Shown piece by piece: positions 1-39,679 of a DNA stretch of 39,679 nucleotides. The position numbers and the translations under genes are program-made. The notes under the pieces were generated by a model. It did not search any database and was not told the DNA's origin. It worked only from the letters and a program-made list of their open reading frames with translations. Source of the stretch: Bacteroidetes bacterium HGW-Bacteroidetes-1 (GTDB lineage Bacteria; Bacteroidota; Bacteroidia; Bacteroidales; F082); NCBI GenBank assembly GCA_002842755.1, contig PHDU01000030.1, forward strand, positions 1-39,679. The letters run 5' to 3'. The stretch's first letter is position 1. Each line of letters opens with the position of its first letter.

Positions 1-84
1 GATCTTTGTTTGCAGCATATCCGAATAAGACACCGTCAGCGACAGGCTGATATAGACAGATATTATAAGCCAAAATCATTTTAG
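1..84. other. Possible truncated gene at left edge, strand unresolved
   Basis: Two readings are open to the window edge. On the plus strand, frame 1 runs 27 codons to a TAG at 82-84 and would be the C-terminus of an upstream gene. It is rich in Arg and Gln and ends YYKPKSF. On the minus strand, an ATG at 79 opens 26 codons leftward, starting MILAYNICLYQPVADG. Neither piece is long enough to assign to a family. From 85 to 202 I see no gene, only AT-rich DNA leading to the promoter of the S41 peptidase. Confidence 0.25.
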
Positions 85-202
85 TAAAGTAGAACTAAAG
101 TATATTCATCTATTTTCCAAATAATAGGTTCAAATAGTTATGATTGAAGCTATTTTGGCCAATGGAACGGAATCTGGTTGAAGTCTTGTGAATAATAAAT
201 AC

Positions 203-210
203 TAATTTTG
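203..210 (+). promoter_or_regulatory. Bacteroidota-type -7 element before the S41 peptidase
   Basis: TAATTTTG matches the TAnnTTTG -7 consensus of the primary sigma factor of Bacteroidota. A TTG at 178-180 lies 22 bases upstream and could serve as the -33 element. Transcription would start near 217, leaving a leader of about 45 bases before the ATG at 262. Confidence 0.6.
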
Positions 211-261
211 CGTTTTTTTAGCACAGCTATTTGTGCTTTACGCTTAATTGAAAATCTTATC

Positions 262-1875
262 ATGAAGAAAAATTTTGCAATTTACTTCCCTCTTATACTT
301 TCTGTGGTGCTGGCCATTGGACTCTACTTTGGATACAGTATTGGCTCCTCTTCACCAGAAACTCAAGGTTCGGTATTTATAAATCCTGTTCAAAGAAGTG
401 GTAAACTTGACAATATCCTTATGTTTATCCAGCGCGATTATGTAGATACTGTAGATAGTAAAGTGCTTGAAAACAATGCTATCAAAGGAATGCTTGAAAA
501 GCTTGATCCTCATAGTCAGTTTATCACGCAAGAAGAATTTGATGAAATGAACGATCCTTTATTGGGAAGTTTTGAAGGTATTGGGGTGTCTTTTCGCATC
601 GAAAAAGACACCATAATGGTTATTAATCCTGTGAAGGGTGGTCCCTCCGAGAAAGTAGGGATTATGGCAGGTGATCGTATCGTTTATATTGATGATACCC
701 TTGTTGCCGGTGTGAAAATTGTAAATCGTGATGCGATGCGTATGCTTAAAGGAAAAAAAGGCACTAAAGTTTGGGTAAAGATATACAGACGAGGTATTGA
801 TGGCCTGACTGATTTTACAATCACACGCGATGTTATCCCGACTTATAGCCTTGATGTGGCCTATATGATTGATAAACAAACAGGTCTTATTAAACTCAAT
901 AAGTTTTCAGCCACAACCCATCAGGAATTTGTTGAAGCAGCAAATAAACTGAAAGAGCAAGGTATGGAAAAATTAATTCTTGATCTTCGTGGTAACTCAG
1001 GGGGATACCTCAAAGCTGCCACTGACATTGTAGATGAATTTTTGGCAGAAGGTAAACTGATTGTTTATACTCAAGGGAAAAACAGACCAAAATCATTCAG
1101 TTTTGCAACAAAAAAGGGCGTTTTTGAACAGGAAGAGGTCGTTGTATTAATTGACGAAGGTTCTGCAAGTGCTAGTGAAATAGTTGCCGGAGCGATACAG
1201 GATAATGATAGAGGAAGCATCATTGGGCGCCGCTCTTTTGGAAAAGGTCTGGTGCAGGAGCAGATGACAATGCGGGATGGTTCGGCTCTTCGGCTTACTG
1301 TAGCCCGTTATTATACTCCTACTGGCCGCTCCATTCAGAAGCCTTATGATGGAGACTTCGAGAAATACAACCACGAGTCCATGGATAGATATATGAATGG
1401 CGAAATGATGAATCCCGACAGCATTCATCTAACGGATACAGTTAAGTTTCTTACGCCTAATGGGAAAATTGTTTATGGTGGTGGCGGAATTATGCCTGAT
1501 GTGTATGTCTCTTTAAGCAGCGATTCCAGTTTGTTTTATTACAATAGACTGGCAAATAGCGGATTAATATTCCAATATGCATTTGATTATGCTGACCTCA
1601 AACGTGCAGATTTGAGTAAGTACAGGTCGGTTGCAGAATTTGACAAAAAATTTATGGTTACACCAAAAATGATGAAGGAACTATTTGACTTGGCTTCTGA
1701 AAAAGGGGTGACAGGCGATAACCTATCGGTCACTAAAAGCAGCGAAAAAATTGAAATACTACTAAAGGCCTATATTGCCCGTAATATTTTTGACGATGAA
1801 GGTTTCTACCCGATTTATGAGAAAATTGATCCGATTCTGCTAAGGGCAATAAGTTATCTGAACGAAAATGAATAA
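262..1875 (+). CDS. S41 family C-terminal processing peptidase (Prc/CtpA type)
   Basis: This is a serine protease that trims or degrades envelope proteins from their C-termini. From the ATG at 262 it has 537 residues. The start is chosen because it gives a typical Lys-Lys plus hydrophobic signal or anchor segment (residues 1-24) and follows a promoter at 203. An in-frame ATG at 208 overlaps that promoter and is unlikely. A PDZ domain lies at about 103-175 (GIGVSF ... AGDRIVYID). The peptidase core has the GSASASE motif with the likely nucleophile Ser303 and the general base Lys328 in SFGKG, spaced 25 residues apart as in Prc. DLRGNSGG at 241-248 is the usual oxyanion-side motif. It acts in the periplasm. 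A histidine kinase gene follows after 12 bases and may be co-transcribed. Confidence 0.9.
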   Translation: MKKNFAIYFPLILSVVLAIGLYFGYSIGSSSPETQGSVFINPVQRSGKLDNILMFIQRDYVDTVDSKVLENNAIKGMLEKLDPHSQFITQEEFDEMNDPLLGSFEGIGVSFRIEKDTIMVINPVKGGPSEKVGIMAGDRIVYIDDTLVAGVKIVNRDAMRMLKGKKGTKVWVKIYRRGIDGLTDFTITRDVIPTYSLDVAYMIDKQTGLIKLNKFSATTHQEFVEAANKLKEQGMEKLILDLRGNSGGYLKAATDIVDEFLAEGKLIVYTQGKNRPKSFSFATKKGVFEQEEVVVLIDEGSASASEIVAGAIQDNDRGSIIGRRSFGKGLVQEQMTMRDGSALRLTVARYYTPTGRSIQKPYDGDFEKYNHESMDRYMNGEMMNPDSIHLTDTVKFLTPNGKIVYGGGGIMPDVYVSLSSDSSLFYYNRLANSGLIFQYAFDYADLKRADLSKYRSVAEFDKKFMVTPKMMKELFDLASEKGVTGDNLSVTKSSEKIEILLKAYIARNIFDDEGFYPIYEKIDPILLRAISYLNENE

Positions 1876-1887
1876 AATCATAACTTC

Positions 1888-3216
1888 TTGTTAATAACAA
1901 TCATCATTGCTGTTTCGATGCTGTTGCGGCTTACCACCTTTGCGGTGGTAATGAATTATTATAAGGTTTCGCGTCATCGTTCTGCCTGGCTTTTAATTGC
2001 TGCGGCCATGGTATTGCTTGCTCTTGAAAGTCTTTTTCAACTACTCTCAATTGCAGGGATATCAAGTCTTACAACCAGAACTTTTTTACCACATGCAGCA
2101 GGACTGGCAGTTTCAATGCTAATGCTTGCTGGTACAGCACTCATTCGAACCATTCTAAAACGTCTGGCTATTGTTGAGCGCAACAAAGAAAATATTGAAC
2201 AGCGTTTTCAGATGCTGTTTAATACAAGTTCAGATCAGCTCTTTGTTCTTTCACCGGAAGGAATGATTGTAGAAGTTAACCAGTCAGCTTGTGAAAGATT
2301 GGAATCAAATAGGAATGAATTGCTCAACAAACATTTTGCAGACATTAAGTCTGGCCCTTTGGTTGATGGAGTGATGGATCATATCAATACGATCAGAAAT
2401 TACGGAGTTCATATTTTTGAAACAGAACTCAAAAGCAGTAAAGGAAAGGTTTTCCCAATCGAAATTAATTGTCGCCAGATCGAAATTGATGATCAACCCT
2501 TCATTTCATGTGTTGCCCGTAACATTACCGGTAGAAAGGAGTTGGATAAAAAGGTACGAATCGCTATTATAGAAACTGAAGAAACGGAGAGACGTAGGTT
2601 TGCCAAAGAGATTCATGATGGTTTGGGGCCATTGCTTTCCACCATTAAACTTTACGTTAATGAACTTGAAACCCTTGAAAATGAACCGCATGAAAAAGAG
2701 GATTTCATAGCTTATATCAATCAACTGATCGACGAAGCTGTTGATTCTGCCCGAAATATCGCAAACAACATTACACCTAAAATACTATCAGATTATGGCT
2801 TGAAACGGGCTATTGAGACTTTTTGCGAAGCCATCAATGCGACCAGTCTTTTAAAAATTTCAGCTCGTTTTCAGGGGTTTGATCGCAAAATCGCATCTAC
2901 ACTTGAATTGATTCTTTATCGCATCATCACCGAATTGATTAATAACACCATTAAACATGCAAATGCTGCAACAATTGAAATTGATCTTCAACAGTCTGAA
3001 AACAAATTGACACTGGTTTACAAAGACGACGGAGCAGGATTCGATTTGGAGCAAGCCATTGAAAAAGATGATAACCACATGGGAGTGAAGAATATCATCA
3101 GCAGGGTACGATCTTTAAACGGGGTTTTTAATTTCAAAAATACCAATCCGGGTATTTTGATCCATATTTCAGTTGTAACCCAGTCTGGTGAAAACATGAA
3201 AGCAATCAACGGCTGA
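1888..3216 (+). CDS. PAS-domain sensor histidine kinase, NarL/DesK-like (HisKA_3)
   Basis: This is a membrane sensor kinase that would phosphorylate a partner response regulator, not encoded next to it. The N-terminus (about 1-90) holds three hydrophobic segments. A PAS domain lies at about 105-215 (FNTSSDQLFVLSPEGMIVEVNQ). The dimerisation/phosphoacceptor region is of the HisKA_3 class, with His243 in AKEIHDGLGP. The C-terminal HATPase has the N-box ELINNTIKHA and the G-box DDGAGFD. The start is uncertain. TTG at 1888 gives 442 residues and sits 12 bases after the upstream stop. ATG at 1918 would remove ten hydrophobic residues. The short gap suggests co-transcription with the S41 peptidase. 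The signal it senses cannot be read from the sequence. Confidence 0.85.
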   Translation: MLITIIIAVSMLLRLTTFAVVMNYYKVSRHRSAWLLIAAAMVLLALESLFQLLSIAGISSLTTRTFLPHAAGLAVSMLMLAGTALIRTILKRLAIVERNKENIEQRFQMLFNTSSDQLFVLSPEGMIVEVNQSACERLESNRNELLNKHFADIKSGPLVDGVMDHINTIRNYGVHIFETELKSSKGKVFPIEINCRQIEIDDQPFISCVARNITGRKELDKKVRIAIIETEETERRRFAKEIHDGLGPLLSTIKLYVNELETLENEPHEKEDFIAYINQLIDEAVDSARNIANNITPKILSDYGLKRAIETFCEAINATSLLKISARFQGFDRKIASTLELILYRIITELINNTIKHANAATIEIDLQQSENKLTLVYKDDGAGFDLEQAIEKDDNHMGVKNIISRVRSLNGVFNFKNTNPGILIHISVVTQSGENMKAING

Positions 3217-3252
3217 AAGATTCATTATAGTATTTTCTTCTAAATCAGCGTT

Positions 3253-3828
3253 TTATTTAATTTTTGTTTTCAAAAAATCATCAATCACCTTCGGAAAATG
3301 GGTGTGCTCAAGCACATGAATTCGTGCTGCAAGTGATGCAGGTGTTTCATTTAATGCAATCTCAAAAGACTTCTGAAATAGGATATCGCCACTATCGTAA
3401 TGCTCATTCACGTAATGGATTGTGATTCCGGAATACTTTTCTCCAGCCGCAATCACTGCTTCATGAACTTTCTCTCCATACATTCCTTTTCCGCCGAATT
3501 TTGGTAGTAAAGCAGGATGAATATTGATGATCCTGTTTGGAAATGCATGTAGCAAGTGTGAGGGAACAAGCCAAAGAAATCCGGCTAAAACAATCAAATC
3601 TGTTTGCATTTCAAGCAATTTTTCTGAAAGCAGGTTTGTGTTGTAGAATGATGGTTTATCGATTATCATAACAGGTATTTCCATCTTTTCAGCCCGTCCA
3701 ATCACACCGGCTCCAACTTTGTTGCAAACTACCAGAATGATTTTCACATTGTGACTTGATTGAAAAAATTCTGCAATGCGCTCCATGTTGGTGCCACTTC
3801 CTGACGCAAAAATGACGATTCTTTTCAT
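3253..3828 (-). CDS. purN: Phosphoribosylglycinamide formyltransferase
   Basis: PurN transfers the formyl group of 10-formyl-tetrahydrofolate to glycinamide ribonucleotide, the third step of de novo purine synthesis, in the cytosol. At 191 residues it has the normal length. The N-terminal phosphate-binding loop FASGSGTNM is present. The catalytic signature includes NIHPALLP (catalytic His) and HYVNEHYDSGDIL (catalytic Asp). It converges with the upstream histidine kinase gene, leaving 36 bases between the stops. A TACTTTTG -7 element ends five bases before the ATG, so the transcript may have almost no leader. Confidence 0.95.
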   Translation of the reverse strand: MKRIVIFASGSGTNMERIAEFFQSSHNVKIILVVCNKVGAGVIGRAEKMEIPVMIIDKPSFYNTNLLSEKLLEMQTDLIVLAGFLWLVPSHLLHAFPNRIINIHPALLPKFGGKGMYGEKVHEAVIAAGEKYSGITIHYVNEHYDSGDILFQKSFEIALNETPASLAARIHVLEHTHFPKVIDDFLKTKIK

Positions 3829-3833
3829 AAAAG

Positions 3834-3841
3834 CAAAAGTA
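3834..3841 (-). promoter_or_regulatory. -7 element directly before purN
   Basis: Read on the minus strand this is TACTTTTG, a match to TAnnTTTG. Only five bases separate it from the purN ATG (3828). The usual start site, several bases past the element, would fall on or next to the start codon. Confidence 0.5.
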
Positions 3842-4013
3842 GGTATTCACGAGTAATGCACCAAGGTAAAAATTCCTTTGGAAATCCTCTCGTTGTAAAA
3901 TTCCAATAAAGACTTAAGAAGTGACTGGCAAAATGTATTCAATGATTTATCATTTTTGCGGTAAGTTCTTCGTTTTTGCATTTTCAATGGCTTCTGTGCT
4001 TCTCTCTTTTTGG

Positions 4014-4021
4014 TATCTTTG
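4014..4021 (+). promoter_or_regulatory. -7 element before the 4048 gene
   Basis: TATCTTTG matches TAnnTTTG. It lies 26 bases upstream of the ATG at 4048 and would drive the 4048-ppnP pair. No clear -33 element was seen. Confidence 0.55.
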
Positions 4022-4047
4022 CGTACTCAAACTACCTCTAAAAAACA

Positions 4048-5472
4048 ATGGCTGGAAGCGATGAAATTTTAACGATACCCCGTAAAGCACTGGAAGTGAA
4101 TCTTGACAGAACTATTTTTGGTAGTTTTGCTGAAATTGGGGGAGGTCAGGAAGTAGCACGTAACTTTTTTCAGGCAGGAGGAGCATCAGGAACTATCGCT
4201 AAAACTATCTCAGCTTACGACAAGCAATACAGCGATGCCATTTATTGCAAAGAAAAATCATCAAAAAGGTATGTTTCCCGTGAGCGACTTGAATTGATGC
4301 TTGATGCAGAGTTTTCTGAGCTGGTTAATCTTCTGGGTGAAATAAGAAGTGCAGGGGTGCGGTTTTTCTCTTTAGCCGATACGGTATCAACGTTAAATTT
4401 TAAGAAGGACAACATCAGCCACGGCTGGATGGGCGTTAAGTTTCAGCTCAACGAAGGCGCTGCTCCCAATCAGGTTATAATTCATGTCCGACTGTTCGAA
4501 AATGATTCGCTCCTTCAGCAGAATACACTTGGGATTCTTGGAGTAAACCTTCTTTATGCCTGTTATTATTTTTGGGATCGACCCAACAGTTTTTTGCAGT
4601 CACTGCTCGATAACCTGAGTACCGACCGACTTGCCATTACCATGATTCATATGAGCGGTGCAGAACTTTCTTATGTGGATAACAGGCTTCTTGGTGTGCA
4701 ATTGGTTAAGAACGGAATGACCAATGCGATCATGTTTGATAGACATGGCAATGTGCAGGAACCGGATGATATGCTTTACAAAAAAAATGTGCTTGTTTTC
4801 CGCGGTAGTTTCAGACCCCTTACTTATGTTAGTATTGATATGCTTAAATCAAGCTATAGCTTGTTTAAAAATGACGAGGATTATGACAAACACAACACAC
4901 TTCCGCTTTGCGAAATCACACTGAATAACCTTTTAAGTGAAGGGGATTTTGACGAACACGACTTCCTCGACCGGGTTGACTTACTCAATGAAATGGGTCA
5001 AAATGTGATGGTCTCCAATTTCAGGGAGTTTTATAAACTTGTTGATTATATGACACAGTTTCGTATCATCAAAATGCGCGTGGTGATTGGAATTGATACA
5101 TTTAAAAAAGTGATGCTTTCTAAATACTATTCCGATCTTAAAGGCGGTATCATCGAAGCGATTGGTAAACTTTTCCCTGAAAAGGTGAAAATGTACATTT
5201 ATCCGGCATTAGAAAAAAACACAGGACAGCTTATTACCATAAGTAGTCTTCATTTTTCAGCCGACACAGAATTTTTGTTCAGGCATTTGGTAGAAAACAG
5301 AAAAATTCTTGATATAAAAAATATGAATCCTCGCTTTCTAAAGATTGATTCACACGAAGTACTTGAAAAAATCAGAGCGGGTAATCCACAATGGGAAGAC
5401 GAGGTGCCTTCGTTTATTGCTCAACGCATCAAAGAGAGAAAACTGTTTGGATACAAGAAGCAGACAGATTGA
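4048..5472 (+). CDS. Conserved cytosolic protein of unknown function (family often mislabelled TonB-dependent receptor)
   Basis: This 474-residue protein belongs to a family common in Bacteroidota, recognisable from conserved stretches such as FGSFAEIGGGQEVARNFFQA, GGASGTIAKTISAYD and VKNGMTNAIMFD. Database entries often call it a TonB-dependent receptor, sometimes a nucleotide adenylyltransferase. The sequence supports neither: there is no signal peptide, plug or barrel pattern, and no recognisable nucleotidyltransferase motif. It looks soluble and cytosolic. It has its own promoter at 4014. ppnP follows after 28 bases, so the two probably form one transcript, which hints at a link to nucleoside metabolism but does not prove it. 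The start is supported by promoter distance and by the family's usual N-terminus. Confidence 0.75.
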   Translation: MAGSDEILTIPRKALEVNLDRTIFGSFAEIGGGQEVARNFFQAGGASGTIAKTISAYDKQYSDAIYCKEKSSKRYVSRERLELMLDAEFSELVNLLGEIRSAGVRFFSLADTVSTLNFKKDNISHGWMGVKFQLNEGAAPNQVIIHVRLFENDSLLQQNTLGILGVNLLYACYYFWDRPNSFLQSLLDNLSTDRLAITMIHMSGAELSYVDNRLLGVQLVKNGMTNAIMFDRHGNVQEPDDMLYKKNVLVFRGSFRPLTYVSIDMLKSSYSLFKNDEDYDKHNTLPLCEITLNNLLSEGDFDEHDFLDRVDLLNEMGQNVMVSNFREFYKLVDYMTQFRIIKMRVVIGIDTFKKVMLSKYYSDLKGGIIEAIGKLFPEKVKMYIYPALEKNTGQLITISSLHFSADTEFLFRHLVENRKILDIKNMNPRFLKIDSHEVLEKIRAGNPQWEDEVPSFIAQRIKERKLFGYKKQTD

Positions 5473-5500
5473 TTTTTTTTCAACCCAAAAAATAGAAACC

Positions 5501-5782
5501 ATGTTCAAAACAAACACTTATTTTGATGGAAATGTAATGTCCATCGCAGTTGAAACTTCTGAAGGTCCCGCAACGATTGGTGCCTTGAAAGCCGGAGAAT
5601 ATGTATTCGGCACTTCTACCATTGAACACATGACAGTAGTTTCGGGGGAGATGACAGTATTAATTCCCGGTGAAGAAGACTGGAAAACCTACAAGCCTTT
5701 TGAAACCTTTGTTGTTCCGAAAGATGTAAAATTCAAAGTGAAGATGAATGGCGACACAACCTATCGTTGTCTGTATCTTTAA
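5501..5782 (+). CDS. ppnP: Pyrimidine/purine nucleoside phosphorylase (DUF1255/PpnP)
   Basis: This is a small cupin-fold phosphorylase that cleaves several purine and pyrimidine nucleosides with phosphate to give the free base and ribose 1-phosphate. At 93 residues it has the family's normal length. It shows the conserved segments YFDGNVMSIAVETSEGPATI, EHMTVVSGEM and the ending YRCLYL. The reading frame extends further upstream, but only the ATG at 5501 gives the family N-terminus, and the rest overlaps the 4048 gene. It ends by a three-base overlap with the convergent thpR gene. Confidence 0.92.
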   Translation: MFKTNTYFDGNVMSIAVETSEGPATIGALKAGEYVFGTSTIEHMTVVSGEMTVLIPGEEDWKTYKPFETFVVPKDVKFKVKMNGDTTYRCLYL

Positions 5783-6351
5783 TTGACCTTGTTTTTTAGT
5801 TTGAAGGTCTGTTGTACGAGGTACAATGGACCTTCTTTGCGTAAAATACTTTCATAAAGAACTACTTCTGAAACCCGGGTTTGAAGATAAGTTTTTTGAG
5901 GTATCTGTGAGATGACCTGTTGGAAAACAGGTTTGTCGATGAGTCCTTTGATGCGTCCCAATGTTAAATGAGGCACAAAGTTTTGTCGGTCGCGAACAAA
6001 TCCTATTGTGTCAAAAGCATCGAGAACATCTTCTGCAAGCAGCCCGATTTCTTTCGGTAAATGACTTACTCCCAGCCAAATAATGCGAGGTTCATAACGA
6101 CTTCCAAAAATTCCTGTTTTGTCAAAATCAAGTGTGAAATCCGGATGCATACAAATGCAATCCTCCAGAATTTTAATAATTTCAGGCAGTTTAGCTTCCG
6201 ATGTCTCACCTATGAACTTAAGTGTAAGATGAATGTTGGAAGGATTCACCCAGTTGATTCGCTCATGATGCAGTTGGTTTTTGAGATTGTCAACCAATAA
6301 TATCAAACGTTCATCGGCCTGAAGTGGAACAGCTACAAAAAGTCGTTTCAT
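5779..6351 (-). CDS. thpR: RNA 2',3'-cyclic phosphodiesterase (2H superfamily)
   Basis: ThpR/LigT proteins open 2',3'-cyclic phosphates on RNA ends to 2'-phosphates and can join tRNA halves in vitro. At 190 residues the length is typical. Both catalytic H-x-T motifs are present: HLTLKF in the N-terminal half and HLTLGR in the C-terminal half. The N-terminus MKRLFVAVPL is characteristic. The stop overlaps the stop of the convergent ppnP. The ATG lies four bases after a TAATTTTG element, again suggesting an almost leaderless transcript. The next gene to the right is a tRNA on the other strand. Confidence 0.92.
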   Translation of the reverse strand: MKRLFVAVPLQADERLILLVDNLKNQLHHERINWVNPSNIHLTLKFIGETSEAKLPEIIKILEDCICMHPDFTLDFDKTGIFGSRYEPRIIWLGVSHLPKEIGLLAEDVLDAFDTIGFVRDRQNFVPHLTLGRIKGLIDKPVFQQVISQIPQKTYLQTRVSEVVLYESILRKEGPLYLVQQTFKLKNKVN

Positions 6352-6355
6352 GTGC

Positions 6356-6363
6356 CAAAATTA
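6356..6363 (-). promoter_or_regulatory. -7 element directly before thpR
   Basis: On the minus strand this reads TAATTTTG, a match to TAnnTTTG, with only GCAC between it and the thpR ATG (6351). Confidence 0.5.
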
Positions 6364-6430
6364 CTTATTTTGGAAAACCAGTCAGCATCAAATATTTTCC
6401 GTTCAGCGAATCTTGCAAAGGAAATTTTTT

Positions 6431-6438
6431 TATTTTTG
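6431..6438 (+). promoter_or_regulatory. -7 element before tRNA-Ala
   Basis: TATTTTTG matches TAnnTTTG and ends nine bases before the first tRNA base (6448). This spacing suits a tRNA promoter. A TTG at 6413-6415 is a possible though close -33 element. Confidence 0.6.
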
Positions 6439-6447
6439 CAGCATCAA

Positions 6448-6521
6448 GGGGAATTAGCTCAGTTGGCTAGAGCGTTTGACTGGCAGTCAAAAGGTCATCG
6501 GTTCGATTCCGTTATTCTCCA
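6448..6521 (+). tRNA. tRNA-Ala, anticodon GGC
   Basis: The cloverleaf can be drawn directly. The acceptor stem is 6448-6454 with 6514-6520 and includes the G3:U70 pair that marks alanine tRNAs. The D stem is 6457-6460/6470-6473. The anticodon stem is 6475-6479/6487-6491 with loop CTGGCAG, so the anticodon is GGC at 6482-6484. The T arm is 6497-6513 with loop TTCGATT. The discriminator is A6521 and CCA is not encoded. The T stem holds one T:T mismatch (6498/6512). The 3' part from 6479 is the target of the neighbouring island: the first 45 bases from there recur exactly at 13772. Confidence 0.95.
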
Positions 6522-6523
6522 CT
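6479..6523 (+). repeat. Left attachment-site repeat (inside intact tRNA-Ala)
   Basis: These 45 bases are identical to 13772-13816. The repeat starts at the last base of the 5' anticodon stem strand and ends two bases after the discriminator. The flanking bases differ on both sides (G versus T before it, G versus T after it), so the boundaries are sharp. Confidence 0.9.
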
Positions 6524-6530
6524 GGTATTC

Positions 6531-6566
6531 AAAGGGTTGCAATTTTAACTGTAACCCTTTTTCTTT
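6531..6566 (+). terminator. Rho-independent terminator after tRNA-Ala
   Basis: An 11-bp stem (6531-6541 with 6550-6560, AAAGGGTTGCA/TGTAACCCTTT, one G:T pair) with an eight-base loop is followed by a T-rich run. It lies outside the 45-bp repeat, so under the integration model this terminator was supplied by the island. Confidence 0.8.
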
Positions 6567-6903
6567 CATACATAATGTAAACTCCCCCAAAAATAGTACA
6601 GTCTAAAACTGTTGTACGATTTAAAACTCAACAACACAACAAAATTGTTTTGTTTATTGATTGTTAATGATTAGCATCCTTTTATTCCTTGGTTTATTTT
6701 TGATTTACTTCTTTTTGAACACTTCTTTCTTAAACCCATGTCTAAAGCTTCATCTAAAACCACTATACTTATCTTATTAAAATCGTTATCTTTTTTTCAT
6801 AATACATTGATTGTCATACAACAATTCTATCTCTGTCTAAATCTTTATCTTTTTCTTTATTACTTTTATGTATAAAATCGTCTAAAGAAACGTCTATACT
6901 TGT
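6567..6903. repeat. Non-coding stretch with five dispersed GTCTAAA heptamers
   Basis: No gene is seen here. The heptamer GTCTAAA (TTTAGAC on the other strand) occurs at 6601, 6740, 6835, 6880 and 6902, with near copies ATCTAAA at 6752 and GTCTATA at 6892. The last copy contains the stop codon of the ATPase gene. The spacing is irregular. By chance one would expect far fewer than one copy in a stretch this long. Also present are a C-run segment (6582-6600) that resembles an insertion-sequence end, and a 7-bp inverted repeat AACAAAA/TTTTGTT near 6640. Function unknown. Confidence 0.5.
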
Positions 6904-8550
6904 CTAAACTAAAATCCAATACTTTCCTTTTAGACGAATAATTTTGTCTTTTCTCATCGCCTGAAGTATATTCTTGACCTTATCTTTCTTCTGTTTCTCA
7001 TCTAAAACCTCTGACAGTTTTGGAATAATAAGATTCTCAATTTCGCTTCTGTTCCCTTTCTTAAACTTTTTTAGATAGGATGTAATCATTCCTTTGTAAT
7101 GAGCATCATCAAAAGCTCTATTTCGTATGTAAGCAGCTTTATCATCAATTGTGGTTGCTACCTGAGCTGCGATATAGTAATTGGGCTTTCTGCCTTCAAT
7201 TAACTTTTTTTGACGCAGCATTTTTATTGCTTCATCAGTAACAGGAAGTTTCTTCTGAATACGGTCGAGAAGCACAACATTTGACAGCGGTAAATCTTTA
7301 TTTTCGATTAAAAGTTTTGAATAATTCTCGTCGATAGCATGACCATAAATTTGGAGTACTACTTTTTGTTGTTCCGATAATTCGTAATCAGGAAGAGGGA
7401 AGTACCTGTTTTTTTGCAAAAGATACATGGTGTGAATGCCATATCCTAAACGGTCAATCATTCCCAGATTCACCATAGCATGTGCCAGCCATGAATTTCG
7501 GTAACGTTCGGGGGTTTTATCACCGGCAGAGTAGTCATCAGGATTGCCTTCAAAGAAACTACCTGCGTTTGAAAATATAAGCTTGTCTATTTTTTCGGTT
7601 ACAATTATACGGCTGTGCATGGAATAGTCCTGATGAGCAATGCAGTTATGCAATGCTTCTAGAATGGTACGGGTATCGTATTTGTTAACCGTGGTTGCCA
7701 GCAATTCATTATCAGGGAAGAATTTGTATTTGACATTACGGATATACTTCAACACTTTGGTTGTATTCAGCAAAAGGGGAGTCCCAAAATGCTCATACGC
7801 TTTCTCTTCGGTTTCCAGCTTCCATGTGACTTCGCCCATTGCAGGCAATAAATAATGTGATGATTCTTCTTTCCCTAACAGCAGGATTGCCGTATTTGTT
7901 ATTTTACCGTTGATTGTGATTTTTGCTTTATCAAGGAAAGTTTCGTTATCCCATGAATCAATCTCGTTGTAATAGGAAGTCCTGGTACTTCGTTCTTTGA
8001 ATTTTCCCCGAGCCAAACGAACGGCTTCTTCATCCAAATTTTTGATGCTTGCTGATTCAATGGTATTTGCGCTCCAGTCGTCGAGCGAATTGTAAATCAT
8101 GCGTACATAATCTGGGAAATTTCGTAAATCGGTTTTGTTGCTGCCGATTCTGACATAAGGTAATTTCTTGAAATGGGTGGGTTCTCCCTTTGCAGAAGGA
8201 ATACGAAGCAACACAACATTTTTCCCATGATAATCAAATTCAAATATCGCGAAATTGATTTTTGGGTGTAAAAGGTTTCTTACCCAAAGCTCCAAGTCCT
8301 GGTTACCTTGTTTGGAAGAGGAAAAACAAAAGTTCGTGCCTGCTATTTCATGTGTAGTATCATGTACTCCCCACACCAAATAGCCAAAGGGTTTGTTTTT
8401 AATGGTTGCCCCATTGCTCATGGCTGAAATGTACTCACCAATTTGGTCGTTGGTAATGTTGCCAACCCCCGACTTAAACTCAACCCATTCGGTTTCTGTC
8501 GGTAAAATGGCCAGTTCTTCCAGCAAGCTATGTAAGTCTTCGGTTCTCAT
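6904..8550 (-). CDS. AlbA_2/Schlafen-type putative ATPase with winged-helix tail
   Basis: This 548-residue protein combines an N-terminal AlbA_2 (Schlafen-like, divergent AAA) domain with a HATPase_c_4-like domain, as in proteins labelled RecG-related or putative transcriptional regulators. The N-terminal domain shows ETEWVEFKSG, the FGYLVWGVHD strand and PYVRIGSNK. The middle part has EALHNCIAHQDYS, IDKLIFSNAGSF and MIDRLGYGIHTM, matching the N- and G-box arrangement of the second domain. The tail is helical and basic and looks like winged-helix DNA-binding units. It is the last gene of the R-M operon and its ATG overlaps the stop of a 34-codon ORF. In such islands these proteins are suspected defence or regulatory factors. 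A specific function here is inference. Confidence 0.8.
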   Translation of the reverse strand: MRTEDLHSLLEELAILPTETEWVEFKSGVGNITNDQIGEYISAMSNGATIKNKPFGYLVWGVHDTTHEIAGTNFCFSSSKQGNQDLELWVRNLLHPKINFAIFEFDYHGKNVVLLRIPSAKGEPTHFKKLPYVRIGSNKTDLRNFPDYVRMIYNSLDDWSANTIESASIKNLDEEAVRLARGKFKERSTRTSYYNEIDSWDNETFLDKAKITINGKITNTAILLLGKEESSHYLLPAMGEVTWKLETEEKAYEHFGTPLLLNTTKVLKYIRNVKYKFFPDNELLATTVNKYDTRTILEALHNCIAHQDYSMHSRIIVTEKIDKLIFSNAGSFFEGNPDDYSAGDKTPERYRNSWLAHAMVNLGMIDRLGYGIHTMYLLQKNRYFPLPDYELSEQQKVVLQIYGHAIDENYSKLLIENKDLPLSNVVLLDRIQKKLPVTDEAIKMLRQKKLIEGRKPNYYIAAQVATTIDDKAAYIRNRAFDDAHYKGMITSYLKKFKKGNRSEIENLIIPKLSEVLDEKQKKDKVKNILQAMRKDKIIRLKGKYWILV

Positions 8551-8651
8551 TTCAATGCCTCTTTAATTATCCGAAATTCCTCCAATTCTTTGTCTTTTAA
8601 GTACTCTTTCTCGCTAAAACGTTTTTGGTTGAAATATAAGGCTGTTTGCAT
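8547..8651 (-). CDS. Possible 34-residue small protein, translationally coupled
   Basis: An ATG at 8651 opens a 34-codon frame ending in a TGA that overlaps the ATG of the ATPase gene (ATGA, 8547-8550). It begins six bases after the stop of the 93-residue gene, so it fills the space between two genes exactly. The predicted peptide is charged and helical (begins MQTALYFNQKRFSEKEY, rich in Lys and Glu). No family is recognised. It may be a true small protein, a leader ORF for translational coupling, or the remnant of a longer gene. The spacing and overlap are the main support. Confidence 0.4.
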   Translation of the reverse strand: MQTALYFNQKRFSEKEYLKDKELEEFRIIKEALK

Positions 8652-8657
8652 GAAGTT

Positions 8658-8939
8658 TTAGGTTTTTAATTCATCCAGATAATCATATAATTCTGGTAAA
8701 AATGCGCGTTCAAATTCAAATTGAGTAGCATCCTGTGGCAGTTTTTTTTCATCAATACTTGGGCCAGTAGTTTCCCAGAAACAAGGTTGAGGCTTTTCTG
8801 CAAATAGTTTTTTTGCTCCTTTATCTCTCAACCATTTCCAGATTTCCCTTCCCAGCAGGTCATTGGATTTGTTACAATTTGAAGTTTTTCGAATGTAAAG
8901 GATAAACTCATCGTTACCCATTTGAATTTTAGCTTTCAT
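8658..8939 (-). CDS. Small protein of unknown function in R-M operon
   Basis: This is a 93-residue soluble protein with no signal peptide or membrane segment. It has an N-terminal stretch of probable strands (KAKIQMGNDEFILYIRKT), a Trp-rich middle (EIWKWLRDKG, PCFWETTGP) and an acidic C-terminus ending LPELYDYLDELKT. I do not recognise the family. It lies 94 bases downstream of res and just before the small ORF and the ATPase, so the three may be a sub-operon. No TAnnTTTG promoter was found in the 94-base gap, which favours read-through from mod-res. Confidence 0.65.
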   Translation of the reverse strand: MKAKIQMGNDEFILYIRKTSNCNKSNDLLGREIWKWLRDKGAKKLFAEKPQPCFWETTGPSIDEKKLPQDATQFEFERAFLPELYDYLDELKT

Positions 8940-9033
8940 TTTGTTTAGTATTTACTGTTATTTCTAATCTATAGTTAATTTGGAGTTAACCTTAAATTTT
9001 TCTTTATTTTTTATACATACCCAATATTTCATC

Positions 9034-11700
9034 TTATAGCATTTTTATAATATCAATTATCGATTGTGCTGTATATGTGTTAAGTACTTCTTTTTTCTGG
9101 AAAACCATAAAGTATTTAAAGTTATCTCCCGCTTTTTCTGCCCATTTTTTCCCCAATAGGTTTTTGGATTTGCTGTCATCGTTGTCTAAATGGTCGCCCT
9201 TCGTTTCAATTAGTATAAGGTTTTTATTTCTGGTATATATAATAAAATCGGGATAGTGGTTACTATCAAAACCATTTAATGCAAAACCTTTTCCTTTTTC
9301 AAGGTTGCGGTGCCAAAATATTACATTATCCAAAGATGCAATATTCATGATGACTTCCTGTTCAAAGTTATTCATTGAGGCTTCGAGTTCATACAAAGAT
9401 TTTTCAATAGGTGAACTTGTACTAATATGCGATAATTCCTTCTGGAATTTAAAACTTGGTTTTACAAGAATATTATTGGTGTCCAACAATTTCTGGAATT
9501 GTTCCTTTGTGTACTCAGTTTCCAGTTCTTTGACCTTTGCCTTGATTTTTGAGACGTATATAAATTCGTTGTTAATTATGTCCCGAACCTGGTCGTTGCT
9601 TAAATCCTCGAAAATACGGGTTACGTACTTCGTAATATCTTCATGCGAAATGGGTGTCATATCTCCAAGTTTACGAACAATCAAAGATGTTACCTCTTTA
9701 ATTTGTTGTTCTTTGGGTTTTGCAAGAATGTTGTCAACCAAAATGGCTTTAGCACGTGTAGAAACTTTTTGCATTGTTGCAGTATGCTTTATTTCGTTAT
9801 AATCAACCTGATAAACTTCCGTAGATGTTTCATCGAAATTGATTTCTGTGCTTTTTGAAGCCAGTTTAAATCCACTCAGCAAGCTATTTCTATTTAATAA
9901 TTGCTCTTCCTGTTTAAGTTCTTCAAAAAGGATGGTGTCGTGCAGCTCATCTTTTGGAACTTTTCGATAGAATTGAGGGATTTCAATATCGTTTGCTAAA
10001 TAGATGAATGGTTCCTCAATTTTGTACTTTTTAGGTTTTTTGCCCATTTCTCGCAATAAATAATCGTCATTATCTTCGGTGTATTCTTCAGCTTTTTTCT
10101 CAAATGATTTTTCTTCTTCTTCTCCCTTCTGTGTTATCTCCTTTACAATATCATTGGTCTGTCCAATTTGGTCGGGTGTTAATTTTTCTTCCGGGTTAAA
10201 GTCTACCTCTGCAATATTAATATCATTACTTGGCTTATCTTCAGTTTCTTCATCGTTTCCAAAAAGCTCTTTTTGTAGTACTTCATTGTCCGAAAGTTTT
10301 TCTTCTGGTGCTTCCTCTGCATAGTAATCGTCTTTGCTGAAACCAGAATCCTGCAACGCTTTAACAATATTATCTAAGGTTGCCTGAAATTTAGAACTAG
10401 CAGATAGCACGAAAGAAAGATTCAATAAAGAAGATTGATGCCTGGTAACATATGGTTGACGTAATACTCTCCCTAAAATTTGTTCAACATCTACTGCGGA
10501 TGATTTGTCGGCCAGTGATGCTAAAATATAAGCATTGGGGCAGTCCCATCCTTCTTTTAAAGCATTGATAGTAATTATATATCTTACCGGACAGTCTTTT
10601 GCACTCAGGTCGATACCTTTTAACTCGTCCAGCCCACTTACTTTTATTTTAATTTGTTCCTCTGGAATTTTAAGCTTTACAAGCTGCTCTTTTATATGAA
10701 TGTAGGTGGTATTGTCTTTTCCTTGGATATTGGATTGCGCCTGAAATAGAATTATCGGTCGAATATACTTCCCTGTAACTTTATCTTCTTCTATGGCGAG
10801 TAATTCCAACTGACGTTGCAGGTGTAAAGCGCTGGTAACAACTTCTTCTTTCTTGTGGTGATTATACACAATTACCGGAAGTTTAACCATGTGTTCCTTT
10901 TTCAATGCCATCGCATTTACAAAACTGATAATGTTGCTGTTTTCCTTTGGTGTTGCAGTTAAATCCAAAACAAAGGAAGGATTCAGGTTATTTAGCATTT
11001 CCACACTTAATTCACTTTCGGCATTGTGGCTCTCATCGACTATAATAATCGGATTTAAAGAACGAATTACATTTATTAACGCCGTTTCATCCGTATCATC
11101 TAAAATCAATTCAGGTTCAATAAAATCACGGAATGGTTCTAATGCACCATTTTGCTCGTAAACTTTTCGGTCGTCCTTTTTTAATTGATTTATTCGAAAA
11201 CTACCAAAACTAAAAACGAAAATATTTAACTGTTCCTTTACTGATGTTGGGTTGAACCCCGCACCTTGCAATAGTTGTTGTTTTTCAAAAACCTCAACTC
11301 TATTGGCAAACAAGGCATTTAATTTTTCACGATAAGGGTGAGTTGGGTCAGATAATTGTCTAACGGCTTGCTGCAACAAGTTTGACCATGGAACTAACCA
11401 AACAACCGCCTTAGGTTTGGATGCATCGAATGCTTTAAAAATTACATTAAGGGCATTACAAGCAATAAATGTTTTGCCGCCGGCTGTTTGAACTTTAATC
11501 GCTATATGTGTAGCTCCCGGAATATTGTCCTTATACGAGCGCATACCTTTTGTAGTGCCATCCAATAACACCTGATATTTTCCAACCTTCTCCTCCCAAA
11601 ACTGATTAAAAGCTTTAGCGGAATGCTGATACTCGTTTAAATATTCGAGGAACTTATCCAGGTCGTTGATTACTTGTTGTTGATAAGGTTTTAATTCCAT
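9034..11700 (-). CDS. res: Type III restriction enzyme, Res subunit (helicase and nuclease)
   Basis: Res is the ATP-dependent cleavage subunit of a type III restriction system; it works with Mod and cuts DNA with unmodified sites. The 888 residues contain the superfamily 2 helicase core: Walker A TAGGKT (72-77), DESH box (222-225), DLTATPK, and motif VI VEQILGRVLRQPY. A very acidic linker follows, rich in Glu and Asp, at about 470-560. The C-terminus has a PD-(D/E)XK nuclease signature with D818 in HYPDF and E832-T-K834 in LILIETKGD. All key residues appear intact. The ATG is two bases after the mod stop, so translation is likely coupled. Confidence 0.93.
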   Translation of the reverse strand: MELKPYQQQVINDLDKFLEYLNEYQHSAKAFNQFWEEKVGKYQVLLDGTTKGMRSYKDNIPGATHIAIKVQTAGGKTFIACNALNVIFKAFDASKPKAVVWLVPWSNLLQQAVRQLSDPTHPYREKLNALFANRVEVFEKQQLLQGAGFNPTSVKEQLNIFVFSFGSFRINQLKKDDRKVYEQNGALEPFRDFIEPELILDDTDETALINVIRSLNPIIIVDESHNAESELSVEMLNNLNPSFVLDLTATPKENSNIISFVNAMALKKEHMVKLPVIVYNHHKKEEVVTSALHLQRQLELLAIEEDKVTGKYIRPIILFQAQSNIQGKDNTTYIHIKEQLVKLKIPEEQIKIKVSGLDELKGIDLSAKDCPVRYIITINALKEGWDCPNAYILASLADKSSAVDVEQILGRVLRQPYVTRHQSSLLNLSFVLSASSKFQATLDNIVKALQDSGFSKDDYYAEEAPEEKLSDNEVLQKELFGNDEETEDKPSNDINIAEVDFNPEEKLTPDQIGQTNDIVKEITQKGEEEEKSFEKKAEEYTEDNDDYLLREMGKKPKKYKIEEPFIYLANDIEIPQFYRKVPKDELHDTILFEELKQEEQLLNRNSLLSGFKLASKSTEINFDETSTEVYQVDYNEIKHTATMQKVSTRAKAILVDNILAKPKEQQIKEVTSLIVRKLGDMTPISHEDITKYVTRIFEDLSNDQVRDIINNEFIYVSKIKAKVKELETEYTKEQFQKLLDTNNILVKPSFKFQKELSHISTSSPIEKSLYELEASMNNFEQEVIMNIASLDNVIFWHRNLEKGKGFALNGFDSNHYPDFIIYTRNKNLILIETKGDHLDNDDSKSKNLLGKKWAEKAGDNFKYFMVFQKKEVLNTYTAQSIIDIIKML

Positions 11701-11702
11701 GC

Positions 11703-13295
11703 TTAAAATCGTGTTATATCTCTTGGAATTTTCTTATATGTGATGTGATATTTTTGCATCAGAACATTGTCTAATATGCAATTATCGGCGTAAATAATGT
11801 ACTGCTCAGCCTTTGTCTTAATCGTTCTCAAAAAACTATCATCCAGCGTGGTAAGTTTGTCCTTGTAGTAAAAGAAGTAATAAGCTGACGAATTCGCTAA
11901 GCCCAATAAATGTTCTTCTTCAGTATTTACTACATTATATGGTTTACGGGTTTCCGAAAACCAAACATATTCCCGTACTTTCTTCAATCCAACTTCTTCG
12001 TTTAGCATATCGTTTTCAAGGAAAAGTGGTTTGCCCAGTTCGTAATAATCGAATTTGCCACCAATACCTTCAAACGCTTTTTTATCTATACCGTAACCAT
12101 TTATCACTCGTTTTATTCGCTCGGCAGTAATGTTTTCGGCATAATCTTCCATTTCAACTAAAATAAATTTTCGATGGCCTCCATCTTGTTTATTAAGATT
12201 AAGAACAGCATGGGCTGTTGTCCCAGAACCTGCAAAAGAGTCAAGGATGATAGATTTTTTGTCTGTAGTTATGCTTAATATTCTTTCAATTAATTCTTTA
12301 GGTTTAGGAGTATCAAAAGGGAATTGTATTTCTTTAAAAATTTGTTTCAACTCTTGTCTTGCGCTCTGATTATGACCTACTTCTTGATACAACCAAATTG
12401 TAACTGGAACATTTCCCTGATTGACTTCAGAAAGAAATTTTTTAATGCGTGGTACGTTGGTGCCTCTAATTCCAAACCAAATTCGATTATCAGCAAGAAG
12501 TTTCTGTAGATTATCATTCGAAGTCATCCAGCATCGACCTTCAGTCGGTTTAATTATATTTCCTGAAGGTGTTTTTATCTCAAAGTCGTATTCTTTAGAA
12601 TAAGTCTTTACAGTAAAATCACTTGAAGTCCAAACTCCTCTAGGGTCATTATCAGGATTTTTATATCGATTTGTTTGATTCTCTGTTCTTTTTAAAAGAT
12701 TCCTGTTCCAATTATGCTTACTTTTTGTATAACAAAGTATGAAATCATGATTATCTGAAAAATATTTTGAATCATTTTGCGGACTAAATTTCTTTTGCCA
12801 AATAATGTTGTTAACAAAATTACCTTGACCAAATATCTCATCACAAATCAACTTTAAATTGGCTTGTTCGTTATCATCAATTGAAATAAAAATAGCCCCA
12901 TCTGTTGATAAAAGCTTTTGCAATATTTTTAGACGTGGATAAATCATACAAAGCCATTTGTCGTGCCTACTTAAATCTTCAGCTTCTTTGCCCACAACGT
13001 TGCCCAGCCACTTTTTAAATTTGGGGTCATTTACATTGTCGTTATAAACCCAGCCTTCATTTCCGGTATTATAAGGTGGGTCGATGTATATACACTTTAT
13101 TCTTCCCTCATATTCGGGAAGTAAAGATTTTAATGCTTCTAAATTATCGCCATGAATAATTTTGTTACCTGAGTTGGTTTCGGTAGATGATTGTTCGCCA
13201 TTATCAAACCCGTATTGGTGTTCAAGAATTTTGTAGGGCACATCCATATGATGATTGATAACTTTATCTTTTCCTATCCAGTTGAGTGTGGGCAT
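11703..13295 (-). CDS. mod: Type III DNA methyltransferase, Mod subunit
   Basis: Mod recognises the target site and methylates adenine, using S-adenosylmethionine, and also guides Res. The 530-residue protein has the beta-class motif order: IYIDPPYNTG (catalytic DPPY at 72-75) precedes the AdoMet motif LDSFAGSGTT (354-360). The region between, about 170-330, should contain the target-recognition domain, so the site cannot be predicted without comparison. No homopolymer or tandem repeat that would suggest phase variation is apparent in the gene. It follows the XRE gene after 29 bases and precedes res by two bases. Confidence 0.93.
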   Translation of the reverse strand: MPTLNWIGKDKVINHHMDVPYKILEHQYGFDNGEQSSTETNSGNKIIHGDNLEALKSLLPEYEGRIKCIYIDPPYNTGNEGWVYNDNVNDPKFKKWLGNVVGKEAEDLSRHDKWLCMIYPRLKILQKLLSTDGAIFISIDDNEQANLKLICDEIFGQGNFVNNIIWQKKFSPQNDSKYFSDNHDFILCYTKSKHNWNRNLLKRTENQTNRYKNPDNDPRGVWTSSDFTVKTYSKEYDFEIKTPSGNIIKPTEGRCWMTSNDNLQKLLADNRIWFGIRGTNVPRIKKFLSEVNQGNVPVTIWLYQEVGHNQSARQELKQIFKEIQFPFDTPKPKELIERILSITTDKKSIILDSFAGSGTTAHAVLNLNKQDGGHRKFILVEMEDYAENITAERIKRVINGYGIDKKAFEGIGGKFDYYELGKPLFLENDMLNEEVGLKKVREYVWFSETRKPYNVVNTEEEHLLGLANSSAYYFFYYKDKLTTLDDSFLRTIKTKAEQYIIYADNCILDNVLMQKYHITYKKIPRDITRF

Positions 13296-13324
13296 AAACT
13301 ATTTTTTCAAATCAATTATATAAT

Positions 13325-13576
13325 TCAATGCATCAATGGCATTTTTTCATCTTTAACAATCTCATAAACCTGACCTGCCAACCAAAAAGTGAGCAATTCA
13401 TCTTTATCGGTATCCAGCATTTTTGCCAGTTTTAGAACTTGTTCCCCCATTGCCCTTCGTTCGTCATGTTCAATTATGCTGTATATAGGCGTGTCAATCT
13501 CCAAACTTGCAGCCAACTGATGTTGAAGCAATCCTTTATCTTCCCTGAGTTCTTTTATGTGTTTACCTAAAAACAT
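13325..13576 (-). CDS. XRE-family regulator of the R-M operon
   Basis: This 83-residue helix-turn-helix protein is the first gene of the island operon. The HTH covers about residues 5-60: IKELREDKGLLQHQLAASLEID and the following YSIIEHDERRAMGEQVLKLAKML. Small XRE proteins at the head of R-M operons often act as controller proteins that time expression of the methylase and nuclease. Here that role is inferred from position and size. A TAAT/ATTA palindromic half-site pair lies just upstream of the start, but no convincing operator or TAnnTTTG promoter was found. Confidence 0.85.
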   Translation of the reverse strand: MFLGKHIKELREDKGLLQHQLAASLEIDTPIYSIIEHDERRAMGEQVLKLAKMLDTDKDELLTFWLAGQVYEIVKDEKMPLMH

Positions 13577-13771
13577 AACTAATTCGATTACGACTTGTCA
13601 AATTGTGGCTAATATAAAAAAGAATAAGCAAACAAAGGCAAAAAAGAATCAATTAAATATCAACAGCTCAATGATGTAATTTTAGGAAACGGAGATAATA
13701 AAAGCAATTTAATAGATTGATTAAGTGTAATATAGGATATCAAGTGAAATCAAGCATTGTATAAAAATTTT
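13577..13771. other. Right-hand non-coding end of the island
   Basis: These 195 AT-rich bases lie between the XRE start and the right repeat. No ORF of useful length, no integrase fragment and no consensus promoter were found. The operon promoter should be here, reading leftward, but its elements are not recognisable to me. Confidence 0.5.
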
Positions 13772-13816
13772 ACTGGCAGTCAAAAGGTCATCGGTTCGAT
13801 TCCGTTATTCTCCACT
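13772..13816 (+). repeat. Right attachment-site repeat: displaced 3' part of tRNA-Ala
   Basis: This is an exact 45-base copy of 6479-6523. It contains the anticodon loop, T arm and 3' acceptor strand but no 5' half, so it cannot be a functional tRNA. It includes the same T-stem mismatch as the intact copy. It marks the right boundary of the island. Confidence 0.92.
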
Positions 13817-13818
13817 TG

Positions 13819-13850
13819 AAAAAAGTTGTTTCTCACGAAATGGCTTTTTT
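13819..13850 (+). terminator. Terminator after the displaced tRNA 3' end
   Basis: The stem AAAAAAG..CTTTTTT is extended inward by TT/GG and GTTTC/GAAAT (with G:T pairs), with loop TCAC, and ends in a T run. It starts two bases after the repeat and is probably the original terminator of the tRNA gene before the island inserted. Confidence 0.65.
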
Positions 13851-13932
13851 AGTTTTAAGCACTTTCTGTGATTGATAATGCTATTCCGATATCTTAACTG
13901 ATTCAATTCAACCGAATTCTTGAAAGTGATGT

Positions 13933-13940
13933 TAGGTTTG
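13933..13940 (+). promoter_or_regulatory. -7 element before tricorn-like protease
   Basis: TAGGTTTG matches TAnnTTTG and lies 45 bases before the ATG at 13986. This also argues against translation starting at the upstream TTG at 13920. Confidence 0.5.
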
Positions 13941-13985
13941 TCAAATGTCCTTATCTTTCGCCTTCAAATTTTAATACCTCTTTTT

Positions 13986-16900
13986 ATGAAAAACTGGATT
14001 CAAAAAACTGCATTTATAATGTTGATGTTGACAACGATGTCAGGCCTTATGGCAATGGAAGATGCTCGCTTAATGCGTTTCCCTGATGTCAACAACAATC
14101 TTATCGCTTTTGTGTATGCGGGCGATATCTGGACGGTTAATGCTGATGGTGGAGCAGCGAAACGACTGACTTCTCATGAAGGTCTTGAACTTTTTCCAAA
14201 AATTTCCCCGGACGGCAAATGGATTGCATTCTCAGCAGAATACTCAGGCAGCAGACAGATTTGGGTGATGTCATCCGAAGGTGGTTCAGCCCGACAGTTG
14301 ACGTATTACAATTCTGTTGGCATCATGCCACCGCGTGGAGGCTACGACCACGTTGTTCTCGACTGGACTCCCGACAGCAAACAGATTCTGATTCGCGCCA
14401 ATCGTACCGAATTTGGTGACAGAAATGGGAAGTATTTTCTTGTTAGTATGGAAGGTGGATTTGAAACGCCTTTAGCCATTACAAATGGCGGCTTTGCAGT
14501 ACTTTCGCCCGATGCCGGCAAAATATGTTTCACTCCTGTTGACAGAGAGTTTCGGACCTGGAAACGCTATAAGGGCGGTCGTGCAACAGATCTCTGGATT
14601 TATGACCTGAAAAACAACACATCTGAACAAATTACAAGTTTCGAAGGCAGCGATCAATGGCCAACCTGGTTTGAAAATAATATTTATTTTACCAGTGACA
14701 GGGACTTGCGTCTCAATGTTTATCGCTATGACCTGAGTACAAAACATACCACCCAACTTACATTTCATAAGGATTTTGATGTGATGTGGCCTTCCGGCGA
14801 AAACGGAAAAATTGTTTATGAAAATGGCGGATATCTCTATGTTTTAGATCTGGCTACTGAAAAAACAGAAAAGATCAATGTTAATATCAGTTTCGATAAT
14901 CCTCAGCTGTTGAGTTATTATAAAAATGTGAAGGATGACGTCCATAGTTTTAACATTTCGCCCACGGGTAAACGTGCTTTATTTGGTGCGCGGGGAGACG
15001 TTTTTTCAGTTCCGGCCGAAAATGGACAGATCGAAAACCTCACAAACACGCAGGGTGTACGCGAAATTTATCCTTCATGGTCCCCAAACGGGAAATACAT
15101 TGCCTATTATTCCGATGTGACCGGGGAGTACGAGATTTATCTTCTCGAAAATAAAAAAGGGGCATCACCAAAGCAACTAACCTTTAACTCGGCGGCTTGG
15201 AAATATGAAGCCGAATGGTCGCCCGACAGCCGTTATTTGGTTTATAGTGACCGTACCATGAATCTATGGTTGGTCGATATTGAGTCAGGAAAACAAATAG
15301 CGATTGATCAAGCTTTTATGAGCGAAATAAGATCGTTTAGCTTCTCCCATGATTCGGAATGGATTGCTTATGATAAAGAGTCTGACAACGGACAGTCTTC
15401 CGTTTGGGTGTATAATATTTCTGCAGGAAAAGCAAATCAGATAACAAACGATATGTTTGATGATGGAACCCCTGTTTTCAGCAAATGTGGAAAATTCATC
15501 TTTTTTGTCTCAAATCGTGATTTCAATCTCGCTTTTTCAAGTTTTGAGTTTGACTATCTCTACAACAATGCATCTAAAATTTATGCAGTTGCACTTCGCA
15601 ATGATGGCACAAAACTTACTATCCGTAAAGTTGACGCTGAGCTTGTTACTGGTGAAACCAAAGCAGACGAAAGTAAAAAGGACAATCCATCAAAGCCAAA
15701 AGATGAATCTAAAAAAAATGATGATAAAGCAAAAGTTACCATTGACTTTGATGGGATAAACAATCGAATAGAAGCGTTACCGGTGTCTTCCGGAAATTAT
15801 CGGATCATCGGCACTAGTGATGCAGGATTGCTTTATGCAGCTGATGGCAAAATAATGCGTTATAATCTTTCAGATCAAAAATCAGAAGAAATTATTGAAC
15901 GTACATTCGCTGCCACTCCTTCAGCAGATGGTAAAATGCTGCTTTACCGTTCGGGAAGTGATTATGGGATTGTAAAAATAGCTCCCAATCAGAAGCCCGG
16001 CAATGGAAAGCTTGATCTTGATAAGATGGAAATGAAAATCAACCCACGTGAAGAGTGGAATCAGATTTATACAGATGGATGGAGAATTTTCCGCGACTAT
16101 TTTTATGTAAATAATTTACACGGCGTTGATTGGAAAGCCCTCATGGAAAACTACGGTGCGTTGCTGCCCTTTGTAGGTAGCCGTTTCGATCTGGATTATG
16201 TGCTAAATGAAATCGTTTCCGAAGCCAATGCAGGCCACTCTTATGTTGATTGGGGCGACATCAAACGGGTCAAACGTGTTAACACAGGATTGCTCGGTGC
16301 TGAGTTGGCCGAGGATGTTGATGCAAAACGATATCGTATTTCAAAGATTTACGAAGGTGAGAACTGGAATCCATCAAGACGCTCTCCTCTTACTGAAGCG
16401 GGTGTAGATGTAATGGTGGGAGATTTCCTGATTTCAATCAACGGAAACAATATCACAACCAATGATAATCCTTATTTTTTCCTTGAAAATCTCGCTGAAA
16501 AAGACATTGAGATCGTTGTTAGTAACAATGCCAATGGTACAAATGCCCGCACTTCAACCATCAAAACCATCGAAAGTGAGCTTGAATTAAAATATTTTAA
16601 TTGGGTGCTTGAACGTCGTGCCATGGTTGACAAACTTTCAGGAGGACGAATTGGATATATTCATGTGCCTAATACAGCTGTTGATGGAAACAGGGAACTT
16701 TTCAAGGGTATCTATACATTTCATGATAAAGAGGCGCTTATTATAGACGATCGTTACAATGGTGGAGGTTTCATTCCGGATCGCATGGCCGATTTACTTG
16801 ACCGGAGGACATTGACCTATTGGCATCGCAATGGAATGAAGCATAGTAAAGCACCCGGTATCGCACATGATGGTCCAAAAGTTATGCTAATCAATGGATA

Positions 16901-17270
16901 CTCTTCGTCAGGTGGAGACGCTTTTCCTTATTTCTTTAAGAAACTAGGTCTTGGCAAGCTCATCGGTACCCGCACCTGGGGTGGTCTTGTTGGTATTTCA
17001 GGCAATGCGCGTTTGGTTGATGGAGGATATATTTCTGTTCCACGTTTCGGCGTGTTCGATGAAAACGAACAGTGGATCATTGAAGGTATTGGTGTTTATC
17101 CCGATATTGAAGTCATTGACAGACCTGAACTTCTGGTCAAAGGTATTGACCCGGGCATAGAGAAAGCCGTTGAAGTTTTACTTGAAGAGCTTAAAACAAA
17201 TCCTGTGAAAAAAATAAAATCGCCACTACCACCCGACAGAAGCAAGTGGAATGAAGCGGAGATAAAATAA
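13986..17270 (+). CDS. Exported tricorn-like S41 protease
   Basis: This is a large peptidase of the tricorn family, which degrades peptides into short pieces. From the ATG at 13986 it has 1094 residues and begins with a signal peptide (KNWIQKTAFIMLMLTTMSGLMA), so it acts outside the cytoplasm, unlike archaeal tricorn. The N-terminal half is two beta-propellers made of WD/TolB-like repeats (SPDGKWIAFSAEYSGSRQIW, SPNGKYIAYYSD). A Lys/Asp-rich linker lies at about 560-585. Then come a core domain with His751 (NAGHSYVDWG), a PDZ domain (about 770-850), and the C-terminal catalytic domain with YSSSGGDAFPYFF at 972-984. The length is normal for the family. It has its own promoter and a strong terminator. 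Confidence 0.9.
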   Translation: MKNWIQKTAFIMLMLTTMSGLMAMEDARLMRFPDVNNNLIAFVYAGDIWTVNADGGAAKRLTSHEGLELFPKISPDGKWIAFSAEYSGSRQIWVMSSEGGSARQLTYYNSVGIMPPRGGYDHVVLDWTPDSKQILIRANRTEFGDRNGKYFLVSMEGGFETPLAITNGGFAVLSPDAGKICFTPVDREFRTWKRYKGGRATDLWIYDLKNNTSEQITSFEGSDQWPTWFENNIYFTSDRDLRLNVYRYDLSTKHTTQLTFHKDFDVMWPSGENGKIVYENGGYLYVLDLATEKTEKINVNISFDNPQLLSYYKNVKDDVHSFNISPTGKRALFGARGDVFSVPAENGQIENLTNTQGVREIYPSWSPNGKYIAYYSDVTGEYEIYLLENKKGASPKQLTFNSAAWKYEAEWSPDSRYLVYSDRTMNLWLVDIESGKQIAIDQAFMSEIRSFSFSHDSEWIAYDKESDNGQSSVWVYNISAGKANQITNDMFDDGTPVFSKCGKFIFFVSNRDFNLAFSSFEFDYLYNNASKIYAVALRNDGTKLTIRKVDAELVTGETKADESKKDNPSKPKDESKKNDDKAKVTIDFDGINNRIEALPVSSGNYRIIGTSDAGLLYAADGKIMRYNLSDQKSEEIIERTFAATPSADGKMLLYRSGSDYGIVKIAPNQKPGNGKLDLDKMEMKINPREEWNQIYTDGWRIFRDYFYVNNLHGVDWKALMENYGALLPFVGSRFDLDYVLNEIVSEANAGHSYVDWGDIKRVKRVNTGLLGAELAEDVDAKRYRISKIYEGENWNPSRRSPLTEAGVDVMVGDFLISINGNNITTNDNPYFFLENLAEKDIEIVVSNNANGTNARTSTIKTIESELELKYFNWVLERRAMVDKLSGGRIGYIHVPNTAVDGNRELFKGIYTFHDKEALIIDDRYNGGGFIPDRMADLLDRRTLTYWHRNGMKHSKAPGIAHDGPKVMLINGYSSSGGDAFPYFFKKLGLGKLIGTRTWGGLVGISGNARLVDGGYISVPRFGVFDENEQWIIEGIGVYPDIEVIDRPELLVKGIDPGIEKAVEVLLEELKTNPVKKIKSPLPPDRSKWNEAEIK

Positions 17271-17288
17271 ATGAATTTTAAAATCATC

Positions 17289-17331
17289 AAGCTTGTTGTT
17301 TTGTTAATTGGAGCAAAACAACAAGCTTTTT
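17289..17331 (+). terminator. Strong rho-independent terminator after tricorn-like gene
   Basis: A perfect 15-bp stem, AAGCTTGTTGTTTTG at 17289-17303 pairing with 17314-17328, has a ten-base loop and then Ts. The 178 bases from here to the next gene contain nothing else I recognise. Confidence 0.88.
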
Positions 17332-17509
17332 CATTTAATCGATCCAATGAATGAGCTAAACGACGAAGTCATTTTGTTGGTTAATTAACAGATAAGAAGC
17401 GTTATATCCCATAAACTGGAAATGACCTGTATCTTTGATTCCTTCTTTATCAGGTAGATCACACAATGCTGCAATTTTTTTCTTGTCTGGACACTTTTTG
17501 CGTTAAAGC

Positions 17510-18190
17510 CTAATTGTTCAAATTTACGGTCCAGTCTCCTGGTTCATGTATTACGAAATCGAACTTAACATTTACTGGCATTGTACCCAATTTGTTTGTT
17601 GTTGTGTATTGAATTTTTATTGTAACAGGAAAAGTAACGCCATCATAGCCATAAGCCTCCCCCAGGCTTACTTCATAACCACTTGAAGAAGAAATAAGAA
17701 AGTTTGATATTTCCGTGTTGCGCATACCATTCTTGTAGAGATTGACCAAAACCCTGTTTTTATCAGTGATGGTTTTTTGAAAAGTGTAACGATCAACTCC
17801 TGTTTTATAAAGTACGGAAGGATTTGGAGGTTTAGGTCCCATATATTGATCGTGACTCCAAAGCCCGTCTTGAATACTATCTTTGCCATTTAAAGGCATG
17901 GTGTATTTACCGATGCCATGACGTTGCCCTGAAAGCCACTCTCCTTTATAAGTTTCACCCGATGACCAGGTATAAGTGCCATCACCATGTGGCAAACCTT
18001 CTAGAAAGCGACCTTCATAACTATCTTTGCCAGTTGCAATACCTTTTCCGTTGGCGAGGCCTTTTTTGCATTTACCTTTATAGGTTTCAGCAATTTCTGG
18101 CTTAAGTACCTTGCAGCTTTCCTGACTATAGAGGATAAGACACACAAAGGATAAAAAAATCACTGAAATCAGACGAAATAAATTGCTCAT
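17510..18190 (-). CDS. Exported MORN-repeat protein
   Basis: From the ATG at 18190 this protein has 226 residues. It starts with a signal peptide (MSNLFRLISVIFLSFVCLILYSQ). An in-frame ATG 15 codons upstream would bury the signal peptide and is not preferred. After it come about three MORN repeats: YKGKCKKGLANGKG, YEGRFLEGLPHGDG and YKGEWLSGQRHGIG. The remaining C-terminal part (about 110-226) is probably beta-rich and is not recognised. MORN repeats usually mediate protein or lipid contacts at membranes; a precise role is unknown. It lies 51 bases after the lycopene cyclase stop, so it may be the last gene of the carotenoid transcript, although a functional link is not obvious. Confidence 0.8.
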   Translation of the reverse strand: MSNLFRLISVIFLSFVCLILYSQESCKVLKPEIAETYKGKCKKGLANGKGIATGKDSYEGRFLEGLPHGDGTYTWSSGETYKGEWLSGQRHGIGKYTMPLNGKDSIQDGLWSHDQYMGPKPPNPSVLYKTGVDRYTFQKTITDKNRVLVNLYKNGMRNTEISNFLISSSSGYEVSLGEAYGYDGVTFPVTIKIQYTTTNKLGTMPVNVKFDFVIHEPGDWTVNLNN

Positions 18191-18241
18191 TTTATTCTGT
18201 TTTAATAGGTTTGACTTACAGTATAGCACAGGCAAAGCTAA

Positions 18242-18922
18242 TTAATATTTCTTTTTAAACCATTCCATAAGCTGCACAGTCATAAGAATCATCATAAGAC
18301 TGTAAATAGTGTCTTCAACAGGAATAGTAAATATGCGTATGCCAAGGTTATGACTGTTATCGTACCATACAATGGGGTCATCAAGAAAACTGCCGGTTAA
18401 TATTCCATTCACGAGCAAAAACGGAAACAACGAAACAAAATAAGCCAGTAAGAACATGCTCAGCCAAGGTTGCCGTTGTCTCAGATTGTAAAGAAGTAAA
18501 AGTGCGGTTGCGATAAAAATAACGGAAGTATAAAGACGATCGTAGAAAATGATCCCGACAATAATAAGCAAAATACTCAAAATGTATAAAAAGGGCCTGT
18601 GAACTTTAACCAACGGATCAATTTTCAGGTAGGCAACAAGACAAGCGTAAATAAATACAACTGCATACGGTACCACAAGAAAAAAGAGCCATTCTTCAAT
18701 CGGTAAGCCAAGCATTCTGAACCCAATCAGGTAATCATCGTTGAACCCCCATATTTCATACACAGCAAAAACAGCATCTTTTGCAATGAAAAAAATGCCC
18801 ATTATTAAAATAGCCGGGAAAAGGTATCTCCAGTTTTTGTAAAAAGCAACTTTCTTATCGAAACTCAACAGCAAAGGGGCTGAGATGGTAAATAGATCGA
18901 GATAAAGATACAGCATGTTCAT
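18242..18922 (-). CDS. Lycopene cyclase domain protein (CrtYcd/CarR-like, integral membrane)
   Basis: This is a 226-residue protein with about six or seven hydrophobic segments. It contains the hallmark LGLPIEEWLFFLVVPYA motif of heterodimer-type and fungal-type lycopene cyclases, with the paired Glu residues needed for ring closure. The family is duplicated end to end here (a similar PVEDTIYSLMMILMTVQLMEW near the C-terminus), as expected for a fused CrtYc-CrtYd cyclase. It would convert lycopene ends to beta-rings in the inner membrane. It follows the CruF-like gene by 81 bases in a leftward carotenoid cluster. Confidence 0.85.
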   Translation of the reverse strand: MNMLYLYLDLFTISAPLLLSFDKKVAFYKNWRYLFPAILIMGIFFIAKDAVFAVYEIWGFNDDYLIGFRMLGLPIEEWLFFLVVPYAVVFIYACLVAYLKIDPLVKVHRPFLYILSILLIIVGIIFYDRLYTSVIFIATALLLLYNLRQRQPWLSMFLLAYFVSLFPFLLVNGILTGSFLDDPIVWYDNSHNLGIRIFTIPVEDTIYSLMMILMTVQLMEWFKKKY

Positions 18923-19003
18923 TTCGTGAAAGTTATGTTGTTTTTGTGCTTAGATTAAACGTATGGTAATAAGTAAAGGGTTTTATATAAAGACAATTTT
19001 CTC

Positions 19004-19669
19004 TTAAAAAACTTTCATACCATCTTTGACAATGAGTATTGCAAAAAACAAAGTCTGTACCGCTAAAACATAGATTGCAATTGGATTTTTAAGTTTTTTT
19101 ACAAATGAAAAAACACCCAAAAGCATCACAAATGCAATTACCCACCATGCCAGGTAGTTTTGGAATGGAATGCTGCCGCCTTCCCACTGCCAGAAGTCGT
19201 ACCGAATGGCTACAGGTTCGAGAAGTATATCGTAAGCTACCATCATGCTCGCTGCAAATACTGCTTTTAAAACACGATGCCAATGAAAGCTGTAAACGAT
19301 AGCAGCTGTAGAAAAAACCAAAATGGACCAATTCACGCCAATGATAAGCGGGACCTCCAATAACTTAATACCCAGGCCATTCCCGTATGAATATATGCCA
19401 AAAATCCTCCCTGTGACAATGCCTGCAAATTCAATAAGAAAGCCTGCTATTGCTAAAAGTAAAAACCAAAAGAGGTACTTTTTATCAATTTTTTCTGCAT
19501 TGAACAGGATAAGTCCTGATGCAAAAATAAGATTGTAAGGCGTGAGTAACATAAGCGAATCAGCATGACCCATAAGTACGGTAGTGATACCAACCAAATA
19601 AATCACAAACAGCAGAAAGAGGCTGAATTGAAATCGGCTTTTAAAAAAACGGTTCAAGGTTTGGGACAT
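19004..19669 (-). CDS. Carotenoid biosynthesis membrane protein (DUF422/CruF-like)
   Basis: This is a 221-residue protein with about seven membrane segments. It belongs to the DUF422 carotenoid family, which includes CruF, the 1',2'-hydratase that adds water to the open psi end of gamma-carotene or lycopene. Conserved parts include EFAGIVTGRIFGIYSYGNGLG, VNWSILVFSTAA and LEPVAIRYDFWQWEGG. Its first codons overlap the 3' end of the phytoene desaturase gene by 16 bases, so translation is probably coupled. Hydratase activity is inferred; related family members may act on other carotenoids. Confidence 0.8.
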   Translation of the reverse strand: MSQTLNRFFKSRFQFSLFLLFVIYLVGITTVLMGHADSLMLLTPYNLIFASGLILFNAEKIDKKYLFWFLLLAIAGFLIEFAGIVTGRIFGIYSYGNGLGIKLLEVPLIIGVNWSILVFSTAAIVYSFHWHRVLKAVFAASMMVAYDILLEPVAIRYDFWQWEGGSIPFQNYLAWWVIAFVMLLGVFSFVKKLKNPIAIYVLAVQTLFFAILIVKDGMKVF

Positions 19670-21144
19670 ATCTCAGATACAATTTTTGCTGAAAGTAAAC
19701 ATAAAGGAATACCGCCGCCTGGATGGACACTGCCTCCGCAGAAATAAAGCCCTTTGACGCGACTGCTTTCATTGGCATGTCGTAAAAAAGCTGCATAACG
19801 ACTGTTCGAGCTTGTTCCATAAAGCGACCCTCCCAATGAGGAGGTTTTAAGTTCAATATCCAGTGGGGTTAAAGTTGATTCGTTTTCAATAACAGTTGAG
19901 AGATCGACATGAAGTAAAGGATTAAGCTTTTTTAAAATTGCCTGGCGATAGGCAGGGATCAAAGTTTGCCAGTTTTGATTTTTATGCTGTGGAACGTTGA
20001 CCATTACGAACCAGTTTTCATGATCTTCAGGTGCATCAGATGGAACATCCTTTGAAGTGATATTTACATAAACAGTTGGGTCTTCGGCAGGAACTTTTCC
20101 TGAAAAAATATCTTTGAACTCTTTATGATAGTCATTGCTGAAAAAAATATTATGCAACCCCAGCTGTGAAAAGGTAGTTTTAATACCCCAATAAAATATT
20201 AAAGCCGAACTTGATCGTTCCTGATTAAGGGTTCGTTCGGGAGCTTTTAAATCGGGGAGTAGTTTTCGATATGTTGGCGTAACGTCCATGTTGGAAATCA
20301 CCATTTTAGTTGCTATGATTTCAATATTTGTTTTGACTCCTTCAATAGCTCCATTAGAAACAAGAATCTGTTCTGCTTTCTCGTTAAAACGAAATGTGAC
20401 TCCAATCTCTTTTGCAAGCCTGAAAAGACTTTCTGTTATCTGGTGCATTCCTTTTACAGGGTGAAATGTTCCAATACCATGTTCCAGATGTGGAATGATA
20501 TTTAAAACGCCTGGCGCTTTGTATGGATCAGATCCGTTGTATGTAGCATAACGGTCAAACAACTGTACCAGTTTTGGGTTTTTCAGCATGTTTACATTCT
20601 CTTGATGCATGGTGTTGAAAAGGCTCAGACTATGCAAACGAAACAATGCTTTTACTATGTCTTTGCTTATCCATGTTGAACAGTGGTTAAGAGGTTTTTC
20701 AAGGAATGTTCGGCCTGCAAGTTCATACATCTGTTTGCTTTTAAGCAGTTTTTTCTTCACCACTACTGCCTTCACTCCGAGTTTTTTCTCTATCTCGTTT
20801 GCAAATTGCTGATGATCTGCGTAAGCAATGATGTGGGTTGCGTCATTCCAAAAATACCGGCATGATTCGCTTTTCCGCGTGTAATTAAAATAGTCTTTCG
20901 GATTACGTCCGGTAAGTTCAAAAAGTTCATCTACATACTGTGGCATGGTGAAAAGAGAAGGTCCTGCATCGAAACGATAGGCGCCTTGAACAAATTGGGT
21001 AAGTTTTCCTCCCGGATAGACATTGGCTTCAACAACTACAACGTCATACCCCTTGCTCTGCAAACGTATTGCAGCGGCCAGACCGGCTACGCCAGCGCCT
21101 ATTACAACCACTTTTGAATTTTTGTCCGGTTTTACTTCACTCAT
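19654..21144 (-). CDS. crtI: Phytoene desaturase (CrtI family)
   Basis: This is an FAD-dependent desaturase that introduces double bonds into phytoene to give coloured carotenoids such as lycopene. The 496 residues begin with the dinucleotide-binding motif VVIGAGVAGLAAAIRLQSKGYDVVVVEA. They continue with PGGKLTQFVQGAYRFDAGPSLFTMP and end with the CrtI signature GLYFCGGSVHPGGGIPLCLLSAK. The length is typical. The ATG overlaps the stop of the DUF2237 gene by four bases. Phytoene synthase (crtB) is not in this window, so the substrate must come from elsewhere. Some Bacteroidota have several CrtI-like enzymes with different roles, so a downstream step is possible. Confidence 0.92.
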   Translation of the reverse strand: MSEVKPDKNSKVVVIGAGVAGLAAAIRLQSKGYDVVVVEANVYPGGKLTQFVQGAYRFDAGPSLFTMPQYVDELFELTGRNPKDYFNYTRKSESCRYFWNDATHIIAYADHQQFANEIEKKLGVKAVVVKKKLLKSKQMYELAGRTFLEKPLNHCSTWISKDIVKALFRLHSLSLFNTMHQENVNMLKNPKLVQLFDRYATYNGSDPYKAPGVLNIIPHLEHGIGTFHPVKGMHQITESLFRLAKEIGVTFRFNEKAEQILVSNGAIEGVKTNIEIIATKMVISNMDVTPTYRKLLPDLKAPERTLNQERSSSALIFYWGIKTTFSQLGLHNIFFSNDYHKEFKDIFSGKVPAEDPTVYVNITSKDVPSDAPEDHENWFVMVNVPQHKNQNWQTLIPAYRQAILKKLNPLLHVDLSTVIENESTLTPLDIELKTSSLGGSLYGTSSNSRYAAFLRHANESSRVKGLYFCGGSVHPGGGIPLCLLSAKIVSEICPKP

Positions 21145-21527
21145 TTAATAGCTGTCCCTTCCACATTGAACTTCCATGCAAATTTAACCAACTCGGTGAG
21201 CGGTATATAATCAAGTGTCTTTTCATGTGTAGCTTCCAACACAACCAACGGAGCCTTGTTTGCTTTCCAGGCTTCAACCCATCGTAGAGCGCACAAACAC
21301 CATTTGTCACCAGGTTTTAAACCCGGAAAGCCATATACTGGAACTGGCGTGACAAGATCGTTGCCAGCCATACTTGAAAATTGAAGAAATTCTTCATTCA
21401 TTACAGCACATACTGTGTGCCGACCACGATCATCTTCACCAGTTTCACAGCACCCATCCCTGTAAAAGCCTGTCATCGGAAGGGTGCTGCATGAAATCAT
21501 TGGTTCACCAAAAACATTTTTTCCCAT
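21141..21527 (-). CDS. DUF2237 family protein
   Basis: This is a 128-residue protein of the DUF2237 family, recognised by NVFGEPMISCSTLPMTGFYRDGCC, the DRGRHTVCAVMNEEFL segment and GFPGLKPGDKWCLCALRW. It is soluble, Cys-rich and without known function. It is the first gene of the leftward carotenoid cluster and its stop overlaps the crtI start (ATGA), so the pair is translationally coupled. The roughly 200 bases before it, up to the divergent response regulator, contain no exact TAnnTTTG on this strand. Confidence 0.88.
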   Translation of the reverse strand: MGKNVFGEPMISCSTLPMTGFYRDGCCETGEDDRGRHTVCAVMNEEFLQFSSMAGNDLVTPVPVYGFPGLKPGDKWCLCALRWVEAWKANKAPLVVLEATHEKTLDYIPLTELVKFAWKFNVEGTAIK

Positions 21528-21689
21528 ATTTTAAAAAACTATATAACAATCTCTTAATGGTTTGGTTTTATACTGTTTAAAATTAGCAATTATTTGCATG
21601 TTTTAAGGGTTTTAGTGCTCAAAAAATTAAAATTGGCAAAACAGGATTAAATTTTACTTAAACTTAACTTCATATTAGGTAGATAAAAC

Positions 21690-21697
21690 TAATTTTG
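21690..21697 (+). promoter_or_regulatory. -7 element before the two-component operon
   Basis: TAATTTTG matches TAnnTTTG, 31 bases before the response regulator ATG at 21729. No clear -33 element was seen. Confidence 0.55.
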
Positions 21698-21728
21698 TAA
21701 TCTAATTTACAGCAATTCAATCAATAAG

Positions 21729-22415
21729 ATGGATTATTCAAAATTTAAAATTTTACTTGTTGACGACGAAGCAGATGTTCTGGAGTTTTTAAGTTACAAT
21801 CTTAAAAAAGAAGGATTTGTTGTTTCTACAGCAAGCAATGGTCGTGATGCGATCACGAAAGCCATAGTTGAGCTTCCGCATTTAATTGTACTTGATGTGA
21901 TGATGCCGGAAATGGATGGAATTGAGACTTGTGGAGAACTCAAGCTGATACCAGCACTTAAAAATACTTTTATAGTTTTTTTAACTGCTCGTGGAGAAGA
22001 CTACTCTCAGATTTCCGGGTTTGATGCAGGTGCAGATGATTATGTGACCAAACCAATCAAGCCCAAGTTGCTTATAAGCCGTCTCAAAGCGCTTTTGAGA
22101 AGATTTCATGAAAAAGAAACGGAGAAAATAGAAACCTTGCAGGTTAAAGATTTTATTATTGATTCTGAGCGTTATCTGGTAATCAACAAAGGAGAAGAAA
22201 TCATCCTTCCTAAGAAAGAATTTGAACTACTGCGTCTGTTGGCTTCAAAGCCCAATAAGGTTTTTACAAGAGAAGAAATATTTTCTAAAATCTGGGGTGA
22301 TAATGTCATTGTTGGAGATCGCACCATTGATGTACATATTCGGAAAATAAGAGAAAAAATCGGGTTGGAAGTTATTCGAACCGTAAAAGGTGTCGGTTAC
22401 AAATTTGAAGTATAG
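21729..22415 (+). CDS. OmpR/PhoB-type response regulator
   Basis: This is a 228-residue transcription factor with an N-terminal receiver and a C-terminal winged helix. The receiver has VDDE near residue 11, the phospho-acceptor Asp56 in VLDVMMP, and Lys108 in DYVTKPI. The DNA-binding domain includes LPKKEFELLRLLASKPNKVFTREEI and DVHIRKIREKIG. It is controlled by the histidine kinase encoded eight bases downstream. It resembles PhoB-like regulators of Bacteroidota, but the regulon cannot be told from the sequence. Confidence 0.92.
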   Translation: MDYSKFKILLVDDEADVLEFLSYNLKKEGFVVSTASNGRDAITKAIVELPHLIVLDVMMPEMDGIETCGELKLIPALKNTFIVFLTARGEDYSQISGFDAGADDYVTKPIKPKLLISRLKALLRRFHEKETEKIETLQVKDFIIDSERYLVINKGEEIILPKKEFELLRLLASKPNKVFTREEIFSKIWGDNVIVGDRTIDVHIRKIREKIGLEVIRTVKGVGYKFEV

Positions 22416-22423
22416 TTTACTGA

Positions 22424-23476
22424 ATGACCCAGTACAGAGAGACAAATAAAGTAGCTTTGACGGTTGCATTGTTAGTGGTGGCAATTCTGACCATCTTATT
22501 ATTACTTCTTTTATTTCTGACAGAGGGAATGCTTCTGTGGCATATTATTGTAATAGATATCCTGATTTTTATTTCTTGCTTTTTGATTTATCAATATGCT
22601 GTTGAAAAATTCATTAACAAAAAAATTAAGTTAATATTTAGGACAATTCCCAGATTGAGAGCAGGTAAGGCACAGAAAGAAAAATTTCTAAGAAATGATT
22701 CAATCGAGGGAATAAATGAGGCTGTTATTGAGTGGGGAGCAAAGCAAAGTCTTGAAATTGAGGAGCTTAAAAAGATGGCGGTTTATCGCCGTGAGTTTTT
22801 AGGTAATATTTCGCATGAATTAAAAACACCCATATTTAACATTCAGGGTTATATTCTTACGCTGATTGATGGCGGCCTTGACGACCCTAACATCAATGTT
22901 GATTATCTTGTCAGAACCGAAAAGAGTATCAATAGGCTGATTGCAATTGTTGAGGATTTGGAAGAAATCTCCAAACTTGAATCGGGTGAAGTGAAGTTAA
23001 ATCTTGTACATTTCGATCTTGTTGAGCTGACAAAAGATGTAATCGAATTTTTAGAAATGAAAGCAACCAGAAACAATGCTTTGGTGAGTATTGACAATAA
23101 AATTATGCGATCTGTTATAGTTCGGGCGGATAAAAAGAGAATCAGACAGGTGCTCATCAATCTCATTGAAAATGCTATAAAGTATTCTGATAAAGAAGAA
23201 AATAAGATTTTAGTTCGTTTTTTTGACATGGATGAAAATTACCTCATCGAAATAAAAGACAACGGACCTGGCATCCCGCAGGAGAGTCTTCCGCGAATTT
23301 TCGAACGTTTTTACCGTACCGATAAAGGCAGATCGCGTGATATGGGTGGAACAGGTCTCGGCCTTGCCATCGTAAAGCATATCATTGAAGCACATGACCA
23401 AACAATAAGTGTACGCAGTAAATTCGGGCAGGGAACCATCTTTTCATTTACCCTATCAAAAACATCAAGTATATAA
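22424..23476 (+). CDS. Membrane sensor histidine kinase, partner of the OmpR-type regulator
   Basis: This 350-residue kinase has two close membrane segments (about 10-33 and 38-60) and almost no periplasmic domain, then a HAMP-like linker. HisKA follows with His131 in FLGNISHELKTP. The HATPase has NLIENAIKYSD (N box), DNGPGIP (G1) and GGTGLGLAIVKHI (G2). The short external part suggests that it senses a membrane signal or works through another protein, as PhoR-like kinases do. It is eight bases downstream of the regulator gene and surely in the same operon. Confidence 0.92.
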   Translation: MTQYRETNKVALTVALLVVAILTILLLLLLFLTEGMLLWHIIVIDILIFISCFLIYQYAVEKFINKKIKLIFRTIPRLRAGKAQKEKFLRNDSIEGINEAVIEWGAKQSLEIEELKKMAVYRREFLGNISHELKTPIFNIQGYILTLIDGGLDDPNINVDYLVRTEKSINRLIAIVEDLEEISKLESGEVKLNLVHFDLVELTKDVIEFLEMKATRNNALVSIDNKIMRSVIVRADKKRIRQVLINLIENAIKYSDKEENKILVRFFDMDENYLIEIKDNGPGIPQESLPRIFERFYRTDKGRSRDMGGTGLGLAIVKHIIEAHDQTISVRSKFGQGTIFSFTLSKTSSI

Positions 23477-23613
23477 AAGATGTCCTTTTTTATAAGTTTT
23501 TTTATGCTTTCTTGTCAGGTTTCAAGACTTTGACGACAAATAATTAGCGCGTATTAATGTTTTGAGCTTCTTTTGTAAACGCAACTTTAATTGAAAAATC
23601 TACTCGAATAGCA

Positions 23614-24231
23614 ATGAGATCATATTTACTTGTTTGGATTATTTTCTTTTCAATGGCAAATATCTTGCTTTTGCAACGCATCAATGCCCAGAATGACTTT
23701 CTCAATAATTTTACTATTAGCACGAACAATGGACAGGTATATTTGAATTGGGTGATTGCATCAGGAAATACATGCGATGGAGTGCGGGTTTTCCGATCAT
23801 CTGATTCAGTGTTTTTTGAACAGATAGGACGTATTGATGGTGTTTGCGGAAGCCCTTTTTCTTCCGTTTCTTATGACTACATTGATACGATACCACTGCC
23901 CAATCAGATGAACTATTACCGGTTAGAATTGGGAAATCTTGGCTTTTCAATGATTCTTGGCGTTTTAATCATTGACTTCTCTAAGAACAAATATCAGATT
24001 TTTCCTCAACCGGCTCAGGATTACTGTATCATTCATTTTCAAAACCCATTACAACAAGTGCATTTTCTTGAAATTTTTGATAGGAGTGGTAATTTGCAAA
24101 AGAAAATGCGAACGTATGATTCTTCTTTTTTCATCCAAACAAATACGCTTCCTCAATCCGTTTTTCTTTTCAGGATTTCAAATTCTTCAGGTCAACGACT
24201 GGTTTCAGGAAAATTGATGGTAATTCGCTAA
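23614..24231 (+). CDS. Secreted protein with T9SS type A sorting domain
   Basis: This 205-residue protein has a signal peptide (about 1-26, ending RINAQ) and a short fibronectin-like domain (LNWVIASGNTCDGVRVFRSSDSVFFEQIG ... MNYYRLEL). The C-terminal region of about 70 residues follows the Por_secre_tail pattern: YQIFPQPAQDYCIIHF, LEIFDRSGNLQKK, and LFRISNSSGQRLVSGKLMV at the end. Such tails route proteins through the type IX secretion system to the cell surface, so the organism should have a T9SS. No catalytic domain is present; it may be an adhesin-like or structural surface protein. The 137 bases before it hold no exact promoter match. Confidence 0.82.
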   Translation: MRSYLLVWIIFFSMANILLLQRINAQNDFLNNFTISTNNGQVYLNWVIASGNTCDGVRVFRSSDSVFFEQIGRIDGVCGSPFSSVSYDYIDTIPLPNQMNYYRLELGNLGFSMILGVLIIDFSKNKYQIFPQPAQDYCIIHFQNPLQQVHFLEIFDRSGNLQKKMRTYDSSFFIQTNTLPQSVFLFRISNSSGQRLVSGKLMVIR

Positions 24232-24294
24232 GAATGAAAAGGTTTGATTGGGCTATCAATCTATTGAAAGAATTGATATTACAGCGTGTTCTGA

Positions 24295-25284
24295 TTATTT
24301 TTTTCTGTTAATGCTATAATCAACAAGCATTTTAAGTGATTCAAGTGAAGATGAATCGGGTAATCCATCAAGTTGATCTTGTGCTTTTTGGATGTAATCC
24401 TTCATTTTTTGAGTGGCATATTCAATCCCGCCTGATTTCCTGACTTTTTCAACAAGCAGCTTAACTTTATGAGGATTATCATGGTCGTTCTTTACGGTGT
24501 TGATAATTGTCCTTTTTTCGGCATTGGTGCTGTGGTTGAGCAGATAGATCAACGGCAAGGTCATTTTACGTTCTTTAATATCAATGCCTGTCGGTTTGCC
24601 TATTATTCTTGAATCTTCAAAATCGAAAATGTCATCTTTTATTTGGAAGGCAACACCTACATGGGTTCCAAAAGTATGCATACGTTCAATCATTTTTGCA
24701 TCAGCACCAGCAGATGCTGCCCCTACAGCACAACATGAAGCAATTAGTGAAGCTGTTTTTTTATGGATGATCTCGAAATAAACCGATTCTTCCACGTCAA
24801 GACGGCGTGCTTTTTCAATCTGCAACAGCTCTCCTTCACTCATCTCTTTTACCGCTTGAGAAACAATTTTTAGCAATTCAAAATCATTATTGTTTAGGGC
24901 TAGTAACATTCCCTGAGAAAGCAAGTAGTCGCCAACGAGCACCGCTATTTTGTTCTTCCATAAGGCATTGATTGAGAAAAAACCTCTCCGTTCATTGGAG
25001 TCGTCCACCACATCGTCATGAACCAATGTTGCTGTATGAAGCAGCTCTATCAGTGTAGCAGCTCTATAGGTGGATTCATTTATGCCGCCGGCAATTTGTG
25101 CTGATAACATCACAAACATTGGACGCATCTGTTTCCCCTTTGATTTCACTATATAGCGTGTAACTTTGTCGAGCAGAGGGATACGCGAACGCATTGCATC
25201 GCGAAATACCTTATCAAATCGAATAAGATCTTCTTTTATTGGGGCTTTTATCTTCTCCACTATTGCCAATTCATTTATAAGCAA
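24295..25284 (-). CDS. Trans-type polyprenyl diphosphate synthase
   Basis: This enzyme condenses isopentenyl diphosphate units into a long all-trans chain, used for menaquinone side chains or as a carotenoid precursor. The 329 residues contain both aspartate-rich motifs: HDDVVDDS (first) and KDDIFDF (second), with GDYLLSQG between. The length fits octaprenyl/heptaprenyl (IspB-like) synthases. The start is uncertain: TTG at 25284 follows an in-frame stop and fits the promoter at 25328, while GTG at 25260 is an alternative. It is near but not inside the carotenoid cluster. Confidence 0.9.
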   Translation of the reverse strand: MLINELAIVEKIKAPIKEDLIRFDKVFRDAMRSRIPLLDKVTRYIVKSKGKQMRPMFVMLSAQIAGGINESTYRAATLIELLHTATLVHDDVVDDSNERRGFFSINALWKNKIAVLVGDYLLSQGMLLALNNNDFELLKIVSQAVKEMSEGELLQIEKARRLDVEESVYFEIIHKKTASLIASCCAVGAASAGADAKMIERMHTFGTHVGVAFQIKDDIFDFEDSRIIGKPTGIDIKERKMTLPLIYLLNHSTNAEKRTIINTVKNDHDNPHKVKLLVEKVRKSGGIEYATQKMKDYIQKAQDQLDGLPDSSSLESLKMLVDYSINRKK

Positions 25285-25327
25285 AAATTATGTCACTCCA
25301 GAGTGTATTCATATATCATTAATTGTG

Positions 25328-25335
25328 CAAAATTA
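25328..25335 (-). promoter_or_regulatory. -7 element before the polyprenyl synthase
   Basis: On the minus strand this reads TAATTTTG, a match to TAnnTTTG, 43 bases before the TTG start at 25284. Confidence 0.5.
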
Positions 25336-25397
25336 ATCTTTTCAATGCTTCTTTGAGTAGTTTTTATTTGCTTAGGCACATGAACCAGATATTCAGC

Positions 25398-25405
25398 TAT
25401 TTTTG
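25398..25405 (+). promoter_or_regulatory. -7 element before the radical SAM gene
   Basis: TATTTTTG matches TAnnTTTG and ends 15 bases before the ATG at 25421. Confidence 0.55.
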
Positions 25406-25420
25406 TAAAAAACTATATCA

Positions 25421-26200
25421 ATGCCTGTTTTTTTATTTGATGATTTGATTTTTGGACCTGTAAAAAGTCGCCGGTTAGGTGTTTCTCTTGGTATCAATCT
25501 GCTTCCAACCCATAGTAAACTCTGCAGTTTTAATTGTGTTTATTGTGAATGTGGGTGGACAAAAAACCGAAGCAGTCTAAAAATAAAACTCCCTAATCGC
25601 GATGACTTCAAGCTGCTGCTGGTTGAAAAATTGAAGGCTTTGAAAGGAACACCACTTGAGCCCGACAGCATCACTTTTGCGGGAAATGGTGAACCAACAC
25701 TTCATCCGCATTTCGCTGAAATCATTAATGATACAATTGAGCTGCGAAATGCATTTGCCCCAAAAGCTAAAATCAGTGTTTTATCCAACGGAAGCATGTT
25801 AAACAAACAGTCTGTTTTCGAAGCTCTACATAAGGTGGATAACAACATTTTAAAACTGGATGGTGGTACAGAAGAAGTAATCAGAAATATAAATATGCCA
25901 TTAAAAGCATTTCGGCTGTCAGAATATATTGATCAACTTAAACGCTTTGATGGAAATCTGATCATTCAAAGTCTTTTCCTTCGTGGCACCAATAATAACA
26001 AGATCATTGATAATACAACCGATTTTGAAATTGGCGCATGGCTTGAAAAGCTTCAATTAATTCGACCTAAATCAGTGATGGTTTACGCTATTGAACGAGA
26101 TACGCCCGCTGCCAATCTGGTAAAAATAAGTGAAGAAGAACTTGAAGCTATCGCACAAAAGGTAACAGCAATGGGAATTGATGCAAGTGTTTTTGCATAA
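25421..26200 (+). CDS. Radical SAM protein (MoaA/NifB-like fold, function unknown)
   Basis: This 259-residue enzyme has the radical SAM iron-sulfur motif CX3CX2C, read as CSFNCVYC near residue 34. Before it is the segment DLIFGPVKSRRLGVSLGINLLP typical of a small conserved radical SAM family. GNGEPTLHP, the AdoMet-binding glycine-rich region, follows at about residue 87. Members of this group have been linked to metal-cofactor or RNA modification but mostly lack tested functions. No additional iron-sulfur cluster motif is seen. A small helical-repeat gene starts 11 bases downstream and is probably co-transcribed. Confidence 0.88.
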   Translation: MPVFLFDDLIFGPVKSRRLGVSLGINLLPTHSKLCSFNCVYCECGWTKNRSSLKIKLPNRDDFKLLLVEKLKALKGTPLEPDSITFAGNGEPTLHPHFAEIINDTIELRNAFAPKAKISVLSNGSMLNKQSVFEALHKVDNNILKLDGGTEEVIRNINMPLKAFRLSEYIDQLKRFDGNLIIQSLFLRGTNNNKIIDNTTDFEIGAWLEKLQLIRPKSVMVYAIERDTPAANLVKISEEELEAIAQKVTAMGIDASVFA

Positions 26201-26211
26201 TATCACTTTGA

Positions 26212-26610
26212 ATGGAAAGATATCCCGTTAAAATATTGATGGCTTTTGCTGAAACTTTCAGTGAAAATGAAGCTTTTTTGAACTGGCTTTTACAAAATGG
26301 ATATCCTGAACTGGCAGCACTGAGCAGCGCTATCAGAGGTAGTGAGGATGCTGTTGAATGGTTGATGAAGTACAAATTCTATCATCTTGCTGCATTGGAT
26401 GGCGCCATTGACCGTCAGGAGAAAGCCAGAAATTGGCTTATAGAACACCGGTTTACATTGCTTGTTATGATTGCTGATGCAGTAAATGAAAATGAAATTG
26501 CAATAAAATGGCTCAAGGAAAATAAATTAGAAATTTTCTCAATTATTGCACTACGAATTCGAAATTATCGTAACAACCAAACATTTGACTACCATAAAAA
26601 GAAATTTTAG
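26212..26610 (+). CDS. Small helical-repeat protein of unknown function
   Basis: This 132-residue protein is built of about four repeats of 25 residues, each with the pattern [acidic]-x-A-x-x-WL-[x5]-[aromatic]-x-x-[LI]-A-x-x-x-A-[IV]. They begin near ENEAFLNWLL, SEDAVEWLM, QEKARNWLIE and ENEIAIKWLKE. The conserved Trp-Leu and the periodic Ala suggest paired helices forming a small solenoid. No signal peptide or membrane segment is present. I do not recognise the family. It follows the radical SAM gene by 11 bases and may bind that enzyme or its substrate; this is inference from position. Confidence 0.7.
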   Translation: MERYPVKILMAFAETFSENEAFLNWLLQNGYPELAALSSAIRGSEDAVEWLMKYKFYHLAALDGAIDRQEKARNWLIEHRFTLLVMIADAVNENEIAIKWLKENKLEIFSIIALRIRNYRNNQTFDYHKKKF

Positions 26611-26691
26611 GTGTTGACAAGGATTAAAAAGATGAACTAGTTGTGAAAAGAAGATGGTTGATCAAAATGGCTATGTACTCCTCCTTCCATC

Positions 26692-26703
26692 AAAACGCGT
26701 TTT
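26692..26703. promoter_or_regulatory. Perfect 12-bp palindrome before the outer-membrane protein gene
   Basis: AAAACGCGTTTT is self-complementary and lies just four bases upstream of the -7 element at 26708, so a protein bound there could block or recruit RNA polymerase. It is unusual in GC content for this AT-rich spacer. It could be chance. Confidence 0.25.
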
Positions 26704-26707
26704 TTTC

Positions 26708-26715
26708 TACATTTG
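26708..26715 (+). promoter_or_regulatory. -7 element before the outer-membrane protein gene
   Basis: TACATTTG matches TAnnTTTG and lies 34 bases before the ATG at 26750. Confidence 0.55.
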
Positions 26716-26749
26716 CCATCATCAAGTTCTCAAATGAAAGCCTACACTC

Positions 26750-27358
26750 ATGAAAAAATATTTTTTCCTCCCTATCTTGTTTCTTTTTTCGATGTCCTCC
26801 ATTCATTCCCAAAGTTTCAATGGTGGAATCAATGCAGGGATTACAGTATCGCAAATTGCAGGCGATGGTATGGCCGGTTACAACAAGGCAGGTTTATATG
26901 GAGGTTTTTTTGTCCAGTATTTTGTAAACCAATCTTCCAGTTTACAAATGGAACTTTCCTACATCCAGAAAGGTTCGGCACGAAGTGAAAACCCAAATGA
27001 CCCAACAATTTTTCAGTATTTAAGACGACTGAATTACATTGAACTTCCCCTTATTTTTCAATATCATTTGCGACCTCTTATTTTTGAGGCAGGTCTTTCA
27101 GCTGACTTTTTAGCTGGTAGTTTTGAAGAAAGCAATTATCAGTTAATGAATCAGAACGATTTGTGGAGAAAAGTGACTTTGAACACCATATTTGGAATTA
27201 AATATGTTTTGAATGATAATTGGATGGTAAGTATAAGGACAGTAAACTCGATCAATTCCATTCGGAATAATAGTGTGCCATTCAATGTGCGCAGATACAC
27301 GCGTTCCTATGGAGAATTTAATGATGTTTTAGTATTCGGTTTATCTTACAAGTTTTAG
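26750..27358 (+). CDS. Outer-membrane beta-barrel protein (porin family)
   Basis: This 202-residue protein has a signal peptide (MKKYFFLPILFLFSMSSIHSQ) and alternating hydrophobic strands typical of the small outer-membrane barrels of Bacteroidota (PorT/OMP_b-brl_2 type). Examples are GGINAGITVSQIAG, YGGFFVQYFVNQSSSLQMEL and LNYIELPLIFQYHL. It ends with VLVFGLSYKF, a terminal aromatic residue as needed for BAM-dependent insertion. The substrate or role is unknown. Its stop overlaps the convergent redoxin stop. Confidence 0.82.
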   Translation: MKKYFFLPILFLFSMSSIHSQSFNGGINAGITVSQIAGDGMAGYNKAGLYGGFFVQYFVNQSSSLQMELSYIQKGSARSENPNDPTIFQYLRRLNYIELPLIFQYHLRPLIFEAGLSADFLAGSFEESNYQLMNQNDLWRKVTLNTIFGIKYVLNDNWMVSIRTVNSINSIRNNSVPFNVRRYTRSYGEFNDVLVFGLSYKF

Positions 27359-27915
27359 ATCGCTTTCCACTTGATATTACAGCCCATCGAGGGTTGTTGT
27401 GTTGCAGAAATAGTTTCGTTGTTAAGTAATTGATTTAAAGCATTTCTGAGTTCATTGCCGGTAACAGGAATACTATTTCCTGGTCTGCTGGCATCCATTC
27501 GTCCGCGGTAAACACACGTATCGTTTGCATCAAAAAGATCAAAGTCGGGCGTACAGGCTGCATCATAGGATTTTGCAACTTCCTGTGTCTCATCGAACAA
27601 ATACGGAAAAGGAAATTTATTTTCAAAGGCAAATATTTTCATGTTTTCAGGGGAATCCTCAGGATGCTTAATAACATCGTTGGAGTTGATAGCTACAAAA
27701 CCAATTCCTTTGGGAAGATAGTCATTACCGATATGGACCAGCTCGTGTATCACATGTTTTACATATGGACAATGGTTGCAAATAAACATTACCAGCGTGC
27801 CTTTTTCTCCTTTGATGTCGGAAAAAGTTAGGGTCTTTCCATTAGGAACATTTACTAAACTAAACGCCGGTGCCTTAAATCCAAGCGTTATCTGATTGGT
27901 TGACGTTAGAGCCAT
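27355..27915 (-). CDS. Thioredoxin-like/AhpC-TSA redoxin
   Basis: This 186-residue cytosolic thioredoxin-fold protein has the motif FICNHCPYVKHV near residue 43, a CxxC in the position of the redox-active pair. The N-terminal GFKAPAFSLVNVPNGKTLTFSDIKG is typical of the peroxiredoxin/TlpA-like fold. YDAACTPDFDLFD contains the cis-Pro region. The family is common in Bacteroidota and cyanobacteria as a thioredoxin family protein; its exact substrate is not known. No signal peptide is present. It starts one base after queG and is the last gene of the leftward ruvB-queG-redoxin operon. Confidence 0.85.
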   Translation of the reverse strand: MALTSTNQITLGFKAPAFSLVNVPNGKTLTFSDIKGEKGTLVMFICNHCPYVKHVIHELVHIGNDYLPKGIGFVAINSNDVIKHPEDSPENMKIFAFENKFPFPYLFDETQEVAKSYDAACTPDFDLFDANDTCVYRGRMDASRPGNSIPVTGNELRNALNQLLNNETISATQQPSMGCNIKWKAI

Positions 27916-27916
27916 A

Positions 27917-28900
27917 TTATTCTGTTTTAGATGTTGAATCAGGATCTTTTATGAAGTTAATGTTTCTTTTTAAACCATCATATTTCGTTCGTTGAACAGC
28001 CGATCCCTTGAATATTTTATTGTATTGGTCTTTTGTCAGGTTGTTCCAGGTCTCTTTATTTAGTTTTTTCAGTCCTTCTGAGAGTAAAAAAAGAGGTTCT
28101 TGATGGGGTTTTGCAAAACGATTCCATGGGCATACATCCTGACAGATGTCACAACCGAATATCCAATCGTTGAAACGGGTTTTCAGGTCTGAGGGGAGTT
28201 CTCCTTTGTGTTCGATGGTAAGATAGGAAATGCATCTCTGTGCATCGAGCTGATGAGGAGCAACCAAAGCTCCGGTTGGACAGGCATCAATACATCTGCT
28301 GCAAGTTCCGCAGTAATCCGAACTCTTCACAGGATTTTCTTCCAAACTAAATGGAAGAAAAAGATGACCAATGAAAAAAAATGAACCTTTTCGTGGATGA
28401 ATAAGACAGGTATTTTTACCTATGAAACCCAATCCGCTGCGTTCGGCCCATGCGCGATCAAGCACTGGCGCCGAGTCGGTAAAAGCCCTTGCTTCAAAAG
28501 GGACAGAATACTCCTCTATTTTTTGAAGAATTTTTTGAAGCTTTGTTCTTATAACATGATGATAATCTTTCCCGTAAGCATATTTCGAAATCTTATAATT
28601 GTCTTTATTGCTGATTGTCTCGGAAGGAAAATAATTTTGAGTTACGGAAACAATGGTTTTAGTGTTTTCAACTAACTTTCGCGGATCATAACGTTTATCT
28701 TTGTTTCGTTCAAGATAGCTCATATCGCCTTGAAAACCTTTTTCGAGCCAGCTCTCCATAAGCTCAGCATGTTCCCCCATAAAATCAGCTTTTGAAAAAC
28801 CACAATCATCAAAACCTAAGGCAGTTGCTTCATCAATGATGAGTTCTCTAAGAAAGTTTTCGTTATGATTTGAGAATGAACCCATAAATTTGTTTCTCAA
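27917..28900 (-). CDS. queG: Epoxyqueuosine reductase
   Basis: QueG carries out the last step of queuosine synthesis in tRNA, reducing epoxyqueuosine with a cobalamin cofactor and iron-sulfur clusters. The 327 residues contain two 4Fe-4S motifs: [16 protein letters not shown] and [13 protein letters not shown]. Other hallmarks are [29 protein letters not shown] and the [10 protein letters not shown] segment. The ATG at 28900 overlaps the ruvB stop by four bases; a second Met five codons later is possible. It is in operon with ruvB and the redoxin. Confidence 0.94.
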
Positions 28901-29925
28901 AGGTCGAACAACTTCCCCTGACTGGGATTTTTTATTTTACCAAGATGTCGGTAGGCGAGTTCAGTAGCTTCCCGGCCTCTCGGTGTTCGCATAAGATAGC
29001 CTTCCTGTATCAAAAATGGTTCATAAACTTCCTCTATTGTTCCTGCCTCTTCTCCAACTGCTGTGGCAATGGTTGTAATTCCGACAGGTCCTCCTTTGAA
29101 TTTGTCGATGATGGCAAGTAAGATTCGGTTGTCCATCTCATCCAATCCGTGCTGATCCACATTAAGCGCTGCAAGAGCATATCTTGAAATCGACATATCA
29201 ATACGCCCGTCACCTTTTATTTGTGCGAAATCCCTTACGCGTCGTAAAAGAAGGTTTGCGATACGAGGAGTTCCACGACTTCTTCTGGCAATTTCATAAG
29301 CAGCCTCTTCCAGGATAGGAACTTTTAATATAGATGCAGAGCGGAGAACGATACCAGCAAGTATTTCGGCATTATAATACTCTAAACGTGAAGTAATTCC
29401 AAATCTTGAACGCAAAGGAGAAGTAAGCAAGCCAGAACGGGTAGTGGCCCCAATAAGCGTAAAATGATTGAGCAATATCTGCACACTACGGGCATTCGGA
29501 CCGGTCTCAATCATAATATCAATCTTATAATCTTCCATCGCCGAATAAAGGTACTCCTCAACAACCGGACTCAATCGGTGTATCTCATCAATAAAAAGCA
29601 CATCATTCATTTCAAGATTGGTGAGTAGTCCGGCCAAATCACCTGGTTTGTCGAGCACAGGTCCAGAAGTTACTTTGACATTTACGCCCAATTCATTGGC
29701 AATGATGTGTGAAAGGGTTGTCTTGCCAAGTCCTGGAGGCCCATGAAGCAAAACATGATCAAGAGCTTCACCTCTCTGAACAGCAGCCTTCACAAAAACC
29801 CGCAAGTTTTCAACAACTTTCTCCTGCCCGGCAAAACTACTGAATGCATCAGGCCTTAATACGTTTTCAATCTCTTTTTCTGCGTTGGTTAACGTACTCC
29901 CGTGTGCATCAATGTTTTCATTCAT
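28897..29925 (-). CDS. ruvB: Holliday junction branch migration helicase RuvB
   Basis: RuvB is the AAA+ motor that drives branch migration with RuvA during recombination and fork repair. The 342 residues contain Walker [10 protein letters not shown], Walker [10 protein letters not shown], sensor 1 GATTRSG and the arginine-finger region SRFGI, followed by the winged-helix tail ([15 protein letters not shown]). The start MNENIDAHG at 29925 is chosen because it matches RuvB N-termini and leaves a short leader after the promoter at 29948. An ATG at 29940 is the alternative, which would be nearly leaderless. ruvA and ruvC are not in the window. Confidence 0.95.
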
Positions 29926-29947
29926 AAATTTCCTGTCCATAAACACA

Positions 29948-29955
29948 CAAATGTA
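29948..29955 (-). promoter_or_regulatory. -7 element before ruvB
   Basis: On the minus strand this is TACATTTG, matching TAnnTTTG. It lies 22 bases before the ATG at 29925 and seven before the ATG at 29940. Confidence 0.55.
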
Positions 29956-30062
29956 CAAATTAGATGTTATGCCATTGACAAAAAGCTTTGCTTTTCTTCT
30001 AAAAAACCGTAAATTAGCATCGTAATTGACCAATCGTTTTACTCATTTTAAAATTATTCAAA

Positions 30063-30094
30063 TTTGTTCTAACCCATTGATTATTATAAGTTTG
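30063..30094 (+). promoter_or_regulatory. Full -33/-7 promoter before the first uspA-like gene
   Basis: TTTG at 30063-30066, a 20-base spacer and TAAGTTTG at 30087-30094 match both parts of the Bacteroidota consensus with ideal spacing. Transcription would start near 30101, 12 bases before the ATG at 30113. This is the best promoter match in the window. Confidence 0.72.
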
Positions 30095-30112
30095 AATATA
30101 AAACTTACAGCC

Positions 30113-30943
30113 ATGAAACAAATACTTGTAGCTTTCGATTTTTCGAAAAACGCGATAAAAACGCTCGAGTATGCATTGATGGTTGCCAACAAAACCGGGG
30201 CAGATTTAAGTCTGGTTTGGGTTGACAGCACCAGTACTCCGGATAACATGCTCAATATTGATCACGAACTTCGAATAGAAACTAAAAAACTTTTCGAAGA
30301 GATACTTCCATTGTACGAGCCTAAACTTAATAAGGGGAAAATTGATGTCATTCTTCGCAAAGGAAAAGTTTATACGGAAATAACCAATACGGCAAAAATG
30401 CTGGAAGCAGATATTGTATTTGCTGGCACTCATGGGGTTAGTGGCTTTGAACAGTTCTGGATAGGAAGCAATGCATATCGCATTGTTACCAATTCCCCGT
30501 GCCCGGTAATGACAATTCGGGGCGATTTTGATCTAAAAGGAGGTATATCTAAAATATTAATTCCATTGGATAGCACTTCCGAAACCCGTCAGAAATTGCC
30601 CTTTGCTACGATGCTCGCCGGACTTTTCAAGGCTGAAATCCATTTACTTTTATTGTATAATACTTCAATAAGAGTAATACGAAATCGTATGAAAACCTAT
30701 GCCGATGAGGCAATGAATTATTTAAAAAGTAATGATATCTCGTATGTCTTTAAAGAAATTGAGGCTGAAAATATTGTATCCAATATCTTGCAATATGCAA
30801 ATGATGAGGATGTTGATTTGATTTCAATTATGACTGAGCAGGGAAGTACCTCTGGTGGAATGTTTCTTGGGCCTTATGCACAACAAATAATTAATAATTC
30901 GTTAGTACCAGTGTTAAGCTTACAATCAAAGCGCAATGATTGA
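30113..30943 (+). CDS. Tandem-domain universal stress protein
   Basis: This is a 276-residue cytosolic protein made of two Usp domains. The start at 30113 (MKQILVAFDFS) is preferred because upstream codons overlap the promoter. Domain 1 keeps the ATP-binding pattern G-2x-G-9x-G-S (GTHGVSGFEQFWIGSN) and ends VMTIRG. Domain 2 (about 145-276) starts ISKILIPLDSTSE and lacks that motif, having MTEQGSTSGGMFLGPYAQQ in its place. Such proteins support survival under stress and may bind nucleotides as signals. A close relative lies two genes downstream, with a SPOR-domain protein between. Confidence 0.88.
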   Translation: MKQILVAFDFSKNAIKTLEYALMVANKTGADLSLVWVDSTSTPDNMLNIDHELRIETKKLFEEILPLYEPKLNKGKIDVILRKGKVYTEITNTAKMLEADIVFAGTHGVSGFEQFWIGSNAYRIVTNSPCPVMTIRGDFDLKGGISKILIPLDSTSETRQKLPFATMLAGLFKAEIHLLLLYNTSIRVIRNRMKTYADEAMNYLKSNDISYVFKEIEAENIVSNILQYANDEDVDLISIMTEQGSTSGGMFLGPYAQQIINNSLVPVLSLQSKRND

Positions 30944-30991
30944 AATTGTCATTGTGAATACAGTAAGGATATACAATAATTAATACATTCA

Positions 30992-31429
30992 ATGAAAATA
31001 TCCACGCTTTTGATCATTTGCTTCTTATTCCTGAATGGGAAATCTTTTGCGCAAAATTACAACCAAGGAAGTTTTATGATTATACAAGATCCGCGTGTTG
31101 ATTCCCTGATGGAGCTTAGCAAAAGAAATCCAGCATACCAAACCATTGAAGGATATCGTATTCAAATTTTTATGGAATCGGGAAATGAGGCGGTTAATCG
31201 CGCCAATGAGACAATAGCAAAGTTTCATGAAAATTATCCCGAAATCCCAGCTTATCTAACTTTCGGACAGCCCTATTATCGGGTTCGTGTTGGTGATTTC
31301 AGAACACGACTCGAAGCGGAAGGAAAACTTCGTTTTATCATTAACCAATACAGTAACGCCTTCATTACTAAAGATATGATTGGTTCGCCTCAGCTAATTT
31401 CTTTTCCAACAAATACCATACAGCCATGA
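30992..31429 (+). CDS. Exported SPOR-domain protein
   Basis: This 145-residue protein has a signal peptide (about 1-20, ending KSFAQ), then a short linker and a SPOR domain (about 52-130: EGYRIQIFMESGNEAVNRANE ... YYRVRVGDFRTRLEAEGKL). SPOR domains bind glycan strands lacking stem peptides, often at division sites, so it probably acts in the periplasm on peptidoglycan. The TGA overlaps the ATG of the next gene (ATGA), giving translational coupling to a cytosolic stress protein. It is 48 bases after the first stress protein. Confidence 0.87.
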   Translation: MKISTLLIICFLFLNGKSFAQNYNQGSFMIIQDPRVDSLMELSKRNPAYQTIEGYRIQIFMESGNEAVNRANETIAKFHENYPEIPAYLTFGQPYYRVRVGDFRTRLEAEGKLRFIINQYSNAFITKDMIGSPQLISFPTNTIQP

Positions 31430-32277
31430 ATAAAGTAATTTTATCCGGAATAGATTTTTCAGATTGTTCCTTAAATGCGCTGGAGCATGCCATTTCAATT
31501 GCCAACAATGCAATTGCTGATGTTGTGATGATTTGGGTAAACCGCCCCGAAAACGGAAAAGAAATATATAAAATTAATGCTGAAAATATAGTTCAGGAAG
31601 CCATCGGACGCTTTATTAAATTGGTTGATAAATATCAGCCTTTATTGCAGTCAGGAAGACTTTCGTACCAGATAAGAAGCGGGAAGGTATATCAGGAAAT
31701 AGTGAAAGCTGCGGATGAACTTGACGCCTTTCTGATCGTTGTGGGTACCCATGGATCCTCTGGTTTTGAGGAATTCTGGATTGGTAGCAATGCCAACAAG
31801 ATTGTAACTGCTTCTGCACGGCCTATTATCACCATAAGAGGTGGGGTAGATATCAACCGTTCCATTAAAACAATTGTTATGCCAATTGACAGCACAATCG
31901 AAAGCCGGCAGAAAGTTCCCATGACAGCTTTGATCGCAAAATACTTCGAAGCAGAAATCCATGTACTTTGTTTATTTACTTCACCTGTTGAGGAAATAAG
32001 AACAATGGTGCAGGAATATGTACGACAGGTGGATTTTTATCTTATTGAGAATCAAGTAAATCATGTCATAAAGGAAATTGAGGCCGAAAATATTACAGAT
32101 GCTACCATTGAATATGCTGTCGGCGTTGGAGCTAATTTAATATCCATAATGGACGAGCAGGAAACAACAACATCCAATCTTTGGCTTGGCCCTTACGCCC
32201 AGCAAATGGTAAATCATTCGCCTATCCCTGTTATGAGTATTCATGCCAAGGATTTGATCACGAGTGTTTCAAGATAA
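31426..32277 (+). CDS. Tandem-domain universal stress protein, second copy
   Basis: This is a 283-residue paralogue of the protein at 30113, with the same two-domain design. Domain 1 has the ATP-binding motif GTHGSSGFEEFWIGSN. Domain 2 again replaces it with MDEQETTTSNLWLGPYAQQMVNHSPIPVMS. Shared phrases such as IKEIEAENI and the LGPYAQQ ending show that the pair arose by duplication. It starts within the stop of the SPOR gene. A bidirectional terminator follows it. Confidence 0.88.
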   Translation: MNKVILSGIDFSDCSLNALEHAISIANNAIADVVMIWVNRPENGKEIYKINAENIVQEAIGRFIKLVDKYQPLLQSGRLSYQIRSGKVYQEIVKAADELDAFLIVVGTHGSSGFEEFWIGSNANKIVTASARPIITIRGGVDINRSIKTIVMPIDSTIESRQKVPMTALIAKYFEAEIHVLCLFTSPVEEIRTMVQEYVRQVDFYLIENQVNHVIKEIEAENITDATIEYAVGVGANLISIMDEQETTTSNLWLGPYAQQMVNHSPIPVMSIHAKDLITSVSR

Positions 32278-32302
32278 TTTTTTTTTACAGAACGGATTGA
32301 AA

Positions 32303-32340
32303 AATAAAAAAACCGCCATAAATGACGGTTTATATTTTTA
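32303..32340. terminator. Bidirectional terminator between the uspA-like gene and fba
   Basis: AAACCG (32310-32315) pairs with CGGTTT (32326-32331), with extra C-G and A-T pairs around a TAAA loop. An A-run lies on the left and a T-rich run on the right, so it can end transcription from both sides. It is strongest for the leftward fba transcript. Confidence 0.75.
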
Positions 32341-33417
32341 ATATCTGTCGATGCAGTTTAAATCGTTAAAAGCTGTTTTTAGTCGTTCAATCATTGTTTT
32401 TTCAGCTTCACGCAGCCATTTACGCGGGTCGTAATATTTTTTATTTGGGCTGTCTTCACCATCAGGATTTCCAATCTGAGCTTGTAGATAATCATGGTAT
32501 TTAATATCAAACAAACGAATACCATCCCAAAAAGCCCATTGGGTATCTGTATCGATATTCATTTTTACCACACCATAATTAAGTGATTCACGAATGAGTT
32601 CAGGCTCTGATCCTGATCCACCGTGGAAAACAAAATTTACAGGATTTGGCATGGTCTTCAATTTTTCCTGAATATGTTTTTGTGAGTTGAGTAGTATCTT
32701 TGGTTCCAGCTTCACATTTCCAGGCTTATAAACTCCATGGACGTTGCCAAAGGCGGCTGCAATAGTGAAACGGTCACTGATTGATTTCAATACGTCAAAT
32801 GCGCGGGCAACCTCAGCGGGTTGTGTATAAAGTCTTGCACTGTCAATATCTGAGTTGTCAACCCCATCTTCTTCACCACCTGTTATTCCAAGTTCAATTT
32901 CAAGTGTCATGCCCATTTTTGACATACGTTCGAGATAGCGTTTACATATTTCCAGATTTTCTTCAAGTGGCTCTTCCGAAAGGTCAAGCATATGAGAGCT
33001 GAACAAAGGTTTGCCAAATTGATTGAAATGTTTTTCACCTTCATCAAGGAGACCATCAATCCAGGGCAATAGCTTTTTTGCCGCATGATCGGTATGTAAA
33101 ATAACCGGGATGCCATACATTTCTGAAATTTGATGAACATGATTAGCGCCTGAAATAGCGCCGGCTATTGCTGCTTTCTCACCGCTATTCGATAAACCCT
33201 TTCCGGCGTAAAAGGCAGCCCCGCCGTTAGAGAATTGAATAATAACAGGTGAGTTGACATTTTGTGCTGCTTCAAGTACTGCATTAATAGAATTGGAACC
33301 TACTACATTCACAGCAGGAATAGCAAATTTTTCTGCTTTTGCTATATTGAAAATTTCCTGCAAAGCATCACCAGTTGCAACACCTGGAGCAACTTTTGTT
33401 GAAATTTTTTCTGACAT
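32338..33417 (-). CDS. fba: Class II fructose-bisphosphate aldolase
   Basis: This zinc enzyme splits fructose 1,6-bisphosphate into dihydroxyacetone phosphate and glyceraldehyde 3-phosphate in glycolysis and works in reverse in gluconeogenesis. At 359 residues it has the length of class IIA enzymes. Zinc ligands are visible in ILHTDHAAKK, GNVHGVYKPGNV and VFHGGSGSE. The substrate-binding NIDTDTQWAFWDG is intact. It is a single-gene unit with its own candidate promoter at 33497 and a terminator at its 3' end. Confidence 0.95.
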   Translation of the reverse strand: MSEKISTKVAPGVATGDALQEIFNIAKAEKFAIPAVNVVGSNSINAVLEAAQNVNSPVIIQFSNGGAAFYAGKGLSNSGEKAAIAGAISGANHVHQISEMYGIPVILHTDHAAKKLLPWIDGLLDEGEKHFNQFGKPLFSSHMLDLSEEPLEENLEICKRYLERMSKMGMTLEIELGITGGEEDGVDNSDIDSARLYTQPAEVARAFDVLKSISDRFTIAAAFGNVHGVYKPGNVKLEPKILLNSQKHIQEKLKTMPNPVNFVFHGGSGSEPELIRESLNYGVVKMNIDTDTQWAFWDGIRLFDIKYHDYLQAQIGNPDGEDSPNKKYYDPRKWLREAEKTMIERLKTAFNDLNCIDRY

Positions 33418-33496
33418 AATTTTCTGATATTTAGTTAAATAACAATTTCGTACAAGTACACCATGCGGTGTTATTGTCGTTTGTAAAATGAAGGAA

Positions 33497-33504
33497 CAAA
33501 GTTA
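33497..33504 (-). promoter_or_regulatory. Possible -7 element before fba
   Basis: On the minus strand this is TAACTTTG, matching TAnnTTTG, which leaves a leader of about 75 bases to the fba ATG (33417). It is 24 bases left of the 3' end of the hybrid kinase gene, inside the intergenic space. Confidence 0.45.
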
Positions 33505-33520
33505 CAAAAAAGGAATCAAA

Positions 33521-35389
33521 CTATGGTTTGGATTCGTTAATACTGTTATACTTGTCAAGCTGGTTTTTTATGATGGTCATCAGTTCATTTTTATTGATAG
33601 GTTTTGCAATGTAATCATCAAATCCGGCGTCAATAAATTTTTCCCGATCGCCAGCCATGGCATAGGCAGTCTGTGCAACGAAAGGTATATAGCGATATTC
33701 TTTATGCTGTTTTCTGATTTCTTTCATTAGTTTCACCCCGTCCCATGGCGAAGGCAAGTTGATATCAAAAAGCATAATTTGAAAAACGTGATTCTTTTTT
33801 ATACGTTCATTAATAATCTTCATGGTCTCATCACCATCAACAGCCATAACAACAGCGCCTGCTTTCTGAAGTATTTTCTGCAAAACAAGGCGATTCATGC
33901 GATCATCTTCAACAACAAAAATATCTAATGAACCTATTTGAGGCACATTGTTGTCCTGTCTGATTATTTTGGGAGCAAGGGCATGAGAAGCAATACATGG
34001 TATATAAATATCAACTGTAGTACCAACTGAACGAATGGACTGTATTTCAATACGGCCATTCATCAGGTCCATTAAACGTTTTGCAAGAGGCAGGCCTAAA
34101 CCAGCTCCCTGATATTGCCGTCCATAGCCCAGACTTTCCTGACGGAAAGCTTCAAACAAGTATTTCTTATAGTCATCATCCATGCCTACTCCGGTATCCT
34201 TCACGCGAATCTGAACTTCATTGCTTTGTTGCTGATAAGTACTGGTGATATTGATAAAACCAACTTGAGTATATTTAATTGAATTATCAACCACAATATT
34301 AATAACGCGCATCAGTTTAGCATTATCAGCCAAAACCTGAGGTATTTCATCTAGTTTCGACTTGAAAGATAAGCCTTTCTCATTGGCTGAAAAAAGGTAA
34401 AGATCAGTTATATTATTAATGATCTCATTGATAGAACATGGGTGGAGCTCCACTTCAAGATCATTTGCCTCTATACGGCTAATATCAATGATATTGGTAA
34501 GCAAATTGAGTAAACGGTCCCCACTTTGCTGGATTCCAACAGCATACTCAAACAATTCTTTGTTCTCTATCATAGCCAGCTCGGTTTCGAGTAAACTCGA
34601 AAACCCTATGATACCGTTGAGAGGCGTACGTATTTCGTGACTCATGTTAGCAAGAAATGCATTTTTAAGATAGTTGGCATCTTCGGCACGTTTTAATGCT
34701 TTTTTCAATTCCAGATCTTTGGCCCTGCTTCGTTGGAGTTCCTCTTCAAGTATCTTTGTTTTTTCTTGAATTCTTATTTCAATGTCAGCTTCCTGCTTAT
34801 TGAGACGGTCCCTTAAGAGTTGTAGTTCGCTATTCCTTTTCTCAGTTTTGATCTTTATTTGCTTTTTCCTGATAACGTAGAGAATAAAAACAATTGAGAA
34901 TAATAGAACACTCAAGAAAAGCAGTGTAATTTGAAATTTGGTGAGCGAAGCACCTTGCCTAATTTTCAGTTTTGCATTTTCGCTTTCGGTAAGTATATTA
35001 GTAATCTGAAAATTTATTTTATCATGCAATAAAGTTTCGTAGATAGAATGAGAATGTTTTGCTTTTTGAAGATAGAAAAGGGCGGAGTCAGTATTTCCCT
35101 CATTGTGCCACACTTCTGCAAGAAGAAATAAAGCCTTTGCTCTATCATCTGCTTGAAATAAGGTGTCGCCCGATAAAGAAGCTTCCTGCAGATATTTTTT
35201 TTGTAAATCAGTTGAAATATCGGCAGCAATCTGGGCCATTTGAATCAAATATTTAACTTTCAGACTATCGTTAATTTCCTCAAGCTTTTGCTCAAGACTA
35301 TCTAAATGCATCACACGCTGGGTTGATTGCCCATTCAAATAAGCAACAGGAATCAAAGCAAGAAAGATTAGAAAGGCGATTTGTTTCAT
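33521..35389 (-). CDS. Hybrid histidine kinase with exported sensor region
   Basis: This 622-residue protein has a signal or anchor sequence (about 1-20), an exported region with TPR-like helices (about 40-145), one membrane segment (about 153-173) and a long coiled coil (175-240). A HisKA domain follows with His251 in [23 protein letters not shown]. The HATPase has [16 protein letters not shown] and [14 protein letters not shown]-terminal receiver has Asp542 in [12 protein letters not shown] and Lys597 in DYIAKPI. The phosphorelay target is not encoded nearby. Kinases with TPR sensors are frequent in Bacteroidota, and the signal is unknown. Confidence 0.9.
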
Positions 35390-35718
35390 AAATAATATTT
35401 TAGGTAGTAAAATAATGACTCATGGGTTCATAATTACTTGTTTTATACCTGAAAATGTGAGTTTGATACAAGTAAACATTGCGGATATTTACCTTATTCA
35501 CCCAAAGCAAAAGTAGCTTTCTTTATGATAAAACACAACTACAAATGACATAGACATTTGATGAAAATCATAGAATTAGTAACAATTGTAGGTCAAAATG
35601 GTACGCAAATTCGCAATGCCTTTATTTAGTCTAAATTATCACATCTAAGAAATTGACTATATTTACCCACTTTTTTTGTGCTTATTTTTTTAAAAATGCA
35701 AAATATAAAACCTCTTAT
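35390..35718. promoter_or_regulatory. Divergent intergenic region between the hybrid kinase and accC
   Basis: No gene is seen in these 329 AT-rich bases. A minus-strand TACTTTTG at 35508-35515 matches the -7 consensus and could serve the hybrid kinase with a leader of about 115 bases. No exact match was found for the rightward carboxylase operon, whose promoter must deviate from consensus. An in-frame TTG at 35653 extends the accC frame but has no family similarity. Confidence 0.45.
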
Positions 35719-37227
35719 ATGATCAAAAAAGTGCTTGTAGCCAACCGTGGTGAAATTGCTGTCAGGGTGATGCGCTCATGCCGCGAGTTGGGTATCAAAA
35801 CAGTAGCTGTTTATTCCGACGTTGATCGCAAATCAATGCATGTACGTTATGCGGATGAGGCCTATTTTATTGGTCCTGCGCCCTCATCTGAGAGTTATTT
35901 AAGAATGGATAAAATAATGGAGGTGGCAAAACTTTCCGGCGCTGATGCCATCCATCCCGGTTACGGCTTTCTTTCAGAAAACGCTAATTTTTCTCGTTTA
36001 TGTGAAAAGGAGGGAGTCATCTTCATTGGACCATCCCCCTATGCGATTGATACGATGGGCGATAAAATTACTGCACGCAAAACTATGATTGCAGCTGGTG
36101 TTCCCGTTGTTCCGGGCACAACTGAGCCAATAAAGGATTTAAAGACTGCAGTGAAAATTATCATGGAAATAGGTTTACCTGTTATGATCAAAGCAAGTGC
36201 AGGTGGTGGTGGAAAAGGGATGCGTCTTGTAAAACGGGAAGAAGATATTGTGAACGCAGTCAGCTCAGCCCGATCAGAAGCCAAGACTGCTTTTGGCGAC
36301 GATGCTGTTTATATAGAGAAGTATATTTCATCTCCTCATCATATTGAATTTCAAGTGTTGGGTGATAAGCACGGAAATGTAGTTCATCTGTTTGAGCGTG
36401 AATGTTCAGTACAAAGACGACATCAAAAAGTGGTAGAAGAAACCCCATCTCCTATTATGACACAAGAAATAAGGATGAAGATGGGTGAGGCAGCTGTAGC
36501 AGCTGCAAAAGCGGTAGATTATTATGGTGCCGGAACGATTGAGTTTATCGTGGATGACAATCTGAACTATTACTTCCTGGAGATGAACACCCGGCTTCAG
36601 GTTGAGCATCCTATCACCGAACGCGTGGTAGGAGTCGATCTGGTCAAGCAGCAAATCAATATTGCAGATGGGTTGCCCTTAATTTTCAAACAGGAAGAAC
36701 TTCATCAGCATGGCCATGCCATTGAAGTACGTATTTATGCCGAAGATCCCGACAATAATTTCATGCCTTCACCTGGTATTATCAAACACATTACCGAGCC
36801 ACTGGGGTTAGGAGTGCGCCATGATGGTTATGCTTACGAAGGCTATGAAATTCCAATGTATTACGACCCAATGATTTCTAAACTCATCGTTTGGGCCGAA
36901 ACCAGACAAGAAGCCATTTCAAGATTGAAACGCGCTTTGTATGCCTACAAAATTACCGGAGTTAAAACATCTATTCCGTATCTGAGTCGTATCCTTGATG
37001 TTCCTGCATTTGTTGAAGGACGATACAACACACATTTTATTGAAGAAAATCAACAATATCTTTTGCCCAGACAGGGTTGTACGGATCGTTGTATGGATGT
37101 TGCCGCAATAACTGCGTTCGTAGATTATATTAACAAGCTTGAGAGGCTTCAGCCGGATAAACCAGCCAAACATCTCGGTAACAACTGGAAGGATTTAGGC
37201 CGAAAACGTTCTGTACTTCGTTATTGA
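35719..37227 (+). CDS. accC: Biotin carboxylase subunit of acyl-CoA carboxylase
   Basis: This enzyme uses ATP and bicarbonate to carboxylate biotin on the carrier protein. From ATG 35719 (MIKKVLVANRGEIAVRVMRS) it has 502 residues, slightly longer than bacterial AccC and typical of the acyl-CoA carboxylase form. The ATP-grasp glycine loop KASAGGGGKGMRLV, HHIEFQVLGDKHGN, ERECSVQRRHQKVVEE and FLEMNTRLQVEHPITE are intact. It is the first gene of a three-gene operon. The carrier gene follows 22 bases later. Confidence 0.94.
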   Translation: MIKKVLVANRGEIAVRVMRSCRELGIKTVAVYSDVDRKSMHVRYADEAYFIGPAPSSESYLRMDKIMEVAKLSGADAIHPGYGFLSENANFSRLCEKEGVIFIGPSPYAIDTMGDKITARKTMIAAGVPVVPGTTEPIKDLKTAVKIIMEIGLPVMIKASAGGGGKGMRLVKREEDIVNAVSSARSEAKTAFGDDAVYIEKYISSPHHIEFQVLGDKHGNVVHLFERECSVQRRHQKVVEETPSPIMTQEIRMKMGEAAVAAAKAVDYYGAGTIEFIVDDNLNYYFLEMNTRLQVEHPITERVVGVDLVKQQINIADGLPLIFKQEELHQHGHAIEVRIYAEDPDNNFMPSPGIIKHITEPLGLGVRHDGYAYEGYEIPMYYDPMISKLIVWAETRQEAISRLKRALYAYKITGVKTSIPYLSRILDVPAFVEGRYNTHFIEENQQYLLPRQGCTDRCMDVAAITAFVDYINKLERLQPDKPAKHLGNNWKDLGRKRSVLRY

Positions 37228-37249
37228 TTAAACAATTAGCATCTTAAAT

Positions 37250-37756
37250 ATGTCATACGAAATTAAAATCAACAACCGGTTATCAACCATAGAATTGCTA
37301 AGAAAGGATGGTTCAAATTATCAGATAGCTATCGACAATAAAGTATATGAGCTTGATGTTGCCGAAGTTGAAAATGGTGTTTACAGTATTTTGCTTGATA
37401 ATATTTCATTTAATGTTGAGCTGGTAGAAGGACGAAATAGTAAATCCTATATAGTGAATACACTTTATGAAACTTTTGGTGTAGAGATCATCGATGCTGA
37501 AGCAAAATATCTCATGAGCCGTCGGAAGGATGAAGGTGAAGATACAAACGTTATAGTATCGCCCATGCCCGGTAAAGTGGTAAAGATTCTCTGCAATGAA
37601 GGCGATCATGTCAAGGCAGGTGACACAGTGATTATAGTTTCTGCAATGAAAATGGAAAGTGAGTACAAAGTGAAGCAGGACAGAATAATCAAACGTATTT
37701 TGGTCAAAGAAGGAGACACAGTGAAAGGTGATCAACCTATGGTTGTAATTGAATAA
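37250..37756 (+). CDS. Biotin carboxyl carrier subunit
   Basis: This 168-residue protein has a C-terminal biotinyl domain (about 100-168) with Lys134 in the SAMKMES sequence, which will carry biotin, and SPMPGKVVKILCNEGDHVKAGD before it. The N-terminal part (about 1-85) is a small beta-rich domain as seen in acyl-CoA carboxylase carriers and may bind the partner subunits. It sits between the carboxylase and carboxyltransferase genes (22- and 6-base gaps), as expected for a complex assembled from the three. Confidence 0.92.
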   Translation: MSYEIKINNRLSTIELLRKDGSNYQIAIDNKVYELDVAEVENGVYSILLDNISFNVELVEGRNSKSYIVNTLYETFGVEIIDAEAKYLMSRRKDEGEDTNVIVSPMPGKVVKILCNEGDHVKAGDTVIIVSAMKMESEYKVKQDRIIKRILVKEGDTVKGDQPMVVIE

Positions 37757-37762
37757 ATCGAA

Positions 37763-39319
37763 ATGAAACAAAAAAATCAGGCAATGTCAGCACACCACAA
37801 ATTTAATCAGCTCGAAGAAAACAATCGCCTTGCCGAAATGGGTGGAGGTGAAGATAGAATTTTAAAGCAGCACAATGCAGGTCGCAAAACAGCGCGCGAG
37901 CGCATTCAGGATTTACTCGACCCAAGCTCTTTTGTCGAAATCGATAAGTTTGTTACCCACCGTACTACCGATTTTGATATGGATAAGCAAAAGTTTCTTG
38001 GAGACGGTGTTGTAACGGGTTATGGAAAAATAGACGGCCGCTTGATGTATGTCTTTGCTCAGGATTTTACCGTTTTTGGTGGATCGCTTAGCAGGGCAAA
38101 TGCAGATAAAATTGTGAAGATTATGGATCTCGCAATGAAAATGGGCGCTCCCGTAATTGGTTTAAACGATTCAGGTGGTGCGCGTATTCAGGAAGGTGTA
38201 GAAAGTTTGGGAGGATATGCAGATATTTTTTACAGGAATGTATTGTCTTCCGGAGTTATCCCGCAAATTAGCGCAATACTTGGCCCATGCGCAGGAGGAG
38301 CCGTTTATTCACCGGCTATTACTGATTTTATTATGATGGTCAAAGATACTTCTTACATGTTTGTGACCGGCCCTGATGTTATCAAAACTGTTACACATGA
38401 AGAGGTAACAAAGGAAGATCTGGGAGGAGCGGTGACACATAATAGTAAAAGTGGAGTAGCACACCTGCTTGCAAACGATGATAGTCAGGCCATGATGATG
38501 GTACGCGAACTGATGAGTTTTTTGCCATCAAACAATATGGAAGATCCTCCGGTGAAAGTTTGCTCTGATAATATTTACCGTGAGGATGAAAGCCTCAATA
38601 CGATCGTGCCTGATGATCCAAACAAGCCATATGATATGCACGAGATAATTACCCGTGTAATTGATGACCGTCATTTTTTTGAAATACAGCCTTATTATGC
38701 AAAAAATATCATTGTGGGATTTGCAAGATTAGGAGGTAAACCAGTAGGGATTGTTGCCAATCAACCAGCTGTTTTTGCAGGTGTACTTGATATTGACAGC
38801 TCTGTAAAAGCAGCTCGATTTGTGCGATTTTGCGATGCATTCAACATCCCTTTGATTACTTTTGAGGATGTGCCAGGATTCCTTCCGGGTACAACCCAGG
38901 AGTTTGGTGGTATCATTAAACATGGAGCAAAACTATTGTACGCTTTTGCTGAAGCTACTGTACCAAAAATAACTGTTATCACCCGAAAAGCTTACGGAGG
39001 GGCGTATGATGTGATGTCGAGCAAGCATATTGGTGCAGATATGAACTTTGCTTTTCCGACTGCAGAAATAGCTGTAATGGGACCTGAGGGTGCCGTTAAT
39101 ATTATTTACAAGAACAAACTCGGCGAAGAAGAACGACTGGAAGCTATTGCTGATTACCGCAAGCGCTTTGCAAGCCCATACAAAGCCGCTGCGTTGGGTT
39201 ATATTGACGAAATAATACATCCGCGTCAGACACGTATGAAGCTTATTCAGGCATTGGAAATGGCACAAAATAAAGTCGTTATCAGGCCAGCTAAGAAACA
39301 CGGAAATATTCCTTTGTAA
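37763..39319 (+). CDS. Acyl-CoA carboxyltransferase subunit (propionyl-CoA carboxylase beta type)
   Basis: This 518-residue enzyme moves the carboxyl group from biotin to an acyl-CoA, most likely propionyl-CoA (giving methylmalonyl-CoA) and possibly acetyl-CoA. Hallmarks are [53 protein letters not shown], and the C-terminal [24 protein letters not shown] and [14 protein letters not shown]. No sodium-pump membrane subunit is nearby, so a methylmalonyl-CoA decarboxylase pump is less likely, though the subunit type is shared. An alternative Met seven codons in is possible. An insertion sequence follows 110 bases later. Confidence 0.92.
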
Positions 39320-39367
39320 AATAGATCCAATAACAATAGCGTCCTAAACGTTTAAAAAAACAATAAA

Positions 39368-39429
39368 GAGAGAAAGAATTTCAGTAACTCAAATAACTTT
39401 GAGGTGCTCTAACAAAAAAACTTTCTCTC
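39368..39429 (+). promoter_or_regulatory. Inverted repeat and internal promoter before the transposase
   Basis: GAGAGAAAG (39368-39376) is the exact complement of CTTTCTCTC (39421-39429), and the second arm touches the ATG. Between them lie a smaller hairpin CTCAAA/TTTGAG and a -7 element TAACTTTG (39394-39401). A transcript entering from outside would contain both arms and could hide the start region. A transcript from the internal promoter would lack the first arm. This resembles the protection against read-through transcription known in several insertion sequences. The spacer 39320-39367 holds nothing else I recognise. Confidence 0.5.
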
Positions 39430-39679
39430 ATGTCAAAAATAAACTTATTCTCTCAGATTATATCAAAACTTGACCGACTTTCTTTCAAGAAATTGGTTTT
39501 GAAAAAACAGACAGACAAACATCAAAAAGGCTATAACAGTTGGACACACCTTGTATCAATGTTATTTTGTCAGTTCGCAAAAAGTCAATCTGTTCGAGAT
39601 ATAAGTAATGGGTTACGTTCAGCCACTGGCAATCTAAATCACCTTGGCATACAGAAAGCCCCTTCAAAATCTACTATCA
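39430..39679 (+). CDS. IS4-type transposase, N-terminal part (DUF4372-like), cut by window end
   Basis: An ATG at 39430 opens a frame that runs off the window, 83 residues visible. It begins MSKINLFSQIISKLDRLSF and continues with YNSWTHLVSMLFCQFAKSQSVRDIS and LNHLGIQKAPSKSTI. These match the DUF4372 N-terminus found in IS4-family transposases of Bacteroidota: a Trp, a CQ/GQ motif, an RDI segment, then HLG and the SKST ending. The DDE catalytic part lies beyond the window, so integrity cannot be judged. The left end of the element is probably within 39330-39368, but no terminal repeat could be identified without the right end. Confidence 0.85.
   Translation, partial: MSKINLFSQIISKLDRLSFKKLVLKKQTDKHQKGYNSWTHLVSMLFCQFAKSQSVRDISNGLRSATGNLNHLGIQKAPSKSTI

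Follow-up and report, generated by a model that had tools for sequence, protein, structure and literature searches.

A tRNA-Ala(GGC) island with a predicted Type III restriction-modification operon as the probable stranded remnant of an integrase-bearing element

Organization of the locus

The window, a stretch of 39,679 nucleotides from Bacteroidetes bacterium HGW-Bacteroidetes-1, contains a block of about 7.3 kb which begins at an intact tRNA-Ala(GGC) gene and ends in a bare 3' fragment of the same gene (Table 1). An earlier note on this DNA had described the block as bracketed by an exact 45-bp repeat, the left copy lying in the intact tRNA and the right copy being a fragment, and both the ARAGORN call and the repeat comparison agree with this description. 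The copies are offset by 7293 bp, and the repeat extends to 49 nt with one mismatch (6475-6523 and 13768-13816), thus leaving 45 exact bp. Inspection of the tRNA by eye reveals the G3:U70 pair. As in other tRNA-integrated islands, the 3' end of the tRNA recurs as a direct repeat that bounds foreign DNA, and the tRNA itself is intact.

Table 1. Features of the island and its borders (positions in the window)
Feature	Position	Strand	Basis
Intact tRNA-Ala(GGC), with the left att core in its 3' part	6448-6522	+	ARAGORN
att core, left copy of the exact 45-bp repeat	6479-6523	+	Repeat comparison
Left inner flank; terminator-like hairpin at 6531-6560, no paired arm-site repeat	6524-6903	.	
548-aa SLFN_AlbA_2 + HATPase_c_4 protein	6904-8550	-	Pfam
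93-aa ORF, no family match	8658-8939	-	Pfam and further family searches
888-aa Type III restriction (Res) subunit	9034-11700	-	Pfam and motifs
530-aa Type III modification (Mod) methyltransferase	11703-13295	-	Pfam; PDLC03644, E 5e-219, full length
83-aa HTH_3 controller-like protein	13325-13576	-	Pfam; weak Control_protein match
Presumed promoter upstream of the HTH gene, conserved with G394 (L220)	13577-13704	-	Alignment
80-bp remnant of integrase-type right arm, homologous to L199	13692-13771	.	Alignment
att core, right; bare 3' fragment of the tRNA with the second copy of the 45-bp repeat	13772-13816	+	
Presumed original terminator of the tRNA, shifted to the right side of the island	13817-13862	+	Sequence

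The island codes for five co-directional genes: an HTH controller, the Mod and Res subunits of a Type III restriction-modification (R-M) system, the 93-aa ORF and the AlbA_2/HATPase protein. Mod exhibits the DPPY and FAGSGT motifs of N6/N4 methylases, and the adjacent Res combines helicase and PD-(D/E)XK motifs (GGKT, DESH and PD..ETK); judged by these motifs, the operon is intact-looking and represents a predicted Type III system. The AlbA_2 protein is presumed to be defence-linked cargo, and its homologue in locus L150 (genome G158) adjoins a DUF2357/PDDEXK_7 gene.

Within the 4.23 Mb of the host genome (195 contigs, 98% complete), a 76-bp tRNA query finds only two copies of tRNA-Ala(GGC), the intact gene and the fragment at the island; its other matches are tRNA-Ala(TGC) (84%) and tRNA-Asn (77%). 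Both outer flanks look, by sequence, like host-genus DNA: the left-hand genes align to tRNA loci of same-genus genomes, and the Tricorn-like gene on the right is 73-81% identical in the eight same-genus genomes. The putative displaced terminator, which a terminator scan did not call, resembles the stretch following the single-copy tRNA of G029 (score 12.5; 0/300 shuffles).

The earlier note had proposed to look for an empty site in relatives. Of the eight same-genus genomes, seven possess a single full-length tRNA-Ala(GGC) without a 3' fragment. In its strict form, with the tRNA directly adjoining the right flank, an empty site was not seen: none of 11 loci of the right-flank gene in relatives has the tRNA within the sequence covered, which extends no more than about 1.5 kb to either side.

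Search for an integrase

Neither an integrase nor a mobilisation gene was detected by Pfam in the five ORFs, as the earlier note had stated, and tblastn of 6524-13771 with five integrase queries (four full-length and one 163-aa piece) revealed no integrase or remnant (best E 0.44). A primase gene is likewise absent. The island is thus devoid of integration and transfer genes, as a cis-mobilizable element (CIME) is, and does not possess the integrase of its own that characterizes an autonomously integrating mobilizable element or phage satellite.

Of the three Phage_integrase proteins encoded by the host genome, two are Xer-sized and the third has 512 aa; none lies on the island contig. Integrases of the L199 type (described below) occur in 19 of 198 genomes overall at E 1e-50 and in none of nine host-genus genomes. 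A resident helper integrase was sought in the host and host-genus genomes and not found, although one could be missing from a host assembly of this contig number and completeness. A search of the phage collection with the right end gives 35 matching records, none of which reaches 80% coverage of the query; the 10 listed match only within the tRNA core. The exact arm-core motif appears in no viral contig, and when the phage integrase served as query against viral contigs, the sole match was one phage contig that was already known.

Integrase-bearing relatives at tRNA-Ala(GGC)

The earlier note had suggested a search for the same att joined to other cargo and for integrases next to tRNA-Ala(GGC), and both were found, in other Bacteroidota and in one phage contig. 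The same 3' tRNA block terminates integrase-bearing elements of 7.1 kb (G016), 16.9 kb (G431) and 25.3 kb (G429), and adjoins an integrase in G433 and in the phage contig. The Plebeiobacterium sediminum element (L199/L200), of 25.3 kb, codes for an integrase with an Arm-DNA-bind_5 domain, an HTH protein (HTH_17), a primase and Type I R-M cargo. Several ends occur on a single contig in G433, G434 and G381. We know of no paper on this element family from the open-licence literature searched.

Among 21 ends compared, six have an adjacent integrase of this type (one a 163-aa ORF), 13, the window included, have no integrase seen, and two have less than 0.8 kb upstream. This set leaves out G434:C116:19779 (match starting at 39), G437:C196:1081 (starting at 41), G055:C63 (24 bp), the degenerate full-length copy in L115/L088, and L108/L118, where an intact tRNA substituted at the tested base gave a false pattern match. 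The end-search pattern requires a non-G before the core; it therefore selects breaks at tRNA position 32 and under-samples other ends, and the common break point of L105-L116 is partly built in. When this requirement is lifted, breaks fall at positions 28 (L117), 30 (L199), 31 (G016 and G433a), 32 (G014, L195, L196 and L198) and 34 (L203). The Pfam results exclude the proteins of L119 and one of L112, and the integrases of G433a, L107 and the phage were identified by similarity, PHROGs or PF00589 rather than by a Pfam SAM_5 match.

The right arm and its junction with the R-M module

Aligned with L199, the right end of the island is 82% identical over 132 bp (E 1.5e-31). The core accounts for 45 bp of this match; beyond it, 60 of 80 columns agree, a score reached by 0/1000 shuffles. 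These 80 bp, homologous to a terminal stretch of an integrase-bearing element, support the footprint of site-specific tRNA integration that the earlier note had recognized. When the arm is taken as 200 bp, L199 scores 32.5 (0/200 shuffles) and the 19 other ends compared give p >= 0.07. A run adjacent to the core is also common to two Plebeiobacterium/Carboxylicivirga ends (L107, p 0.0025; G431, p 0.037). Homology to an integrase-bearing element is thus found at the right end, and is suggestive at the left.

The L199 homology ends 80 bp from the core, where the R-M controller module starts. The HTH gene and its upstream region (13329-13704) are 76% identical in nucleotides (E 6e-71) to a region of G394 (L220), in which the homologue precedes an HsdM-like ORF. 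The two homologies therefore meet at 13692-13704, and the R-M operon with its conserved HTH module begins 68-80 bp inside the right end. The first L199 alignment suggested that the operon uses the promoter of the integrase; this is now rejected, since the sequence preceding the HTH gene has its homologue in a further R-M controller region and the junction lies at 13692-13704.

Arm repeats

In all three contiguous elements read from tRNA to fragment, L199's included, both arms contain paired direct repeats (left p 0.001-0.007; right p 0-0.022; common motif 0/1000 in each), which are presumed to be integrase arm sites. Such repeats are absent from both inner flanks of the island (left p 0.996; right p 0.698; common motif p 0.829). 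By sequence, the island would hence have kept its cores and lost the paired repeats on both sides, unlike the recombinable attL and attR of a CIME. The integrase-adjacent end G433a also lacks a right-arm repeat, such that a missing repeat does not by itself prove an end to be dead.

The first 110 bp of the left inner flank resemble six of 11 element-or-unknown arms (p<=0.01), one of which (G008) is a same-genus site without a fragment, and also one of six single-copy terminators. The heptamer GTCTAAA occurs eight times on the plus strand of the window, five of them at 6601-6908. The left-flank copies were considered as arm sites and rejected, as they do not form pairs at a spacing of 11-12 bp and the motif is absent from the 300-bp right arm.

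Origin of the island

The island is probably what remains, stranded, of an element that integrates at tRNA-Ala(GGC), the integrase and arm sites having been deleted and the defence cargo left behind. The parent may have been an autonomous, Plebeiobacterium-like element in the order att, integrase, HTH, primase, R-M cargo and tRNA, whose attP would have recombined with the tRNA-Ala gene in its 3' half, the tRNA staying whole. A later deletion or exchange that began some 80 bp inward of the right end could then have taken the arm sites, the integrase and the replication genes, the R-M/AlbA_2 cargo remaining. This cargo would now be retained as ordinary chromosomal phage defence that the usual reaction cannot excise.

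An unlikely alternative is that recombination, homologous or illegitimate, placed a small R-M cassette between two att cores already present, either tandem or emptied ends, so that the cassette had never been cargo of the integrated element. The sharp junction between controller module and att arm, and the multiple ends per contig in G433, G434 and G381, are consistent with this, and the parts appear modular: the homologous controller precedes an HsdM-like ORF in G394, and no Mod/Res homologue was seen in 16 AlbA_2 loci (tblastn, E<1e-5). The related element L199, however, has R-M cargo within its own ends, and one deletion therefore suffices.

The earlier note had left two options, an integrase lost from a fixed cassette or a satellite moved by an integrase encoded elsewhere. 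The former is favoured because both the integrase gene and the sites that an integrase would presumably grip are gone, which makes a fixed leftover most likely. It is improbable that the island is a non-autonomous satellite with recombinable ends, moved in trans by the integrase of a visiting phage or element. The perfect 45-bp cores, the identical core in one phage contig and several satellite-like elements, and the frequency of integrase-less ends at tRNA-Ala(GGC) (13/21) would suit a satellite; against it stand the absence of paired arm repeats on both sides, the arm-binding domain in the integrase of the closest element, the lack of an L199-type integrase in the nine host-genus genomes, and the two tRNA copies, which as the only ones in the genome leave no second cassette at the core.

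More doubtful still is the view that the island and several integrase-less ends are cassettes still moved by recombinases which need the 45-bp core alone; if true, the tRNA 3' half would be a portable R-M landing pad across Bacteroidota. It is scarcely credible that the right fragment arose separately as a tRNA remnant or through misassembly: the flanks are non-syntenic with relatives and the Tricorn-like gene has no tRNA nearby in the 11 loci, but both outer flanks are of host-genus character, and the proposal of independent remnants, by which the earlier note would have been overturned, fails because the 80 bp inside the fragment match an element end with an identical tRNA core.

Comparison with known systems

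In most integrase-bearing ends examined in the tRNA-Ala system, paired arm repeats lie at set distances from the core, and the question of fossil or satellite thus becomes a sequence test: an integrase-less island that keeps the repeats may be mobilised in trans, and one without them is probably stranded. Phage-defence genes may in this manner turn into a permanent chromosomal property once their carrier decays.

CIMEs, as defined in PMC5704250, are decay products of integrated elements that have lost integration and transfer genes and lie between att-type repeats at the 3' end of a tRNA. The island resembles them in all these features, yet a CIME keeps attL and attR, and the island retains the cores and not the presumed arm sites. 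The Dehalococcoides ssrA islands likewise duplicate the 3' end of an RNA gene as direct repeats, and 15 of them are without an integration module, some suggested to be fixed; they involve a serine recombinase and the tmRNA gene, whereas the tRNA-Ala(GGC) system employs arm-binding tyrosine integrases (PMC3146451). Integration in an RNA gene, direct repeats, phage-defence cargo that includes R-M, and the absence of self-transfer genes are shared with the Pseudomonas islands I23, I44 and I55 at the tmRNA site, which keep intY and alpA, both lacking here, and of which I55 was shown to be transferred by a jumbo phage (PMC12595487). The closest counterpart is the Plebeiobacterium sediminum element, with an identical att core, a homologous right arm and R-M cargo; it differs from the island in its 25.3-kb length, its integrase, HTH and primase genes and its paired arm repeats, and its R-M cargo is of Type I, compared to the Type III system of the island.

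The island and its genes

The exact 45-bp repeat that the earlier note had placed at a tRNA-Ala gene was borne out, with tRNA-Ala(GGC) called at the left copy (Table); the full repeat spans 49 nt with a single mismatch, and a chance match over the 45 exact bp is ruled out. No further copies of the tRNA-Ala(GGC) sequence occur in the host genome (4.23 Mb, 195 contigs), where the next-best matches are tRNA-Ala(TGC) (84%) and tRNA-Asn (77%). The G+C content per kb is 0.33-0.38 in the island (7-14 kb), 0.38-0.43 over the 4 kb rightward and 0.37-0.42 over the 5 kb leftward, which is a weak signal.

Table. Features of the island and its ends in window coordinates
Feature	Position	Strand	Length	Remarks
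tRNA-Ala(GGC)	6448-6522			
att-type repeat copies	6479-6523 and 13772-13816		45 exact bp	
Terminator-like hairpin	6531-6560			directly after the tRNA
GTCTAAA heptamers	6601-6908	plus		five of eight within 300 bp, from AlbA_2 gene to tRNA
SLFN_AlbA_2/HATPase_c_4 protein		minus	548 aa	
ORF		minus	93 aa	without family match
Res		minus	888 aa	ResIII; PADLOC REase_III, E 1.5e-67
Mod		minus	530 aa	N6_N4_Mtase; PADLOC MTase_III full length, E 5e-219
HTH_3 protein		minus	83 aa	
HTH gene and upstream	13329-13704			similar to G394
Right end	13692-13822			similar to L199, core counted
Junction of the two similarities	13692-13704			

The five ORFs, all directed towards the tRNA, are free of internal stops; Mod and Res carry the motifs expected of them, and no NCBIfam match to the five proteins exceeds a curated cut-off. 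Homologues of the AlbA_2 protein occur in 43 of 393 genomes of the order, host genome counted (E <= 1e-30). Since no homologue of the window Mod or Res was seen in 16 fetched AlbA_2 loci, and the closest homologue (73%) adjoins a DUF2357/PDDEXK_7 gene, this protein is plausibly a module separate from Mod and Res, with a plausible link to defence. One homologue (G053, L151:3959-6416) lies ~0.7 kb downstream of a tRNA-Arg(TCT) gene.

The absence of a visible integrase also held: neither Pfam nor PHROGs matched an integrase in the five island proteins, and tblastn with five integrase queries detected no remnant in the island (best E 0.44). Elsewhere in the host genome there are three Phage_integrase genes, of which two encode Xer-sized proteins (301 and 299 aa) and the third (512 aa) has no island context visible around it.

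The tRNA-Ala(GGC) site in relatives

When 61 genomes were queried with the tRNA, three of them (the window's genome, G016 and G014) proved to have an incomplete 3' copy that begins no earlier than position 28 and spans 44 bp or more. As to the empty site that the earlier note proposed to look for, seven of eight same-genus genomes have a single tRNA-Ala(GGC) without the fragment (G005 giving only an 80% match), but the exact joined flanks were not found: no tRNA lies near the Tricorn-like right-flank gene in 11 of 11 relatives' loci examined, with at most ~1.5 kb available on each side, and the genes downstream of the tRNA vary among same-genus genomes. In the loci L077-L083 some pairs of these downstream regions are alike, and the upstream LigT-like neighbour is kept wherever there is enough sequence; the 3' side of the tRNA looks like a rearrangement hotspot.

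Elements sharing the core

A scan of genome_contigs for the bare fragment (one genome per species, 84,980 species) gave 12 loci, one of them (L108) a false match, and a scan of the 393 order genomes gave four, including the window and the same false match. Because the pattern used favours ends breaking at tRNA position 32, agreement on that position is in part a product of the search; ends recovered independently of the pattern begin between positions 28 and 34.

In a search of the kind that the earlier note had proposed, the same core was found joined to other cargo and integrases in other genomes. G016 has 7.1 kb between the tRNA and a 46-bp fragment; a 431-aa SAM_5 tyrosine integrase adjoins the fragment, and HTH_17 and DUF3987/DUF6371 proteins are also encoded there. 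Contiguous tRNA-fragment pairs with an integrase were likewise found in G431 (16.9 kb) and in the Plebeiobacterium sediminum genome G429 (25.3 kb; L199), whose integrase has Arm-DNA-bind_5, SAM_5 and catalytic domains, and whose other genes encode HTH_17, BT4734-like and DUF3987/PriCT_2 proteins together with HsdM, HsdS and HsdR of a Type I system. The core also lies next to an integrase on one IMG/VR contig (L117/L207, IMGVR_UViG_3300037047_000324), a phage contig that has genes for a terminase small subunit and a tape-measure protein; this integrase is 49% identical to that of G016.

Two fragments share one contig in G433, G434 and G381 (G434:C116, G381:C43 and G433:C243; L195, L197, L198, L112), 7-28 kb apart in these three cases, and G434:C70 and C185 also bear fragments; such repetition within a genome resembles tandem accretion of elements.

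Arm repeats and a probable loss of mobility

In all three integrase-bearing elements that run from tRNA to fragment (G016, G431 and G429), each arm contains a direct repeat, 8-11 bp long and with a period of 11-12; it lies at about +50 and +61 in the left arm (p 0.001, 0.007 and 0.002, respectively) and some 120-140 bp away from the core in the right arm (p 0, 0.003 and 0.022). The left and right arms of each also have 13-19 bp exactly in common (0/1000 shuffles each). The right repeat recurs beside the phage integrase (p 0.007) and in L107, a second Plebeiobacterium end, but was not found beside the G433 integrase (p 0.998), giving five of six ends that adjoin an integrase. Beyond the phage core, too, there is no repeat (p 0.998), perhaps since the sequence there is host-derived. 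From the general biology of arm-binding integrases, arm sites are presumed to be required, and we take these paired repeats to be such sites.

No arm repeats were detected in the window (left p 0.996, right p 0.698, shared p 0.829), and its right-arm homology stops 80 bp from the core, before the position of the L199 repeat. If the repeats are indeed arm sites, an arm-binding integrase would find no contacts at the window's ends. Mainly for this reason, of the two origins offered by the earlier note, a cassette fixed after loss of its integrase is preferred over a satellite moved by an integrase encoded elsewhere.

Integrase-less ends are nevertheless common at tRNA-Ala(GGC). Among 21 ends, six have an adjacent integrase of this type, L107 showing just a 163-aa ORF near the contig end; 13, including the window, have none within the 0.9-28 kb examined, and two (L109, L115) have under 0.8 kb of sequence. 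The L107 ORF (L107:92-583), truncated or cut, is a possible intermediate of decay. The 13 include L195, with a SAM_4 recombinase and an IS91-type transposase in its interval, L106, with a 190-aa integrase-domain ORF 14 kb distant, and L196 (G434:C70), where a 515-aa large serine recombinase ORF (5906-7453) overlaps the fragment, so that this tRNA may serve recombinases of a second type as well. A motif, GGAGTGCCC (one substitution allowed), occurs 104-106 bp upstream of the core in L106, L114, L115, L116 and L119; no integrase was seen beside it in four of these, the sequence of L115 being too short, and these ends are better satellite candidates, for movement in trans, than the window. This second arm-site-like motif is also present in the left arms of L204, L206 and L112.

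Composition of the island ends

When the window's 200 bp upstream of the bare fragment were aligned against 20 other ends, L199 was the sole end aligning over 200 bp (score 32.5, 0/200 shuffles; the remaining 19 at p >= 0.07). By blastn the two are 82% identical with the core counted (E 1.5e-31), and without it 60 of 80 columns are identical (0/1000 shuffles). In-register likeness near the core extends to L107 (run of 10, p 0.0025; to 13759 by blastn) and G431 (run of 6, p 0.037). Over the HTH gene and the stretch before it, identity to G394 is 76% (E 6e-71), and this homology abuts that to L199 at a junction which we read as a putative scar of deletion or exchange. In G394 (L220:335-3191) the homologous controller and upstream region precede an 857-aa ORF that by eye reads like HsdM; the HTH controller module seems common to different R-M types.

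On the left, the first 110 bp of the flank resemble six of 11 sequences classed as element or unknown (p <= 0.01), these six including G008, a same-genus site without fragment, and a phage sequence that may be host, and one of six single-copy tRNA terminators. What follows the right fragment is similar to the single-copy site of G029 (0/300 shuffles), but also to G431 (p 0.01) and G007 (p 0.017). A polarity in which the native tRNA terminator now lies to the right of the island is suggested.

Comparison with known systems

Useful by-products of this work are a test based on arm repeats and a collection of tRNA-Ala(GGC) elements to which it can be applied. Dependence on a helper is described for RNA-gene defence islands in PMC12595487. 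The preferred reading, a fixed remnant of an integrated element, would follow a route which PMC5704250 describes for CIMEs, where an integrated element loses its integration genes and leaves an att-flanked remnant, and which is discussed for ssrA islands in PMC3146451. The island is not classed as a strict CIME because its att sites no longer have their arm portion; it shares with CIMEs the att-flanked form left by the loss of integration genes, and works like the end point of this decay route.
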